This document shows positions 1 to 64,000 of a DNA stretch of 64,000 nucleotides, in pieces. The notes under the pieces were generated by a model, which searched no databases, was not told the DNA's origin, and was given only the letters and a program-made list of their open reading frames with translations. The translations under genes were made by a program, and so were the position numbers. Position 1 is the first letter of the stretch, and every line of letters starts with the position of its first letter. Source of the DNA: Mesorhizobium sp. (GTDB taxonomy: Bacteria > Pseudomonadota > Alphaproteobacteria > Rhizobiales > Rhizobiaceae); assembly GCF_017306545.1 (NCBI RefSeq), contig NZ_JAFKID010000018.1, positions 62,001 through 126,000 of the forward strand, read 5' to 3'.

Positions 1-84
1 ATCCTACGCGTGTCTTTGTCCGAAACCGGAACCGCTTTCGGGCGACATGCTTTAAGCTCGGCGCATCCGAAACGGAGGCTTCCC

Positions 85-678
85 ATGCGCATCCTCGTCG
101 CCCTCGCGGCGCTCGCGTCGTGCCAGGCCGGTTCGGCTTTCGCCGGCGCCATATCCAGCACCTACACCGATCTGGACTGGAAAGCGGACTGCGTCACCTA
201 TGCGCAGGCCGCGGAGGGGGAGGGCGACTGGGCCGATCTCGCCTGTTCGGGCTATCGCGGCTATCCCGTCATGATCGCCTACGACGATGCGCGCGAATCC
301 GTCTATTACGGCTTTCCGGCCGCCGACATGACCGGTTTTTGGGAAAGCTTCGTCGCCTTCAACGGATCGAGCGGCAAGGTGGAGTGGCGCGTCGAGACGA
401 ACGGCGACAGCGCGATTCCCTTCGCCGCCATTCACCGCCGCTCGGTTAACAGCGGCGACGATGGCGCCGCAAAAACCGACGTGCTTGTCGTCTCGAAAGT
501 CGGCCAGCCGGGCGGCGCGGCCGGCTGTACCGTCGGCCTCGTCGCCGCAAGCGGCAATCCGCAGGCCAACGACGAGGCCCGCAGAATCGCCGACGAGAAG
601 GCGAAAGCCTTTGAATGCGGCAAGGACAGGCGCTTGACCAGCGGCGCCGTTCCGGCCTTCGGCCGCGTCGACAATTGA
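85..678 (+). CDS. Secreted protein of unknown function
   Basis: This 197-residue protein opens with a Sec-type signal peptide: a short basic start (MRI), a hydrophobic stretch over residues 4-20 and an AFA-like cleavage site. Its mature part holds four cysteines, in DWKADC, LACSGY, AAGCTV and FECG, which suggests disulfides in the periplasm. I chose the ATG at 85 because GGAGG lies just upstream and the signal peptide begins there; an in-frame start at 10 would add 25 residues that read through intergenic sequence. I recognise no domain. It is convergent with ppa. Export is well supported, function is not. Confidence 0.75.
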   Translation: MRILVALAALASCQAGSAFAGAISSTYTDLDWKADCVTYAQAAEGEGDWADLACSGYRGYPVMIAYDDARESVYYGFPAADMTGFWESFVAFNGSSGKVEWRVETNGDSAIPFAAIHRRSVNSGDDGAAKTDVLVVSKVGQPGGAAGCTVGLVAASGNPQANDEARRIADEKAKAFECGKDRRLTSGAVPAFGRVDN

Positions 679-706
679 CGCCGGCGCGCTTTGTCGGAAA
701 AGGGCG

Positions 707-1237
707 TTATTTGCCCTTGGCGCGCTCGATCGCCTCGACGATCATCTGTCTGGCGCGCGCGGCGCCATGCCAACCGCCGATCTTGACCCACTTGCCGGGT
801 TCCAGGTCCTTGTAGTGCTCGAAGAAATGCGCCACCTGGTCGAGCGTGATCTGCGGCAGGTCGGTGTATTCGAGCACGCCCTCGTAGCGCTTGGTGATAT
901 GCGGCGAGGGCACGGCGATCACCTTCTCGTCCTCGCCGGCATTGTCTTCCATGATCAACACACCGATCGGCCGCACGTTGACGACGCAGCCCGGCACCAG
1001 TTCGCGCGTGTTGCACACCAGCACGTCGATCGGGTCGCCGTCGCCGGACAGCGTGTGCGGCACGAAGCCATAATTGCCGGGATAGCGCATCGAAGTATGC
1101 AGGAAGCGGTCGACGAACAGCGCGCCGGCGTGCTTGTCCATCTCGTACTTGATCGGCTGGCCGCCGATCGGCACCTCGATGATGACGTTGACGTCTTCGG
1201 GCGGGTTCTTGCCGATGGCTATGGCGTCGATGCGCAT
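707..1237 (-). CDS. ppa: Inorganic pyrophosphatase, family I
   Basis: A soluble family I pyrophosphatase that hydrolyses PPi to two phosphates and so pulls biosynthetic reactions forward. The 176-residue length is normal for the bacterial hexameric enzyme. The signature D-x-D-P-x-D is present as D66-G-D68-P-I-D71, and the segments [11 protein letters not shown] and EDNAGEDEK provide other conserved active-site acids and lysines. The start at 1237 is followed by the usual N-terminal beta strand ([23 protein letters not shown]). It stands alone, convergent with the secreted protein to its left and followed upstream on the same strand by an acetyltransferase gene. Confidence 0.97.
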
Positions 1238-1319
1238 GGCGATCTCCTTCTGTCGATTTCACTCGATAAAGGCAGAGACGGCCACGCGCAATGCGACGAA
1301 TGGGGTGAGACGCCGTCTA

Positions 1320-1826
1320 TTATTCCCAGACGAAGGCGATCTTCTTCAACGCCTTGTGCTCGAACACTTCCACGCCTTCGGCGACGTCGCGGCCGCCGGC
1401 GCCGGCATAGAAGGAAAGGGCGTTCTGGTTCTCCTCCAGCGCCCACACCACCATGCCTTTCAGGCCATGGTCGGCGAGCGTGCGGCGCGCTGCGGAAAAC
1501 AGGCGGCTGCCCAGGCCGATGCCCTGGTATTCGGGCAGCATGTAGAGCTCGTAGATTTCGCCCTGCTCGCTCAGTTCGCGGGCGCGGTTCTTGCCGATCG
1601 TGGCGTAGCCGGCAATGGCGCCGCCGATCTCCACCACCAGAACGGTGGCGGCGCGGCGAATCGCATTGGCCCACCAGTCGGCGCCGCGGCGGTTGATCAT
1701 CGCCGTCAGCGCCTTGTGCGGGATGATGCCCGCATAGGCGTTGCGCCAGGCTTCGAGATGCACCTCGGCGATCTCGGGCGCGTCGAGCGGCTCTGCCTTG
1801 CGGATATCGATGGTCAGCGTATTCAT
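1320..1826 (-). CDS. GNAT family N-acetyltransferase
   Basis: A 168-residue single-domain GNAT acetyltransferase using acetyl-CoA; the acceptor is unknown. The acetyl-CoA pyrophosphate loop is visible as Q101-G-I-G-L-G106 in MLPEYQGIGLGSRLF, followed by the helix and the late strand with ENQNALSFY typical of RimI-like enzymes. The 8-mer TTAACCAT lies at 1833-1840 just upstream of the start; this 8-mer is associated with CtrA-controlled promoters in alphaproteobacteria, but here it stands alone and so close to the start codon that I give it little weight. Confidence 0.88.
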   Translation of the reverse strand: MNTLTIDIRKAEPLDAPEIAEVHLEAWRNAYAGIIPHKALTAMINRRGADWWANAIRRAATVLVVEIGGAIAGYATIGKNRARELSEQGEIYELYMLPEYQGIGLGSRLFSAARRTLADHGLKGMVVWALEENQNALSFYAGAGGRDVAEGVEVFEHKALKKIAFVWE

Positions 1827-1937
1827 GATTTGTTAACCATAAACACGGCTGGCCCGATTGCAAGAAGCGAAGCGGCGGCGCGAGCGTCGTTCATCAATCG
1901 TGAACGGCGGCTGGTGCCGGGCGCGGGCAACTGGCGT

Positions 1938-2576
1938 TCAGATTTCGACCAGATGGTCGTCCAGTTCGTTGGTGTCGCCCGGCGTCACCGGAAAATGCTC
2001 GGTCAGCACCATGCCGACCGCCTCGATCGCTTCCACGAACCCGTCCGCCAGACGGTCGCGCGCCGCATGGCCGGTCAGGTTGCGCACCACGCCGTCCCAG
2101 ACGTGCTGGCCGACGCGCGCATCGATACCGGAATCGGCCAGCACAACGGCATAGCGTTCCGCCAGCGAAACGAAGATCAGCACGCCCGTTCGTGCCGCCG
2201 TGACGTGGACGTTGCGGGCGAGAAACTGTCGAATCGCATTGTCATGGGCGGCGCGGTAACGCAGGCGGCGCGGCACGAAATGGATGCGTAGGGCTGGCGC
2301 CAGCCACAGCAACGCCAGCATGCAGGCGCTCGCCAGCATCTGCGCAAGCACGAAATAGGGCAGGCGGATCGACAGCCACCAGTGCTCCAGCCCCCAGGCG
2401 ACGGCAAGGCTGGCGACCAGCATGGCAGCCAGCACGGTGAACGCCGCCGGGAAGAAATAGGAATCGCTGGCGCGCGCCACCACGCAGTAGATCTCGCCGT
2501 CTGTCCTGGCCTCGGCGGCCTTGATGGCGGTGGTGATGCGGGCATGTTCTTCCGCTGTGATCGAACGGGTCGCCAT
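1938..2576 (-). CDS. TPM-domain membrane protein
   Basis: A 212-residue membrane protein of the TPM (TLP18.3/Psb32/MOLO-1) family. It has no signal peptide: it starts with a cytosolic TPM-like segment (EEHARITTAIKAAEARTDGEIYCVVAR), then two hydrophobic spans at about residues 42-64 and 73-94, then the rest of the domain with TGVLIFVSLAERYAVVLAD and GIDARV. Its start is 3 bp after the stop of the larger TPM gene, so the two are probably translated together, with lemA upstream. TPM domains in plants and bacteria have been linked to phosphatase and repair roles; here the function is open. Confidence 0.85.
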   Translation of the reverse strand: MATRSITAEEHARITTAIKAAEARTDGEIYCVVARASDSYFFPAAFTVLAAMLVASLAVAWGLEHWWLSIRLPYFVLAQMLASACMLALLWLAPALRIHFVPRRLRYRAAHDNAIRQFLARNVHVTAARTGVLIFVSLAERYAVVLADSGIDARVGQHVWDGVVRNLTGHAARDRLADGFVEAIEAVGMVLTEHFPVTPGDTNELDDHLVEI

Positions 2577-2579
2577 GTC

Positions 2580-3440
2580 TCACCAGCCTCCCGAGGCGCC
2601 GCCGCCGCCGGACGAGCCTCCGCCGCCGGAAAAGCCGCCTCCACCGGAGAACCCGCCGCCACCGGAAGACCAGCCGCCGCCGCCGGAGCCCCACGAGCCG
2701 CCGGACGAGCGGCGCGCCTGGTCGAAGGTCATGCCTAGCCAGCGATAGCGGCCGGGGCCGATCTTGGTGCCGAAGAGCGGCGGCAGGATCGCCATCGCCA
2801 TACCGCCGAAGAAGATCGTCGCCCAGATGGCGATGAAGATGAAGAAGATCACCTGATCGGGATCGACGGGGCTTTGCTGCTGGTTGTGCTTGCCACGCGC
2901 CTCCAGTTCCTCCGGATTGCCCTCCAGCACCATGACAATGTCGTCGACGGCCTTGGAGATGCCGCCGGAAAAGTCGCCGGCGCGGAAGGCCGGCACGAGG
3001 TCGTTTTCGATGATCAGCTTGGAATGCAGGTCGGTCAGCGTGCCTTCCAGCCCGTAGCCGACCTCGATGCGCATCTTGCGGTCGTCGCGTGAAATCAGCA
3101 GGAGCACGCCGTTGTTTTCGCCTGCCTGGCCGAGCCCCCAGGCGCGGAACAGTTTGTTGGCATAGGATTCGATGTCCTCGCCGCCGAGATTGGGAACGGT
3201 GGCGACGACGATCTGGTCGGACCCCTTCTTCTCGAAATCGGCGAGTTTCTGCGTCAGCGTCGCCTTCGTCGCCGCGTCGATCATGCCGGCGTCGTCGACA
3301 ACGCGGCCGGTGAGCGTGGGCAGACCGGCGGCAAAGGCGGACAGGGGAAGAAAGACAAAGAGAAGGACGAAGACTATCCAGCAGGCACCGCGCTGCCCCT
3401 CAACTGCCTGCCGGCATCTGCCCTGCCGTGCGTTCGTCAT
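2580..3440 (-). CDS. Exported TPM-domain protein with Gly-rich tail (YgcG-like)
   Basis: This is a YgcG-type protein of about 286 residues: signal peptide (CWIVFVLLFVFLPLSAFA), periplasmic TPM domain (LTGRVVDDAGMID to VDDIVMVLEG), a membrane span (VIFFIFIAIWATIFFGGMAM) and a C-terminal tail made almost entirely of glycine and serine. I chose the ATG at 3440; the open frame extends to 3599, but that part is a dispersed palindromic repeat (3442-3575) and encodes a proline/arginine-rich run. Genes of this type typically pair with lemA, as here. Exact start uncertain. Confidence 0.88.
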   Translation of the reverse strand: MTNARQGRCRQAVEGQRGACWIVFVLLFVFLPLSAFAAGLPTLTGRVVDDAGMIDAATKATLTQKLADFEKKGSDQIVVATVPNLGGEDIESYANKLFRAWGLGQAGENNGVLLLISRDDRKMRIEVGYGLEGTLTDLHSKLIIENDLVPAFRAGDFSGGISKAVDDIVMVLEGNPEELEARGKHNQQQSPVDPDQVIFFIFIAIWATIFFGGMAMAILPPLFGTKIGPGRYRWLGMTFDQARRSSGGSWGSGGGGWSSGGGGFSGGGGFSGGGGSSGGGGASGGW

Positions 3441-3441
3441 T

Positions 3442-3575
3442 CGGAAAGCCAAGCAGTTGGCTTTCCGTGGCCTGCGGCCACCATTTCTCACCCCCGTAAA
3501 CGGGGAGGGGAAAGAGGCTGCACCGCTGGCGATACCCTCTCTCCGTTCACGGGGAGAGGGTAAGGGTGAGGGGTG
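3442..3575. repeat. Composite palindromic repeat
   Basis: Two palindromes in tandem. The first (3442-3467) is a degenerate copy of the AAAGCC/GGCTTT palindrome also seen at 13096, 27994 and 62107, followed by a small TGGCC-TGC-GGCCA hairpin (3468-3480). The second is a pair of units with the CCCCGTAAACGGGG core (around 3492-3507) and its inverted, diverged partner (CCGTTCACGGGGAG, around 3543-3556). It separates lemA from the TPM gene and probably forms stable RNA hairpins there. Confidence 0.75.
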
Positions 3576-3617
3576 GCGCGAGGGCACGATATGTCGCACG
3601 GCGGCGAGGCGGGTTCG

Positions 3618-4295
3618 TTAGCCGCCCTGTCCGCTGCCGCCGGTCGTCGTGCCGCCGGCATTGCCGCTTCCGGTACCGAAATTCACCTTCGGCACTTCCA
3701 TCTTATCCTCGGCGACGGAAAAGTTCTGGAACGGTTGGTTCGAGCGGAACCAGAAAGTCGCCCACAGCACGGAGGGGAAGGTGCGCAGCGTCAGGTTATA
3801 GTCCCGGACGGCCTGGATATAGTCGCGGCGCGCCACGGCGATGCGGTTTTCCGTGCCTTCGAGTTGCGCCTGCAAGGCGAGGAAATTCTGGTTGGCCTTG
3901 AGGTCGGGATAGTTCTCGGTGATCGCCAGCAGACGCGACAGCGCGCTGGTCAGGCCGGACTGGGCGTCCTGGAATTTCTTGAAGGCGTCCGGATTGGACA
4001 GCGTCTCGGGCGTCACCGTCACCTGCGTCGCCTTGGAGCGCGCCTCGACCACGGCTTGCAGCGTGTCCTTCTCGTGCGCGGCGTAGCCCTTCACCGTTTC
4101 GACCAGATTGGGAATGAGGTCGGCGCGGCGCTGATACTGGTTCAGCACCTCGCTCCAGGCCGCCTTGGCGTTCTCCTCGGCCGTCGGAATGGTGTTGTAG
4201 CCGCAGCCGGCGAGCAGCGGCAGCAGCGCCGCCATCACCAGGAAGGTAAGCAGGCTGCGGAGAGACGGAAGCGGTGCAAGACGGTCTGCGTGCAT
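3618..4295 (-). CDS. lemA: LemA family lipoprotein
   Basis: A LemA-family protein of 225 residues. The lipobox LLAGC places the lipidated cysteine at C31, so the mature protein is predicted to be membrane-anchored; the rest is the long helical LemA fold (AEENAKAAWSEVLNQYQRR, ADLIPNLVETVKGYAAHEKD). The start at 4295 has AGAGG upstream and directly begins the signal peptide; a longer frame to 4394 adds unlikely sequence. It heads a three-gene unit with two TPM-domain proteins. LemA proteins are widespread but their biochemical role is not settled. Confidence 0.92.
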   Translation of the reverse strand: MHADRLAPLPSLRSLLTFLVMAALLPLLAGCGYNTIPTAEENAKAAWSEVLNQYQRRADLIPNLVETVKGYAAHEKDTLQAVVEARSKATQVTVTPETLSNPDAFKKFQDAQSGLTSALSRLLAITENYPDLKANQNFLALQAQLEGTENRIAVARRDYIQAVRDYNLTLRTFPSVLWATFWFRSNQPFQNFSVAEDKMEVPKVNFGTGSGNAGGTTTGGSGQGG

Positions 4296-4468
4296 CGAAG
4301 GGTCCTCTAAGGATCGGAAACGAAGCAATAGCATAAACCGCGCGCAAGAAAATGGCGGGCCACGAGCAAGGCGACGGCAGGCGGCTGCTGGCATGGCGCG
4401 GGGCAGCGCGAGGCCCTGTGCACGGCCGGCGCGACCGGCTAAGTTCGCCGCGACAACGGGAACCGCGC

Positions 4469-4723
4469 ATGGCTCGGAGACAGGACGGCGACAGCGAAGC
4501 CGAATCGCAGCGCATCTTGCGGCGCGTCACTCAGGAGAGCGATCCCGGCGGCAGTCTCGCCGCGCGGCTGACGAACCGTGCCCGCGATCATCTGGCGGCG
4601 GCCGACGTCGATCCCTCCGACCGCATCGAGCAGTTGGGCACGCGCATCGGCCGCCTGCTGGCGGCTGCCGTTACCGTCGCCGTGTTCGCCGGCTTTGTCC
4701 TTTTTCTCATGCAGCGCGGTTAG
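4469..4723 (+). CDS. Small single-span membrane protein
   Basis: An 84-residue protein with a charged N-terminal half (MARRQDGDSEAESQRILRR) and one C-terminal transmembrane helix (LLAAAVTVAVFAGFVLFLM, about residues 62-80), so probably a tail-anchored inner-membrane protein with its N-terminus in the cytoplasm. It ends 6 bp before pdxY on the same strand, which suggests co-transcription. I recognise no family. The start at 4469 is preferred over an in-frame start at 4352 because the upstream part is arginine-rich and unlike a protein start. Confidence 0.7.
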   Translation: MARRQDGDSEAESQRILRRVTQESDPGGSLAARLTNRARDHLAAADVDPSDRIEQLGTRIGRLLAAAVTVAVFAGFVLFLMQRG

Positions 4724-4729
4724 CCTCCC

Positions 4730-5617
4730 ATGAACAAAACCATTGCAAGCGGGGCCGCCCGCGCGGTCATCGTCATCTCCAGCCATGTCGCGCGCGGCTC
4801 TGTCGGCAACCGCGCCGCCGTCTTCGCGCTGGAGACGCTGGGCTTCCCGGTCTGGGCTGTGCCGACCGTCATCCTGCCTTGGCATCCGGGCCACGGCCGC
4901 GCCACGAGGATCGTTCCGCCAACGGAACAGTTCGCGGCGCTGATGGGCGATCTGGCGCGGGCGCCATGGCTGGGCGAGGTCGGCGCCGTGCTGTCGGGCT
5001 ATCTCGGCGAGGCAGGCCAAGCCGACGCCGTCGCCTCGCTGGTGCGCGCCGTCAAGGCGAAGAACCCGGCCGCGCTCTATGTCTGCGACCCGGTGATGGG
5101 CGATTCCGGCGGTCTCTACGTGCCGGAGGCGACGGCCGTCGCGCTGCGCGACCGGCTGATGCCGCTGGCCGACATCGCCACGCCGAACCGCTACGAACTG
5201 GAATGGATGGCCGGCGCCAAACTGCCGGATCTGTGCTCGACCGTCGAGGCCGCGCGCGCGGCCGCTCCCCCCACCATGCTGGTGACTTCGGCGCCGGCGA
5301 CGCTGGCGAACGGCACCGGCAACATTCTCGTCCATGACGGTGAAGCGCTGCTGGCCGAACACGGCATCGTGGAACGGCCGCCGAACGGGTTGGGCGACCT
5401 CACCGCCGCCGTCTACCTGGCGCGCATCCTGTCGGGACGGCCGCCGGCGGAAGCGCTGCGCACGACAACCGCCGCAGTCTACGAAATCCTCGCTCATACG
5501 GCCGCGCGCGGCGGCGACGAGCTTCAGCTCGAAACGGACGCCCGGAGCCTGTCGCATCCCGCCGCCAGCGTCGAGGTGCGCCCGCTCGCCGAGCCGCAGA
5601 TGGACGCGCTCGGCTGA
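4730..5617 (+). CDS. pdxY: Pyridoxal kinase
   Basis: A ribokinase-fold kinase that phosphorylates pyridoxal (and possibly related B6 vitamers) to pyridoxal 5'-phosphate in the salvage pathway. The 295-residue length fits PdxY. Visible hallmarks are ISSHVARGSVGNRAA near the N-terminus (substrate pocket), the CDPVMGD motif at residues 119-125, TPNRYE at 151-156 and the catalytic G-x-G-D loop as G220-L-G-D223. The following DUF429 gene starts 3 bp after its stop, so they likely form an operon. Confidence 0.95.
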   Translation: MNKTIASGAARAVIVISSHVARGSVGNRAAVFALETLGFPVWAVPTVILPWHPGHGRATRIVPPTEQFAALMGDLARAPWLGEVGAVLSGYLGEAGQADAVASLVRAVKAKNPAALYVCDPVMGDSGGLYVPEATAVALRDRLMPLADIATPNRYELEWMAGAKLPDLCSTVEAARAAAPPTMLVTSAPATLANGTGNILVHDGEALLAEHGIVERPPNGLGDLTAAVYLARILSGRPPAEALRTTTAAVYEILAHTAARGGDELQLETDARSLSHPAASVEVRPLAEPQMDALG

Positions 5618-5619
5618 CC

Positions 5620-6399
5620 ATGGCGACGGCCGCGCCGCCCGCCGTGACACTGGCCGGCGCCGACGGCTGCAAGGCAGGCTGGATCGCCGTATTCAAGGAG
5701 CCGGGCGGCGTGCCGGCCGTTCGTGTCACGCCAAGCTTCGCGGCCCTTCTGCAATCGCTGCCGGACGATGCCGTCGTCGCGGTCGACATGCCGATCGGCC
5801 TGCCGGATTTCACGACCAAAGGCGGGCGGGGGCCGGAGGTTCTGGTGCGGCCGCTGCTTGGCGAGCGCCAATCCAGCGTCTTTTCCATCCCCTCGCGTGC
5901 CGCCGTCTACGCCGAGCCGGGGCCGTTCGCCGATGTCGCGGCCTGGTATGCGGGCCACCGGCGCGCCAGCGCGATGGCGATGGCCACCTCCGACCCGCCG
6001 CGCGGCGTTTCGATCCAGGCCTTCGGCATCTTCGCCAAGATCCGTGAGGTCGACTCGCTGTTGAGGGCGCAACCGCGGTTGCGCGAACGTGTCTTCGAGA
6101 GTCACCCGGAAGTCGCCTTCTGGCGGCTGAACGATGGACTAGCCATGCGCCTGCCCAAGAAGGTCAGGGGTGCGGTGAACCCCGCCGGCATGGAGGAGCG
6201 CAAAGCGCTGCTTGCCCGCCACGGTTACGACCGCGCCTTTCTCGACCAGGCGCCGCCGCGCGGCGCGGCCGCCGACGATTTCCTCGACGCGGCGGCCATG
6301 TTCGTCATTGCAGGCCGGATCGCGCGCGGCGAGGCGCGCTCCTTCCCAGAGCCTCCCGGAACCGACCGCTTCGGCATTCCCGTGGCGATCTGGACCTGA
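5620..6399 (+). CDS. DUF429 domain protein
   Basis: A 259-residue protein matching the DUF429 family: N-terminal GADGCKAGWIAV strand-loop, the VAVDMPIGLPD segment, a SVFSIPSRAAVY stretch and ESHPEVAFW in the second half, all conserved in that family. DUF429 has an RNase H-like fold by structure prediction in the literature, but no established activity. It follows pdxY with a 2-bp gap and is probably translated from the same message; whether the two are functionally linked is unknown. Confidence 0.85.
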   Translation: MATAAPPAVTLAGADGCKAGWIAVFKEPGGVPAVRVTPSFAALLQSLPDDAVVAVDMPIGLPDFTTKGGRGPEVLVRPLLGERQSSVFSIPSRAAVYAEPGPFADVAAWYAGHRRASAMAMATSDPPRGVSIQAFGIFAKIREVDSLLRAQPRLRERVFESHPEVAFWRLNDGLAMRLPKKVRGAVNPAGMEERKALLARHGYDRAFLDQAPPRGAAADDFLDAAAMFVIAGRIARGEARSFPEPPGTDRFGIPVAIWT

Positions 6400-6505
6400 A
6401 GCGCTGGCGACCGCCTGTAATTCGTCGTTGATCCGGGGCGTCGTTTCCCGCTACAGCCTTTGGCGACAGGATCATGATCCCTGCCAGAAAGGTTTCATAT
6501 CTCCG

Positions 6506-7153
6506 ATGCCCTTGCTTCCCGACCACCTCATCACCGGCTACCGCAACTTCATCACCGGCCGCTACGTCACCGAAAGCGACCATTACCGTTCGCTGGCGCG
6601 AGAGGGCCAGGCGCCGGAGACGATGATCATCGCCTGCTGCGATTCGCGCACCGCGCCGGAAACCGTGTTCGATGCCGGGCCGGGCGAGCTGTTCGTGCTG
6701 CGCAACGTCGCCAACCTCATCCCGCCCTACGAACCGGACGGCGAATACCATTCCACCTCGGCGGCGCTGGAATTCGCCGTGCAGAGCCTGAAGGTGAAGA
6801 ACATCGTCGTGATGGGCCACGGCCGCTGCGGCGGCATCAAGGCGGCGCTGAGCCACAACAGCGCCGTGCCTCTGTCGCCGGGCGATTTCATCGGCAAGTG
6901 GATGAGCCTGATTTCGCCGGCAGCCGATACGGTCGCCGCCTCGACCATGATGACGGCCGGCGAGCGGGCGACGGCGCTGGAGCGCATTTCGGTGCGCTAT
7001 TCCATCGCCAACCTCAGGACTTTCCCCTGCATCAAGATCCTCGAGGAAAAGGGCAAGCTCGCCTTGCACGGCGCCTGGTTCGACGTTTCGACCGGCGAGC
7101 TGTGGGCCATGAACAAGCAGACCGGCGACTTCGAGAAGCCGGACATCGGCTGA
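6506..7153 (+). CDS. can: Beta-class carbonic anhydrase
   Basis: A 215-residue beta carbonic anhydrase that interconverts CO2 and bicarbonate in the cytoplasm. All zinc ligands and the catalytic dyad are visible: C44 and D46/R48 in CCDSR, H105 and C108 in GHGRCGG. I chose the ATG at 6506, which gives a normal N-terminus (MPLLPDHLITGYRNFITGRY) and follows AGAAAGG; the frame remains open further upstream but overlaps the DUF429 gene. It is followed by the oligopeptidase gene after 84 bp. Confidence 0.95.
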   Translation: MPLLPDHLITGYRNFITGRYVTESDHYRSLAREGQAPETMIIACCDSRTAPETVFDAGPGELFVLRNVANLIPPYEPDGEYHSTSAALEFAVQSLKVKNIVVMGHGRCGGIKAALSHNSAVPLSPGDFIGKWMSLISPAADTVAASTMMTAGERATALERISVRYSIANLRTFPCIKILEEKGKLALHGAWFDVSTGELWAMNKQTGDFEKPDIG

Positions 7154-7237
7154 GGCTCGCCCTGGGCGGTTGCGCCGCCTGCGACCCCGCCCTACATCGG
7201 GCATGACCCGTCTCCGCAATTTTCCCGGAAAGCCGCC

Positions 7238-9286
7238 ATGCCCGCCTCGACCGACCTTGCCGCCCATCCGTTGACGCTTTGGACCGGGTCGCTTGGCCTG
7301 CCAGACTTCACCCGCATCGGCGACGACGATTTCGCACCCGTCTTCGACGCGGCGCTCAAGGCGCACGAGGCCGAGATCGCGGCGATCGCCGGCAATCCCG
7401 AGGCGCCGTCCGTCGCCAACACGCTGGTCGCGTTGGAACTGTCCGGCCAGGCACTCGACCGCGTGTCCTCGATCTTCTGGTGCAAGGCCGGCGCCAACAC
7501 CAACGACGCCATCCAGGCGCTGGAGCGCGACGTGTCGCCGAAGATGGCGCGGCATTTCTCCGCCATCTCGATGAACGAAAAACTGTTTTCCCGCATCAAC
7601 GATCTTTACCAGCGTCGCGAAAAACTCGATCTCGACGCCGAGACGCTGCGGGTGCTGGAAAAGACCTGGAAAGGGTTCGTCCGCTCCGGCGCGAAACTCG
7701 ACGCCGCCGGCAAGAAACGTCTCGCCGCCATCAACGAGGAGCTCTCGTCGCTGGGGACGAAATTCGGCCAGAACGTGCTCGCTGACGAGCGCGACTGTGT
7801 GCTGTTCCTCGATGCGGACGACCTTGCCGGCCTGCCGGATTTCCTGAAAAGCGCTATGGCCGAGGCCGCCGAGATGCGCGGCCGGAAGGGGCGCTACGCG
7901 ATCACTCTGTCGCGCTCGATCTACGAGCCCTTCACCACCTTCTCCGAGCGCCGCGACCTGCGCGAAATCGCATGGCGCGCCTTCACCAAGCGCGGTGAGA
8001 ACGGCGGCGCTTCCGACAACACCGCGGTGGTGCGCGCTATGCTGGCGCTGCGCACCGAGAAAGCAAAACTGCTCGGCTATGACAGCTTCGCGGCGCTGAA
8101 GCTCGATGACACCATGGCCAAGACGCCGAAGGCCGTGCATGGCCTGCTCGATCCGGTGTGGCGGAAGGCGCTGGAAAAGGCGGCCGCCGACCAGAGCGAG
8201 ATGGAACGGCTGGCCACCGCCACCGGGAGCAACGAGAAATTCTCAGCCTGGGACTGGCGCTTCTACCAGGAGAAGCTGCGCGCCGAAAAATTCGCCTTCG
8301 ACGAGGCGGAACTGAAGCCTTACCTGCAACTCGACAACGTGATCGCCGCCTGTTTCGACGTGGCGACGCGGCTGTTCGGCATCACCTTCGAGGAAAAGAA
8401 GGGAATACCCGCCTGGCATGACGACGTTCGCACCTTCGTGGTGAAGAATGCCGACGGCTCGGAGCGCGGCCTGTTCTTGGCCGACCATTTCGCCCGGCCG
8501 TCGAAGCGGTCCGGCGCCTGGATGAGCAGCCTGCAATCCGGCTACAAGTTGGGCGACGGCGCCGCGCCCGTCATCTACAACATCATGAATTTCGCCAAGC
8601 CGCCGGCCGGCGAGGCCGCCCTTCTGTCGGTGGACGAGGCGAAGACCCTGTTCCACGAATTCGGCCACGCGCTGCACGGCCTGCTCACCGAGGTGACATG
8701 GCCGTCGGTGTCCGGCACCTCGGTCAGCCGCGATTTCGTCGAGCTGCCGTCGCAGCTTTACGAGCACTGGCTGACGGTGCCGCAAGTTCTGGAAAAGCAC
8801 GCGCTGCATGTCGCGACCGGCAAGCCGATGCCGAAGACCCTGCTCGACAAGATGCTGGCGGCGCGCACCTTCGGCGCCGGCTTCGCCACCGTCGAATTCA
8901 CCGCCTCGGCACTGGTCGACATGGCCTATCACGCGCGGGCGGAAGCGCCGGTCGAACCGCTTCGTTTCGAAACCGAAACGCTTTCGGCGCTTCATATGCC
9001 CGACACCATCGCCATGCGCCACCGCACCCCGCATTTCGGCCATGTCTTTGCCGGCGACGGCTATTCGGCGGGCTACTATTCCTACATGTGGTCGGAAGTG
9101 CTGGACGCCGACGCCTTCTCCGCTTTCGAGGAAACGGGCGACGCCTTCAATCCGGCGCTGGCGAAAAAACTGAAGGACAACATCTACGCCGCCGGCGGCT
9201 CGAAGGACCCCGAAGAGCTTTACAGGGCATTTCGCGGCAAGATGCCGACGGCGGACGCGATGATGGAGAAGCGCGGGCTGGTGTAG
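7238..9286 (+). CDS. dcp: M3 family oligopeptidase (Dcp/OpdA type)
   Basis: A 682-residue zinc metallopeptidase of family M3 that cleaves short peptides, either as peptidyl-dipeptidase (Dcp) or oligopeptidase A. The zinc motif is H473-E-F-G-H477 within LFHEFGHALHGLL, and GDGYSAGYYSYMWSEVLDAD near residue 610 is the conserved late M3 motif with the substrate-binding tyrosines. Length and lack of a signal peptide fit a cytoplasmic enzyme. The start has GGAAAG upstream. It is convergent with the TetR gene. Confidence 0.93.
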   Translation: MPASTDLAAHPLTLWTGSLGLPDFTRIGDDDFAPVFDAALKAHEAEIAAIAGNPEAPSVANTLVALELSGQALDRVSSIFWCKAGANTNDAIQALERDVSPKMARHFSAISMNEKLFSRINDLYQRREKLDLDAETLRVLEKTWKGFVRSGAKLDAAGKKRLAAINEELSSLGTKFGQNVLADERDCVLFLDADDLAGLPDFLKSAMAEAAEMRGRKGRYAITLSRSIYEPFTTFSERRDLREIAWRAFTKRGENGGASDNTAVVRAMLALRTEKAKLLGYDSFAALKLDDTMAKTPKAVHGLLDPVWRKALEKAAADQSEMERLATATGSNEKFSAWDWRFYQEKLRAEKFAFDEAELKPYLQLDNVIAACFDVATRLFGITFEEKKGIPAWHDDVRTFVVKNADGSERGLFLADHFARPSKRSGAWMSSLQSGYKLGDGAAPVIYNIMNFAKPPAGEAALLSVDEAKTLFHEFGHALHGLLTEVTWPSVSGTSVSRDFVELPSQLYEHWLTVPQVLEKHALHVATGKPMPKTLLDKMLAARTFGAGFATVEFTASALVDMAYHARAEAPVEPLRFETETLSALHMPDTIAMRHRTPHFGHVFAGDGYSAGYYSYMWSEVLDADAFSAFEETGDAFNPALAKKLKDNIYAAGGSKDPEELYRAFRGKMPTADAMMEKRGLV

Positions 9287-9326
9287 GTTCGCGCCGTATC
9301 TCCCCTTGAGGCTCTGTGAAGAAAAC

Positions 9327-9941
9327 CTACCCCTTCACACTCGCCCCGATCAGCAAATCCGCATTCCGCGCCACCGCCTTCGACGGCCCGCCGGGGCCGA
9401 AGAGTTGCGCTGAAATGTAGGCGCCTTCGATCAAAAGCAGCAGTCCATCGCCCAGCACGTCGGGGTCGCGCGCGCCCATCTCGGCTGCCATGGCGCGCAG
9501 GCGCCGGCGCAGTTCCTTCTTGTTGTCCTCGCTGACGGTGCGGGCGGGATGGCCTTCTTGCGGGTATTCGACCGCCGCGTTGGTCATGCCGCAGCCGCGA
9601 TATCTCTTCTTCTGCGAGCGTTGTCCGACGCCTTCGAGGAAATCGACGATCTGGCGGCGCGCGTCGCCGGGATACCGTTTCACGGATTCGTCGAAGCGCG
9701 CCCAGAAATCGAGGTCGTACTGGCGTAGATAGGAAGCCGCCAACTCGTCCTTGGATGAAAAGGATCGATAGAGGCTGGGTTTCGTCACGCCGGCCTTGCG
9801 GACGATCTCGTCGACGCCGATGGCGCGGATGCCTTCGCGGTAGAACAGGTCTCGCGCCACGCCGAGGATCTTTTCGGCGGCCTTCGGAGCGGCCACATGC
9901 GTCTCGCTGATCTTTGCATCAATATTTTTGTCAGCAGACAT
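9327..9941 (-). CDS. TetR/AcrR family repressor
   Basis: A 204-residue TetR-family regulator. The N-terminal helix-turn-helix is clear (ILGVARDLFYREGIRAIGVDEIVRKAGVTKPSLYRSF, about residues 24-60); the C-terminal ligand-binding part is divergent as usual. It is transcribed away from an MFS transporter gene, and the 77-bp gap between their starts is largely filled by an 18-bp perfect inverted repeat (9961-10019). The simple reading is that this protein binds there and represses both its own gene and the transporter until an unknown ligand is present. Confidence 0.92.
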   Translation of the reverse strand: MSADKNIDAKISETHVAAPKAAEKILGVARDLFYREGIRAIGVDEIVRKAGVTKPSLYRSFSSKDELAASYLRQYDLDFWARFDESVKRYPGDARRQIVDFLEGVGQRSQKKRYRGCGMTNAAVEYPQEGHPARTVSEDNKKELRRRLRAMAAEMGARDPDVLGDGLLLLIEGAYISAQLFGPGGPSKAVARNADLLIGASVKG

Positions 9942-9960
9942 TCCACCGCTCGCTTGACAA

Positions 9961-10019
9961 TGTTACTGACCGGTACGTATGTCATGCGGCCAGAGATTGC
10001 AACGTACCGGTCAGTAACA
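9961..10019. promoter_or_regulatory. Inverted-repeat operator between tetR and MFS gene
   Basis: TGTTACTGACCGGTACGT at 9961-9978 is repeated as an exact reverse complement at 10002-10019, with 23 bp between. Each arm itself holds a smaller near-palindrome around ACCGGT, the size of one TetR-dimer site, so the arrangement suggests two operators. The right arm ends on the A of the transporter's ATG, so bound repressor would cover the transporter's start; the left arm lies about 20 bp upstream of the repressor's own start. Confidence 0.8.
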
Positions 10020-11323
10020 TGAACAGCGGCATTGCTCAATCCGGGGCTCAGTCCCGTCCCTTCGGCCAGCGCTACGCCTTCGTCGTGGTCGGCGTCATCT
10101 TCGTCAGCCTTTTGATCGCGGCGGGCCTGCGCTCGGCGCCGGCCGTCATGATGGTGCCGCTGGAGGAAAGCCTCGGCTGGCGCCGCGACGTCATCTCCTT
10201 CGGCGCCGCCACCGGCATCTTCCTCTACGGCCTCGCCGGTCCCTTCGCCGCCGCACTGATGGAGCGCATCGGCCTGCGCCGCACGCTGATCGGCGCCTTC
10301 GTGCTGATGTCGGGCTCGACCGCGCTGTCGCTGTTCATGACGGAGGCCTGGCAGTTCGTCGTCACCTGGGGCGTCTTTTCCGGCATCGGCTCCGGCGCGG
10401 TGGCGACCGTTCTCGGCGCAACGATCGTCAACCGCTGGTTCAAGACCAATCGCGGCCTCGTCATGGGCCTGATGTCGGCCTCCAGCGCCACCGGCCTGCT
10501 GGTCTTCCTGCCGCTGCTCGCATCGCTGGCTCAGTCCGGCGGCTGGCGCCCGGTGGCGCTCGCCGTCTCCATCGCCACGGCCTGCCTGATCCCCCTGGTG
10601 TTCCTGCTGGTGCCGGAGCGGCCGTCCGCCATCGGCACTGTGCGCTTCGGCGCCGAGGCCGACGACGTACCGCCGGTGTCGCCGGCCTCTGAGGGCAATT
10701 TCATCGCCCATACACTGGGCACGCTGAAGCGGGCGGCCGGCACGCGGGTGTTCTGGTACCTGTTCGCAACCTTCTTCATCTGCGGTTTCACCACCAACGG
10801 GCTGGTCGGCACGCACCTGATCGCCTTTTGCAGCGACCAGGGCATCGGCGAGGTCCAGGCCGCCGGCCTGCTGTCGCTGATGGGTATCTTCGACCTGATC
10901 GGCACCACCTTCTCCGGCTGGCTGACCGACCGCTTCGACCCGCGCAAGCTGCTCGGCGTCTATTATTCGATCCGTGGCCTTGCGCTCATCTACCTGCCGT
11001 TTTCCGGCTTCTCCGGTACGGCGCTGGTCGTCTTCGCCGTCTTCTACGGGCTGGACTGGATCGCCACCGTGCCGCCGACGCTACGGCTGACCAACGAAGC
11101 CTTCGGCGACCGCAGCGGGCCGATCGTCTTCGGCTGGATCGTCGCCGGCCATCAGGTGGGTGCTGCGGCAGCGGCCTATTTCGGCGGCGTCATGCGCGAA
11201 TTGCAGGGCAACTACGATCTCGCCTTCCAACTCGCCGGCATGACGGGCATCATCGCCGCCTGCCTGGCGCTGCTCATCAACACCAGCCGCCCGAGTTTCG
11301 ACCCCGAGCCGCAGGCGGCCTGA
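10019..11323 (+). CDS. MFS transporter under TetR control
   Basis: A 434-residue major facilitator superfamily carrier with about twelve hydrophobic spans; the N-terminal SAPAVMMVPLEESLGWRRDVISF and the WLTDRFDPRKLLGVYY loop between the two halves resemble the oxalate/formate or monocarboxylate-type MFS group. Substrate unknown. The ATG at 10019 lies at the very end of the operator arm and has no Shine-Dalgarno sequence, which suggests a leaderless or nearly leaderless message. It is convergent with the UMF1-type MFS gene. Confidence 0.9.
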   Translation: MNSGIAQSGAQSRPFGQRYAFVVVGVIFVSLLIAAGLRSAPAVMMVPLEESLGWRRDVISFGAATGIFLYGLAGPFAAALMERIGLRRTLIGAFVLMSGSTALSLFMTEAWQFVVTWGVFSGIGSGAVATVLGATIVNRWFKTNRGLVMGLMSASSATGLLVFLPLLASLAQSGGWRPVALAVSIATACLIPLVFLLVPERPSAIGTVRFGAEADDVPPVSPASEGNFIAHTLGTLKRAAGTRVFWYLFATFFICGFTTNGLVGTHLIAFCSDQGIGEVQAAGLLSLMGIFDLIGTTFSGWLTDRFDPRKLLGVYYSIRGLALIYLPFSGFSGTALVVFAVFYGLDWIATVPPTLRLTNEAFGDRSGPIVFGWIVAGHQVGAAAAAYFGGVMRELQGNYDLAFQLAGMTGIIAACLALLINTSRPSFDPEPQAA

Positions 11324-11337
11324 GGGCACGGCGTGCG

Positions 11338-12714
11338 TCAGCCTCTTTGCCGGTCCGCCGGATAGGGCGTGCCGACCAAAATCCACAGGCCGGCGCCGAG
11401 GAACAGGATGATGACGGCCATGCCGAGGCGCGGCGAGCCGGAGAGCGCGGTGACGGTGGCGACGAGGAAGGGCGCTGCGAAGGAAGTGGCGCGGCCGGCC
11501 AGCGCATAGATGCCGAAGTAGCGGCCGGATTCCTCCGGCGTCACCGAGCGCGCCATGTAGGAGCGCGACGAAGCTTGCACAGGGCCGAAGGCGACGCCGA
11601 TCAAAAGGCCGTAGACGATGTAGGCCTTTTCCGCCGCCGTGCCGAACAGGCCGCCGGAGCTGACGGTCGAGAATTCCAGCAGGCCGAACAGCGTGTAGCC
11701 CGGCCCGGTCGAGACGATGCCGACCGTGGCGACGGCGAGCAGGACGAGCGAGACGACGACCACCGCCTTGGAGCCCAGCCGGGTGTCGAGCCTCGCCGCA
11801 TACCAGCAGCCGAAGATCGCCACCACGTTGAGGATGATGCCGAAGATACCGATTTCGGTGATCGACCAGCCGAACATGGCGGCTGCGAAGGCGCCGCCGA
11901 GCGAGAGCAGCGCGTTGACGCCGTCCTGGTAGATCATGCGGGCGACGAGGAAGCGGAAGATGCCGGCGCGCTTGCGAACTTCGCCCAGCGTCACCTTCAG
12001 TTCCGCCAGCCCTTCGCGCACCGCCGGGCCGACAGGCATTCCCTTCGCCGCATCGGGCGTCCAGAAGAACATCGGCAGGATGAAGACGAAGTACCAGAGC
12101 GCCGCCAGCGGGCCGGTGGCGCGTGCGTCCTCACCCTGTGCGGGGTCGAGGCCGAACAGCGGCGTCGCCCCGATGATGGTCTTGCCGGTCTGCGACGAGC
12201 CGGCGAGCAGGGCGACCACGAAGATCAGCGCGATCATGCCGCCGAGATAGCCGAGCCCCCAGGCGACGTTGGAGATGCGGCCGATCTCCGCCTTCGGCAC
12301 CAGCCTGGGCATCATCGAATCGTTGAAGACGGTGGAAAATTCCGCCGCCACCGAGGCCAGCGAGAAGGCGAGCACGACGAACCACAGGTTCGAACCGGGC
12401 GCGGCGAACCACAGCGTACAGAGCGAGGCGATTTTTATGGCGGCGAAGAAGGCGATCCACGGTTTTCTCGGGCCGGTCTGGTCGGCGATCGAGCCCAGCA
12501 CCGGCGACAGGATGGCGATGACGAAGCCTGCCGCCGCCAGCCCGTAGCCCCACACGGCCTGACCCACCGCCGGATCGCTGGTGAGGCGCGAGACGAAATA
12601 CGGGCCGAAGATGAAGGTGGTGACGACGGTAAAGAAGGGCTGCGCCGCCCAGTCGAAGAACATCCACCCCCAGATGCCGCGTCCGGACGCGCGCTGAACG
12701 GTCGTGTCGGCCAT
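11338..12714 (-). CDS. UMF1-family MFS transporter (Atg22-like)
   Basis: A 458-residue MFS protein of the UMF1/Atg22 type. The N-terminus GWMFFDWAAQPFFTVVTTFIFGPYF is the family's recognisable FDWA signature, followed by about twelve hydrophobic segments. Eukaryotic Atg22 exports amino acids from vacuoles; bacterial members have no settled substrate. The start at 12714 is chosen for the GGAGGGAG just upstream. Its 3' end converges on the other MFS gene, and its 5' side faces a large gene-free repeat mosaic. Confidence 0.88.
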   Translation of the reverse strand: MADTTVQRASGRGIWGWMFFDWAAQPFFTVVTTFIFGPYFVSRLTSDPAVGQAVWGYGLAAAGFVIAILSPVLGSIADQTGPRKPWIAFFAAIKIASLCTLWFAAPGSNLWFVVLAFSLASVAAEFSTVFNDSMMPRLVPKAEIGRISNVAWGLGYLGGMIALIFVVALLAGSSQTGKTIIGATPLFGLDPAQGEDARATGPLAALWYFVFILPMFFWTPDAAKGMPVGPAVREGLAELKVTLGEVRKRAGIFRFLVARMIYQDGVNALLSLGGAFAAAMFGWSITEIGIFGIILNVVAIFGCWYAARLDTRLGSKAVVVVSLVLLAVATVGIVSTGPGYTLFGLLEFSTVSSGGLFGTAAEKAYIVYGLLIGVAFGPVQASSRSYMARSVTPEESGRYFGIYALAGRATSFAAPFLVATVTALSGSPRLGMAVIILFLGAGLWILVGTPYPADRQRG

Positions 12715-13080
12715 GCTCCCTCCGGCCGCGCCCCGTTGCGGCGGTGCCATGTCTGCATGTTTTCGGGGACGGTGCAAAGGGGTGGCTTTCGCGATCGAGG
12801 GGATCGTTGGGTGCGAATTTCGCCGCCGCCACGCTGCCTTTCGGCCCTGGCTATTGTCAAAGAGCTGACCCCGATTGCTGAGGTCGGGAAGACGGCGGCC
12901 TTCGGAGCGCTGCCGAATTTCATAAAACTGCGATCCGAAGACCGCCGTCCGGCGATTTCCGTTCCCGTCCGTTCCGCTTCACCGCAGCTCACGATGGCGG
13001 CATTGGCGCCGCCACCGGCCGATGGCTTGCAGCGCTCGTCCAGCGCACACGGGCCGTAATACCCGTAGGGGGTGAAGAGC

Positions 13081-13121
13081 GGTCCGCGCAGCGGACGAAA
13101 AGCCAATTGCTTGGCTTTTCG
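13081..13121. repeat. Double palindrome, AAAAGCC/GGCTTTT family
   Basis: GGTCCGC-GCA-GCGGAC (13081-13096) is followed directly by CGAAAAGCCAA-TTGC-TTGGCTTTTCG (13096-13121). Related double palindromes occur at 27977-28019 and 62107-62146, and a degenerate one at 3442-3480, so this is a dispersed family rather than a single terminator. It lies in the non-coding mosaic upstream of the UMF1-type gene. Confidence 0.8.
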
Positions 13122-13185
13122 AGTGATGAACGCCCGGCAGGGCCCTTGGACGGCCCTTCGCTACGGCTCAGGGCGTTCGGCGCCT

Positions 13186-13210
13186 ATCATGATGCCACTG
13201 GCATCATGAT
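13186..13210. repeat. Perfect palindrome ATCATGATGCC/GGCATCATGAT
   Basis: Eleven-base perfect arms around a 3-base loop (ACT at 13197-13199). The right side is followed by TTTTCTC, so on the plus strand it looks like a hairpin with a weak T-run. No gene reads into it closely, which argues for a dispersed repeat unit rather than a working terminator. Confidence 0.6.
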
Positions 13211-13417
13211 TTTCTCGCTGTGCTCGAAACCGGCTTCTCACCCTCCCCGGGCAGTTGCTTACGTTGAGCAGCCACCGGAGGCGCCGGCTCCCCGCCACGC
13301 AATCACCGTCATGACCGGTGTTCCCGCGCGGGAAGCTGGCGGTGAGTATGAGGCGGGTTCGGGAGAGGGGGATAAGTTTTGGGACAAAATCTTTCTCAGG
13401 TCGCACTTTGTCCAGCA

Positions 13418-13460
13418 CCCCTCATCCGTCTCGGCGCGCAGCGCCGAGACGGATGAGGGG
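13418..13460. repeat. 20-bp-arm perfect palindrome
   Basis: CCCCTCATCCGTCTCGGCGC at 13418-13437 is exactly mirrored at 13441-13460 around the loop GCA. The flanks (TTTGTCCAGCA and GTTGGACGAA) extend the pairing imperfectly to about 13405-13472, so the RNA could form a hairpin of more than 30 pairs. It lies about 100 bp beyond the stop of the glutamate dehydrogenase gene and could act as its terminator, although no T-run is present. Confidence 0.7.
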
Positions 13461-13559
13461 GTTGGACGAAGCGCCATCGATCCCCTGTTCGAGAGCCGTG
13501 CCTCGGATCACCACGCTCCGCCCTTACCTGCCTGCCGTGAACGGGGAGAGGAAAACCGA

Positions 13560-16500
13560 TCACGCACCGGTCAGGTCGTTCATCAGCCCAGCCGCCACCG
13601 ACAGGCGCGAGACGGTGAGGTCGCCGCCTTCGGTCAGGGCTTGCAGGCGTCCGCGGATGCGGGCGACGCGCTCGCCGCCGGTTTCCAGCCAGGCGGCGAC
13701 GGGATCGGCGGCCTTGCCGTGCGCCGTCAGCGCCGCCACCGCGATGCCGCGCCGCGCCGAGCCGATGGTGTCGGCGGCGCGTGCCAGCGCCAACTGGTCG
13801 TAGTAGTCCGACGCCGGGATCGTGCCCACGGCCTCCTCGATGCGTGGGATGCGAAAGGCCTCGCCGGCGGCGAAGAAGGCTTTCGCAGCCGCCGCGATAT
13901 CGGTGCCGGCGAGCCGCGCGGTCGCCGCGATGTCGGGGATTAGCGCGGCCGGTTCGCACAGCGCCAGCCGCTCGGCCAGCTTCTCCGGGGCGCCGGCGGC
14001 GGCAAGCTCCAGCCGGTGCTCGTCGAGACGCTGGCGCGAATAGGCCGGCAGCAGCGAGGCGAGCTTCGGCTCCAGCGCTTTACGCGCTTCCTGCAACGTG
14101 GCGATGCGCTCCGACAGAGGTGCCGAGCCCGTCTCGTTCTTCAGATACCAGCCGGCTGTGACGAAGATAAGCCGGCTTACTTTCTGATAGAGGTCGAGCT
14201 GGATCTGGCCGTCGATGCGGTTGTCGAGCGCGTTTATTTCGGCATAGAGCGACGGCAGCGCGAAGCCTTCGCGGATGACGGCGAAGATGCGCACCACGTC
14301 GGCGGCGCTGCGCCCCGTCGATTCCATCAGCCGGTTGACGAAGGACGGGCCGCCGCGATTGACCAGATCGTTGGCGACGACGCGGGCGATGATCTCGCGC
14401 CGCAGCCGGTGGCCGTGGATCTCGGCGGAATATTTCTTCGCCATGCGGTCGGGGAAGTAGCCCATCAGGTCGCTGTCGAACTGCGGATCGTCCGGCACGT
14501 CGGAGGCGACGATGTCGGAGAACAGCACGATCTTGGCATAGGCGAGCAGCACGCCGAGTTCCGGACGCGTCAGCGGTTCGCCGCGCGCCTCGCGCTCGGC
14601 GAGCGCGGCTGGCGAGGGCAGATTTTCGACCGTGCGGTCGAGCAGGCCGCGCACCTCGAGCGCCGCCATGAAGCGGCCCTGATGGGCGATGTCGGCCAGC
14701 CCGCGCTTGCGCGCCAGCGACAACGCCAGCGTCTGCTCGTAGTTGTTGGCGAGCACGAGGCCGCTCACCTCGCCGGTCATCTCGGCCAACAGCTTGTTGC
14801 GGGCGGGACGCGCCAGCGAGCCGGCGCGCATGGCGGCCGCCAGCGCGATCTTGATGTTGACCTCGACGTCGGAGCAGTTGACGCCGCCGGAATTGTCGAT
14901 GGCGTCGGAGTTGTTGCGGCCGCCGTTGAGAGCGAACTCGATGCGGCCGCGCTGGGTGACGCCGAGATTGGCGCCTTCGCCGATGACCTTGGCCCGTATG
15001 TCTGCGGCGTTGACGCGGATGGCGTCGTTGGCGCGGTCGCCGACCTCCTGGCTGGTCTCGCTCGTGCCCTTCACATAGGTGCCGATGCCACCGAACCACA
15101 GGAGATCGACCGGCGCCTTGAGGATGGCGGTCATGATTTCGGCCGGCGTCGCCACCGTCTTGGCGATGCCGATGGCGGACGCCGCCTGCGGCGTCAGCGT
15201 GATCGACTTCTGCGCCCGCGAGACGATCATGCCGCCGGCCGACAGCAGCGCCTTGTCGTAGTCCTGCCAGCTCGAGCGCGGCAGTGAAAACAGCCGCTTG
15301 CGCTCGGCCATCGACGGAGCCGGATCGGGCTCGGGGTCGATGAAGATGTCGCGATGGTCGAAGGCGGCGACCAGCCTCGTCTGGTCCGACAGCATCATGC
15401 CGTTGCCGAACACGTCGCCGGACATGTCGCCGACACCGACGGTGGTGAACGGCGTCGTCTGGATGTCGCGGTTCATCTCGCGGAAGTGGCGCTTGACGGC
15501 CTCCCACGCGCCCTTGGCGGTGATGCCCATGCCCTTGTGGTCGTAGCCGGCCGAGCCGCCGGAGGCGAAGGCGTCGTCCAGCCAGAAATCGTGCTTCTGC
15601 GAGATCGCGTTGGCGGTGTCGGAGAAGGTCGCCGTGCCCTTGTCGGCGGCGACGACGAAATAGGGATCGTCGGGGTCGCGCCGCACCACGCCCTCGGGCG
15701 GAATGATGCCGTCGAGGCCGATGTTGTCGGTGATCGACAACAGGCTGGAGACGAAATTGACGTAAGCCGCGCGGCCGGCCTCGAAGACCGCGTCGCGGCT
15801 GCCGCCGGCGGGCAGTTGCTTGGGGTAGAAGCCGCCCTTGGCGCCGACCGGCACGATGACGGCGTTCTTGACCTGCTGGGCTTTGACCAGGCCGAGCACC
15901 TCGGTGCGGTAGTCCTGCGCCCGGTCCGACCAGCGAAGGCCGCCGCGCGCCACCGGGCCGAAGCGCAGGTGCACGCCCTCGACCTCGGAGCCGTAGACGA
16001 AAATCTCGCGCCATGGCCGGGGCTCGGGCAGGCCCTCGACGGCGCGCGAATCGAGCTTGATCGCCAGCGACTGGCCGCGCTCCTGTTTGCCGTCGACGAA
16101 ATGGTTGGTGCGCAGCGAGGATTCGATCAGGTTGAGGTAGCGGCGGATGATGGTGTCGTCGTCGATGTTGGGAACGTCCTCCAGCGCGTCCTTGATCTTG
16201 GCCTTGAGGTGCTTGGCGGTGACGACGCCTTCGCCTTCGGCGTCCGGGCCAAGCCGGGCGACGAACAGCGCGTGCAGGCCGCGCGCGATGTCGGGGTAGC
16301 GGTTGAGGGCGGCGGCGATGAACTCCTGCCCCTGCGGGATGCCGGCCTGTTGCAGGTAGCGGCCGTAGGCGCGCAGGACGAGGATTTCGTTCGACCACAG
16401 GCCGGCGGTCTGGGCGAGCCTGTTGTAGCCGTCATTGTCGGCGTCGCCGCGCCAGACGGCGAGGAAGGCGTCGTCGAACAGGGCGCCGTCGTCGGCAAGG

Positions 16501-18353
16501 TCGATCGGCTTACCGTCGGCGCTCTCCAGTTCCATGTCGTGGATGAAGACTTTTTCGTCGCCGTTCTCGCCGATCTCGAACGTACGTTCGGAGATGACAC
16601 GGAACCCGATGTTCTCCAGCACCGGGACCCGCCGCGACAGCGCCACCGGCGCGCCGTGGTGATAGATCTTCAGCGAAGCCTGTTCCGCCGTCTGGCCGGT
16701 GTCGCGATAATAGTCGATGGCGATCGGGTTGGCGGCGTCGATGCCGACGATGCGGCCGGCGTCCACCAGCGCCTGCGCGGCGGTGAAGCTGTCGCGATAG
16801 CTTTCGGGGAAGCGTGCGGCCACGCCGCGCAGGGCCGTATCGGCGCCGCCGGTTTCGGCGGCTTCCGCCAGCGCGTCGTCCCAGGTGCGCACCATGTCGC
16901 GGATCGCCGCCTCGATGGCGGCCTGCTCGATCTTCGGCGTCTTGCCGCCGGAGCGGCCGATGATGAAGTGGACGCGGGCCAGGTTGCCTTCCGGGAAGGC
17001 TGGATAGTAAGCCGACAAACGACCCTGGTAAATCGTCTTGAGATAGGTGCCGATCTTTTCGCGCGCCACCGAATCGTAGCGGTCGCGCGGCACGAAGACG
17101 AGCACCGAGACGAAGCGGTCGAACTGGTCGACGCGCACCAGCGCACGCACGCGCGGCCGCTCCGACAAAGCGAGGATGGCCTCGGCGTGCTTCCTCAGGA
17201 TGGGCGTCGGCACCTGGAAAAGTTCGTCGCGCGGATAGCTCTCCAGCACGTTGATGAGCGCCTTGCCGGAATGGTCGTGCGGGTTGAAGCCCGACTTGGC
17301 GATGATCGTCTCGGCCTTGGAACGCAGGTAGGGGATTTTCATCACCGAGCGCGTGTAGGCGGTCGAGGTGAACAGGCCGACGATGCGCAACTCGCCCGAC
17401 AGCGTGCCCTTGGCGGTGTAGGTCTTGACGCCGATGTAATCGAGATAGATGCGCCGGTGGACGACCGACTTGGCGTTGGCCTTGGTGACGATGAGCGGCT
17501 CCGGCCCGTGCAGGAAGGCGCGGATCTCCGGCGTCGTCGTCACCGCCTCGGTGCCGCGCCGCAGAATCAGCACGTTGGGATCGGTGAGGATGCCGAGGCC
17601 GGGGCTGTCGTCCAGCTCCAGCTCGCCGCTCTTTTCGCCGCCCGTATATTTGAACTCGCGCATGCCGAGGAAGGTGAAGTTGTCGTCGCGCAGCCATTCG
17701 AGGAAAGCGATGGCTTCGGCGACGCTCTTCTTGTCGAGCGGCACCGGCGCATAGCGGAATTCGGAGATCGCCTGGTCGAGCCGCGCCAGCATCGGCTTCC
17801 AGTCGCGCGTGGCGGCGCGCGTCTGCGCCAGCGTCAGCTTCAGCCGCTCGGCGAGTGCGGCCGCCCGCTCGGCGCCGAGACGCGGAACATGCACATGCAC
17901 CACGCTCAGCCGGTCATGCGTGCCGTCCTCTTTCGTCGTGCCGCCGTCGCCAAGGATTTCCTCGACACCGGCCTTGCCGTGGCGGACGGCAAGCACCGGG
18001 TGCGTGACCAGCGCCGGCTCGCCGGCCGCTTCCGTGATTTCGCCGAGGATCGAATCGAAAAGGAAAGGCATGTTGTCGTTGACGACGGTGATCACCGTCA
18101 TCGGCCGGCCCTGCCGCGATATGCCCGAATCCGCGTCGATGGCGACGATGCTCTCGCCCTTGCGGTGACGGGCAACGGCGCGGCCGGCAAGCGCGGCCGC
18201 CATTTCGAGATCGGCGGCGTCATAGGCCGCGACATCTTCGGCCGGCGCGCGGCCGAGAAGATGCTCGGCCAGTCCGCCCGGTCCCGCGCCCGCCTTCGCT
18301 TTGGCTGTCCCAGCGGTTTTCTTCGGCTTGGCTGCGGATTTCAGGCTGGCCAT
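13560..18353 (-). CDS. gdhB: NAD-specific glutamate dehydrogenase, 180-kDa type
   Basis: At 1597 residues this is the very large NAD-dependent glutamate dehydrogenase, which oxidatively deaminates glutamate to 2-oxoglutarate and ammonia and mainly serves amino-acid catabolism. A long N-terminal regulatory region precedes the catalytic core; the core is marked by GPVARGGLRWSDRAQDYRTE, VPVGAKGGFYPK and, in the NAD-binding half, GEGANLGVTQRGRIEFALNG with NNSDAIDNSGGVNCSD. The C-terminal helical region is intact, with no frameshift. It is divergent from an AhpD-like gene across a 144-bp promoter region. The lysine-rich N-terminus (KPKKTAGTAKAKAG) is probably disordered. Confidence 0.96.
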   Translation of the reverse strand: MASLKSAAKPKKTAGTAKAKAGAGPGGLAEHLLGRAPAEDVAAYDAADLEMAAALAGRAVARHRKGESIVAIDADSGISRQGRPMTVITVVNDNMPFLFDSILGEITEAAGEPALVTHPVLAVRHGKAGVEEILGDGGTTKEDGTHDRLSVVHVHVPRLGAERAAALAERLKLTLAQTRAATRDWKPMLARLDQAISEFRYAPVPLDKKSVAEAIAFLEWLRDDNFTFLGMREFKYTGGEKSGELELDDSPGLGILTDPNVLILRRGTEAVTTTPEIRAFLHGPEPLIVTKANAKSVVHRRIYLDYIGVKTYTAKGTLSGELRIVGLFTSTAYTRSVMKIPYLRSKAETIIAKSGFNPHDHSGKALINVLESYPRDELFQVPTPILRKHAEAILALSERPRVRALVRVDQFDRFVSVLVFVPRDRYDSVAREKIGTYLKTIYQGRLSAYYPAFPEGNLARVHFIIGRSGGKTPKIEQAAIEAAIRDMVRTWDDALAEAAETGGADTALRGVAARFPESYRDSFTAAQALVDAGRIVGIDAANPIAIDYYRDTGQTAEQASLKIYHHGAPVALSRRVPVLENIGFRVISERTFEIGENGDEKVFIHDMELESADGKPIDLADDGALFDDAFLAVWRGDADNDGYNRLAQTAGLWSNEILVLRAYGRYLQQAGIPQGQEFIAAALNRYPDIARGLHALFVARLGPDAEGEGVVTAKHLKAKIKDALEDVPNIDDDTIIRRYLNLIESSLRTNHFVDGKQERGQSLAIKLDSRAVEGLPEPRPWREIFVYGSEVEGVHLRFGPVARGGLRWSDRAQDYRTEVLGLVKAQQVKNAVIVPVGAKGGFYPKQLPAGGSRDAVFEAGRAAYVNFVSSLLSITDNIGLDGIIPPEGVVRRDPDDPYFVVAADKGTATFSDTANAISQKHDFWLDDAFASGGSAGYDHKGMGITAKGAWEAVKRHFREMNRDIQTTPFTTVGVGDMSGDVFGNGMMLSDQTRLVAAFDHRDIFIDPEPDPAPSMAERKRLFSLPRSSWQDYDKALLSAGGMIVSRAQKSITLTPQAASAIGIAKTVATPAEIMTAILKAPVDLLWFGGIGTYVKGTSETSQEVGDRANDAIRVNAADIRAKVIGEGANLGVTQRGRIEFALNGGRNNSDAIDNSGGVNCSDVEVNIKIALAAAMRAGSLARPARNKLLAEMTGEVSGLVLANNYEQTLALSLARKRGLADIAHQGRFMAALEVRGLLDRTVENLPSPAALAEREARGEPLTRPELGVLLAYAKIVLFSDIVASDVPDDPQFDSDLMGYFPDRMAKKYSAEIHGHRLRREIIARVVANDLVNRGGPSFVNRLMESTGRSAADVVRIFAVIREGFALPSLYAEINALDNRIDGQIQLDLYQKVSRLIFVTAGWYLKNETGSAPLSERIATLQEARKALEPKLASLLPAYSRQRLDEHRLELAAAGAPEKLAERLALCEPAALIPDIAATARLAGTDIAAAAKAFFAAGEAFRIPRIEEAVGTIPASDYYDQLALARAADTIGSARRGIAVAALTAHGKAADPVAAWLETGGERVARIRGRLQALTEGGDLTVSRLSVAAGLMNDLTGA

Positions 18354-18497
18354 GGCGCAACATCCCTCCCCGTACGATGCTTTTGACGCATGGTAGCCAG
18401 ATGATCGGGAATTTGCGACCGTGGTTTGACTGCGACCGGAAAAAATAACGATTGAATTTCCGAGCGGTTAGCGAAGTGTCGCGCAAAGGAGAAAAAG

Positions 18498-19061
18498 ATG
18501 GCCGAAAAAATCACCGCGCTCGACCTGCCGATGGCGGAGTTGGGCGACGCCACCAAGGCTTATTTCGCCAAATGCGAGGAGAAGCTCGGCATGGTGCCGA
18601 ACGTGCTTTTGGCCTATGCCTTCGACGAGAAGAAGCTGCGCGCCTTCACCGACACCTACAACGACCTGATGCTGGGCGATTCGGGCCTCTCCAAGCTGGA
18701 GCGCGAGATGATCGCGGTCGCCGTCTCCTCGATCAACCATTGCTATTATTGCCTCACCGCCCATGGCGCCGCGGTGCGCCAGCTTTCCGGCGACCCGGCT
18801 TTCGGCGAGATGATGGCGATGAACTGGCGCGCCGCCGAGCTTTCGCCGCGGCAGCGGGCGATGCTGGAATTTGCCGTCAAGCTGACGGAAGCGCCGGCCA
18901 AGATGGCGGAGGAAGACCGCCAGGTCCTGCGCGCCGCCGGATTCTCGAACCGCGATATCTGGGACATCGCCGCCACCGCCGCCTTCTTCAACATGTCGAA
19001 CCGGCTGGCCGCCGCGGTCGATATGCGCCCGAACGGCGAGTATCACGCCATGGCGCGGTAG
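18498..19061 (+). CDS. AhpD-like carboxymuconolactone decarboxylase family protein
   Basis: A 187-residue protein of the AhpD/CMD fold, the type often annotated as peroxidase-related enzyme. The redox motif is C-Y-Y-C in NHCYYCLTAHGAAV, with the following histidine of the AhpD E-C-x-x-C-x-x-x-H pattern. Such proteins reduce peroxides or relay electrons from lipoyl or flavin partners. A strong ribosome-binding site, AAAGGAGAAAAAG, precedes the ATG. It diverges from the glutamate dehydrogenase gene and ends just before a palindrome that it shares with the convergent lysE-type gene. Confidence 0.88.
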   Translation: MAEKITALDLPMAELGDATKAYFAKCEEKLGMVPNVLLAYAFDEKKLRAFTDTYNDLMLGDSGLSKLEREMIAVAVSSINHCYYCLTAHGAAVRQLSGDPAFGEMMAMNWRAAELSPRQRAMLEFAVKLTEAPAKMAEEDRQVLRAAGFSNRDIWDIAATAAFFNMSNRLAAAVDMRPNGEYHAMAR

Positions 19062-19067
19062 TTTCTT

Positions 19068-19092
19068 CCTTCTCCCCGTTTACGGGGAGAGG
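19068..19092. terminator. Palindrome between convergent genes
   Basis: CTTCTCCCC-GTTTAC-GGGGAGAGG forms a near-perfect hairpin between two convergent stops (19061 and 19098). The same CTCCCCGTTTACGGGGAG core recurs near 3492, 59331, 59427, 61985 and 62155, so it is one unit of a dispersed family; its position here fits a bidirectional terminator. Confidence 0.65.
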
Positions 19093-19097
19093 AACGC

Positions 19098-19712
19098 CTA
19101 ACTCCGCGCGGCGATCGCCACGGCGGCGGCGCCCATGGTGCCGGCGCTGATGCGATTGGCGATCTTCATCGCGCGGCGGCTCTTGAGAAGCTTACGCGCC
19201 TGCGCGGCGGCGAGCACCCAGGTGAGATCGATGGCGACAAGCACCACCGCCATGGTTGCGACCAGTTCCAGCCAGCCGACCGTCGACACCGAGGCGAGAT
19301 CGATGATGGTGGGCAACAGCGCGAGATAAAACATCATGATCTTGGGGTTGCCGAGGGTCACGGCCATGCCGGCGAAGAACAGCTTTGCGGCCGAATCCTC
19401 CTTGGGCAGTTCGCCTGCCTTGGCTTCGACCGGCGCGGTCCACATCTTCCAGGCTAGGTAGGCGAGATAGACGACGCCGATCCACTTCACGATGACGAAG
19501 GCGAGATGGAAGGTCTGGGCCACGACCGCCAGGCCGAAGACGGCGAAGGAGAGCCATATGCCCTCGCCGATCCACATGGCGAGCAGGAACGGCAAGACGT
19601 CGCGAAAACCCTTGGAGATCACGCGGGCGACGAGCGCGGCGATGGACGGGCCGGGCGAGCCGGCTGCGACGAACAGGGCGGCGGCGAAGATGAGGAGCGA
19701 GGCGAGGTGCAT
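19098..19712 (-). CDS. LysE/RhtB family amino-acid exporter
   Basis: A 204-residue inner-membrane protein with about six hydrophobic helices and the LysE/RhtB signature near the N-terminus (AAGSPGPSIAALVARVISKG, where G-P-G/S-P is typical). Members export amino acids such as homoserine, threonine, lysine or leucine, but the sequence alone does not give the substrate. The start at 19712 leads straight into the first helix. An EamA exporter gene lies 43 bp upstream on the same strand. Confidence 0.92.
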   Translation of the reverse strand: MHLASLLIFAAALFVAAGSPGPSIAALVARVISKGFRDVLPFLLAMWIGEGIWLSFAVFGLAVVAQTFHLAFVIVKWIGVVYLAYLAWKMWTAPVEAKAGELPKEDSAAKLFFAGMAVTLGNPKIMMFYLALLPTIIDLASVSTVGWLELVATMAVVLVAIDLTWVLAAAQARKLLKSRRAMKIANRISAGTMGAAAVAIAARS

Positions 19713-19755
19713 GGCGGGAGATTACGCCGTATCCCACGCCGCTTGCAAGACGGCG

Positions 19756-20667
19756 TCAGGCCGCCGCCGCCTCGACCGGCGCGGCCAGTTTCGGCCTGGC
19801 GCGCGAGGCGATGAGACAGCCGCCGATGATGAGCGCGGCACCGGCCAGCGTCGTGCCGCTTACCGGTTCCCGGAAAAAGACCCAGCCGAGGATGATCGCC
19901 CAGACGAAGGCCGAATATTCGGTCGGGATCAGGTATTGCGCTTCCGCCCGCGCATAGGCCCAGCTCATCAGGCCGTGGCCAACCAGCGCCAGCGCCGTCA
20001 CGCCCGCCAGCGGCAGCCACACCGCCTGCGCCGGAACGGCGCCCAGCCAGGGCGCCGCCAGGCCCAGCGTCGCCCCCACGACGAGGTTCTGGATGAAGAC
20101 GATCTCCAGCGGCTTGGCGACCAGTGCCTGCTGGCGCGCCAGGATCAGGTTGTAGGCGTAGAGAAATGCCGAGACGATGACGGCGGCCATACCGACCATG
20201 GCGTCGGCCGCGTAGCCGTCATGGCTGAACTTGCCGAGCATGATGACGATCACGCCGGCCATGCCGGCAAACGAGGCCCAGACGGCGGTGCGGCCGATCC
20301 GTTCGCCGAGCAGGATCGCGGCCAGGAACAGCGCCGCCAGCGGGGCGATGAAGGAGAGCGCGATCGCCTCGGCCAGCGGCAGGCGGCCGAGACCGAAGAA
20401 GAAGCTCAGCGCGACGAAGGTGACGACCGCGCCGCGCAGGACATGCAGCCGCAGCGCGCCGGGGTTCGTTCGCCTGTCCGTGGCGGCGGCCCAGGTTGCG
20501 CCGGCCGTGGCCGTGGCGAGGATGGAGCGCCACAACAGCGTGTTATAGGCGCCTATGACGACGACGAGGCCCTTCACCGCCGCATCCATGGCCGACAGCA
20601 GAAAGATGCCCAACGTGCAGACCAGGATGGCCAGCAGGGGCGAGGTCGCGGTCTTGAGGTTTGTCAC
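19756..20667 (-). CDS. EamA-family (DMT) transporter
   Basis: A 303-residue drug/metabolite transporter with two EamA repeats of about five helices each (first from LAILVCTLGIFLLSAMDAA, second from MVGMAAVIVSAFLYAYNLIL). The RSILATA and FFGLGRLPLAEAIALSFIAPL segments are typical of the S-adenosylmethionine/riboflavin-like and related EamA carriers. Substrate not predictable. It is followed by the LysE-type gene on the same strand with a short gap, so both may be one transcript. Confidence 0.9.
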   Translation of the reverse strand: MTNLKTATSPLLAILVCTLGIFLLSAMDAAVKGLVVVIGAYNTLLWRSILATATAGATWAAATDRRTNPGALRLHVLRGAVVTFVALSFFFGLGRLPLAEAIALSFIAPLAALFLAAILLGERIGRTAVWASFAGMAGVIVIMLGKFSHDGYAADAMVGMAAVIVSAFLYAYNLILARQQALVAKPLEIVFIQNLVVGATLGLAAPWLGAVPAQAVWLPLAGVTALALVGHGLMSWAYARAEAQYLIPTEYSAFVWAIILGWVFFREPVSGTTLAGAALIIGGCLIASRARPKLAAPVEAAAA

Positions 20668-20702
20668 GAGAGTGATCCGGCTGAACGGGATCAGCGGCTA
20701 GA

Positions 20703-20790
20703 GCGGATTTTGCCGTCCGCCAAGGCGCAGGCGAGTCGAACCCAAGGGCCACAGGCGAAACGGACGTGGCCCTTGGGCGGACAAGTCATG
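20703..20790. repeat. Nested inverted repeat upstream of vapB
   Basis: CCCAAGGGCCAC (20741-20752) and GTGGCCCTTGGG (20766-20777) are exact inverted copies around a 13-base loop. An outer pairing also exists, GTCCGCCAAGG (near 20715) with CCTTGGGCGGAC (near 20771), so the RNA has two competing folds. It fills the gap between the EamA gene and vapB and looks like another dispersed palindromic element. Confidence 0.65.
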
Positions 20791-20823
20791 CGCTTGTGCA
20801 AACTGACAGGGAAGATTAAATCT

Positions 20824-20840
20824 AGCTTAAGCCAGCTTAA
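20824..20840. promoter_or_regulatory. Possible vapBC promoter/operator
   Basis: An AT-rich stretch directly upstream of the antitoxin gene carries AGCTTAA twice, at 20824-20830 and 20834-20840, ten bases apart. The first copy sits inside the palindrome GCTTAAGC. VapB antitoxins usually bind near-palindromes by their own start; this is the only candidate I see. Inference only. Confidence 0.4.
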
Positions 20841-20857
20841 ATTGAGAGGTGCAGTTC

Positions 20858-21100
20858 ATGCGCACTGTTGCCGCCTTCGATGCCAAGAACCGCCTCGGCT
20901 CCCTGCTCGATCTTGTCGAGCAGGGCGAGGAAGTGACGATCACCCGGCATGGCAAGCCGGTTGCGAAACTGGTCGCGCCCGTCGAAAAATTCGACCGGAG
21001 CGAGGCGCTAAAAGCGGTGGAGGAGATCAGGAAGATGCGAAAGGGTGTTACGCTCGGCGGGCTCTCGATCAAGGATATGATCAACGAAGGCCGCAAATGA
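20858..21100 (+). CDS. vapB: VapB/Phd-type antitoxin
   Basis: An 80-residue antitoxin of the Phd/YefM type. The N-terminus MRTVAAFDAKNRLGSLLDLVEQGEEVTITRHGKPVAKLV is the typical dimerisation and DNA-binding part (residues 1-40); the C-terminal helix-rich tail should neutralise the toxin. The ATG at 20858 follows GAGAGG; an upstream GTG at 20849 is possible. Its TGA overlaps the toxin's ATG by 4 bp (ATGA), the usual arrangement for translational coupling. Local base composition is less GC-rich than the neighbours. Confidence 0.92.
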   Translation: MRTVAAFDAKNRLGSLLDLVEQGEEVTITRHGKPVAKLVAPVEKFDRSEALKAVEEIRKMRKGVTLGGLSIKDMINEGRK

Positions 21101-21510
21101 GCGTCGTTGTCGACGCGTCCATTGCTTTGGCATGGCTCTTCGATGACGAAGTCACGCCTGAGATCGATCAGCTCTTCGTTTCCCTCGCCTTGAGGAGCGG
21201 GTATGTTCCGGAACATTGGCGCCTGGAGGTAGCAAGCGGCTTTCGTATCGCCGTGCGCCGAGGTCGCGCCAAGGCCGAATATAGGAGCGAGGCCCTGGCG
21301 CAGCTGGCCAAGCTGCCGATTGAGATAGATTCAGAGACAAATACCCACGCTTGGCATGCAACGCTGCGACTGGCCGACCGCCGTGGTCTGACACCCTATG
21401 ATGCCGCCTATCTGGAACTGGCGCAGCGGCGGCGCCTGCCGCTGGCCACACTGGATCGCGATCTCGCGAATGCCGCCGAAGCTGAGGGCGTGACCGTTCA
21501 GGGGCGGTAA
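21097..21510 (+). CDS. vapC: VapC toxin, PIN-domain ribonuclease
   Basis: A 137-residue PIN-domain protein, expected to be a Mg2+-dependent RNase toxin. The acidic active site is visible: D7 in VVVDASIALAWLF, E44 in HWRLEVASGF, D98 and D101-like acids in LTPYDAAYLELA, and a final aspartate in LATLDRDLANAA. The gene is full-length with all acids, so it should be active. It overlaps vapB by 4 bp. The frame is open far upstream, but the start is fixed by the vapB overlap. Confidence 0.93.
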   Translation: MSVVVDASIALAWLFDDEVTPEIDQLFVSLALRSGYVPEHWRLEVASGFRIAVRRGRAKAEYRSEALAQLAKLPIEIDSETNTHAWHATLRLADRRGLTPYDAAYLELAQRRRLPLATLDRDLANAAEAEGVTVQGR

Positions 21511-21530
21511 TTTGGAAGCATCGGCGCGCC

Positions 21531-23357
21531 CTACGCCGCGCCGGCGACCTTCTGCTTCTCGAAGCGCTTGCGCTCGTTCGGGTCGAGATAGAGCTTGCGC
21601 AGCCGGATCGACTTCGGCGTCACTTCGACCAGTTCGTCGTCCTGAATCCAGGCCAGCGCCCGCTCCAGCGTCATGCGCACCGGCGGAGTGAGTTTTACCG
21701 CCTCGTCCTTGCCGGCGGCGCGGATGTTGGTGAGCTTCTTGCCCTTCAAGACGTTCACTTCGAGATCGTTGTCCCTCGAATGGATGCCGATGATCATGCC
21801 CTGGTAGACCTTGACGCCGGCGTCGATCACCATCGGGCCGCGATCCTCCAGGTTGAACAGCGCATAGGCGACCGCCTCGCCCTGGTCGTTGGAGATCAGC
21901 ACGCCGTTGACGCGGCCGGGCAGCTCGCCCTTGTAGGGTTCGTAGGCGTGGAACAGCCGGTTCATCACCGCCGTACCGCGCGTGTCGGTCAACAGTTCCG
22001 ACTGGTAGCCGATGAGGCCGCGCGTCGGCGCGTGGAAAACGAGGCGCTGGCGGTTGCCGCCGGAGGAGCGCAGCTCGATCATCTCGGCCTTACGCTCGCT
22101 CATCTTCTGCACCACGACGCCGGCATGTTCCTCGTCGACGTCGATGACGACTTCCTCGACGGGTTCCAGCAGTTGCCCGGCCTCGTCCTTCTGCATGACG
22201 ACGCGCGGCCGCGAAACAGCGAGCTCGAAGCCCTCGCGGCGCATCGTCTCGATCAGCACGGCAAGCTGCAACTCGCCGCGGCCGGAGACGTAGAACGAAT
22301 CCTTGTCGGCCGATTCCTCGATCTTCAGCGCGACGTTGCCCTCGGCCTCTTTCAGCAGGCGGTCGCGAATGACGCGGCTCGTGACCTTATCGCCTTCGGT
22401 ACCGGCGAGCGGCGAATCGTTGACGAGGAAGGACATGGTGACGGTCGGCGGGTCGATCGGCTGGGCCGCCATCGGCTCGCTCACCGACGGATCGCAGAAG
22501 GTGTCTGCGACGGTGCCCTTCTGGAGGCCCGCGATGGCGACGATGTCGCCGGCCTGCGCCTCTTCGATCGGCTGGCGCTCGAGGCCGCGGAAGGCGAGGA
22601 TCTTCGAGACGCGGCCGGTTTCCAGCAACGTGCCGTCGTGATGCAGCACCTTCACGGCCTGGTTGGGTTTCAGCGAGCCGGAGGCGATGCGGCCGGTGAT
22701 GATGCGGCCGAGGAAGGGATTGGCCTCCAGGATGGTGCCGATCATGCGGAACGGGCCGGGCTCGACGGCCGGCGCCGGCACGTGCTTCAGCACCAGATCG
22801 AACAGCGGGGCTAGGCCCTGGTCCTTCGGCCCCTCCGGTTTCTCGGCGACCCAGCCGTCGCGGCCGGAGCCGTAGAGGATGGGGAAATCGAGCTGCTCGT
22901 CGGTGGCGTCGAGTGCCGCGAACAGGTCGAACACCTCGTTGATGACCTCCGTCTCGCGGGCGTCCGGGCGGTCGATCTTGTTGATGACGACGATCGGCTT
23001 CAAGCCGACCTTCAGCGCCTTGCCGACGACGAACTTGGTCTGCGGCATCGGGCCTTCGGCGGCGTCGACCAGCACGATGGCGGAATCGACCATCGACAGG
23101 ATGCGCTCCACCTCGCCGCCGAAGTCGGCGTGGCCGGGCGTGTCGACGATGTTGATGCGGGTGCCGTGCCAGTCCACCGAGGTGGCTTTGGCTAGAATGG
23201 TGATGCCGCGTTCCTTTTCGATGTCGTTGGAATCCATGGCGCGTTCGGCGACGCGCTGGTTCTCGCGGAAGGCGCCGGATTGTTTGAGAAGCGCGTCGAC
23301 CAGCGTGGTCTTGCCATGGTCGACATGCGCGATGATCGCGATGTTGCGGATATCCAT
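21531..23357 (-). CDS. typA: Ribosome-binding GTPase TypA/BipA
   Basis: A 608-residue translational GTPase that binds ribosomes and is important under stress and at low temperature. G1 is AHVDHGKTT near the N-terminus, G3 [15 protein letters not shown]4 NKIDRPDAR; domains II, III, V and the BipA-specific C-terminus (up to [18 protein letters not shown]) follow in order. I start it at 23357 ([16 protein letters not shown]), the family's usual N-terminus, although the frame is open to 23522. It converges on vapC with a 20-bp gap. Confidence 0.97.
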
Positions 23358-23533
23358 AAGGTCACTCGGAAGCGTTGCTGCGGCGCCCAGCCGTCGTTTC
23401 CCGGTGGCGTTTTCCTCCCACGCATGGATGGAGCCACGGAAACGGAACGAAGCGCTACTTTTTTCGGTTGCGCGGCTCTTACAGGTTTTTTCGCAATTGC
23501 GAAAGGGGACCCCGCACCCCAAATGACAGTTAC

Positions 23534-23575
23534 CAATTGTTAAACGCTTGCTGCGAAACTTTCATTAACCAATTG
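23534..23575. promoter_or_regulatory. AT-rich inverted repeat upstream of a secreted protein gene
   Basis: CAATTGTTAA at 23534-23543 is mirrored by TTAACCAATTG at 23565-23575 in an otherwise GC-rich gap between typA and the small secreted protein. The element lies 36-78 bp upstream of the latter's ATG, where a promoter or regulator site is expected. Which protein binds is unknown. Confidence 0.4.
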
Positions 23576-23611
23576 CGGAACCGGCACGCAGTCCGGGCTT
23601 GAGGGACCATC

Positions 23612-23896
23612 ATGCGCAGGATCGATGCCATCGGCAGGCTCGTGTCGCCCCGGCTGCTTGTGGGGGCGCTTGCTCTCGTGCTGGCCGCGGGCGCCGCGCA
23701 TTCGGCGGCGACGCGCACCGATACCCCGAAAATCGCCGTCGCGACGGGCGCAGAGACGCTGTTTCCCGATGCGCCGGACGGCGTCGACGCCACCGTGACC
23801 GGCCCGGTCAGCGCATCCTTCCGCCAACGCCAGGCCGACGCCGGCTGCGACAAGGCGGTCTGGCCGAACGTTCCCGCCGCCTGCTATCCGGATTGA
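23612..23896 (+). CDS. Small secreted protein of unknown function
   Basis: A 94-residue protein with a signal peptide (RRIDAIGRLVSPRLLVGALALVLAAGAAHSAA, cleavage near AHSAA) and a 60-residue mature part containing two cysteines (GCDKAVWPNVPAACYPD) near the C-terminus, placed to form a disulfide. The C-K/x-W-P-x-P-x-x-C pattern resembles small conserved periplasmic proteins of rhizobia, but I can name no family. It precedes the methyltransferase gene by 100 bp on the same strand. Confidence 0.7.
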   Translation: MRRIDAIGRLVSPRLLVGALALVLAAGAAHSAATRTDTPKIAVATGAETLFPDAPDGVDATVTGPVSASFRQRQADAGCDKAVWPNVPAACYPD

Positions 23897-23996
23897 CGGT
23901 CTGCGCATCACCCTGGCCACGCATGGTCGGCCCTGATATCGGGCGATGCCGGAGCGAAGCGGCGAACGCTGTCCGCGCAACTGAAAAGCCGCGCCG

Positions 23997-24644
23997 GTGA
24001 CGTCTTCCCGCGAAAAATTCATCCTCGCCAACACGGCGCTGACGGCTCCGCCGCATGTGCCGGAGATCCGCCTGCATCTCGCCGACGAGGCGCATGACCT
24101 GTGGCAACGCACGGAGGATGAGCTGGCCGAGATCGGCCTGCCGCCGCCGTTCTGGGCTTTCGCCTGGGCCGGCGGGCAGGGCTTGGCGCGCTACGTCCTC
24201 GATCATCCGCAAACCGTCTCGGGCAAAAGCGTGCTCGATTTCGCTTCCGGGTCGGGACTGGTCGCCATCGCCGCGGCAAAAGCAGGAGCGGCCGCAATCC
24301 TCGCCGCCGACATCGATCCCTTCTGCGAGGCGGCGATCCGCCTGAACGGGGCCGAGAACGGCGTGACGCTGGCCTTCTCGGGCGAGGACCTGATCGGCGG
24401 CGACGGCGGCTGGGACGTCGTTCTGGCCGGCGACGTCTTCTACGACAGGCCCTTTGCCGAGCGCCTGCTGCCGTGGTTTTCGGCGCTCCATGCGCGCGGC
24501 GCCGAAATTCTGGTCGGCGACCCCGGCCGCGCCTACCTGCCGAAATCCGGCCTCGAACGGCTTGCGGCCTACGAAGTGCCGGTGACGCGCGCGCTGGAGG
24601 ACGCCGAGGTGAAGCGCACGACCGTCTGGCGCTTCGTCCGGTAG
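23997..24644 (+). CDS. Class I methyltransferase resembling ETF-beta lysine methylase
   Basis: A 215-residue SAM-dependent methyltransferase. The SAM motif I is VLDFASGSGLVAIAAA (about residues 79-94), followed by the acidic post-I AADIDPF. The upstream signature PPFWAFAWAGGQGLARYVLD is the pattern of METTL20/ETFBKMT, which methylates lysines in the beta subunit of electron transfer flavoprotein and has an active alphaproteobacterial homologue. No ETF gene lies in this window. The start is a GTG at 23997; the Shine-Dalgarno is weak. Confidence 0.85.
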   Translation: MTSSREKFILANTALTAPPHVPEIRLHLADEAHDLWQRTEDELAEIGLPPPFWAFAWAGGQGLARYVLDHPQTVSGKSVLDFASGSGLVAIAAAKAGAAAILAADIDPFCEAAIRLNGAENGVTLAFSGEDLIGGDGGWDVVLAGDVFYDRPFAERLLPWFSALHARGAEILVGDPGRAYLPKSGLERLAAYEVPVTRALEDAEVKRTTVWRFVR

Positions 24645-24698
24645 ACCACTTCGTATTTCGGCGGTTCCGTCTCGCCGTAAACCGCCGTAGTCCCTCGC

Positions 24699-25616
24699 TC
24701 AGTCCTGCGACTTTGCCGCTTCCGGCAGAATCCAGTCGCGAAAGGCGACGATGCGCGGATCGTTTGCCGCCGCCGGCGGATAGACGAGGAAATAGGCGAA
24801 TTCCGGCGCGATCCTGAGGCTGAGTCCGAACGGCCGCACCAGGCGGCCTTCGGCCAGGTCGCCGGCGACCATGGCGAATTCGGCCAGCACCACGGCGCTG
24901 CCTTCGAGCGCCGCCTGCAACAATTCCGACGAGGTGCCGAAGACGACGGTGCGGCTGTCGTCGAAATCCGCGACACCGGCGGCGGTCATCCACATCGGCC
25001 AGTTCGGCCAGGTGATGCCCTGGCGCGACCATTCGATGTGCGCCAGCGTAAAGTTGACGAGATCGCGCGCCTGCCTGACCGGGGGGCCGGCCGAAAGCAG
25101 CGCCGGGCTGCATACGGGGCCGATCGCGTTGTCGAACAGCCGGTGCGCGGCAAGGCCGGGGTACTTGCCGCCGCCGAAGCGGATCGCCACGTCGATGTCG
25201 TCACGGTCGAAGTCGCGCAGTTCGGAGGAGACGTCGAAGCGCAATTCGATGCCGGGATGCGCCTCGCGGAAGGAGTCGATCCGGCGCATCAGCCATTTGG
25301 CGGCAAATTGCGCGTCGGCGCTGACCCGGAGCAGGCTTGCGCCACGCTCCGTCCTGCGCGCCCGCGCCACCGCCCGCCCCATCAGGTCGAGCGCGTCGGC
25401 CGAGGCTTCCAGCAGGAGTTCGCCTGCCTTGGTCAGCCGGATCGAGCGGCTTGTGCGGGTGAACAGGACGAGCCCCAGTTGGTCCTCGATCTCCTTGATC
25501 TGGTAGCTGACCGCCGCCGGCGTCAGGCCGAGTTCGTCCGCCGCGCGGGTGAAGTTGAGGTGGCGGCCCGCCGCCTCGAGCGTCCGCAGCGCGCGCATTC
25601 CGGGAATCTGGATCAT
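24699..25616 (-). CDS. LysR-family regulator, GcvA-like
   Basis: A 305-residue LysR-type regulator. The N-terminal winged helix (LRTLEAAGRHLNFTRAADELGLTPAAVSYQIKEIEDQLG) with LFTRTSRSIRLTKAGELLL, and the later SADAQFAAKWLMRRI, are the pattern of the GcvA/AmpR subgroup. I start at 25616 (MIQIPGMRALRTLEA), where the domain begins; the frame is open to 25745 but overlaps the divergent promoter. It is divergent from a DUF1127-like gene and may control it through the TCGTTTC/GAAACGA repeats between them. Confidence 0.9.
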   Translation of the reverse strand: MIQIPGMRALRTLEAAGRHLNFTRAADELGLTPAAVSYQIKEIEDQLGLVLFTRTSRSIRLTKAGELLLEASADALDLMGRAVARARRTERGASLLRVSADAQFAAKWLMRRIDSFREAHPGIELRFDVSSELRDFDRDDIDVAIRFGGGKYPGLAAHRLFDNAIGPVCSPALLSAGPPVRQARDLVNFTLAHIEWSRQGITWPNWPMWMTAAGVADFDDSRTVVFGTSSELLQAALEGSAVVLAEFAMVAGDLAEGRLVRPFGLSLRIAPEFAYFLVYPPAAANDPRIVAFRDWILPEAAKSQD

Positions 25617-25657
25617 CTCATTCTTCAAGGAAAGCTTGATGATTCGACAAGAACTAC

Positions 25658-25710
25658 TCGTTTCCCTCTTTTTCTTCAATGGGTCATTGTTCGTTTCATC
25701 AAGGAAACGA
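25658..25710. promoter_or_regulatory. TCGTTTC/GAAACGA repeats in divergent promoter
   Basis: TCGTTTC occurs at 25658-25664 and again at 25691-25697; the second copy pairs with GAAACGA at 25704-25710 across a 6-base gap. Two half-sites in one direction 33 bp apart plus an inverted one is the kind of layout that LysR-type regulators bind. It lies between the LysR gene (start 25616) and the small gene at 25751. A separate hairpin, GCCGGGC-TTGAT-GCCCGGC (25714-25732), sits just before the small gene's ribosome-binding site. Confidence 0.5.
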
Positions 25711-25750
25711 AAAGCCGGGCTTGATGCCCGGCCTGAAAGGAACACCAGTC

Positions 25751-26002
25751 ATGACCAGCTATGTCCTGACCCGCCCCGTGCCGCTCTGGAAAAGACTGCT
25801 GCACGTTTTTCCCGAGCGCAGTCCTGCCGCCACTCAGGGCCCCGCCCTGCCGCTTCAGGAGATCGAGGGGCTGAGCGACAGCCTGCTCGAAGATATCGGC
25901 GTCGATCCGCGCAGCGTGCCGCGCCCGTCCTATACCCAGGCCGTCAGCCTCGGCCTCTCGGAGCGCGGCTGGGTCCCGCCCCGGCCCGCGCATCGGCGCT
26001 GA
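25751..26002 (+). CDS. DUF1127-like small protein
   Basis: An 83-residue protein. The segment LPLQEIEGLSDSLLEDIGVDP resembles the DUF1127 core (x-L-x-x-L-D-D-R-x-L-x-D-I-G-I/V) found in small alphaproteobacterial proteins, some of which are linked to phosphate and carbon regulation. It is longer and less arginine-rich than typical members. AAAGGA precedes the ATG. Divergent from a LysR-type regulator. Its stop and the stop of the convergent L,D-transpeptidase are in one small palindrome. Confidence 0.72.
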   Translation: MTSYVLTRPVPLWKRLLHVFPERSPAATQGPALPLQEIEGLSDSLLEDIGVDPRSVPRPSYTQAVSLGLSERGWVPPRPAHRR

Positions 26003-26012
26003 GGCTCAGCGC
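25996..26012. terminator. Palindrome spanning two convergent stop codons
   Basis: GCGCTGA-GGC-TCAGCGC is a perfect 7-bp-arm palindrome in which the TGA of the small DUF1127-like gene (26000-26002) and the reverse-strand TGA of the L,D-transpeptidase (26006-26008) are symmetric. It may help to end transcription from both sides, but it is short and has no T-run. Confidence 0.4.
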
Positions 26013-26602
26013 ACCACCTTCAGCACGGTGCCGGCGCCAAGATGCGGCAACAGCCGCTCCATGGTGCGCCGGCTTACCGCCACGCAGCCCTGCGTCGGCG
26101 TGAAACCCGGCCGCGCCAGATGGAAGAAGATGGCGCTGCCGCGCCCGCGCCGGCGCGGCGCAATGTTCCAGTCCAGCACCAGGCAGGCGTCGTATAGCCG
26201 GTCGTCGCGCTTCATCCGCTCATGGCTGGCGCCGTAGGGGATTTTGACCGGCCGGTTGTAGTTGCGGTCCTGCGGCACCTCGCACCAGCCGAGATCGGCG
26301 CCGATCGGCGCCATGGAAAGCCGCGTGCGGCGCAGGCCTGCGGCATGGTCGCCGCGGAAATAGCCCGACAGGACGCGCATCGACGCCAGCGGCGTGGCGC
26401 CGTCGCCCTCGCGCTTGTTCGCCGTGATGCCGCCCCACCCCAACGCGCAGGGAAAGACCAGCGGCCCCGCCTTCAGCAGCCCCTGTGTGGGACGGCCCGG
26501 CCGGGCGCGTACGACCAGCGTGCCGAGCGTCGACGGCGTTTTTGCCTTACCCCCCTTGATTGTGCCGTTTTTCAGGTATGATCGTGCCAAGGAACAAATC
26601 AC
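26006..26602 (-). CDS. L,D-transpeptidase (YkuD) family protein
   Basis: A 198-residue protein with the YkuD catalytic pattern: H in FFHLARPGF followed by T-Q-G-C in TPTQGCVAVSRR, the cysteine being the nucleophile that forms peptidoglycan cross-links or attaches proteins. TQGC replaces the more common SHGC, as in other small members of this group. No signal peptide is visible, which is unusual for a periplasmic enzyme. The start is taken as the GTG at 26602; later GTG/TTG codons are possible. It is divergent from the cenR-like gene, a cell-envelope regulator. Confidence 0.82.
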   Translation of the reverse strand: MICSLARSYLKNGTIKGGKAKTPSTLGTLVVRARPGRPTQGLLKAGPLVFPCALGWGGITANKREGDGATPLASMRVLSGYFRGDHAAGLRRTRLSMAPIGADLGWCEVPQDRNYNRPVKIPYGASHERMKRDDRLYDACLVLDWNIAPRRRGRGSAIFFHLARPGFTPTQGCVAVSRRTMERLLPHLGAGTVLKVVR

Positions 26603-26711
26603 CGTGAACGCCTGTTGTTGCGGTCATCAGCTTCCGCATAAACGGCCGACGGTCAACAGGCGCGGGTATCGGGGACACTTGTTTTTTTATTGCCAAACAA
26701 CGGATTGATCC

Positions 26712-27395
26712 ATGACCTCACGAACCATCCTGATTGTCGATGACGACGAGGACCTGCGCACGACGCTGGTCGAGCAGCTGTCGCTCTACGAGGAGTTCGA
26801 CGTCCGGCAGGAGACGACGGCGGCCAAGGGCATCGCCAACGCGCGCGGCGGCATGGTGGACCTGCTCATCATGGACGTCGGCCTGCCCGACATGGACGGG
26901 CGCGAGGCGGTGAAGCTTTTGCGCAAGGGCGGCTACAAGGCGCCGATCATCATGCTGACCGGCCACGACACCGATTCCGACACGATCCTCGGGCTGGAAG
27001 CGGGCGCCAACGACTATGTGACGAAGCCGTTCCGCTTCGCCGTGCTGCTCGCCCGCATCCGCGCCCAGTTGCGCCAGCACGAGCAGAGCGAGGACGCCAC
27101 CTTCGTCATCGGCCCCTACACCTTCAAGCCGAGCCAGAAGCTCTTGATCGACCAGCGCGGCGCCAAGGTCAGGCTGACCGAGAAAGAGGCCTCGATCATC
27201 AAATATCTCTACCGCGCCGAGCAGAAGGTGGTGACGCGCGACGTGCTTCTGGAAGAAGTGTGGGGCTACAATTCCGGCGTCACCACGCACACGCTGGAAA
27301 CGCATGTCTACCGGCTGCGCCAGAAGATCGAGCGCGATCCTTCCAATGCCGAAATTCTTGTGACAGAAAGCGGCGGCTACAAGCTGGTTCCCTGA
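26712..27395 (+). CDS. cenR: OmpR-family response regulator, CenR-like
   Basis: A 227-residue response regulator. Receiver domain 1-125: acidic pocket D10-D12, phosphorylation site D55 in LLIMDVGLPDMDG, T83 and K105 in YVTKPF. DNA-binding domain about 135-227 with the winged-helix motif DVLLEEVWGYNSGVTTHTLETHVYRLRQKIE. The nearly invariant receiver sequence and the context next to an L,D-transpeptidase match the alphaproteobacterial cell-envelope regulator CenR; no histidine kinase gene lies beside it. Followed by a strong hairpin terminator. Confidence 0.85.
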   Translation: MTSRTILIVDDDEDLRTTLVEQLSLYEEFDVRQETTAAKGIANARGGMVDLLIMDVGLPDMDGREAVKLLRKGGYKAPIIMLTGHDTDSDTILGLEAGANDYVTKPFRFAVLLARIRAQLRQHEQSEDATFVIGPYTFKPSQKLLIDQRGAKVRLTEKEASIIKYLYRAEQKVVTRDVLLEEVWGYNSGVTTHTLETHVYRLRQKIERDPSNAEILVTESGGYKLVP

Positions 27396-27397
27396 TG

Positions 27398-27425
27398 AGC
27401 GCCATCGACGGTCGTCGATGGCGCT
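27398..27425 (+). terminator. Hairpin terminator after cenR
   Basis: AGCGCCATCGACG and CGTCGATGGCGCT are exact 13-bp inverted arms with only GT between, starting 2 bp after the cenR stop codon. The tail ATATTGTT is only weakly T-rich. Strong stem and position fit a terminator; it would separate cenR from the cNMP-binding gene. Confidence 0.7.
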
Positions 27426-27431
27426 ATATTG

Positions 27432-27439
27432 TTAACCAT
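27432..27439. promoter_or_regulatory. TTAACCAT motif upstream of cNMP-binding gene
   Basis: The 8-mer TTAACCAT, known to be enriched in CtrA-controlled alphaproteobacterial promoters, lies 77 bp upstream of the 151-residue cNMP-binding protein gene and just after the cenR terminator. No second TTAA half-site lies at the full-consensus distance. Suggestive only. Confidence 0.35.
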
Positions 27440-27515
27440 CTTGCTGGTGAAATGACGAATCGGGCGGGGGCGCGCGAGGAGGGAACGGCCTGACGGCCCG
27501 GGGACATGATCGCTG

Positions 27516-27971
27516 ATGGCGCTGGATGACGATGTTCGCGTCCTCTCCCGCGTGGGGCTGTTCGAAGGCTTCACGCCGGAGCAGTTGCGCCTGCTCGCCT
27601 TCGGCGCGGAGACGACGCCGCTGCCGGCCGAGCGCAAGCTCTACCGCGAGGACGACGAGGCCGATTCGGCCTACGTGGTGGTTTCGGGCCGCATCGTGCT
27701 CTACCGCGAGGCGGACGGGCCCGGCGTGCCGATCGGCTTCGCGGAAGCGGGCTCGATCCTCGGCGAGTTGGCGCTGATCGCCGATACCAGGCGGCTGACC
27801 AGCGCCTCGGCGGCGGCCGATTCGCAGGTGCTGCGGCTGAGCCGCGCGATGTTCCGCCGCATCCTCGAGGAATATCCCGACATCGCCGTCCATCTCCACC
27901 AGCGCATCGCCGACGAATTGCAGGCGCTGGTCAAGCGCATCGAGGAACTGGCGCCGCGTTTCGCGGGATGA
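27516..27971 (+). CDS. Stand-alone cyclic-nucleotide-binding domain protein
   Basis: A 151-residue protein that is a single cNMP-binding (CRP_N) domain: beta-roll start LSRVGLFEGFTPEQLRLLAFGAE, the phosphate-binding-cassette region FAEAGSILGELALIADTRRLTSASA (G-E-L-A-L plus R-R/T) and the C-helix. There is no helix-turn-helix, so it is not a DNA-binding CRP/FNR factor. It lies 120 bp after cenR, across a terminator and an upstream TTAACCAT motif. It may be a sensor that acts on a partner protein. Followed by a dispersed palindrome. Confidence 0.85.
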   Translation: MALDDDVRVLSRVGLFEGFTPEQLRLLAFGAETTPLPAERKLYREDDEADSAYVVVSGRIVLYREADGPGVPIGFAEAGSILGELALIADTRRLTSASAAADSQVLRLSRAMFRRILEEYPDIAVHLHQRIADELQALVKRIEELAPRFAG

Positions 27972-27973
27972 GG

Positions 27974-28020
27974 AGCGGTCCGGCGGAGCCGGACGAAAAG
28001 CCCCTGAATTGGCTTTTCGA
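27974..28020. repeat. Double palindrome, AAAAGCC/GGCTTTT family
   Basis: GTCCGGC-GGA-GCCGGAC is followed by GAAAAGCC...GGCTTTTC with a diverged centre (CCTGAATT). This copy begins 3 bp after the stop of the cNMP-binding gene and has the same two-part architecture as that at 13081, so it is a dispersed unit that may serve as the transcript end. Confidence 0.7.
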
Positions 28021-28093
28021 GCGACGAACCGTGAAAGGCCGGTCCGCGCGGCGAATAGCTGAAAGGCTTGGCGCTTTGCCGGCCCGCACCTGC

Positions 28094-28900
28094 TCACTCC
28101 AGCGCGAATCGCGCGATCACCGGCACGTGGTCGGATGGTCGCTCCCAGCCGCGCGCGGCGCGCAAAATCTCGTAGCCGGCAAAGGCGGGAACCAGATTGG
28201 CCGACGACCAGACATGGTCGAGGCGGCGGCCGCGGTCGGACGCTTCCCAGTCCTGTGCCCTATAGCTCCACCAGGTGTAGAGCTTCTGCTCGTAAGGCAC
28301 GTTGAGCCGCATCAGGTCGACCCAGCCGCCCGCCACGCGCATGGCCTCGAAGCTTTCCGTCTCGACGGGGGTATGGGAGACGATTTTCAGCAATTGCTTG
28401 TGCGACCAGACGTCGTGTTCCAGCGGCGCGATGTTGAGGTCGCCGACGAGGATCGAGGCCGCCGCCGCGTCATGCGCGGCCGGCACGGCGTTCATCTCGG
28501 CGACGAAGTCGAGCTTGTGCTTGAATTTCCAGTTGATCGCCGGATCGGGCTCGTCGCCGCCGGCCGGCACGTAGAAATTGTGCAGCAGGATCGAGGTGCC
28601 GCCGGCATCGAAGCGCACCGACAGGTGCCGGCTGTCGGCGATCTCGCAGAAGCGCCGCCGCTCGATCGCCTCGATCGGGCGCCGCGCGATGGTGGCGACG
28701 CCGTGATAGCCCTTCTGGCCATGCACGGCGATGTGCTCGTAGCCCAGCCGGCGGAAGGCGTCGAACGGGAAGAGATCGTCCGGGCACTTGGTTTCCTGGA
28801 GGCACAAAATGTCGGGAGCCTGCTCCTTCAGCAGCCGTTCGACGATCGGCATGCGCAGGCGCACGGAATTGATGTTCCAGGTGGCGAGGGTGAAGGACAT
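28094..28900 (-). CDS. xthA: Exodeoxyribonuclease III
   Basis: A 268-residue exonuclease III/AP endonuclease acting in base-excision repair. Catalytic motifs are all present: N9 in ATWNINS, E36 in LQETKC, the Y/D-x-N site in LVGDLNIAP, and the C-terminal SDHVPVI with the active-site histidine. The ATG at 28900 starts the canonical N-terminus MSFTLATWNINSVR. It lies 137 bp downstream of the lolA gene on the same strand and may share its transcript. Confidence 0.97.
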   Translation of the reverse strand: MSFTLATWNINSVRLRMPIVERLLKEQAPDILCLQETKCPDDLFPFDAFRRLGYEHIAVHGQKGYHGVATIARRPIEAIERRRFCEIADSRHLSVRFDAGGTSILLHNFYVPAGGDEPDPAINWKFKHKLDFVAEMNAVPAAHDAAAASILVGDLNIAPLEHDVWSHKQLLKIVSHTPVETESFEAMRVAGGWVDLMRLNVPYEQKLYTWWSYRAQDWEASDRGRRLDHVWSSANLVPAFAGYEILRAARGWERPSDHVPVIARFALE

Positions 28901-29037
28901 CGGCTGCGGTGGGTTCAAGCGAAAGACGGCGGACCCTGCCAGCGATACCGGCCGATGACAAGCCGCGCCGCTGCCGCGGGCGAGCTTCAGGCGGATTTCC
29001 ACAGGCGCGCGGGCCTGCCCGCCTTCAGTAACGAGGC

Positions 29038-29727
29038 TCAGCGGCTGCTGCCCTTGGTGTTCAGCTCGCGATTGGCGGTGTAGTCGATCTTGAAGGTGTC
29101 GGCGGCGATGTTCACGCCTTCCTTGGTGTTGAAGATCATCACCGTCGTGTCCTTGCCCTGCGCGTCGGTGATCGTCCACTGGCGCAGTTCGTAGGTCTTC
29201 GGATCGAACATCATGGTGATCTTCGAATTGCCGAACACCTGCTTGTCGGCAAGCTGGATGGTGGTGAGGTCGTCTTCCTGCTTGACGTTCGTGACCTTGC
29301 CGCCGGAAAGGTCGATATGGTCTTCCAGCAGGAGCTTCAGCGGCGTCTTCGACAGCGGGTAGAGGTCGGACGTCTTCATCTTCTGGTTGAGGATGACCAC
29401 CGACTGCCCATCGGAGATGACGCGGAAATCGGAAGCGCCGTCATAGTTGAAGCGGATCTTGCCCGGCCGTTCAAGGAAGAACTTGCCGCCCGTCTGCTCG
29501 CCCTTGGGGCCGAACTGGACGAACTCGCCGGTCATCGTCTTCACCGCCGAGAAATGGTCGGCGATCTTCTGCGCCACGTCCGGCACGGCGGCCTGCGCCG
29601 AGGCGAGCCCCTGGAAGCCGGGCGCGACGGTGAGCGCGGCCGCACCGGCAAGGGTCAGGCCGAGGCCGAGAAACTGCCGGCGCGTCGCGGCGAACGGGCC
29701 TGTCCGGCCGGGGCGATCTGTGGTCAT
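29038..29727 (-). CDS. lolA: Outer-membrane lipoprotein carrier LolA, Tat-like signal
   Basis: A LolA-family periplasmic chaperone (about 229 residues) that carries lipoproteins from the inner to the outer membrane. The mature part has the family segments MTGEFVQFGPKGEQTGGKFFLERPGKIRFNYD and QWTITDAQGKDTTV. Its signal peptide holds TRRQFLG followed by a hydrophobic stretch, a twin-arginine-type motif, whereas LolA is normally Sec-exported. I favour the ATG at 29727 (AAGGA ten bases upstream) over 29736. It follows ftsK on the same strand. Confidence 0.9.
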   Translation of the reverse strand: MTTDRPGRTGPFAATRRQFLGLGLTLAGAAALTVAPGFQGLASAQAAVPDVAQKIADHFSAVKTMTGEFVQFGPKGEQTGGKFFLERPGKIRFNYDGASDFRVISDGQSVVILNQKMKTSDLYPLSKTPLKLLLEDHIDLSGGKVTNVKQEDDLTTIQLADKQVFGNSKITMMFDPKTYELRQWTITDAQGKDTTVMIFNTKEGVNIAADTFKIDYTANRELNTKGSSR

Positions 29728-29894
29728 GGCTGTCATGTCCTTATTGCGTGCGACAGTATCTGGTCTCCCAGTTGGGCTGAAGTTTGGCACCTCGGGAAAC
29801 ACGTTGCCGCAGCTCAGGGTTCCCCGGAAATCAGCATGGGCCGCGCGAAGGCCGGTTTCAGCCTTGTCCGGCGCTCCGGCAGGCCCGGGGCGGC

Positions 29895-32588
29895 TCAGAA
29901 CTTGTCCTCTTCGGTGGGCACGAGAATCTCGCGCTTGCCGGCGTGGTTGGCGGGGCCGACGACGCCTTCCTTCTCCATCCGCTCGATGATCGAGGCGGCC
30001 TTGTTGTAGCCGATGCCGAGGCGGCGCTGGATGTAGCTGGTCGAAGCCTTGCCGTCGCGCAGCACCACCGCCACCGCCTGGTCGTACGGGTCGTCCGAAT
30101 CCTCGAAATTGCCGCCGCCGGAACCGCCGGCGCCGCCCTTGCCCGAAGGCTCGTCCCCGTCCTCGTCGTCGTCCTCGGTGATGGCGTCGAGATATTCGGG
30201 CACGCCCTGCGTCTTCAGGTGGCTGACCACCTTCTCGACTTCGTCGTCGGAGACGAAGGGGCCGTGGACGCGCTGGATGCGGCCGCCGCCGGCCATGTAG
30301 AGCATGTCGCCCATGCCGAGCAGCTGTTCGGCGCCCTGCTCGCCGAGAATGGTGCGCGAATCGATCTTCGACGTCACCTGGAAGGAGATGCGGGTGGGGA
30401 AGTTTGCCTTGATGGTGCCGGTGATGACGTCGACGGACGGGCGCTGCGTGGCCATGATGACGTGGATGCCGGCAGCGCGCGCCATCTGGGCGAGGCGCTG
30501 CACGGCGCCTTCGATGTCCTTGCCGGCGACCATCATCAGGTCGGCCATCTCGTCGATGATGACGACGATGTAGGGCATCGGCTCGAGATCCATCTCCTCC
30601 GTCTCGTAGATCGCCTCGCCGGTCTGGCGGTCGAAGCCGGTCTGCACGGTGCGCGAGATCTTCTCGCCCTTCTTGTCGGCCTGCGCGACGCGCTGGTTGA
30701 AGCCGTCGATGTTGCGCACGCCGACCTTCGACATCTTGCGGTAGCGGTCCTCCATCTCGCGCACGGTCCATTTGAGCGCGACGACCGCCTTCTTCGGATC
30801 GGTGACGACCGGGGTCAAAAGGTGCGGGATGCCGTCGTAGACCGACAGTTCCAGCATCTTCGGATCGATCATGATGAGCCGGCATTCCTCGGGCTTGAGC
30901 CGATAGAGCAGCGACAGGATCATGGTGTTGATGGCGACCGACTTGCCGGAACCGGTGGTGCCGGCGACCAGAACGTGCGGCATCTTGGCGATGTCGACGA
31001 TGACGGCCTCGCCGTTGATGGTCTTGCCAAGCGCCAGCGCCAGCTTCGCCTTGGTTTCCTCGAAGTCGCGGCTGGCGAGGATTTCGCGCAGGTAGACCAT
31101 TTCGCGCTTGGCGTTGGGCAGTTCGATGCCGATGGCATTGCGGCCGGGCACGACGGCGACGCGGGCGGCGATGGCGCTCATCGAGCGGGCGATATCGTCG
31201 GCCAGGCCGATGACGCGCGACGACTTGATGCCCGGCGCCGGCTCCAGTTCGTAGAGCGTGACGACGGGACCCGGCTTGACGTGGATGATCTCGCCCTTGA
31301 CGCCGAAGTCCTCCAGCACGCCTTCCAGCAGGCGGGCGTTCTGCTCCAGCGCGTCTTTCGACAGGCTGGCGTCACGCGCCACGTTCTTCGGTTCCGACAG
31401 GAAATGCAGCGACGGCATCTCGAAATGGCCGGCGGCCAGCATCGAGGTCTGCGCCTCGCGATGGGCGCGCGCGCCCTGCTGCGGCCGCGGCGCCGGCGTA
31501 TCGACGCGCGTGGCGGCGTCCGAGCGGAAGGCCCGCACCTGCGCGGCGGAGCCGGGTTCGGTCTTGTGCGCCTGCGGCTCGGGCGCGAAATCCGCCTCGT
31601 CCTCGTCCGTTTCGAAGCCTGTCTCGGCGAAGACGTCGGCGTCGTCGGGATCGATCGAGACGCGGTGGTCGGCGACCATGGAGGCGAAGAATTCCGGCTC
31701 GACGCGGGCGCGGCCGCCCTGCGTCAGCCGCACCTCTTCCATCTCTGCCACTTCGACGCGCTCGGCGGCGCGACGCCATGCGCTCGACGGCGCCGGCGCT
31801 TTCTCCTCGAAGCCGAAGTCGTCCTGGCGCTGGCGGCGCGCGGCGGCGCGGCGGCGCAGGAAGGCGCGCAACGACAGCCACCAATGGGTGACGGCGCCGA
31901 GCGCCAGCACGCCTTCGTTGTCGTCGTCGTCATCCTCGTTCTCGAACAGGATCTGGTCGGCATCGACCGGCTCGGCCCTTGCCGGCTGCTCCTCCTGGAC
32001 GGCAAAGCCGTTGCGGCGGGAAATCAGCGCCGAGCCGTAGACGAACAGCCATAGCGCCGGTGCGGCGAACAGTACGGCCAGCACCGAGGCCAGCAGGCCG
32101 GTGGGATAGCCGCCGGCGAAGGCGCCGGGGATCTTCAAGACCATGTCGCCGAAGACGCCGCCGAGGCCGGTCGGCAGCGGCCAGGTCGGGGGCGGCGCGA
32201 CGCAACCGACGATGGCCGCCGCCAGCAGCGCGAAGCCGAACCAGGCGAATCCGCGCTTCGGCAACTTGTCGACGCCGCGCGCGGTGAACAGGAAGAAGGC
32301 CCAGGCGACCGCCGGGACGAGGGCTGCGACCGCCGACAGGCCGAAGAACTGCATGGCGAGGTCGGAGAAGACGGCGCCGGCATAGCCCATGGCGTTGGTG
32401 ACGGTGTTGTCGGTGGCGTGGCTGAAGCTCGGGTCGGCGACGTTCCAGGTCGCCAGGCTGGCGACGCCGAAGGCCACCGTCGCGAACAGGCCGGCGCCGA
32501 CGAAACGGCCGACCTGGCGACGCGCGAAGGCGCGAATGCCATGGCCCGTATCGGTCAGCGCGAGCGGTACCGATGCCCCTGAACGCAT
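29895..32588 (-). CDS. ftsK: DNA translocase FtsK
   Basis: The 897-residue FtsK/SpoIIIE translocase that clears chromosome ends from the closing septum and activates XerCD at dif. An N-terminal membrane region has about four spans (residues about 30-195), then an acidic/charged linker, then the motor with Walker A GTTGSGKS near residue 545 and Walker B LIMIDPK near 572, and the C-terminal winged-helix gamma domain ([21 protein letters not shown]). Intact. A candidate CtrA site lies 82 bp upstream of the start. Confidence 0.97.
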
Positions 32589-32669
32589 GCTCTTCCTCGT
32601 CTGTCATTGCCTGGCGAGATGGACGAACGCATCTCGGCGAATTCGCAGGCCAGACTATTGCCGGGAAGG

Positions 32670-32686
32670 TTAAGGGGGCATTAACC
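32670..32686. promoter_or_regulatory. Candidate CtrA-binding site upstream of ftsK
   Basis: TTAA (32670-32673), seven bases, then TTAACC (32681-32686): an exact match to the CtrA consensus TTAA-N7-TTAA(C), continued as TTAACCAT. It is 82-98 bp before the ftsK start. CtrA controls cell-division genes, including ftsK in related bacteria, so the match is biologically sensible; binding itself is inferred. Confidence 0.65.
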
Positions 32687-32706
32687 ATGCAGGGCCGGCG
32701 GACATG

Positions 32707-32733
32707 AAAAAGCCCCGGCGCAAAGGCCGGGGC
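32707..32733 (-). terminator. Intrinsic terminator after the Arg-rich protein gene
   Basis: On the minus strand, GCCCCGGC-CTTTGC-GCCGGGGC is followed directly by TTTTT, a textbook intrinsic terminator, 10 bp after the stop of the Arg-rich Tat-signal gene. It separates that gene from ftsK. Confidence 0.9.
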
Positions 32734-32742
32734 GATTGTCGG

Positions 32743-33090
32743 TCAGATCCAGACCCAGACGCGCTCGCGGTGGCAGCGCGTGCGCCAGCGTCCGTGCGAC
32801 CGGTACCGCCGGCAGACCTGCCGCCAGACACGGCGGCGCCGGCGGCGCGGCGGCGGCCGATGGAACGGCGGCCGGTGCTGTGACGGCGGACGGTGCCGGC
32901 GGTCATGCCTGTATTGGACATCGACCACCTCGGCCTCGCCAAGCGGCGCGGCATCGGCGCTATCCAGCTCGTCGAGGATGCCGTTACCCTGCGGTACGCC
33001 GGCAAGAGCCTGCGCCGGACGGGTTACGCCCGCCACGGTGGCGGCACCGGCAAGGCCGAGCAATCCGGTCAAGAACAATCGTCGATCCAT
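32743..33090 (-). CDS. Arg-rich protein with Tat-type signal peptide
   Basis: A 115-residue protein. MDRRLFLTGLLGLAGAATVAG is a twin-arginine-type signal (R-R-L-F-L); the mature part has an acidic spacer (DELDSADAAPLGEAEVVDV) and then a very basic tail, rich in R, H, P and W, with two cysteines. GGAGGATTCC precedes the ATG. It has its own intrinsic terminator and stands between ftsK and amtB. I recognise no functional family; the strongly basic exported tail could bind DNA, peptidoglycan or other polyanions. Confidence 0.75.
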   Translation of the reverse strand: MDRRLFLTGLLGLAGAATVAGVTRPAQALAGVPQGNGILDELDSADAAPLGEAEVVDVQYRHDRRHRPPSQHRPPFHRPPPRRRRRRVWRQVCRRYRSHGRWRTRCHRERVWVWI

Positions 33091-33283
33091 GGAATCCTCC
33101 CGATCTGTCGTTGCAGGTCCCAATCGAACACGGACCGCCGATGAAGTCGAAACACGTTGCCTTTCAGGCTGAACCGTTCGTGAACGCCAAGGCAAACCGA
33201 CCCGCACTCCCGGATCGGCCCGCATCGCCTTAACGATCCGTCGTCCGAACCGTTCCGGGGGAAGCTGCGCCAGTTCGGCGCGA

Positions 33284-34600
33284 TTACTGGACCACCTCGC
33301 CGTGCTGGGTGATGTCGAGCCCCTCGATTTCCTCTTGCCTGGACGGACGCAGACCGACGGTGGCCTTGACCGCATAGAGGATCGCCGCCGTGGCGAGCGC
33401 CGTCCAGGCGACGGTGAAGACGATGCCGTAGAACTGCGTCGCCACCGAGGCGTTCGCGCCGAGGCTGTTGATGGTCTTGTCGGCGAACAGGCCGGTCAGC
33501 AACGCGCCGATAATGCCGCCGACGCCGTGCACGCCGAAGGCGTCGAGCGAATCGTCGTAGCCGAAGGTGTGCTTCAGTTTCACCGCCGACAGGTAGCAGA
33601 CGATACCGGCGGCGATGCCGATGCCGAAGGCACCCGTCGGGTTGACGAAGCCGGCCGCCGGCGTGACGGCGACGAGGCCGGCGACGGCGCCCGAGATGAT
33701 GCCGAGCACGCTCGGCTTTTTTGCCACGATCCACTCGACCGCCATCCAGGCGAGGCCGGCCGCTGCCGCCGCCACCTGGGTGTTGACCATCGCCGCGCCC
33801 GCCAGTCCGTCGGCCGCCAGTTCCGAACCGGCGTTGAAGCCGAACCAGCCGACCCACAGCAGCGAGGCGCCGATCACCGCATAGACGAGGTTGTAGGGCG
33901 CCATGTTGACGCTGCCGTAACCCTCGCGCTTGCCCAGTACCAGCGCGCAGACGAGGCCCGCCACGCCGGCGTTGATGTGCACCACCGTGCCGCCGGCGAA
34001 ATCGAGCACGCCGGCCGAGCCGAGAAAGCCGCCGCCCCAGACCCAGTGGGCGATCGGCGCATAGACGACGAGCAGCCACAGGCCGGTGAACAGGAGCAGC
34101 GCCGAAAACTTCATCCGCTCGGCGAAGGCGCCCGCGATCAGCGCCGGGGTGATGACGGCGAAAGTCATCTGGAAGACGGCGAAGACGAATTCGGGAATGT
34201 TGGCGACACCCGGCGCCCACAGCGTCGAGGTTGTGATGCCGGCGAAAAAGGCTTTCGACAGGCCGCCGACATAGGCGTTCATGCCGCCGCCGTCGGAGAA
34301 GGCCAGCGAGTAGCCGGCGACGAACCACAGCACAGTCGCCAGGCAGCAGACGGCAAAACTCTGCATGACGGTGGCGAGCACGTTCTTCTTGCGCACCATG
34401 CCGCCGTAGAACAGCGCCAGGCCCGGAATGGTCATCATCAGCACCAGCGCGGTCGAGACGAGGACCCAGGCCGTGTTGCCGGTGTCGAGGGCGGGGGCGG
34501 CCGGCGCCGATTGCTGCGCGCCGGCCGTCGAAGCCAGCATGGCCATGGCTGAAGCGAGCAGCGCCGTTCGCCCCGCTTTGCGGAAGAAAGGAATGGTCAT
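33284..34600 (-). CDS. amtB: Ammonium transporter AmtB
   Basis: A 438-residue Amt-family channel for ammonium uptake. A cleavable signal peptide (FFRKAGRTALLASAMAMLASTAGAQ) is followed by eleven hydrophobic spans; DTGNTAWVLVSTALVLMMTIPGLALFYGGMVRKKN and the LRxx HGVGGIIGALLTG segment carry the conserved periplasmic and pore residues. I start at 34600, where GGAG is 6 bp upstream; upstream ATGs at 34612 and 34627 are possible. It follows glnK by 43 bp, the usual glnK-amtB operon in which GlnK blocks the channel when nitrogen is sufficient. Confidence 0.97.
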   Translation of the reverse strand: MTIPFFRKAGRTALLASAMAMLASTAGAQQSAPAAPALDTGNTAWVLVSTALVLMMTIPGLALFYGGMVRKKNVLATVMQSFAVCCLATVLWFVAGYSLAFSDGGGMNAYVGGLSKAFFAGITTSTLWAPGVANIPEFVFAVFQMTFAVITPALIAGAFAERMKFSALLLFTGLWLLVVYAPIAHWVWGGGFLGSAGVLDFAGGTVVHINAGVAGLVCALVLGKREGYGSVNMAPYNLVYAVIGASLLWVGWFGFNAGSELAADGLAGAAMVNTQVAAAAAGLAWMAVEWIVAKKPSVLGIISGAVAGLVAVTPAAGFVNPTGAFGIGIAAGIVCYLSAVKLKHTFGYDDSLDAFGVHGVGGIIGALLTGLFADKTINSLGANASVATQFYGIVFTVAWTALATAAILYAVKATVGLRPSRQEEIEGLDITQHGEVVQ

Positions 34601-34643
34601 CTGTATCTCCATTGGGGGTGTCTCCATTGGGAAGAGGGACGGC

Positions 34644-34982
34644 TTAAAGCGCGTCGGTGTCGGTTTCGCCGGTGCGGATGCGCAGCGCATGGTCGATGTC
34701 GAGGACGAAGACCTTGCCGTCGCCGATCTGGCCGGTCCGGGCCGCGGCGGCGATGGCCTCGACCGCCTTGTCCGCCATGTCGGCGGCGACGGCGACCTCG
34801 ACCTTGATCTTGGGCAGGAAAGAGACGGCGTATTCGGCGCCGCGATAGATTTCCGTATGGCCCTTCTGCCGCCCGTAGCCTTTGACTTCGGTGACGGTCA
34901 GGCCCTGGATGCCGACGGCGGTGAGCGCCTCGCGCACCTCGTCGAGCTTGAACGGCTTGATGATTGCCATGACGATTTTCAT
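34644..34982 (-). CDS. glnK: Nitrogen regulatory PII protein GlnK
   Basis: A 112-residue PII protein. The T-loop has Tyr51 (RGAEY), the site uridylylated by GlnD, and the B/C-loop signatures TGQIGDGKVFV near residue 85. PII senses 2-oxoglutarate and ATP/ADP and gates AmtB. It is the first gene of glnK-amtB and has a sigma-54-like promoter 82-97 bp upstream, as expected for NtrC control. The start gives MKIVMAIIKPFKLDEVREAL, the family's standard N-terminus. Confidence 0.96.
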   Translation of the reverse strand: MKIVMAIIKPFKLDEVREALTAVGIQGLTVTEVKGYGRQKGHTEIYRGAEYAVSFLPKIKVEVAVAADMADKAVEAIAAAARTGQIGDGKVFVLDIDHALRIRTGETDTDAL

Positions 34983-35063
34983 CGGGTTGCACCCTCTGCT
35001 TCGGGGTTCCAGCGTTCGCACGCCTTCGCGGCCCGGAAGGCGCGCAAAGGACAAGCGGAAGGA

Positions 35064-35079
35064 ATCAAGCGCCGTGCCA
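35064..35079 (-). promoter_or_regulatory. Sigma-54-type promoter for glnK-amtB
   Basis: Minus strand TGGCACGGCGCTTGAT matches TGGCACG-N4-TTGC(A/T) except for the last -12 base (GA rather than GC), with the correct 10-bp gap between GG and the -12 G. It is 82-97 bp upstream of glnK. Two palindromes further upstream, GCAA-AGCG-TTGC at 35097-35108 and GGCAGGA-T-TCCTGCC at 35156-35170, are candidate enhancer sites, but neither matches the NtrC consensus well. Confidence 0.65.
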
Positions 35080-35201
35080 GATGCCGTTCCGGCCTGGCAA
35101 AGCGTTGCAAACAAAGAGGTTTATGAAATTCGCTCAGCCACCGACCGAGAAGTGCGGCAGGATTCCTGCCTCAGAAAACGGCAGATCGTAGCAGATGCCT
35201 G

Positions 35202-36071
35202 CTATTTAAGCGGCCGGCGCAGGCGGATCAGTCCTTCCTGAGCCGTCGAGGCGATCAGCGTGCCGTCGCGGGCGTAGAGGGCGCCGCGGTTGAAGCCGCG
35301 CGAGCCGGACGTCGAGGGACTGTCCTGCGTATAAAGCAGCCAGTCGTCGAGCGGATGCGCCCGGTGGAACCACATGGCGTGGTCGAGGCTGGCCGCCTGG
35401 ATATCGGGATCGAACAGGCCGCGCCCGTGCGCGAAGGTGGAGGTGTCGAGCAGCGTCATGTCCGACAGGTAGGCGAGCAGCACCGAGGGCAGGCGCGGAT
35501 CGCCTTCGGGAACCGGGCCGGTCAGCCGAATCCAGACGTTCTGGCGCGGCGGCAGCTTGTCGCGGCTGGAATAGTGCTTGAGGTTGACCGGGCGGATCTC
35601 CAGCGGCCGCTCGCGCGCCCAGAACTTGCGGATCACCTCGGGGATGTGGTCCATCGTCTTGAGAAGATCGCGCTGCGACAGCAGCGTTTCGGGCATCGGC
35701 ACGTCCGGCGGCATCGGAATCTGGTGGTTGAGCCCCTGCTCCTCGACCTGGAAGGAGGCTTCCAGCGAAAAGATCGCCTGGCCGTGCTGCACCGCCGTCA
35801 CCCGCCTGGTGGTGAAGGAGCCGCCGTCGCGGATGCGGTCGACCTCGTAGACGATCGGCATCTTGATGTCGCCCGGCCGCATGAAGTAGCCGTGCAGCGA
35901 ATGGACGTGGCGGTCGGCCGGCACGGTGCGCTGCGCCGCCACCAGCGACTGCGCGATGGTCTGGCCGCCGAACACGCGCTGCCACTCGACCTGGGGGCTG
36001 CGACCACGATAGAGGTTGTGCTCCAGTTCCTCGAGGTCGAGAATGTCGAGCAGTTCGCTCATCGCCGTCAT
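35202..36071 (-). CDS. tesB: Acyl-CoA thioesterase II
   Basis: A 289-residue double hot-dog acyl-CoA thioesterase that hydrolyses medium- and long-chain acyl-CoAs. The N-terminal half carries NLYRGRSPQVEWQRVFGGQTIAQSL and the HSLHGYFMRPGD segment; the C-terminal half carries SLDHAMWFHRAHPLDDWLLYTQDSPS, where the catalytic aspartate lies, and SRGFNRGALYARDG. GAGGGG precedes the ATG. Located between a ubiquinone-hydroxylase gene and glnK-amtB. Confidence 0.95.
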   Translation of the reverse strand: MTAMSELLDILDLEELEHNLYRGRSPQVEWQRVFGGQTIAQSLVAAQRTVPADRHVHSLHGYFMRPGDIKMPIVYEVDRIRDGGSFTTRRVTAVQHGQAIFSLEASFQVEEQGLNHQIPMPPDVPMPETLLSQRDLLKTMDHIPEVIRKFWARERPLEIRPVNLKHYSSRDKLPPRQNVWIRLTGPVPEGDPRLPSVLLAYLSDMTLLDTSTFAHGRGLFDPDIQAASLDHAMWFHRAHPLDDWLLYTQDSPSTSGSRGFNRGALYARDGTLIASTAQEGLIRLRRPLK

Positions 36072-36403
36072 GGCATGCCCCTCGTGAATGCGGGACCGGT
36101 TTCGGACAGGACGGAAAGGCCGTCAAGGGTTAGAGGTCAGGAATCCATTGAGACGCATCGTGACGGATATTTCTGTTTCCGAGTTCTTCCAACAGGGAGA
36201 AGGGCACTCGCCTATGGCGCTATCCCCTCTCCGTCGCGCTGCGCGCGCCACCTCTCCCCAGAGGGGCGAGGAACCCAAGCTGGAAAAGCGCCGGCGTCGC
36301 GGCGATGGAGAGGGGATAGCACCCTATGTGATAGCCTTCCCCCTTTTAGGAAGGAGAACGGAGTTGGACGCAACCCTCCCCTCAACCTCTCCCGGAGCCG
36401 GTC
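36072..36403. other. Non-coding region with inverted repeat
   Basis: This 332-bp gap between divergent tesB and the hydroxylase gene holds the exact 14-bp inverted pair GCTATCCCCTCTCC (36219-36232) and GGAGAGGGGATAGC (36307-36320), with smaller hairpins between (CACCTCTCCCCAGAGGGG near 36250). The rest presumably holds both promoters; I see no clear -35/-10 or operator. Confidence 0.6.
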
Positions 36404-37648
36404 ATGTCGGATAAAACCCCGAAACTCGACATTCTCGTCGCCGGCGCCGGCTATGTCGGGCTCGCCGCCGCCGTCTCGCTGAAGCAGGCGCGGCCGAGCC
36501 TCGAAATCGCGGTGGTGGATGCGGCGCCGGCGGGCGCCTGGCAGCGCGACGCGCGCTGCTCGGCCATCGCCGCGGCCGCCAGCCGGATGCTCGACCGGCT
36601 GGGCGTCTGGGCCGAGCTTGCGCCGGACGCGCAGGCGATTACCGACATGGTCATCACCGATTCGCGCGCCGCCGCCCCGGTGCGGCCGACCTTCTTGACC
36701 TTCGACGGCGAAGTGGCGCCGGGCGAGCCCTTCGCCCATATGGTCGCCAACCGCGATCTCAACGGCGCATTGCGCCGGCGAGCGGAAAAGCTCGGCATCG
36801 ATCTCATCGAAGGCATGGCCGTGCAGGGTTTCGATACCGGCACGGCGAGCCTTACCGTGCATCTCGCAGACGGCGCGACGCTTGATGCACGGCTGCTGGT
36901 CGCCGCCGACGGGGTGAAGTCGCGGCTGCGCGACATGGCCGGCATCAAGACGGTGCGCTGGGACTACGGCCAGTCCGGCATCGTCTGCACGGTCGGCCAC
37001 GAAAGGCCGCACAACGGCCGCGCCGAGGAACACTTCCTGCCCGCCGGCCCGTTTGCCACCTTGCCGCTGAAGCCGGCCGAGGACGGCACCAACCGCTCCT
37101 CGATCGTGTGGGTGGAGCGGACCGCCGACGCCGAGGCGCTGGTGGCCGGCGACGATCTCATCTTCGAAATGGAACTGGAGCGTCGCTTCGGCCTGAAGCT
37201 CGGCGAGATACGGGTGCTCGACAAGCCGCGCGCGTGGCCGCTCGGCCTGACGCTGGCGCGCGCCTTCGTGGCGCCGCGACTGGCATTGGCGGGCGACGCC
37301 GCGCATGGCATCCATCCCATCGCCGGGCAGGGGCTCAACCTCGGCTTCAAGGACGTGGCGGCGCTCGCCGAAGTGGTGGTGGAGGCCGACCGGCTCGGGC
37401 AGGATATCGGCGCGCTCGACGTGCTGGAGCGCTACCAGCAATGGCGGCGCTTCGACACGCTCTCCATGGGCGTGACGACGGACGTGCTGAACCGGCTGTT
37501 CTCCAACGACGTCGGCCCGCTGCGCGCCGCGCGCGACCTGGGCCTCGGGCTGGTCGAGCGCATGCCCAGGCTGAAAGGCTTTTTCATCCGGCAGGCGTCC
37601 GGCCTTTCGGGCGATACGCCGCGCCTTTTGCGCGGCGAAGCGATCTGA
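36404..37648 (+). CDS. FAD monooxygenase of ubiquinone biosynthesis (UbiH/UbiL type)
   Basis: A 414-residue flavin monooxygenase. The FAD dinucleotide fold is GAGYVGLAAAVSL near residues 14-26, and the second FAD motif is ALAGDAAHGIHPIAGQGLNLGFKD (about residues 292-315) with the UbiH/Coq6 pattern. Such enzymes hydroxylate the ring of ubiquinone precursors; alphaproteobacteria often use one or two broad UbiL/UbiM types, and which carbon this one serves is not clear from sequence. GGAG precedes the ATG. The M24 peptidase gene follows after 35 bp. Confidence 0.88.
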   Translation: MSDKTPKLDILVAGAGYVGLAAAVSLKQARPSLEIAVVDAAPAGAWQRDARCSAIAAAASRMLDRLGVWAELAPDAQAITDMVITDSRAAAPVRPTFLTFDGEVAPGEPFAHMVANRDLNGALRRRAEKLGIDLIEGMAVQGFDTGTASLTVHLADGATLDARLLVAADGVKSRLRDMAGIKTVRWDYGQSGIVCTVGHERPHNGRAEEHFLPAGPFATLPLKPAEDGTNRSSIVWVERTADAEALVAGDDLIFEMELERRFGLKLGEIRVLDKPRAWPLGLTLARAFVAPRLALAGDAAHGIHPIAGQGLNLGFKDVAALAEVVVEADRLGQDIGALDVLERYQQWRRFDTLSMGVTTDVLNRLFSNDVGPLRAARDLGLGLVERMPRLKGFFIRQASGLSGDTPRLLRGEAI

Positions 37649-37683
37649 ACACCAGACAATCAGGCAACGAAACAGGTGACGGC

Positions 37684-38916
37684 ATGACCATCGGCGTGGG
37701 CGGTTCCAGCCCGGAAGAAGAACTGCGCAAGCTGACCTCGAAGCGCGACACGGTGGCGCCGATCGGCGATGCCGAGCGCCGGCAGCGGGTGACGCGGGCG
37801 CAGGCGCTGATGCGCGAGCAGAACATTGCCGCGCTCTATCTCGATGCCTCCACCAGCACTTTCTACTTCACCGGCCTGCGCTTCAGCGGCAGCGAGCGCA
37901 TGCACGGCGTCGTCATCCCCGCCGAGGGCGAGCCGGTGCACATCAGCCCGGCCTTCGAGGAGGCCAAGCTGCGCGCCATGATGGCGGACGTCATCGGCGG
38001 CACGCCCACGGTGCGCTGCTGGCAGGAAAACGAGGACCCGGCGGCGCTCGTCATCGACGTTCTCGACGGCATGGGGCTTGCCGGCGGCACGCTCGCCATC
38101 GACCCGATGACGCCCTTTTTCCGCGCCGACGCGCTGCGGCGCGCGGGCAATGCCTACGGCTTCGTCAACGGCGCTGTCGTGACCGACGCCTGCCGCCGCA
38201 TCAAGTCGGCCGCCGAGATCGCCATCATCAGGACGGCGATGAACCTGACGCTGGACGTGCAGCGCGCCACGGCCCGCATCCTGCGCGAAGGCATCACCAC
38301 GACGGAGGTGGCCGACTTCCTCGGCGAAGCGCATGCGGCGCTCGGCTTCGACGGGCCGCCGCCCTTCCGCATCGTGCTGTTCGGCGAGCCGACCGCCTAT
38401 CCGCACGGCGTGCCTTATCCGCAGACGCTCAAGCAGGGCGACATGGTGCTGGTCGACGTCGGCGCTGCCCTGCACGGCTATTATTCCGACCTCACCCGCT
38501 CTTATGTCTTCGGCGAGCCGAATGCCCGCCAGCGCGAAATCTGGGGTATCGCCAAACGGGCGACCGAGGCGGCCTTCGGCGCCGCGAAACTTGGCGCGCC
38601 CTGCACGGCGGTGGATCGCGCCGCCCGAGCCACCATCGAGGCGGCCGGGCTCGGACCGGGCTATGAAACGCCCGGCCTGCCGCATCGTACCGGCCACGGG
38701 CTCGGCCTCGACGTGCACGAGGAACCCTACATCGTCGAAGGCAACGCCACGCCGCTGCAAGCCGGCATGTGCTTCTCCAACGAGCCGATGATCTGCGTCT
38801 ACGGCGAGTTCGGCGTCAGGCTGGAGGACCACATCCATATGGCCGAAGACGGCGCGCACTGGTTCACCGAGCCGGCCTTTTCCATAGACGACCCGTTCAG
38901 GCTGGATGGGCGATGA
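37684..38916 (+). CDS. M24-family Xaa-Pro peptidase
   Basis: A 410-residue metallopeptidase of family M24 (aminopeptidase P/Xaa-Pro dipeptidase type). The creatinase N-terminal domain (about 1-175) leads to the pita-bread catalytic domain with metal ligands in VDVGAALHGYYSDLTRS (two Asp), PHRTGHGLGLDVHE (His), CFSNEPMI (Glu) and VRLEDHI (Glu). No signal peptide, so cytoplasmic. It follows the ubiquinone-hydroxylase gene. A pair of TGATATATC sites begins right at its stop codon. Confidence 0.93.
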   Translation: MTIGVGGSSPEEELRKLTSKRDTVAPIGDAERRQRVTRAQALMREQNIAALYLDASTSTFYFTGLRFSGSERMHGVVIPAEGEPVHISPAFEEAKLRAMMADVIGGTPTVRCWQENEDPAALVIDVLDGMGLAGGTLAIDPMTPFFRADALRRAGNAYGFVNGAVVTDACRRIKSAAEIAIIRTAMNLTLDVQRATARILREGITTTEVADFLGEAHAALGFDGPPPFRIVLFGEPTAYPHGVPYPQTLKQGDMVLVDVGAALHGYYSDLTRSYVFGEPNARQREIWGIAKRATEAAFGAAKLGAPCTAVDRAARATIEAAGLGPGYETPGLPHRTGHGLGLDVHEEPYIVEGNATPLQAGMCFSNEPMICVYGEFGVRLEDHIHMAEDGAHWFTEPAFSIDDPFRLDGR

Positions 38917-38966
38917 ATTGATATATCAGGGTGCAACCTGCTGATCCAAAACTGATATATCTCAAT
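38917..38966. promoter_or_regulatory. Paired TGATATATC sites
   Basis: ATTGATATATCAG (38917-38929) and CTGATATATCTCAAT (38952-38966) form an imperfect inverted pair, with TGATATATCA palindromic on its own. The two centres are 34 bp apart, about three DNA turns. A weaker relative, GGATATATTT, is at 39097-39106. AT-rich operators like this are foreign to the surrounding GC-rich 3' ends; the site lies between two convergent genes, where no promoter is expected. Confidence 0.5.
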
Positions 38967-39174
38967 CGTCCGAACCATGCCTGTGAGGACCGGCGGATGC
39001 CCGCTTCCTGCTTCGGGCGAGCGAAACGGCATCGGGCTTTGCGGCTTCGGCCGGTGACGGGGTCCGAAGCGGGCTTTCGGCGTGATATGCCAGGCGGATA
39101 TATTTCCGGCGCCGCTTTCGGCCCGCGCGGGGGCGCCACGGCCGGGCGGAAGCGAGCGGCAAACGGAAACCTCG

Positions 39175-39891
39175 CTACTCGCTCATCTTCTGCGGCTTGC
39201 CGAACACCGTCGTCAGCAGGTCGCCCAGCCAGCGCTTGAGGTGCATGTCCCAGATCAGCCGGCCGCCGAGGTGGTCGCGGCCGGGCTGGGCGCCGGGCAA
39301 GGTGAAGCGCTGCGCGCCGCGCACCACCCAGCGCTGCATCATCATCAGCGTCAGTTCGGCGTGGAACTGGATGCCCCAGGCGTTCTCGCCATAGCGGAAC
39401 GCCTGATTCGGATAGGTTTCGGCGGTGGCGAGCAGCGTCGCGTCCCTCGGCAGCGAAAAGCCTTCGCGATGGAACTGGTAAACCATTTCGGGCCAATGCA
39501 TCAGGGCGCGGCCCGCTTCCGTGGCCTTGAGCGGATACCAGCCGATTTCGACCAGCCCTTTGTCATGAGCCTCGACCTTGCCGCCGAGATGATTGGCCAG
39601 CATCTGCGCGCCGAGGCAGATGCCGAGGAACGGCCGGTTTTCCTTCAGCGGCACCGCCAGCCAGTCCGTCTCGCGCTTGACGAACTCGTCCCCGTCGTTG
39701 GCGCTCATCGGCCCACCAAAGACGACGGCGCCGGCATGGCCGTCGAGCGTTTCGGGCAGGACGTCGCCGAGCGGCGGGCGGCGGATGTCGAGGTCGAAGC
39801 CGCCTTGCGTCAGCATTTGCCCGACCCGTCCGGGGCTGGACGTTTCCTGGTGCAAGACGATGAGGATTTTCGGTCGGCTGATGGAAGGCAT
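39175..39891 (-). CDS. Class I glutamine amidotransferase
   Basis: A 238-residue GATase1 domain alone. Catalytic triad: C92 in FLGICLGAQ, H177 and E179 in IQFHAEL. Resembles the stand-alone GMP-synthase-like amidotransferases rather than a subunit with a known partner; no synthetase gene lies nearby, so the ammonia acceptor is unknown. It is convergent with the M24 peptidase gene and 26 bp after the TerB-domain gene on its own strand. Confidence 0.9.
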   Translation of the reverse strand: MPSISRPKILIVLHQETSSPGRVGQMLTQGGFDLDIRRPPLGDVLPETLDGHAGAVVFGGPMSANDGDEFVKRETDWLAVPLKENRPFLGICLGAQMLANHLGGKVEAHDKGLVEIGWYPLKATEAGRALMHWPEMVYQFHREGFSLPRDATLLATAETYPNQAFRYGENAWGIQFHAELTLMMMQRWVVRGAQRFTLPGAQPGRDHLGGRLIWDMHLKRWLGDLLTTVFGKPQKMSE

Positions 39892-39916
39892 GTCTGCGGA
39901 ATGCTTGCGAAAACCC

Positions 39917-40396
39917 CTATTCGTCGCCCGAGGCGCCCTTGGTCGCCGGCAGCTTCGCGGCGACCTTCCGGCGCGCCTCGATGCGGTCGCGCCGTTCGAC
40001 GCCGATCAGTTCGGCGATGCGCCACACGACATTATCCTCCAATTCGTCCAGTTCGCCATCGGCATAGACCATTTCCCACAGCAGTTCGACAAAGGCCTTG
40101 CGGCCGTCCGCGTCGAGGCTGCGCTTGAGCACGCTGGTGAAGGCATAGAGGTCGACGGCCTCGTCGTCGGCCTTTTCGCCGGCGCGCGCGAGGGCCGCCA
40201 GTTCTTCGCCGCTTATCGAATAGGCGTCGGCAAGGATCTGCTTGAAACGCTCCCATTCGACGTCCTGGCGAACGCCGTCGGCATCCATGACATGAAAGAG
40301 AAGCGCGGCCGCGGCGACGCGGGCCTCGTCCTCGGCGCTGCGCGCGCGAGCGCCGCCGGGCAGGTCCTTCAGGAATGACAGCACGCGTTCGAACAT
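39917..40396 (-). CDS. TerB-like domain protein
   Basis: A 159-residue protein whose core (ARVAAAALLFHVMDADGVRQDVEWERFKQIL to YADGELDELEDNVVWRIAELIGV) is the TerB/DjlA-type helical fold, with two acidic D-x-D-G metal-binding-like turns (MDADG, YADGE). Tellurite resistance itself is not implied. The start at 40396 begins MFERVLSFLKDLPGG. It lies downstream of hemY on the same strand and is probably at the end of the heme-operon transcript. Confidence 0.88.
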   Translation of the reverse strand: MFERVLSFLKDLPGGARARSAEDEARVAAAALLFHVMDADGVRQDVEWERFKQILADAYSISGEELAALARAGEKADDEAVDLYAFTSVLKRSLDADGRKAFVELLWEMVYADGELDELEDNVVWRIAELIGVERRDRIEARRKVAAKLPATKGASGDE

Positions 40397-40464
40397 GGAT
40401 CGTTCCCGTTCAGGCCGAAAGGAGCTTGGATTGGACTCTAGCCAGCGCGCCGGTCGCTGGACAA

Positions 40465-42051
40465 TCAAAATAAACGGAAGCGGCGCGGCGCCGTCTCCGC
40501 TTCGCCGTCCGGCTCGACGCCGGGATCGTCGGGCGCGCGCGCCTGGCCTTCCCGCCCGTCCGCCGGCGCATCCGGCGCGACCGCGACGGCGGCCGCGGCT
40601 ACGCCTGCCGGGTGAACCGGTGGTTTTGCGGCTTTCGCCGCCGGCTTCTCGACGACGATTTCGGCCGCGTGGATATCGGCGGTGTCGTCTTGGCCGCCCG
40701 CCTTGACCGGCGGCTCCAGGGCCGGGGCTTCTTCACGCTCCTCGGCGTCGATCAGGCTGCCGAGGCGCTCCGCCGGCGCGCGCCATTCGAAAGCGTCGAG
40801 GCGGCCCGTGACCGGAGAAACAGGCGCCCAGCGCTCGGAAACCACGCCGTCGGCGACCCAGGCCGGATCGCGCGGCGCCCTGACCGCCTTGCCGAGAAGC
40901 TGCCGCACCTTGCCCTGGTCGCCCGTTTCGGCTTCCTCGATATCGGCCAGCAGCAGGTAGGCGCCCTCGCGCCGGTCCATGCGGATCGCCGCCTCGGCCT
41001 CGTGGCGGGCGGTGGCGAAATCCTGCGCGTCGAGTGCTGCGCGCGCCACGGCGAGCGAGGATTCGGCGTTGTTCTTCTTCATCTCCTGAAGCTTGCGCGC
41101 CCGCGTCAGCCGGTCGTTGACGGCGTCGCCGGGCCGCGCATGGGTATAAAGCTCGGCGATCTCGGGATGCGGCTCGGTCCGCCAGGCCGCTTCCAGCAGC
41201 TTCGAGCCCTTGCGCACGTCGTTTTGCCGAAACAGCGCCCGCGCGGCGACCACTGCCCCCGGCGCGAAATCGGGCGCCAGCCGGTTGGCTTCCACGGCGG
41301 CCGTCCTGGCGGTGTTGAAATCGGTGTCGAACAGGGCTTCGGCCTTGGCCGTCAACAGCACGGCGCGGCGCCGGTTGGCGGCGGCGGGCTCGATTTGCCG
41401 GGTCGATTTCTGCGCCTCGACGATCTTCAGCGCGGCGTCCCAGTCGCCGCGCTGGGCGAGTTCCTCGATGGTCGAGTCGGCCGCCCAGCCAAGCTGCGGC
41501 GCGGCCGCGGCGGCACGCCCGGCGTAATGGCGCGCGGCGTTGCGGTCGCCCAGCCGCTCGGCTTCAAGGTAAAGGCCGCGCAGGCCGAGCAGCCGCATTT
41601 CCGGGTCGTCCAGCATGGCCTCGAATTTCTTCCGCGCGCTTTCGTGGTCGCCTTCCAGCAGCGAGGCCTGCGCGTCGAGCAGATGGATGAGCGGTTCCTG
41701 ATCGGAGCGGATAAGCTTGCCCGCCTCCTTGGTCTTCCTGCGCGCCAGCGCGGCGTCGCCGGCGCCTGCGGCGATCATGCCGGTCGACAGCGCCTGATAG
41801 CCGCGGTCGCGGCGCCGGACGCGGAAATAGCGCGTGATCGTATAGGGGCTGGTCCAGAGCGCCTTCAGCAGCCACCACGCGATCATCACCGCCGCCACCA
41901 CGGCCACCACCGCCACGGCGGCGACCATCAGGCTGACCTGGTACTGGTAGCCGGAGAAGGTGACGACCATTTCGCCGGGGCGATCCGCCAGCCAGGAAAA
42001 GCCGAGGCCCAGCGCGAAGACGACGAGAAGGAAAAACAGGATGCGGATCAT
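40465..42051 (-). CDS. hemY: HemY-family membrane protein
   Basis: A 528-residue protein with the HemY_N domain: two N-terminal membrane spans (about residues 4-22 and 41-64), then a cytoplasmic or periplasmic TPR-like helical region (LLDAQASLLEGDHESARKKFEAMLDD, AARHYAGRAAAAAPQLGWAADS) and a disordered acidic tail. This is not the protoporphyrinogen oxidase also called HemY; it is genetically linked to heme synthesis. It overlaps the mitofilin gene by 4 bp (ATGA), so they are coupled. Confidence 0.92.
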   Translation of the reverse strand: MIRILFFLLVVFALGLGFSWLADRPGEMVVTFSGYQYQVSLMVAAVAVVAVVAAVMIAWWLLKALWTSPYTITRYFRVRRRDRGYQALSTGMIAAGAGDAALARRKTKEAGKLIRSDQEPLIHLLDAQASLLEGDHESARKKFEAMLDDPEMRLLGLRGLYLEAERLGDRNAARHYAGRAAAAAPQLGWAADSTIEELAQRGDWDAALKIVEAQKSTRQIEPAAANRRRAVLLTAKAEALFDTDFNTARTAAVEANRLAPDFAPGAVVAARALFRQNDVRKGSKLLEAAWRTEPHPEIAELYTHARPGDAVNDRLTRARKLQEMKKNNAESSLAVARAALDAQDFATARHEAEAAIRMDRREGAYLLLADIEEAETGDQGKVRQLLGKAVRAPRDPAWVADGVVSERWAPVSPVTGRLDAFEWRAPAERLGSLIDAEEREEAPALEPPVKAGGQDDTADIHAAEIVVEKPAAKAAKPPVHPAGVAAAAVAVAPDAPADGREGQARAPDDPGVEPDGEAETAPRRFRLF

Positions 42052-43448
42052 GTCTTGTCCTTCATCGCGCCCGAAATCAGCGCGTCGAGCTGCGCTTCCA
42101 CGTCCAGCCGCGCCTTGAGTTCGGCGGCGAAACCGGCGCCGGCCGCCTTCGCCGTTTCCGGCAGCGTATCGTATTCGGCAAGCGCCTTGGCATAATCGCC
42201 CTGGTTCACCGCCACCTCCAGCCGGGCCACCGTTTCCGGCACGCCCTTGCCTTCGACGGCGCCGATGGGCCGGACCTCGACCAGCGATTCGGCGCTGGAG
42301 AGCAGGCGCTGGACAATGCCGGCGTTCGGATCGGCGGGTTTCGCGGCGGCGACCATGGCGTTGGCGGCGGCTCCCACCTCGCCGGTTATGGCCGCGCGCG
42401 TCGGCACGCCCTTTTCGGCATAGCTGCGCAAGGCCGCGAGCTGCGGCGCGTCCGGCGCGATCGCCGCGAAAGTGTCGAGTTCGGCCGCGAACGGCGCGCC
42501 GCGGTCGAGCGCCGACTTGAGTGCGGCGGCTGCGATGGCGAGCGCGATCTTCGGCTGCGAGGCCTGCGCCTCGACCTTGGCCGAAAGCTGCGAGACGGAC
42601 TGTTCGAGGGCGGTCAGCTTCGCCTGCTGTTCGCCGGCCGCGTCGCCGGCCACCTTGAGTTCGGCTTCCAGCGCGCCCAGCTTTTCGTTGACCGGGCCGA
42701 GATCGACCGGCTGGGCGTTGCCGCCCCGGCCGAGTGCCGCCACGGATTTTTCGATTTCGGCGACCTTGTCCGACAGCGCGGCAAGTTCGCCGTCGTCGCC
42801 GCCCTGCGCGGGTGCCATGGCGGCCTTCAGCGTCACGACGTCGGCCTTGACCTGGTCGAGCGCGGCCGACAGGCCGTCGATGCGGGTGCCCGTGCCGTTG
42901 TCGCCGCCGTTCTTCATGGCGGAAATCTGTCCCTTCAGGTCGGCGATCTGGCCGGCGAAATCACTGGTGACGCCGCCCGGCGCACCGAGCAGCCCGGCAT
43001 ATTGCAGCGCGCCGGCGCCAAGAAGCGCCACGACACCGCCGATGACGCCGGCGCCGATGCGGCCGCCCAGCCCGGCTCCGCCATCCGCCGGCGGCGGTGA
43101 CGCTTCGCGGCGCGCGTCATTCCGCTCGCCGGCCTTTGCGGCCGCGTCGCTGTCGGCGGCCTGCCGCGCGTTCGCCTCGTTGCCGGCCGGCGGTTCGTCG
43201 AACCCGTAGCCGAAGGCGCGGTGCGGCGCTTCCGCCGTGGTCGCGCCGGGGTCTTCGGTTCCGCTTTTCTCGGCCCGGCTTGCCGCTTCGCCGCTATCGG
43301 CTACCGCTTCCGGCTCGGGTTCGGCTGAAGCTTCCGGCTCTGGTTTCGAGGGTTCGTCGGCCATACGGGACACGTCGTCCGGGCCAAGCTCGATGGTCAT
43401 CGGCTGCTGCTGCGGCCGGGAATGGCGCGTTTTCGGCGTCTTGACCAT
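42048..43448 (-). CDS. Alphaproteobacterial mitofilin (Mic60-like)
   Basis: A 466-residue protein: disordered acidic N-terminus (about 1-120), one membrane span (GRIGAGVIGGVVALLGAGAL, about 128-148), a long coiled coil (about 160-300, heptads in LDQVKADVVTLKAAM and LTALEQSVSQLSAKVEAQ) and the mitofilin C-terminal region (VEVRPIGAVEGKGVPETVARLEVAVNQGDY). It is the bacterial relative of mitochondrial Mic60, which shapes inner-membrane folds and crista junctions. It sits between hemD and hemY, an association known for this family. Confidence 0.9.
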   Translation of the reverse strand: MVKTPKTRHSRPQQQPMTIELGPDDVSRMADEPSKPEPEASAEPEPEAVADSGEAASRAEKSGTEDPGATTAEAPHRAFGYGFDEPPAGNEANARQAADSDAAAKAGERNDARREASPPPADGGAGLGGRIGAGVIGGVVALLGAGALQYAGLLGAPGGVTSDFAGQIADLKGQISAMKNGGDNGTGTRIDGLSAALDQVKADVVTLKAAMAPAQGGDDGELAALSDKVAEIEKSVAALGRGGNAQPVDLGPVNEKLGALEAELKVAGDAAGEQQAKLTALEQSVSQLSAKVEAQASQPKIALAIAAAALKSALDRGAPFAAELDTFAAIAPDAPQLAALRSYAEKGVPTRAAITGEVGAAANAMVAAAKPADPNAGIVQRLLSSAESLVEVRPIGAVEGKGVPETVARLEVAVNQGDYAKALAEYDTLPETAKAAGAGFAAELKARLDVEAQLDALISGAMKDKT

Positions 43449-43551
43449 GCTTCGGCTCCGCTTTCGTCTCGGCCGCCAGGCGGCAAGGGTGGCTCATCAA
43501 GGCAATAGCACACCACCGAACGGAAAAAAGGGGCAGCGTGATGGCGACGCT

Positions 43552-44277
43552 TCAGCCTTTGGCACGCAGCAGCGCCAGCAACGCCTCTTCGTCCGGTTTC
43601 GCCGCGATGAAGGTGGCGCCTTCGCGGTCGCCGAGCGCGGCCTTGAAGGCCGCGTCGATCCTGCCGGACATGGAAAGCACCGCCGCGCCAGCCAGGCCCG
43701 CAGCCAGAGCCGGGCGATGAAAGAACCCGGCCGCTGCCTCGGCTGCCTTGACCGAATAAAGCAGCACGGCATCGACGGGCTGTCCACCCAGAAGCGCGAG
43801 GAGGGTCTCGTCGGCGGGATCGGCGGCGAGCGTGTCGTAGGTTTCGACGGCGCTCACCGGAACGCCGGCCGCCGCCAGCCGGTCTTCAAAGAGAGCGAAC
43901 CGTTCGCGGCCGCAAAGATAGACAAGCCTTTTGCCGGCGTGTTCGGGCGCGATCACGTCGGCAAGTGCGGCCGCATCGCCCGGTCCCGCCTTGACCGCGC
44001 CGAAACCGGCGGCGCGCGCCGCCGCCGCCGTCCGCTCGCCCACCGCGAAACAGGGCAAGTCGGCCAGCCTGCGGATCAAGCCAGCGGGCGCATGACGCAG
44101 CGCATTGGCGCTGGTGACGGCGACCGCCACCGCATCGGCGGGCAGCGTAGCCATGTCCACGGCGAGCGGCGTCGTCTGCGAAAGCGGCAGGACGAGCGGT
44201 TCGTATCCCAGTTGCCTGAGCCGTGCGGCGGTGCGGGCGGCGCCCGGCTCGGGCCGCGTCACCAGGACGCGGCGCAT
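43552..44277 (-). CDS. hemD: Uroporphyrinogen-III synthase
   Basis: A 241-residue enzyme closing hydroxymethylbilane to uroporphyrinogen III. The first Rossmann-like lobe begins MRRVLVTRPEPGAARTAARL; the second has AVAVTSANAL, AVGERTAAAARAAGFG and VLLYSVKAAEAAA. The sequence is poorly conserved across the family, as usual; identification is helped by its place one base after hemC. The ATG at 44277 follows the hemC TGA as TGACATG. Confidence 0.92.
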   Translation of the reverse strand: MRRVLVTRPEPGAARTAARLRQLGYEPLVLPLSQTTPLAVDMATLPADAVAVAVTSANALRHAPAGLIRRLADLPCFAVGERTAAAARAAGFGAVKAGPGDAAALADVIAPEHAGKRLVYLCGRERFALFEDRLAAAGVPVSAVETYDTLAADPADETLLALLGGQPVDAVLLYSVKAAEAAAGFFHRPALAAGLAGAAVLSMSGRIDAAFKAALGDREGATFIAAKPDEEALLALLRAKG

Positions 44278-44278
44278 G

Positions 44279-45205
44279 TCAGTTCCAGCCCTCGAAGAAG
44301 GCGGGTCCGGCCTTGGCGCGTACCTCGGCGCCAGCCCTCGTTCCGATGGCGGCGGCATCCTGCGCCGTCCCGGTGGCGGCGATGGCGTGTTCTTCGCTGC
44401 CGTCCGGCATGACGATCAGGCCGGAGAAGGTCAGCGTGCCGCCCTGCACCGTCGCGTAACCGGCGATCGGCGTGCGGCAGGAGCCGTCGAGGGCGGCAAG
44501 GAAGGCGCGTTCGCAGGCCAGGGCCTGTCCGGTCGGTCCGTCATGGATGGCGGCGAGTAGGCCGGCGGTGCGGGTGTCGCCGATGCGGCTTTCGATGCCG
44601 ATGGCGCCCTGTCCGGGCGCCGGCGGAAAGGCGTCGAGCGCCATCACGTCGGTGGCGATATGGGCCAGCCCGAGCCGCTTCAGGCCGGCCAGCGCCAGGA
44701 TGGTGCCGTCGGCGACGCCTTCGTCCAGCTTGCGCAGGCGCGTCTGCACGTTGCCGCGAAACAGCACCACGTCGAGGTCCGGCCGCATGCGGCGGATCAG
44801 CGCCTGGCGCCTGAGCGACGACGAGCCGACCTTCGCACCGGCGGGCAGGTCGGCAATGCGCGCCGCCGCCCTGCCGATGAAGGCGTCGCGGGCATCCTCG
44901 CGCGGCAGGAAGGTGGCGAGTTCCAGCCCGTCCGGCAACACGGTCGGCATGTCCTTGGACGAATGCACCGCAATGTCGATGCGGCCATCGAGCAGCGCTT
45001 CCTCGATCTCCTTGGTGAACAGGCCCTTGCCGCCGGCATCCGCCAGCGCGCGATCCTGGATGCGGTCGCCGCTGGTGGTGATCGGCACGATCTCGAACGC
45101 ATCTTCGGCAAGGCCGTGCGCCGCCATCAGCCGCGCCCGCGTCTCATGCGCCTGCGCCAGCGCCAGCAGGCTGGCGCGCGTTCCGATCTTCAAGACAGTT
45201 TGCAT
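44279..45205 (-). CDS. hemC: Porphobilinogen deaminase
   Basis: A 308-residue hydroxymethylbilane synthase that joins four porphobilinogens. The dipyrromethane-cofactor cysteine is C243 in [12 protein letters not shown], and the N-terminal [44 protein letters not shown] and [13 protein letters not shown] motifs are complete. It is the first gene of hemC-hemD-mitofilin-hemY and divergent from tsaD across 69 bp. Confidence 0.97.
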
Positions 45206-45274
45206 GGCTCGCGGTCCATGATAACCCCCGGATGCTCGGCCCGTTCCTATCGGGGAATTGGATGGCGGGCAATC

Positions 45275-46384
45275 ATGGAGGTTCGCGGCGAATTGATCCG
45301 GGTGCTGGGCATCGAGACGAGTTGCGACGAGACGGCGGCTTCCGTCGTCGCACTCGACGGCGAGCGGGCGCCTGAAATCCGTTCGAATGTGGTGTTGTCG
45401 CAGATCGCCGAGCACGCGGCTTTCGGCGGCGTCGTGCCGGAAATCGCCGCGCGCGCCCATGTCGAGGCGCTGGACGGCATCGTCGAGGCCGCCCTTGCCG
45501 ATGCCGGCGTCGATCTCGCCGACATCGACGCCGTCGCCGCCACCGCCGGGCCCGGCCTCGTCGGCGGCCTGATCGTCGGCCTGATGACGGCCAAGGCCAT
45601 CGCCGCCGCCGCCGGCAAGCCCTTGCTGGCGATCAACCATCTGGAAGGCCACGCGCTGACGGCGCGCCTCACCGACGGGCTGGTCTTTCCCTATCTTTTG
45701 CTGCTCGTCTCCGGCGGCCACACGCAGATCGTGCGGGTGGCCGGCGTCGGCGACTACCAGCGCTGGGCCACCACCATCGACGATGCGCTGGGCGAGGCCT
45801 TCGACAAGACCGCAAAAATGCTCGGCCTGCCCTATCCGGGCGGTCCGAACGTGGAGAAGGCAGCCGAAAAAGGCGATGCGGCCCGCTTCGCCTTCCCGCG
45901 GCCGATGAAGGGCGCGGCGCAGCCCGATTTTTCCTTTTCCGGCCTGAAGACCGCCGTGCGGCAGGCCGCCAGCGCCATCGCGCCGCTGACGGATAAGGAC
46001 GTCGCCGACATCTGCGCCTCCTTTCAGGCAGCGGTCGCCGATGCGCTGCAAGACCGCGTGCGCCGCGCGCTGGAGCGGTTCCGCTCCGAGTTCCCGGACA
46101 TGAAGACGCCTGCGCTGGTGGTTGCCGGCGGCGTCGCCGCCAACCGCACGATCAAATCGACGCTGGAAGCGTTGTGCCGCGACGCCGGCTTCCGCTTCGT
46201 CGCGCCGCCCTTGAAACTGTGCACCGACAATGCCGCCATGATCGCCTGGGCCGGCATCGAGCGGCTCAGCGCCGGCCTTGCCGACACGGAGGGGTCTTTC
46301 GCCTTCGTGCCGCGCTCGCGCTGGCCGCTGGACGGCGTCTCGGCTCCGGTCGTCGGCTCCGGCAGGCGAGGGGCTAAGGCATGA
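45275..46384 (+). CDS. tsaD: tRNA threonylcarbamoyltransferase TsaD
   Basis: A 369-residue Kae1/TsaD protein that transfers the threonylcarbamoyl group to A37 of ANN-decoding tRNAs with TsaB and TsaE. Iron ligands H122 and H126 in NHLEGHALT and a later aspartate in [12 protein letters not shown] are present, together with [11 protein letters not shown] at the N-terminus and the ASKH-fold segment SGGHTQIV. Divergent from hemC; gpsA follows 13 bp after the stop, an arrangement common in the group. Confidence 0.97.
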
Positions 46385-46397
46385 GGAGGACCGGGGC

Positions 46398-47384
46398 ATG
46401 AGCGACGGCGGCTTTCGCATTGCCGTGCTGGGCGGCGGCGCCTGGGGCACCGCTTTGGCGCTGGCCATGCTGCGCGCCGGCCATGCCGTCAGCCTGTGGG
46501 CGCGCGACGTCGAAACCGTCGAGGCGATCGGCCGCGGCGAAAACCCGCGCTACCTGCCCGGCATTCCGATCGAACACGGCATTGCCGCCACGACCGATAT
46601 CGCCACCGCCCTTTCCGGCGCCGATTGCGTGCTGGCGGTGGTTCCGGCGCAGTCGCTGCGCGGCGTGCTGGCCGAGGCGAAGGCGCACATGCCGGCCGGC
46701 GTGCCGCTGGTTCTGTGCGCCAAGGGCATCGAGCGCGACACCGGCGCGCTGCTTTCCTCCATCGTCGCCGAGATCCTGCCGGGCAATCCGGTGGCGACGC
46801 TCTCCGGCCCGAGCTTCGCCGCTGACGTGGCGCGCGGCCTGCCCACCGCCGTCGTCGTCGCGGCAACGCAGGAAGCGCTGGCGGTCGATCTGGCGCAGCG
46901 CTTCTCGGCGCTCAACCTGCGCTGCTATTCCAGCGACGACGTCACCGGCGTCGAGATCGGCGGCGCGCTGAAAAACGTCTTCGCCATCGCCGCGGGCGCC
47001 GTCACCGGGGCAAAACTCGGCGCCAGCGCGCAGGCCGCCATGGTGACGCGCGGCTTTGCCGAATTGCGGCGCATCGGCACCGCTTTCGGCGCCAAGCCGG
47101 AAACGCTGATGGGCCTGTCCGGCCTCGGCGACCTGCTTTTGTCCTGCTCCTCGACCCAGTCGCGCAATTTCGGCTACGGACTGGCGCTGGGGCGCGGCGA
47201 GGCACTGGCAGGCCGGCCGCTGGCCGAGGGCGTGCCGACCGCCGCGATCGCGGCGCGCATCACCGCCGAGCAGGCGATCGACGCGCCCATCATCGCGGCC
47301 GTCGCCGCCATCCTCGACGGCGCCGTCACCATCAACGAAGCCGTCGCCGCGCTGATGAGCCGGCCGCTCAAACCCGAAGACTAG
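46398..47384 (+). CDS. gpsA: Glycerol-3-phosphate dehydrogenase [NAD(P)+]
   Basis: A 328-residue cytoplasmic dehydrogenase that reduces dihydroxyacetone phosphate to sn-glycerol 3-phosphate for phospholipids. The NAD(P)-binding loop is [13 protein letters not shown]; the catalytic lysine lies in [16 protein letters not shown], and [23 protein letters not shown] is the family's substrate segment. GGAGGACCGGGGC precedes the ATG. Second gene of the tsaD-gpsA-yciI-EVE unit. Confidence 0.97.
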
Positions 47385-47419
47385 ACCCCGAAGACCGTAT
47401 CGAAGACTGGGAGCAAGGA

Positions 47420-47716
47420 ATGCTGTTCGCACTGATCTGCAAGGACAAGCCGGGCGCGCTTAACGTGCGCATGGAGACGCGGCCGAAGCATGTCGAGTTC
47501 ATCAACGGCCTGATCGCCGACAGGAAGCTCGCTTTCGCCGGGCCGTTCCTCGATGCCGAAGGCAAGTCGAACGGCAGCCTGGTGATGATCGAGGCGGCGG
47601 ACCAAGCCGAGGCCGAGGCGGTGGCGGCAAGCGACCCTTATGCCAAGGCCGGCCTGTTCGACAGCGTCGAGGTCCGGCCGTGGACCTGGGTGTTCATGAA
47701 GCCGGCCGACGCCTGA
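47420..47716 (+). CDS. YciI family protein
   Basis: A 98-residue ferredoxin-like alpha-beta protein of the YciI/YCII type. The conserved H at R-P-K-H-V-E-F and D in the late motif SDPYAKAGLFDSVEVRPW are present; these form a putative active site. Function within the family is uncertain, except for a few members that are dehydrochlorinases or biosynthetic isomerases. It is between gpsA and the EVE-domain gene with short gaps, probably in one transcript. Confidence 0.9.
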   Translation: MLFALICKDKPGALNVRMETRPKHVEFINGLIADRKLAFAGPFLDAEGKSNGSLVMIEAADQAEAEAVAASDPYAKAGLFDSVEVRPWTWVFMKPADA

Positions 47717-47729
47717 GAGGACCGACCGC

Positions 47730-48152
47730 ATGAACTACTGGCTGTTCAAGTCCGAGCCGTTCAAGTTCTCCTTCGACGCCTTGAAGAAGCTCGGTGCCAA
47801 GGGCACGCAATGGGACGGCGTGCGCAATTACGCCGCCCGCAACAACATGAAGGCGATGCAGGTCGGCGACCTTGGTTTCTTCTACCATTCCAATGAAGGG
47901 CTGAACATCGTCGGCATTGCCGAGGTGTCCGCGCTGGCCCATCACGACACGACGGCCGACGATCCGCGCTGGGAATGCGTCGACATCCGCGCCGTGCGCG
48001 ACGTGCCGAATCCGCCGACGCTGGCCGACATCAAGGCCAATCCGAAGCTTCAGGACATGGCGCTGGTGCGCCTCGGCCGGCTTTCGGTACAGCCGGTGAC
48101 ACCGGAAGAGTGGCGCGAAGTCTGCCGCATGGGCGGCGTCGATCCGGCGTAA
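47730..48152 (+). CDS. EVE-domain protein
   Basis: A 140-residue protein that is a single EVE domain (PUA-like). Hallmarks are MNYWLFKSEPFKFSF at the N-terminus, TQWDGVRNYAARNNMKAMQVGDLGFFYHSN and the end LSVQPVTPEEWREVCRMGG. EVE domains bind modified bases, so a role in handling modified DNA or RNA is likely. It starts 13 bp after the yciI-type gene. Last gene of the tsaD-gpsA unit. Confidence 0.93.
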   Translation: MNYWLFKSEPFKFSFDALKKLGAKGTQWDGVRNYAARNNMKAMQVGDLGFFYHSNEGLNIVGIAEVSALAHHDTTADDPRWECVDIRAVRDVPNPPTLADIKANPKLQDMALVRLGRLSVQPVTPEEWREVCRMGGVDPA

Positions 48153-48251
48153 GGCGAGCGTCGCTCCCCCAACGCTTCATGAGGGCGCGGCATGACCGGC
48201 GCCCGTGCGGCAGCGCGCCGGGCGGGGGCGGGCGCTTCGCCCAAGTCGGCT

Positions 48252-49868
48252 TCAGTGCCGGAAGTGCCGCACGCCCGTCATCACCATGGCGATGCCGTGT
48301 TCGTCGGCGGCGGCGACGACGTCCTTGTCGTTGACCGAGCCGCCCGGCTGGATGACGGCGGTGGCGCCGGCCTCGACCGCCGTCAGCAGGCCGTCCGCGA
48401 AGGGGAAGAAGGCGTCGGAGGCGACGACCGAACCCTTCGTCAGCGGTTCGGACAGGCCCGCCGCCGCAGCCGCGTCTTGCGCCTTGCGGGCGGCGATGCG
48501 CGAAGAATCCACCCTGCTCATCTGGCCGGCGCCGATGCCGACCGTCGCCAGGTTCCGCGCATAGACGATGGCGTTGGACTTGACGTGCTTGGCGATGCGG
48601 AAGGCGAATTTCAGGTCGGCAAGCTCGGCGGCGCTCGGCGCGCGCCTCGTCACCACCTTGAGGTTTATGTCGTCCACCACGGCGTTGTCGCGGCCCTGCA
48701 CCAACAGGCCGCCGGCGACGGACTTCACCATGGCGCCGGCCGTGCGCGGATCGGGCAGACCGCCCGTCACCAGCAGCCGGAGGTTCTTCTTCGCCGCGAC
48801 GATCGCCGCCGCTTCCTCGGTCGCTTCGGGGGCGACGATGACCTCGGTGAAGGTTTTGACGATTTCTTCCGCCGCCTCGGCGTCGAGGATGCGGTTGAGC
48901 GCGACGATGCCGCCGAAGGCCGAGACGGGATCGCAGGCCAATGCCTTGAGGTAGGCTTCCTTGAGCGACACCGCCTCGGCGACGCCGCAGGGATTGGCAT
49001 GCTTGATGATGGCGACGGCCGCCGTGCGGGCGGGATCGAACTCGCCGACCAACTCGAAGGCGGCGTCGGTGTCGTTGATGTTGTTATAGGACAACTGCTT
49101 GCCCTGAAGCTGGCGCGCGGTGGCGACGCCGGGCCGCTTCTCGCCGGTGACGTAGAAGCCTGCCTGCTGGTGCGGGTTCTCGCCATAGCGCATCACCGTC
49201 TCGAGTTGGCCGCCGAAGGCGCGCCAGCCCGGATGCTCGATTTCCAATGTCTCGGCGAACCAGCCGGAGATGGCGGCGTCGTAGGCGGCGGTGCGGGCGA
49301 AGGCTTTCGCCGCGAGCTTCTTCCTGAAATCGAGCGACAGGCTGCCGGCGTTCAACTCCAGCGCGTTCAGCACGGCGGCGTAGTCTTCCGGGTCGGTGAC
49401 GACGGCGACATAGGCGTGGTTCTTGGCCGAGGCACGCACCATGGCCGGACCGCCGATGTCGATGTTCTCCACCGTCGCGGCATAGCCGGCGCCGGAGCGG
49501 CGCACCTCCTCGAACGGGTAGAGATTGACGACGACGAGGTCGATCGGCTCGATGCCGTGCGCCTCCATGGCGGCGCGGTGTTCGGCGTCGTCGCGGATGC
49601 CGAGCAGGGCGCCGTGCACCGACGGATGCAGCGTCTTGACCCGTCCGTCCATGATCTCGGGAAAGCCGGTCAGGTCGGAGACGTCGCGCACGGCGATGCC
49701 GGCGGCGGCGATCGCCTTGGCGGTGCCGCCGGTGGAGACAAGCTCGACGCCGGCGTGGAACAGGGTTTTGGCGAAATCGACGAGGCCGGTCTTGTCCGAC
49801 ACCGAGAGCAAGGCGCGGCGCACCGGAACGAGATCGGGGGCGGGAATGTTCTTCGAGGCGACGGCCAT
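48252..49868 (-). CDS. purH: Bifunctional AICAR transformylase/IMP cyclohydrolase
   Basis: A 538-residue enzyme for the last two steps of IMP synthesis. The N-terminal MGS-like cyclohydrolase domain (about 12-150) has [23 protein letters not shown] and [13 protein letters not shown]. The C-terminal AICAR transformylase has [27 protein letters not shown] and the catalytic lysine-histidine motif [10 protein letters not shown], ending with [14 protein letters not shown]. Start at 49868 ([28 protein letters not shown]). Standing alone, convergent with the EVE-domain gene. Confidence 0.97.
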
Positions 49869-49967
49869 GGCGGCAAGGCCTTTCCGGGACGGCAGGGGAT
49901 AGGGCCGCGCCGTAGCACATGGGGCCATGAAGTCAAAGCCCGCATCGCGGCCGGTCCATTGCAGTGT

Positions 49968-50291
49968 CTAAAGCGGCTGCGCGGCCAGTTTCGTCCGCCA
50001 ATGGGCGAGGCGAGCCTTCAGCGCCTCGCCTTCCGGCTTCGCGTCGGCCGCGAACACCTCGACCCGCTCGAAGCCCAGGCCTTCGCCGCCATGGTCGTTC
50101 CACGCCGCTTGCAGGCTGGCGCTGCGATGGGAACCGAGGCGCAGCGTGAACAGAACCCTGTTCATGACGACATCGAGGTCTGCCGCATGGCCGACCCAGC
50201 TTTGGCCGGACCCGGCATGGCGCAGGGCGTAGATGCCGGCGGGCGCGGCGCGCTCCTTGTAGGTCCGGATGGCTGACTTGCGGTCGGTCAC
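49968..50291 (-). CDS. Small GIY-YIG-type protein
   Basis: A 107-residue protein with the GIY-YIG fold: G-I-Y in PAGIYALRHAGSGQSWVGHAADL, where W-V-G stands for the YIG part, and the later RLGSHRSASLQAAWNDHGGEGLGFE segment typical of small GIY-YIG domains. Some catalytic positions look changed, so nuclease activity is uncertain. It lies between purH and the heparinase gene on their strand. Confidence 0.82.
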   Translation of the reverse strand: MTDRKSAIRTYKERAAPAGIYALRHAGSGQSWVGHAADLDVVMNRVLFTLRLGSHRSASLQAAWNDHGGEGLGFERVEVFAADAKPEGEALKARLAHWRTKLAAQPL

Positions 50292-50363
50292 GGCGAAATC
50301 CTTTCGGCCGTCCTCTACCTCATGCCATATCTGTCGTCAATTTCATCCGGGTATAATATGGAC

Positions 50364-52076
50364 CTATTCATCGCTCCTGCCGATCCGCTCGAAGCGCCAG
50401 TGCACCTCGGGCAGTTCGGCCGCACGGAAGGCGAGCACGATCTGGCGGCTTCGGCGCGGACCGCCGAGACCGGCGAAGAAGATCGATTCCTCCACCTCCG
50501 GCGTCGCCTCGTCGCAGGTGAAGAGCCATGCGTCGGCGGCTTCGGCCGTCAGCACCAGCCGGTCGCGGGCGTCCCGCAGCAATTCCGTATCGGGGTGGAC
50601 GTGGAAGCGTATGGCGATCGAATCGCGGCCGCCGTCGCGGACCCGGCTTCCGTCAGCGCGCAGGAAACGGTCGCGGCCGGCCAGCCTGTCGCCAGTGGCC
50701 GAAAGCGTCAGCTCGCGCTCGTGCAGGATGCCGAAGCGGCGGACGTAGCCGTCGTGGCCGGCGACGAAACCCTGCCGGCCGGCATCGTCGATGCGCCGGC
50801 TTTCCACCCGCTGCGGGCCGCCGACCAGCGGCGTGCCGATCAGGTCGAGGACGCGCGCCGAATGGCTGAAACGCGCCGAGGACGTGTCCTCGACGGTCGC
50901 GGTGGAGTGCGCGGCGGTGACGCGCGCCAGCGGCCGGAATTCGGCGGCGCCGTAGGTGTCGACGCCGGCGTTGACGATATAATGCTGGCGGCCCGACGAC
51001 ATCTCGAAGGACAGGCAGCCGGCATGGGCGGCCTCCGACACTTCGGTCGGCGGCGCGGCGCCGGTGTCGGCGATCACCGTCACGCCGCCGGCGGCAAGCC
51101 GTTCGTAACCGGAGTAGGGCGCATGCAGCAGCGGCTGGCCGGCGGTGTCGTCGTGGCGCAGGACGGCGGCGATGCGGTCATGAATGGTGGCGCCCATGCC
51201 GTTGAAGCGGGCGAGACTGCCGTCCGAATGGCGGAAGAAGCGCAGCGCCGGCAGCATGCGGTCGATGGCGCCGATCAGGGCGGCCGGCGGCTGCTCGGCC
51301 TGGTTAGCATAGGTCTGGCGCAGCGGCAGAAGGTCGGCGAGGATTTCCAGAACGGCGAGCGGATTGCGCGAGATGTGGCCGCCGTCCGGCAGGATCTGAC
51401 GGTCCAGTTCCTCGGCGAGGTGGCGGGTGGCGGCGCGCAGCGCCGAGGCCGGCGCCGGCAGCGAAAGCGCGGCGAACGCCAGCGCCACGCGGGCGCGCAG
51501 CCGCTCCTTGCCGTCCGGCATCGCCGCCGCGACCGAGCGCAGGTAGCGGATCTGCACGGCGAGCGACTTCAGGAAAGCGCGGTAGAAGGGAAACTCCGCG
51601 CCCTGCAAGACGACGGACGAATGCTGGAGCCAGGCGATGATGCGCTTGGCCGTGGTGCCGGGCTCCCAGGCCGGGCCGGAAATGCGGTTGCCGTGCAGCG
51701 CGATCCAGTCGCCGACCAGCGCGCGCGCATTGGCTGCGGCCAGATCGGTGCCGGCGGCGCGCATGTGGCGCAGCCAGCGGAAGCCGTGCAGCGATTTCTG
51801 CCAGCCGCGGCTCGCCACTTCCATCTGGAAGGGGGACTGGCCGCCGGTTTCGACCATATGTCCCGCCAACGGATAGCGGCCGTAGTAGATTTCCAGCGCG
51901 ATCTGCGGGTCGGCGAGCCTCAGGTCAGGCGGTGCGATCAGCACCCGCTCCGGCGTGCGGCCGCTGTAGCGCCAGCGGAAAACCGGCCCGGTGCGCAAAC
52001 GCCGGCCGGCCTTCAGCCAGAACTGCCTGGCGACAAGCGCCCACAGATGCGCGGTATTGCCGGCTACAAGCGCCAA
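50364..52076 (-). CDS. Heparinase II/III-family protein, TTG start
   Basis: A 570-residue protein with an N-terminal alpha/alpha toroid (RWLRHMRAAGTDLAAANARALVGDWI, with W, H and R conserved in the family) and the C-terminal heparinase II/III-like beta-sandwich (SFEMSSGRQHYIVNAGVDTYG, ATVEDTSSARFS). Rhizobial homologues near purH and rsmB are uncharacterised; a polysaccharide-lyase role in the envelope is possible. No ATG or GTG fits; the TTG at 52076 has CAGGAG 5 bp upstream and is the clear start. No signal peptide is visible. Confidence 0.88.
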   Translation of the reverse strand: MALVAGNTAHLWALVARQFWLKAGRRLRTGPVFRWRYSGRTPERVLIAPPDLRLADPQIALEIYYGRYPLAGHMVETGGQSPFQMEVASRGWQKSLHGFRWLRHMRAAGTDLAAANARALVGDWIALHGNRISGPAWEPGTTAKRIIAWLQHSSVVLQGAEFPFYRAFLKSLAVQIRYLRSVAAAMPDGKERLRARVALAFAALSLPAPASALRAATRHLAEELDRQILPDGGHISRNPLAVLEILADLLPLRQTYANQAEQPPAALIGAIDRMLPALRFFRHSDGSLARFNGMGATIHDRIAAVLRHDDTAGQPLLHAPYSGYERLAAGGVTVIADTGAAPPTEVSEAAHAGCLSFEMSSGRQHYIVNAGVDTYGAAEFRPLARVTAAHSTATVEDTSSARFSHSARVLDLIGTPLVGGPQRVESRRIDDAGRQGFVAGHDGYVRRFGILHERELTLSATGDRLAGRDRFLRADGSRVRDGGRDSIAIRFHVHPDTELLRDARDRLVLTAEAADAWLFTCDEATPEVEESIFFAGLGGPRRSRQIVLAFRAAELPEVHWRFERIGRSDE

Positions 52077-52207
52077 CGTTTCTCCTGAACTCCCTCGCCG
52101 GCCGACAAGGGTATATGAGTCAAGGTCTTGTGCGAAGGCGCTTTCGGCCTGCACGGCCCGTTGGGCGCGTCGGCACCAGCGTTTCCCACAACGAAAGGCA
52201 GATCGCG

Positions 52208-53569
52208 TCAGTTGCTGCGGCGCAGCCGCGCGGCAAAGAAGCCGTCGAGGCCCGACAATGCCGGCGATCCGAGGTCGAGGGCGGCAGGCGTCGTGCGCAG
52301 CGTGCCTTCTTCCGTCAGGAAGGGGGCGATGCCGGCCACTTCGCCCGGCCGTACCGGATCGAGCGCGATGCCGGAATGGTCCGACAGGAAGGCGGCGAGC
52401 AAATTCTCGCCTTCCTGCGGGTCGAGCGAGCAATTTGAAAAGACGACCGTGCCGCCGGGGCGCACGAGCATGGTCGCGCGCTCCAGTAGCCTTCGCTGCA
52501 AATCCGCCAGCTTGGCGATGTCGTCGGGCGTTTTCGTCCACGGCACGTCGGGATGCCGGCGCACCGTACCGGTCGAGGAACAGGGCGCATCCAGGAGCAC
52601 GGCGTCGAACAATTTTGGCGGCTCGTAGGCGAGGAGGTCGGCCTGTACCGTTTCGGCGGAAAGGTCGAGCCGGGCGAGGTTCTGTTGCAGCCGGGCCAGC
52701 CGGCTGCGCGAGGTGTCTACGGCGGTGACGTCCGCTCCGGCGAGGACGAGCTGGGCGGTCTTGCCGCCGGGAGCGGCGCACAGGTCGGCGACGCGCCGGC
52801 CCCGCACGTCACCCATCAGCTTCGCCGGCAGGGCGGCGGCGGCGTCCTGTACCCACCATGCGCCGTCGGCGAAACCGGGCAGCTCGGGAACCGGCCCGGC
52901 CAGCCGCTCGACGCGCACCGAGCCGGTCGGCAGGACGATGCCGCCGAGCCGCTCGGCCCATGCGGACGGATCGGCTTTCACGGTGAAATCCACCGGCGCC
53001 TCGTGCCGATGCGCGGCCAGGATTTTGGCCGCTGCCTCGTTTCCATAGGCTGCCGTCAGCCGCTCGACGAACCAGCCGGGCGCGTCGGCGGTTGCTGCCA
53101 GCGCCTCGGGCAGTTCGACATCCTTTGCCCGCGCCAGCGCGCGCAGCACGCCGTTGACCAGGCCGGAAAAGCGCGTCGTGCGCGGGTCTTCCTTGGCATG
53201 GGTGACGGCGAGATCGACGGCGGCGCTGTCGGGCACGTCGAGGAACAGGATCTGCGCCGCCGCGACATGCAGGATATGGGAGAGCGCGGTGGCGTTAGCC
53301 GGCAGCGGCTTTTCCAGCCGCCGCGCCAGAAGCGCCGCGATGGTGCCGCGATGGCGCAGCGCGGTGACGAGAATGGCGCGCACCAAAGCGCGGTCGCGCG
53401 GGTCGAGGGCGCGGTATTGCGGATGGCCATGCTCGGCGTCGGTCATGCCGTCGAGCGGGGTGTGGGCATCGATAACGGCCGCCAGGAGCCGCGCCGCCGC
53501 CTTGCGTGCGGCAAGGCCGGGGATGGCGGGACCTTCGCGGCGCGGACCGGATGGATGCTGCTTCTTCAT
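52208..53569 (-). CDS. rsmB: 16S rRNA (cytosine-967-C5)-methyltransferase-like RsmB
   Basis: A 453-residue NOL1/NOP2/Sun-family methyltransferase. The N-terminal NusB-like domain (about 20-160) precedes the Rossmann domain with SAM motif LCAAPGGKTAQLVLAG; the two catalytic cysteines are in LLDAPCSSTGTVRRHPD and FSNCSLDPQEGEN. Consistent with 5-methylcytosine formation in 16S rRNA. It is upstream of the heparinase gene on the same strand, with htpX beyond, a common rhizobial order. Confidence 0.93.
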   Translation of the reverse strand: MKKQHPSGPRREGPAIPGLAARKAAARLLAAVIDAHTPLDGMTDAEHGHPQYRALDPRDRALVRAILVTALRHRGTIAALLARRLEKPLPANATALSHILHVAAAQILFLDVPDSAAVDLAVTHAKEDPRTTRFSGLVNGVLRALARAKDVELPEALAATADAPGWFVERLTAAYGNEAAAKILAAHRHEAPVDFTVKADPSAWAERLGGIVLPTGSVRVERLAGPVPELPGFADGAWWVQDAAAALPAKLMGDVRGRRVADLCAAPGGKTAQLVLAGADVTAVDTSRSRLARLQQNLARLDLSAETVQADLLAYEPPKLFDAVLLDAPCSSTGTVRRHPDVPWTKTPDDIAKLADLQRRLLERATMLVRPGGTVVFSNCSLDPQEGENLLAAFLSDHSGIALDPVRPGEVAGIAPFLTEEGTLRTTPAALDLGSPALSGLDGFFAARLRRSN

Positions 53570-53927
53570 GCCGTCGCCATGTCACGGGGACGGCCGATTG
53601 TCGAGGCGGGATTAGCGAACCGACCGACGCAAGCGCTGCCCCTCACCCTTACCGTCTCCCCGTGAATGGCAGGGCTATGGCATATGGCGCAAAACCCCCA
53701 CCCCTAACCCCTCCCCGCAAGGGGGAGGGGGACTTTGCGGCACTGCTACAGCGCGCCAATCTCGCCGATTTCGGCTGAAACGGCGACGTCGGCGTCTCCC
53801 TCCCCCTTGCGGGGAGGGGTTAGGGGTGGGGGTACTGCGCCGTCGAAAATTCCATATGCGATCGCCCTGGTAAGGACGGGGAGAGGAAGCCGGCAGGCAG
53901 GTGAGAGGCGGCGGCGGCGAATCAGGC
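53570..53927. other. Non-coding region with REPIN-like pair
   Basis: This 358-bp gap between htpX and rsmB holds a degenerate TCTCCCCGTGAATGGC unit (about 53655-53672) and the strong inverted pair at 53695-53832. Promoter elements of rsmB must be near 53570-53690; I see none that is distinctive. Confidence 0.6.
53695..53832. repeat. REPIN-like inverted pair, CCCACCCCTAACCCCTCCCC family
   Basis: Left arm 53695-53732 reads CCCCCACCCCTAACCCCTCC and on into CCGCAAGGGGGAGGGGGA; the right arm at 53796-53832 is its near-exact reverse complement. Each arm is itself a hairpin (CCCCTCCCC...GGGGGAGGGG), and about 63 unrelated bases lie between. Copies of the same unit occur at 57716-57859 and, inside bkdB, at 60460-60624. 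Confidence 0.85.
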
Positions 53928-54920
53928 TCAGCGCCGCCTTGGCCCGGTCGGGTTGCGGCCCCAGGGATTGGATTTCGGCGCGGCCGGAGATGCTTCGGGC
54001 GCGGCGTTCCCCCATGGCCCGGCAGACGTCGTTTCGTTTGCCGCGGGGCTTTCCGCCGGGGCGGGTGCGCCGCGTTCCATCTCCCGCGCCATGTCCTGCA
54101 AGGCGGCGATGCGGTTTTCGGTGCTGGGATGGGTCGAGAACAGCGAATCCATGCCTTCGCCGTGCAGCGGGTTGATGATGAACAGGTGCGCCGTCGCCGG
54201 GTTGCGCTCTGCGTCCGGGTTGCGGATCGCTTCCGCGTTGCGGGCGATCTTGTCCAGCGCGGAGGCGAGCCACAGCGGCCGTCCGGTGATCTCGGCGCCG
54301 CGCCGGTCGGCGGCGTATTCGCGCGTGCGCGACACCGCCATCTGCACGATCATCGCCGCGAAGGGCGCCACGATCATCGCCAGCAGCACGCCCAGCATGC
54401 CGGCGCCGTTGTTGTTGTTGCGGTTGCCGCCGAAGAAGAAGGCGAAATTGCCGAGCATCGAGATGGCGCCGGCCAGCGTCGCGACGATCGTCATGGTCAG
54501 CGTGTCGCGATGCTGCACATGGGCAAGCTCGTGCGCCATCACGCCCGCCACCTCTTCGTAGGACAGGCGCTGCAACAGGCCGGTGGTGGCGGCGACCGCC
54601 GCATGCTCGGGATTGCGGCCGGTGGCGAAGGCGTTCGGCTGCGGATTGTCGATCAGGTAGACGCGTGGCATCGGCAGGCCGGCGCGCTGGCTGAGATCGC
54701 GCACGATGCCGAAATATTCGGGCGCGGCCTTCTCGTCCACTTCGACGGCGCGGTTCATCGCCAGCACCATCTTGTCGGCGTTCCAGTAGGAGAACAGGTT
54801 GGTGCCGGCGGCGACGACCAGCGCGATCATCATGCCGCCCGAACCGCCGATCAGATAGCCGACGGCCATGAACAGGGCCGTCATGACGGCGAGAAGCATG
54901 GCGGTGCGCATCGTGTTCAT
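53928..54920 (-). CDS. htpX: Membrane protease HtpX
   Basis: A 330-residue zinc metalloprotease of family M48 in the inner membrane that degrades misfolded membrane proteins. The zinc motif is H-E-L-A-H in [13 protein letters not shown], with the third ligand Glu expected in [15 protein letters not shown]. Two N-terminal spans (about 6-26 and 29-50) and two more after the zinc site are visible; the Ala/Pro-rich C-terminal tail from about 285 is disordered. Upstream of rsmB on the same strand. Confidence 0.95.
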
Positions 54921-55020
54921 CGTCTGCTCCGAATAGGCCGGCGAGGGTCGATCCCGCGCCGCCGATCGGCTATATGATGGTAAGAGATTGCGGCCGTTTC
55001 AATCCATGGAGGCAAGCGCG

Positions 55021-55242
55021 ATGAGCGGACAGGGCCACGTGCCGGAGTATCGTGTTACCGAGGTGCGGGCGAAGAAGCCGCTGACGCCCGCCGCCGAGCG
55101 TGCGTTGGCCGAGGCCGCCGCGCGGCGCGAGGCCTATCGCAAGCAGGAAGCGGTGCAGCCGAAGGAACTTGGCGGACGCGGCGGACTGGAGCCCGGCCGC
55201 TACGGCGACTGGGAGGTGAAAGGGCTGACGGCGGATTTCTGA
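55021..55242 (+). CDS. DUF1674/SDHAF4-like protein
   Basis: A 73-residue protein. The C-terminus ELGGRGGLEPGRYGDWEVKGLTADF is the DUF1674 signature shared with eukaryotic SDHAF4, an assembly factor that protects flavinated SdhA during succinate dehydrogenase maturation. An equivalent role here is plausible but no sdh gene is nearby. GGAGG is 6-7 bp upstream of the ATG at 55021. Divergent from htpX and convergent with the HAD phosphatase gene. Confidence 0.9.
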   Translation: MSGQGHVPEYRVTEVRAKKPLTPAAERALAEAAARREAYRKQEAVQPKELGGRGGLEPGRYGDWEVKGLTADF

Positions 55243-55254
55243 AGCCGGCGCCGC

Positions 55255-55917
55255 CTACCGTGAGGCCAGCGCCAGCCGGCCGCGGCCTGCCGGTTTCGCC
55301 TCGATCCCGGCATAGCCGGCGATGCTGGGGTGGCGCGTCGCCATCGGCTGCCGGTGCATGGCGCTGACCACCATTACGGCGGCGCCGGCCGCTTCGGCCG
55401 CCGCGATGCCGGCGGCGGCGTCCTCGAAGACGAGACAGTCCTCTATGGCGACGCCCAGCCTTTGCGCGCCGAGCAGGAAGCAGTCCGGTGCCGGCTTGCC
55501 CCTGGTCACGTCCTCGGCGGTCACGAGGACGGCCGGAACGGGGATGCCGGCGGCCTCCAGCCGGCGCAGCGCCAGGCGCCGCGGCGACGAGGTGACGATG
55601 GCCCAGGCCTGCTGCGGCAGCGCGCGAAGGAAGTCCACGGCGCCCTCGATCGCATGGATGCCGTCGATGTCGTCGATCTCCGCCTGCGTGACGGCCTCCG
55701 CCTCGGCGACCGGGTCGACGCCGGCCAGCGCAAGAGCGGCAATCACCTCGACACCGCGCACGCCGGCAATGGTCGGCAGGAACGTCTCCGGGTCGAGCCC
55801 GTGCTTGTTCGCCCAAGCTGTCCAGACACGCTCGCCCGGCGCGGCCGAGTTGAGCACGGTGCCATCCATGTCGAACAGGAAAGCGGAAAACTGTCGGTCT
55901 GTCGGCATGATCGTCAA
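55255..55917 (-). CDS. HAD-family phosphatase
   Basis: A 220-residue HAD hydrolase with a beta-phosphoglucomutase-like cap. Motif I is FLFDMDGTVLNSAAPGERVW (nucleophile and acid Asp), motif II is AIVTSSPR (Ser/Thr), motif III the lysine in VTRGKPAPDCFLLGAQRLG and motif IV VFEDAAAGIAAAEAAG. It probably acts on a small sugar phosphate or phosphoglycolate-like substrate. No operon partner. Confidence 0.93.
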   Translation of the reverse strand: MTIMPTDRQFSAFLFDMDGTVLNSAAPGERVWTAWANKHGLDPETFLPTIAGVRGVEVIAALALAGVDPVAEAEAVTQAEIDDIDGIHAIEGAVDFLRALPQQAWAIVTSSPRRLALRRLEAAGIPVPAVLVTAEDVTRGKPAPDCFLLGAQRLGVAIEDCLVFEDAAAGIAAAEAAGAAVMVVSAMHRQPMATRHPSIAGYAGIEAKPAGRGRLALASR

Positions 55918-56028
55918 CGCCCGGTCTGGCTGAGGAAGACCCTGTCTATAGAAGGCCGGACGTTCGCGGCCAATGGGGGCGATGCGGAACGTTGCCCCGG
56001 TCCGGCCGATTTGCCTCGACCGGCTGTT

Positions 56029-56478
56029 CTACCGGTCGATGCGCGTCGACAGGATGATCGACGACAGCGTGCGCTCGACGCCGTCCGTGGCGCCGATTTT
56101 GTCCAGCAGCGCGTCGAGGTCGCTGATCGACGGCGATTCGACGACGACGATCATGTCGAAACTGCCGCTGACGGAATGCAGCGTGCGCACCTGCGGCAGC
56201 GCGCGCAGGCTGCGCACCACCGTGTCCGCGTGCTTCGGCGTGACGGTGAGCAGCACATGCGCCCGTACCAGGCCCTGCTCGTAGGCAGCCGACAGCCTGA
56301 CTCCGTATCCGGCGATGATGCCGCGCGCCTCCAGCCGCTCGATGCGGCTCTGCACCGTGGTGCGCGATACGCCGAGCCGCCGCGCCAGCTCGGCGGTCGA
56401 TGCGCGCGCGTTCTCGCGCAGCAGGGCGATCAGCGCCTGGTCGGCATCGGTCGGCGTTTCGTAGGTCTTGTTCGTCAT
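56029..56478 (-). CDS. Lrp/AsnC-family regulator
   Basis: A 149-residue feast/famine regulator. The N-terminal helix-turn-helix is DQALIALLRENARASTAELARRLGVSRTTVQSRIERLE; the RAM ligand-binding domain follows (AHVLLTVTPKHADTVVRSLRALPQVRTLHSVSGSFDMIVVVES). It is divergent from the saccharopine-dehydrogenase-like gene, so likely controls it in response to an amino acid. The bkd operon lies about 1.5 kb away; bkd operons are often controlled by Lrp-type BkdR. Confidence 0.93.
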   Translation of the reverse strand: MTNKTYETPTDADQALIALLRENARASTAELARRLGVSRTTVQSRIERLEARGIIAGYGVRLSAAYEQGLVRAHVLLTVTPKHADTVVRSLRALPQVRTLHSVSGSFDMIVVVESPSISDLDALLDKIGATDGVERTLSSIILSTRIDR

Positions 56479-56537
56479 ATCGTCCGAAAACCCGCTTCGG
56501 AACGACGAATCGCATGCTTCCTTTCGTCAGGCAAGCT

Positions 56538-56550
56538 GCCAGAATCTGGC
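56538..56550. promoter_or_regulatory. GCCAGA-A-TCTGGC site
   Basis: A 13-bp odd-centred palindrome (GCCAGA, A, TCTGGC) 58 bp upstream of the saccharopine-dehydrogenase-like gene and between it and the lrp-type gene. The size and position fit an Lrp/AsnC operator. Inference. Confidence 0.5.
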
Positions 56551-56607
56551 TGACAGAAAGCGACCGCGGATCACCGCCGGCCGCAGAACCTTTTGAGGGA
56601 GAATGCC

Positions 56608-57711
56608 ATGAAGGAAATCGTTGTCGTCGGCGCGGGCAAGATCGGCTCGACCATCGCCGACATGCTGGCCGCCACGGGCGACTATCGCGTCACCATCGTC
56701 GACCGCTCCGCCGCCCAGCTTGCGGCGCTCGAGGTTCCCGCCGCCGTCGAGCGGCGCGAGATCGACATCGAGGCGGCCGGTGCACTGGAGGCGGTGTTGG
56801 CCGGCAAGTTCGCGGTGCTGAGCGCCGCTCCCTTCCACCTCACCACGCGCATCGCCGAAGCGGCCGCTTCCGCCGGTGTCCACTACATGGACCTGACCGA
56901 AGACGTCGCCTCGACCCGTCGTGTCAAGGAACTGGCCAAGGACGCCAAGACCGCCTTCATCCCGCAGTGCGGCCTTGCGCCGGGCTTCATCTCCATCGTC
57001 GCCAACGACCTCGCCAGCCGTTTCGACACGCTGGAGAGCGTGCGCATGCGCGTCGGCGCGCTGCCGCAGTACCCGTCCAACGCGCTGAACTACAACCTGA
57101 CCTGGAGCACGGACGGCGTCATCAACGAATATTGCGAGCCCTGCGAAGCGATCGTTGAGGGCGAGCTGGTCGAGGTGCCGCCGCTGGAGGAGCGCGAGGA
57201 GTTCTCGCTCGACGGCGTCACCTATGAGGCGTTCAACACCTCGGGCGGGCTCGGCACGCTGGCCGAGACGCTGAAGGGCAAGGTGCGCACCCTGAACTAC
57301 CGCACCATCCGCTATCCCGGCCATGCCGCGATCATGAAGGCGCTGCTTAACGACCTCGGCCTGCGCCATCGCCGCGAGGTGCTGAAGGACATCTTCGAGA
57401 GCGCGCTGCCGGCGACCATGCAGGACGTGGTCATCGTCTTCGTCACCGTGTCGGGCCGAAAGAACGGCCGCCTGTTGCAGGAGACCTATGCCAACAAGGT
57501 CTATTCGCAGCGCGTCGGCGCCTCGGTGCGCAGCGCCATCCAGATCACTACAGCGTCCGGCATCTGCGCGGTGCTCGACATGCTGGCCGACGGCAGCCTG
57601 CCGGCCAAGGGTTTTGTCAGGCAGGAAGACATCGCGCTCGACACCTTCCTCGCCAACCGCTTCGGCCGCGCCTATGCGCAGCACGAGGGCCTGACCCGGC
57701 TGGCAAGCTGA
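56608..57711 (+). CDS. Saccharopine dehydrogenase-family protein
   Basis: A 367-residue protein with the saccharopine dehydrogenase N-terminal NAD(P)-binding fold (VVVGAGKIGSTIADMLAATGDYRVTIVDRS) and the matching C-terminal domain (PQYPSNALNYNLTWSTDGVINEY, TSGGLGTLAETLKGKV). Members include lysine-degradation enzymes and carboxynorspermidine dehydrogenase-like proteins, so the substrate needs data; divergence from an Lrp-type regulator suggests amino-acid catabolism. AGGGAG precedes the ATG at 56608. Confidence 0.88.
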   Translation: MKEIVVVGAGKIGSTIADMLAATGDYRVTIVDRSAAQLAALEVPAAVERREIDIEAAGALEAVLAGKFAVLSAAPFHLTTRIAEAAASAGVHYMDLTEDVASTRRVKELAKDAKTAFIPQCGLAPGFISIVANDLASRFDTLESVRMRVGALPQYPSNALNYNLTWSTDGVINEYCEPCEAIVEGELVEVPPLEEREEFSLDGVTYEAFNTSGGLGTLAETLKGKVRTLNYRTIRYPGHAAIMKALLNDLGLRHRREVLKDIFESALPATMQDVVIVFVTVSGRKNGRLLQETYANKVYSQRVGASVRSAIQITTASGICAVLDMLADGSLPAKGFVRQEDIALDTFLANRFGRAYAQHEGLTRLAS

Positions 57712-57715
57712 ACCT

Positions 57716-57859
57716 TCCCCCTCCCCCTTGAGGGGAGGGTGGCCCGAAGGGCCGGGAGGGGTCGCCGCGGCCGTGCGCCGACCTCGTTTCGCGTCGGAGA
57801 GGTTGAGATGACCCCTCCCGCCTCGCTCTGCTCGGCACCCTCCCCTCAAGGGGGAGGGA
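57716..57859. repeat. REPIN-like inverted pair at two 3' ends
   Basis: The left arm (57714-57739, CCCTCCCCCTTGAGGGGAGG) and right arm (57837-57859, ACCCTCCCCTCAAGGGGGAG) are inverted copies, with a further mirrored GGGAGGGGTC/GACCCCTCCC pair inside. It lies between the convergent stops of the saccharopine-dehydrogenase-like gene (57711) and lpd (57867), and can act as terminator for both. Confidence 0.8.
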
Positions 57860-57866
57860 TCGCGCC

Positions 57867-59264
57867 TCAAATGTGCAGCGCGTGGCCCAGCGTCCTCAGC
57901 GCCGCTTCGGCGAACGCCTCGCTCTCAGTCGGATGGGCATGGATGGTGCCGGCGATATCCTCCAGCCTGGCACCCATCTCGACGGCGAGCGAGAACGCCG
58001 CCGACAGTTCCGACACGCCGGTGCCGACCGCCTGCACGCCCAGCACCAGATGGTTGTCGGCGCGCGCGACGACGCGCACGAAGCCGTCCTCGCCCTGCAA
58101 GGTCATGGCGCGGCCGTTGGCGGCGAAGGGGAACAGGCCGGTTTTCGTCTCGATGTTTCGGGCCTTGGCTTCTTCCGGCGACAGGCCGACCGAGACGATC
58201 TCGGGATCGGTGAAGCAGACGGCGGGCATGGCGCGCTTGTCCCAGCTGCGCTTATGACCGGCGACGATCTCTGCCACCATCTCGCCCTGCGCCATGGCGC
58301 GGTGCGCCAGCATCGGTTCGCCGGTGACGTCGCCGATGGCGTAGACGCCGCGCATCGATGTGCGGCACTGGTCGTAGATGCGGATGAATTTTTTCTCCAT
58401 GACGAGGTCGATCTGGTCGAGGCCCCAGCCTTCGGTGACCGGTTTTCTGCCGACGGTGACGAGCACTTTGTCAGCGGCGATTGTCTTCTCCGTGCCGTCC
58501 GCCGTCTCGACCAGCAGCGCGTCGCCTTTCTTCGACAGACCCTTCGCCTTGGCGCCCGTGAGCACCTCGACGCCGAGCGCCGCCAGCCGTTTCGACACCG
58601 GTCGCGTCAGTTCGGCGTCGTATTGCGCCAGAATGCGCGGCAGCGCCTCGACCACAGTCACCTTCGAGCCCATCTTGGCGAAGGCGGTGCCGAGTTCGAG
58701 CCCGATATAGCCGCCGCCGACCACCGCCAGCCGTTCCGGCACATGCGGCAGCGACAGCGCCTCGGTGGAGGAAATCACCGGACCGCCGAAGGGCAGGAAG
58801 GGCAGTTCGACCGGTGCCGAACCGGTGGCGATGACGACCGTCTCGGCCCTGATGACCTGTTCGCCGGTCTCGGTTTCCACCGTGACGGTCTTGCCGTCGC
58901 GGAACGTCGCCCAGCCCTGGACGTATTTGACCTTGGCCTTCTTCAGCAGGCCGGCGACGCCGCTGTTGAGCCGGCTTACGATGCCGTCCTTCCAGCCGAC
59001 CGTCTTGGCGAAATCGAGCTTGGGCGCCGTGGCCGAAATGCCGAGCGGGTTGTTGCCGGCGGCCGCGTGCAGCGCCTTCTCGAATTCTTCCGCCGCATGG
59101 ATCAGCGCCTTGGAGGGAATGCAGCCGACATTGAGGCAGGTGCCGCCCGGCCGGCCTGCCTCGACAATGACGGTGTCCAGCCCGAGCTGGCCGGCGCGGA
59201 TGGCGCACACATAGCCGCCCGGACCGGCACCGATAACGAGCAGCTTGCAGGAGATTTCTTTCAT
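57867..59264 (-). CDS. lpd: Dihydrolipoyl dehydrogenase (E3) of the bkd complex
   Basis: A 465-residue flavoprotein that reoxidises lipoyl groups of the E2 with NAD+. The redox disulfide is C43/C48 in GGTCLNVGCIPSK; FAD fold IGAGPGGYVCAIRAG, NAD fold VVGGGYIGLELGTAF, and the C-terminal His-Glu pair in HAHPTESEAFAEAAL. It is the last gene of bkdA1-bkdA2-bkdB-lpd and so probably a dedicated E3. A REPIN-like pair separates it from bkdB. Confidence 0.96.
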   Translation of the reverse strand: MKEISCKLLVIGAGPGGYVCAIRAGQLGLDTVIVEAGRPGGTCLNVGCIPSKALIHAAEEFEKALHAAAGNNPLGISATAPKLDFAKTVGWKDGIVSRLNSGVAGLLKKAKVKYVQGWATFRDGKTVTVETETGEQVIRAETVVIATGSAPVELPFLPFGGPVISSTEALSLPHVPERLAVVGGGYIGLELGTAFAKMGSKVTVVEALPRILAQYDAELTRPVSKRLAALGVEVLTGAKAKGLSKKGDALLVETADGTEKTIAADKVLVTVGRKPVTEGWGLDQIDLVMEKKFIRIYDQCRTSMRGVYAIGDVTGEPMLAHRAMAQGEMVAEIVAGHKRSWDKRAMPAVCFTDPEIVSVGLSPEEAKARNIETKTGLFPFAANGRAMTLQGEDGFVRVVARADNHLVLGVQAVGTGVSELSAAFSLAVEMGARLEDIAGTIHAHPTESEAFAEAALRTLGHALHI

Positions 59265-59330
59265 GCGACGTCTCCCGTGACGGCCGTAAACTTTGTTTCG
59301 TCGGCGCCGCCCCTCATCCGGCTGCCGCCA

Positions 59331-59452
59331 CCTTCTCCCCGTAAACGGGGAGAAGAACGCCCTTGCCCGCCTACCTCCTTGTCCCGCAACGCCTGCAATT
59401 GGCGAAGCCCGGGCGGCCGTCTTCTCTCTCCCCGTTTACGGGGAGAGATGTC
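59331..59452. repeat. Inverted palindrome pair between bkdB and lpd
   Basis: CCTTCTCCCCGTAAACGGGG at 59331-59350 is a hairpin, and its inverted partner CTCTCCCCGTTTACGGGGAG is at 59427-59446. The flanks also mirror (GGCGCCGCCCCTCATCCGGC near 59305-59325 with GTGAGGGGCGGCGC near 59468-59481). It lies in the 250-bp gap between bkdB and lpd, within the operon. Confidence 0.8.
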
Positions 59453-59514
59453 CGGCAGAGCAGTGAGGGGCGGCGCAACCGCTGGAGAGACAGGCAATTC
59501 GCTAGACATCGCAC

Positions 59515-60939
59515 TCAATCCACGAAAATCAGCGCCGGCGTCTCCATGAGAGCCTTGATGCGCTGGATGAAGACCGCTGCATCCCAGCCGTCGATGACGC
59601 GGTGGTCGAAGGACGACGACAGGTTCATCATCTTGCGCGGGATGAACTGCGTGCCGTCCCACACCGGCCGCACCATCATCTTGTTGACGCCGACGATGGC
59701 GACTTCCGGGTGGTTGATGACCGGCGTCGTCACCACGCCGCCCATGGCGCCGAGCGAGGTGATGGTGATGGTCGAACCGGAAAGCTCCTCGCGTGTGGCA
59801 AGGCCGGCCTTGGCGGCTTCCGCCAGCCGGTTCACCTCGACGGCGCAGCCCCACAGGTCCAGCGCCTCGGCGTGATGGATCACCGGCACCACCAGCCCGG
59901 CCGGCGTCTGCGCGGCAATGCCGATATGGACGCCGCCATGCTGGTGGATGACGCCGGCCTCGTCGTCGAACAGGGAATTCAATTGCGGCTGCTCGGCGAT
60001 CGCCTTCACCATGGCGCGCATCAGGAAGGGCAGCAGCGTCAGCTTCGGCCTTTCCACCCCCTTGGCGGCGCGCTTTTCCTTGTTGAGCGCGGCGCGCAGG
60101 TCTTCAAGTGCCGTGACATCGACCTCCTCGACATAGGTGATGTGCGGGATGCGGGACTTGGCGATCCGCATCTTCTCGGCGATCTTGCGCCGGAGCCCGA
60201 CGACCTTGATCTCCTCGACGGCATCGTTGCGCGCGAGGCCGCCGCCGGTGGCAGGTGCCGTCTGCGGCCCGTGGGCGAAGAAGCCGTCGAGGTCCTCATG
60301 CGTAATGCGGCCGGCAGGGCCGCTGCCCGTGACCTGGCGCAAGTCGATGCCGGCCTCTTTCGCCCGGAGCCGAACGGCGGGCGAGGCCAGCGGCCTTTCG
60401 CCTTCGGGGCGGAGAGAGGTGATCGGGCGCGCTACTCTGTGAGGTATGGGCGCGGCGCTACCCCCACCCCTAACCCCTCCCCTCAGGGGGGAGGGGGATT
60501 CTGTCGGCGATATACTCCGGTCCAAATCTTCCCAGCGTGATGGCGATGCTTCGGACTTGGCAGAGGCTTTGGATGTCGAAGCGTGTTCCCCTCCCCCTTG
60601 AGGGGAGGGGTCAGGGGTGGGGGTATCTTTCGCGCTGACGGCAGGCTTGGCTTCCGCCCTCGCCGGCGCAGCATCGCCCTCCTTCACATTCCCGTCGCCA
60701 GCCACTTTCAGCCGCACGATGGGCGAGCCGACGGACACCGTGTCGCCGATCTCGGCGCCCAGCCACAGCACCTCGCCGTCGACCGGCGAGGGGATTTCCA
60801 CGGTCGCCTTGTCGGTCATGACGGCGGCCAGCATCTGGTCCTCGCGCACAAGGTCGCCGACCTTCACATGCCATTCGACCAGTTCGGCCTCGGCGACGCC
60901 TTCGCCGACATCCGGAAGCTTGATGACGTGCTCGCCCAT
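59515..60939 (-). CDS. bkdB: Branched-chain 2-oxoacid dehydrogenase E2, with repeat-derived linker
   Basis: A 474-residue dihydrolipoyl acyltransferase. The N-terminal lipoyl domain (about 1-80) carries lipoyl-lysine K44 in MTDKATVEIPSP; the peripheral-subunit-binding domain is at about 186-221 (VRLRAKEAGIDLRQVTGSGP); the catalytic core ends with DHRVIDG (H446, D450). The linker is odd: residues 106-160 are encoded by a 165-bp inverted repeat (60460-60624) and read TPTPDPSPQGGGEH at one end and PSPLRGGVRGGG at the other. The frame is intact. Start 2 bp after bkdA2. Confidence 0.95.
   Translation of the reverse strand: MGEHVIKLPDVGEGVAEAELVEWHVKVGDLVREDQMLAAVMTDKATVEIPSPVDGEVLWLGAEIGDTVSVGSPIVRLKVAGDGNVKEGDAAPARAEAKPAVSAKDTPTPDPSPQGGGEHASTSKASAKSEASPSRWEDLDRSISPTESPSPLRGGVRGGGSAAPIPHRVARPITSLRPEGERPLASPAVRLRAKEAGIDLRQVTGSGPAGRITHEDLDGFFAHGPQTAPATGGGLARNDAVEEIKVVGLRRKIAEKMRIAKSRIPHITYVEEVDVTALEDLRAALNKEKRAAKGVERPKLTLLPFLMRAMVKAIAEQPQLNSLFDDEAGVIHQHGGVHIGIAAQTPAGLVVPVIHHAEALDLWGCAVEVNRLAEAAKAGLATREELSGSTITITSLGAMGGVVTTPVINHPEVAIVGVNKMMVRPVWDGTQFIPRKMMNLSSSFDHRVIDGWDAAVFIQRIKALMETPALIFVD
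60460..60624. repeat. REPIN-like pair inside the bkdB coding sequence
   Basis: ACCCCCACCCCTAACCCCTC (60460 on) through GGGGGAGGGGGA and, about 90 bp later, TCCCCTCCCCCTTGAGGGGA (60587 on) through GGGGTCAGGGGTGGGGGT are inverted copies of the unit at 53695-53832. The element is exactly 165 bp (55 codons), contains no stop in the bkdB frame and is placed between the lipoyl and subunit-binding domains. Confidence 0.9.
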
Positions 60940-60942
60940 CGC

Positions 60943-61956
60943 TCAGGCCTCCATGGTCTCAATAAGCGCCCGGCCGACGCGCGCGGGGCCGGGGAAATAG
61001 TCCCATTCCTGCGCATGCGGATAGGGCGTGTCCCAGCCGGCGACGCGCGCCACCGGCGCCTCCAGATGGTAGAAGCAATGCTCCTGCACGAGCGCCGCCA
61101 GCTCGGCACCGAAGCCGGAGGTCATCGTCGCCTCATGCACGACGACGCAGCGGCCGGTCTTTTTCACCGAGGCGACGATGGCGTCGAGGTCGAGCGGCAG
61201 CAGCGTCCTGAGGTCGATCACCTCGGCGTCGATGCCGGTTTCCTCCGCCGCGGCCTGCGCGACATAGACCATGGTGCCGTAGGCCAGCACGGTGACGGCA
61301 GAGCCTGGCCGCCGCACCGCCGCCTTGCCGAGCGGCACGGTGTAGTGGCCGTCCGGCACCTCGCCGAGTTCATGCTTGGACCATGCGGTCACCGGCCGTT
61401 CGTGATGGCCGTCGAAGGGGCCGTTGTAGAGCCGCTTGGGTTCGAGGAAGATCACCGGGTCGGGGTCCTCTATCGCCGCGATCAGCAGGCCCTTTGCGTC
61501 GTGGGGGTTGGACGGCACCACCGTCTTGAGGCCGGAAACGTGGGTGAACAGCGCCTCCGGGCTCTGGCTGTGCGTCTGGCCGCCGAAGATGCCGCCGCCG
61601 GTCGGCATGCGCACCACGATGGGGCAGGTGAAGTCACCGTTAGAACGATAACGGATACGGGCAGCTTCCTGTGTGAGCTGGTCGTAGGCAGGATACATGT
61701 AGTCGGCGAACTGGATTTCCACGCAGGGCCTCAGCCCGTAGGCGGCCATGCCGATAGCGGTTCCGACGATGCCGCTCTCGTTGATCGGCGCGTCGAAGCA
61801 GCGGCTCTTGCCGTATTTCGCCTGCAAGCCTTGCGTGCAGCGGAAGACGCCGCCGAAGAAGCCGACGTCTTCGCCGAACACCACCACCTTCTCGTCGCGC
61901 CCCATGGACACGTCCATGGCGTCGCGGATGGCCTCGATCATGGTCTTGCGGGGCAT
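60943..61956 (-). CDS. bkdA2: 2-oxoisovalerate dehydrogenase E1 beta
   Basis: The 337-residue E1 beta subunit of the branched-chain 2-oxoacid dehydrogenase, which with E1 alpha decarboxylates 2-oxoisovalerate, 2-oxoisocaproate and 2-oxomethylvalerate using thiamine diphosphate. GEDVGFFGGVFRCTQGL, the FDAPINESGIVGTAIGMA segment and FADYMYPAYDQLTQEAARIRYRSNG are typical. Start at 61956 (MPRKTMIEAIRDAMD). It leaves a 247-bp gap to bkdA1 filled with palindromic repeats and only 3 bp to bkdB. Confidence 0.97.
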   Translation of the reverse strand: MPRKTMIEAIRDAMDVSMGRDEKVVVFGEDVGFFGGVFRCTQGLQAKYGKSRCFDAPINESGIVGTAIGMAAYGLRPCVEIQFADYMYPAYDQLTQEAARIRYRSNGDFTCPIVVRMPTGGGIFGGQTHSQSPEALFTHVSGLKTVVPSNPHDAKGLLIAAIEDPDPVIFLEPKRLYNGPFDGHHERPVTAWSKHELGEVPDGHYTVPLGKAAVRRPGSAVTVLAYGTMVYVAQAAAEETGIDAEVIDLRTLLPLDLDAIVASVKKTGRCVVVHEATMTSGFGAELAALVQEHCFYHLEAPVARVAGWDTPYPHAQEWDYFPGPARVGRALIETMEA

Positions 61957-61984
61957 TATTGGGCTCCAACGGACGTGAGAGCGT

Positions 61985-62176
61985 CCTTCTCCCCGTTTAC
62001 GGGGAGAAGATGCCGGCAGGCAGATGAGGGGCGGCGCGAAAGCCGCCAATGCTGGCGCTGCCCCTCATCCGTCCCTTCGTGACACCGGCCTTCGGCGTTC
62101 GAAACTCGAAAAGCCAAGCAATTGGCTTTTCGTCTGCTACGCAGACCGTTTCTCACCCCCGTAGACGGGGAGAAGG
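61985..62176. repeat. Composite palindromes between bkdA1 and bkdA2
   Basis: A CTTCTCCCC-GTTTAC-GGGGAGAAG hairpin (61985-62009) with the tail ATGCCGGCAGGCAGATGAGG, an inverted partner starting CTGCCCCTCATCC near 62059, then the AAAAGCC double palindrome (GAAAAGCCAAGCAATTGGCT at 62108, GTCTGC-TAC-GCAGAC at 62132-62146) and a CCCCCGTAGACGGGGAGAAG unit ending near 62176. It fills most of the gap inside the operon. Confidence 0.8.
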
Positions 62177-62203
62177 AAGTGCGTGCGTCGGCGCCCGTCA
62201 TCG

Positions 62204-64000
<1,797 letters not shown>

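Follow-up and report, generated by a model that had tools for sequence, protein, structure and literature searches.

The bkdB gene of a Mesorhizobium sp. raises the question of how a long palindromic repeat can lie inside the coding sequence of an enzyme, and whether the stretch in question is a repeat at all or a native part of the protein. The gene was found in a window of 64,000 nt, which is the whole stretch of DNA that was analysed. The stretch within bkdB is very probably a copy of a palindromic element dispersed in Mesorhizobium, which would be translated in frame as the flexible linker joining the lipoyl to the E3-binding domain. The features of the locus are as follows.

59515..60939, minus strand, bkdB, dihydrolipoyl acyltransferase (E2) of the branched-chain 2-oxoacid dehydrogenase, 474 aa (ORF and Pfam)
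60709..60927, minus strand, lipoyl domain PF00364, residues 5-77 (Pfam)
60588..60625, minus strand, N-terminal-side arm, read as TPTPDPSPQGGGE (inverted-repeat analysis and translation)
60497..60587, minus strand, inter-arm loop, translated as HASTSKASAKSEASPSRWEDLDRSISPT (by eye different from the other loops of this genome that were compared)
60459..60496, minus strand, C-terminal-side arm, read as ESPSPLRGGVRGGG (inverted-repeat analysis and translation)
60289..60393, minus strand, E3/peripheral subunit-binding domain PF02817, residues 183-217 (Pfam)

The assignment to bkd follows the original prediction and the neighboring E1 and E3 genes, and the E2 domains themselves were identified by Pfam. 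The two arms (60459-60496 and 60588-60625) have 38 nt each, are 95% complementary and are spaced by 91 nt, and each of them is a hairpin in its own right. Positions 60460-60624 make up exactly 55 codons, that is, BkdB residues 106-160, and the bkdB frame is free of stops throughout the element. Since these residues are flanked by the Pfam lipoyl (5-77), E3-binding (183-217) and 2-oxoacid_dh catalytic (240-472) domains, the element lies wholly within linker, and the proposal that it lies in frame at the E2 linker was confirmed by both the ORF and the Pfam analyses. The RNA fold of 60455-60630 reaches -109 kcal/mol (z = -10). The dN/dS values between this bkdB and that of the nearest relative are 0.089 and 0.077 on the two flanks of the linker; therefore, the BkdB enzyme is under purifying selection. 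The AlphaFold model of BkdB was uninformative (mean pLDDT 36.5).

Two more palindromes of the window were compared with the bkdB element.

53694..53834, no strand assigned, second copy of the same element, long-loop class (repeat comparison)
57719..57858, no strand assigned, related intergenic palindromic element with the inner CCCTCCCC...GGGGAGGG core only (arms 81% complementary)

In the former, 53694-53737 is 91% identical to 60460-60503 and 53798-53834 is 95% identical to 60589-60625, so that the pair at 53695-53832 had rightly been predicted to be the same element. The latter has only the inner core (CCCTCCCCCTTGAGGGGAGGG) in common with bkdB. As its outer arms differ, it is a related yet distinct element, and its earlier description (57716-57859) as a shorter form of the bkdB repeat is not upheld. 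Inverted repeats of other sequence, of CTTCTCCCCGTAAACGGGGAGAAG and GAGGCTCGCTGCGCTCGCACCTCG type, occupy gaps around the bkd genes (59304-59476, 61978-62176 and 63617-63782). A search of 53000-64000 against Rfam gave nothing at gathering scores.

The repeat unit is dispersed in the genome, as shown by the search that the original prediction had called for. The 17-nt arm core has four matches in the window, where shuffles predict 0.01, and 83 matches with up to two mismatches in the whole genome (4.8 Mb in 66 contigs), where the reversed control gave none. Fifty-five places were analysed, leaving out the contig-end places C10:18 and C58:12. Judged by eye, many of the two-arm copies in this genome belong either to a short-loop (~84 nt across the cores) or to a long-loop class (~130 nt), each with its own recurring loop sequence. 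A test for length classes had been proposed in the original prediction. By eye, the 91-nt loop of bkdB fits neither of the two common ones. Several contig ends of this assembly (contigs C10, C15, C17, C24, C45, C47, C54 and C58) are located in or beside copies of the element.

The linker of bkdB was then followed through the genus. A search of 146 genomes, counting the present one, gave a single match at E <= 1e-110 in each of 141, and all of these were analysed. By reading of the translated linkers, 39 carry this element, eight carry a CGTC-type palindrome and 94 carry neither (plain linkers, mostly rich in Ala, Pro and Lys). The linker is not the same in all relatives, as 102 of the 141 genomes are without this element. 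Among the 39 carriers, three are contig fragments starting in or near the right arm (L045, L047 and L116) and three are degenerate (L084, L086 and L089). Titled public records, which overlap the 141-genome set and were sorted by simple patterns that miss degenerate copies, gave 19 linkers with the element, six of the CGTC type and 48 with neither (73 of 80 loci parsed). M. ciceri WSM4083 and M. metallidurans STM 2683 are among the titled carriers, as is a record under the title Pseudaminobacter arsenicus.

The CGTC-type palindrome of the eight relatives has a CGTC tag, a 9-bp stem starting with AT and a 5-nt loop, the pattern being exact in both arms in five relatives and in one arm in three. 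Compared by tag, stem and loop, it agrees with the CGTC class of REPs (the tag, a stem of 8-9 bp starting with AT, a loop of 4-5 nt, a head-to-head dimer). Six carriers share a recurring short PAGASHGSRPSFGPP-like insert inside the left arm. It was considered as a third palindrome and rejected, its longest stem having 7 nt and two of the six lacking any stem of at least 6 nt.

The reading frame is kept in nearly all carriers. In detail, 31 of the 34 element linkers with both anchors have a length that is a multiple of three, in spite of 21 distinct lengths within the group (binomial chance at one third, 3e-12, for relatives that are not independent of each other). All measurable plain linkers (93/93) and all CGTC linkers (8/8) are in frame. 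The three out-of-frame carriers, against 0/93 among the plain genes, are L109, L161 and L110, the last of which contains Ns. In L109 and L161, both placed on long contigs, the frame switches inside the element region and both halves of the gene still look constrained; one arm of L109 includes ten consecutive G. These two breaks may be due to sequencing error, to slippage at a slip-prone site or to real loss.

The lengths of the linkers do not fit a single clean insertion. The median is 282 nt with the element, 279 nt with the CGTC type and 216 nt in plain genes, so that carriers are just ~22 codons longer than plain genes, and the clean 55-codon gap predicted for the relatives was not found. 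Among the 24 parsed carriers (of the 31 in frame), the part outside the arms has a median of 66 aa, compared with 72 aa for the whole plain linker, and the arms add 28 aa. The net gain is about that of the arms, which is why the expected gap is absent, and the idea of a clean empty site of 55 codons was rejected. Either there is native linker between the arms, or there was an insertion with later loss.

The first of these possibilities is a serious competitor, with a chance somewhat below even. Accordingly worded, two single arms, or a pair followed by exchange, would enclose the native linker, instead of one insertion of 165 bp. Apart from the lengths, it is favored by the loop being rich in Ala, Ser, Pro and Lys, near the plain composition, by its score against plain linkers, which is above that of its own shuffles in 17 of 24 cases, and by its position outside both common loop classes (by eye). 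The figure of 17/24 is weak, though, with seven of the 31 in-frame carriers unparsed, and the loops in three other proteins of this genome (CapA-like, AcnX and UPF0280-like, see below) resemble the genomic loop classes by eye, and therefore insertion of the whole element occurs outside bkdB.

In the bkdB tree made without the linker, the carriers are scattered, with 25 changes of state, of which well supported branches require at least 11 (support is poor in 48 of the 138 inner branches). Spread of a bkdB allele on a recombination tract around the linker was rejected: identity beside the linker is not raised among carriers, since the value was equalled or exceeded in 60 of 60 label shuffles, which argues against a recent spread on a long tract. 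The gene nearest by linker is also the nearest by the rest of the gene in seven of 31 carriers and in 37 of 93 plain genes, a difference that is suggestive only. The loops look alike by eye over many distant carriers, which suggests a single old origin with later repeated loss or short exchange.

The element is not confined to E2 genes. Besides bkdB, nine ORFs of this genome were extracted as traversed by it and six were kept upon inspection. The dropped ones are L222 (one degenerate arm), L187 (129 aa, probably no gene) and L183 (NicO-like, with an uncertain start nearby). Five of the six kept proteins were named by Pfam. The host frame is open in bkdB and in all six ORFs, and the inserts of these six unrelated proteins, among them the glycyl-tRNA synthetase beta subunit (GlyS), are lacking in most orthologues. 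The insert of a presumably PDS-like oxidoreductase (named with the help of Pfam) is found also in the nearest relative, G050, whereas 18 of the 19 relatives aligned are without it, the distant matches of G003 and others (L277-L282) being left out. Similarly, the CapA-like protein has it in this genome and in G050, with absence in 12 of 13 aligned. The same distribution applies to a protein without a Pfam match, which we take to be UPF0280-like (absent in 13 of 14 aligned). Its copy in the present genome (L213/L323 comparison) is longer between the arms than its counterpart at this position in the nearest relative, as if loop classes could replace one another in place.

The NDP-forming acyl-CoA synthetase has an insert that is absent in 10 of 13 aligned relatives (L321 and L322 of G068, with 32-33% identity, were left out). 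This insert holds a perfect arm-core match (C31:46136), and its longest exact inverted arm of 11 nt is barely above that of shuffles (10 nt). The enzyme of G050 contains a strong, different palindrome with exact arms of 30 nt. Two more relatives have other longer stretches; those of L310 and L311 were rejected as palindromes, being no more palindromic than shuffles. In GlyS, an insert of ~50 residues separates the core from the anticodon-binding domain. G050 is without it and the site is short in 20 of 25 relatives, with hairpin-bearing inserts in four (by eye) and a longer loop of other kind in one. At a second GlyS site, after LAEELAPIV, the repeat SPLEGEMAGRPEGV...ISPSRGEI replaces a short native loop in frame in six of the 25 relatives (L247 and L250-L254); its core was met in 27 of the 448 loci compared. 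The empty site of the orthologues is clean in the PDS-like, CapA-like, UPF0280-like and GlyS genes and is not clean in bkdB.

The sixth protein is aconitase X (AcnX), where the insert coincides with a gene fusion. Among 146 genomes searched, 63 matched at E <= 1e-180, and in three (the present one, G050 and G096) the match is continuous over the large and swivel domains. The junction was read in 23 relatives, 21 of which have separate genes overlapping at stop and start in different frames; two further loci, L354 and L355, have no swivel match, and for 37 of the 60 other genomes separation was taken from the end of the match. In the three fused genes, the inserts are placed at the junction where the genes of the others overlap. 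By eye, the inserts of the present genome and of G096 are this element. The junction in G050 (L283:2841-3025) has a different, longer palindrome with TTGCTTCGCAAGCCACCT arms, which was seen in no other of the 448 loci.

Fusion of the same two subunits is described for the Type-I aconitase X, a gene fusion of Type-IIa in which the swivel domain (domain 4) comes first, in the order 4-linker-1-2-3 (PMC8184944). In the protein studied here, by contrast, the order according to Pfam is large domain followed by swivel, and the joint is encoded by the palindrome. As joining of Type-IIa subunits without a linker kept activity in the account of PMC8184944, a working AcnX fusion is plausible.

The recurrence of palindromes at the same positions could also mean that inserts are selected and not merely tolerated. 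They might serve as linker cassettes that can be exchanged, or their RNA hairpins, when translated, might delay the ribosome between one domain and the next. Such selection is improbable, though worth keeping in mind. Different palindromes are indeed located at one site in relatives (bkdB, GlyS, AcnX and the acyl-CoA synthetase of the nearest relative), the linkers of carriers agree with the gene tree less often than plain linkers do, and the hairpin predicted for the mRNA is very stable. On the other hand, identity beside the linker is not raised, the 94 plain genomes do without either palindrome, and repeated hits are predicted from permissive sites alone.

The original prediction had called the repeat REPIN-like. 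REPINs, which come in length classes, are pairs of inverted REP-like hairpins separated by a spacer; in the strict sense, they require a RAYT transposase. The two inverted hairpins, the spacer and the two main length classes are common to the present element, and to this extent the name is fitting. A RAYT tyrosine transposase (PF01797, Y1_Tnp) was found in none of 16 genomes of the genus, the present one included, at E <= 0.001, with controls positive in five of 14. Likewise, a regular GTAG tag was not seen, as only two of the 66 outer ends of 33 two-arm matches read GTAG outward by eye (L001 and L206). A REPIN proper, mobilised by RAYT, is thus quite unlikely. Sequence of the ACCCCTAA type stands before the inner hairpins. 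The 33 two-arm matches gave no regular duplication of the target site, with TA on both sides in four of them.

It is very hard to maintain that an old Pro/Gly-rich native linker merely resembles the repeat. E2 linkers being Ala/Pro-rich by nature and carriers being spread over the genus would speak for it, but the DNA is 91-95% identical to another copy, the hairpin stands far out of its shuffles, most genomes lack it and the same family is found in unrelated proteins. A pseudogene or an assembly artefact is just as implausible: copies at contig ends and three broken frames would speak for it, against it stand 31 genomes that likewise have the element in frame, in some of them on one contig of >6 Mb (L033, L034 and L069), and the purifying selection on bkdB.

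A translated copy of the dispersed element therefore stays the preferred reading of the bkdB stretch, and the interpretation originally given is partly supported. Its dispersal, the open frame, the absence in many relatives, the different palindromes at the same sites and the purifying selection on the BkdB domains are observed directly. From the DNA alone, we infer that the element is translated, neutral and mobile. A mobiliser would spread palindromic elements through the genome and copies that break genes would be lost. The rare copies that are in phase and free of stops would survive at linkers and loops, because a Pro/Gly/Ser-rich peptide would be harmless there. In BkdB, the peptide would merely lengthen the swinging arm of the lipoyl domain, and in AcnX the same process may have bridged two adjacent genes into a single frame.

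More tentatively, dispersed palindromes might constitute a standing supply of linkers and gene joiners, with permissive sites being filled, emptied and refilled by different families, so that the linkers of enzymes, a tRNA synthetase among them, would be mobile and exchangeable and fusions could arise in one step. In-frame elements of this kind offer a concrete and testable route from mobile-looking DNA to protein linkers and fused adjacent genes, and Mesorhizobium has enough sequenced species for gain, decay and replacement to be watched at a single site. Annotators should be aware that a PSPQGGG or SPLRGGVRGGG stretch can, in this genus, be a translated repeat.

Palindromes in frame have been described before, from Rickettsia as well as from other bacteria (PMC3733652). 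That paper reports REP dimers within the ORFs of many species, proposes that flexible linkers tolerate them and names tRNA synthetase genes as some of the targets; the name Mesorhizobium does not occur in its main text. Compared with its intragenic GTAG and CGTC REPs, the palindrome in the bkdB of eight relatives fits the CGTC class, and the main element regularly shows neither tag. The enterobacterial RU elements, according to the abstract of PMC2759123, are similarly small mobile sequences that keep the frame in annotated genes, with other sequence and hosts; that abstract does not mention one site struck by different families. Among the best-ranked openly accessible literature, no description was found of an untagged Mesorhizobium family, of different palindromes per site or of the gene fusion, all of which thus appear to be undescribed in the literature searched.

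The closest parallel is given by the Rickettsia palindromic elements (RPE), which lie in frame within genes that likely encode working proteins (PMC3733652). The parallel drawn in the original prediction is apt, as both are dispersed palindromes placed in frame inside genes, and the Mesorhizobium element is absent from many orthologues. The likeness is one of behavior and kinship is not claimed. Unlike the RPE of PMC3733652, the present element is GC-rich, it belongs to a rhizobial genus with genomes of ~3-9 Mb, it sometimes shares its sites with different palindromes, and in one case it joins two genes into a fusion.
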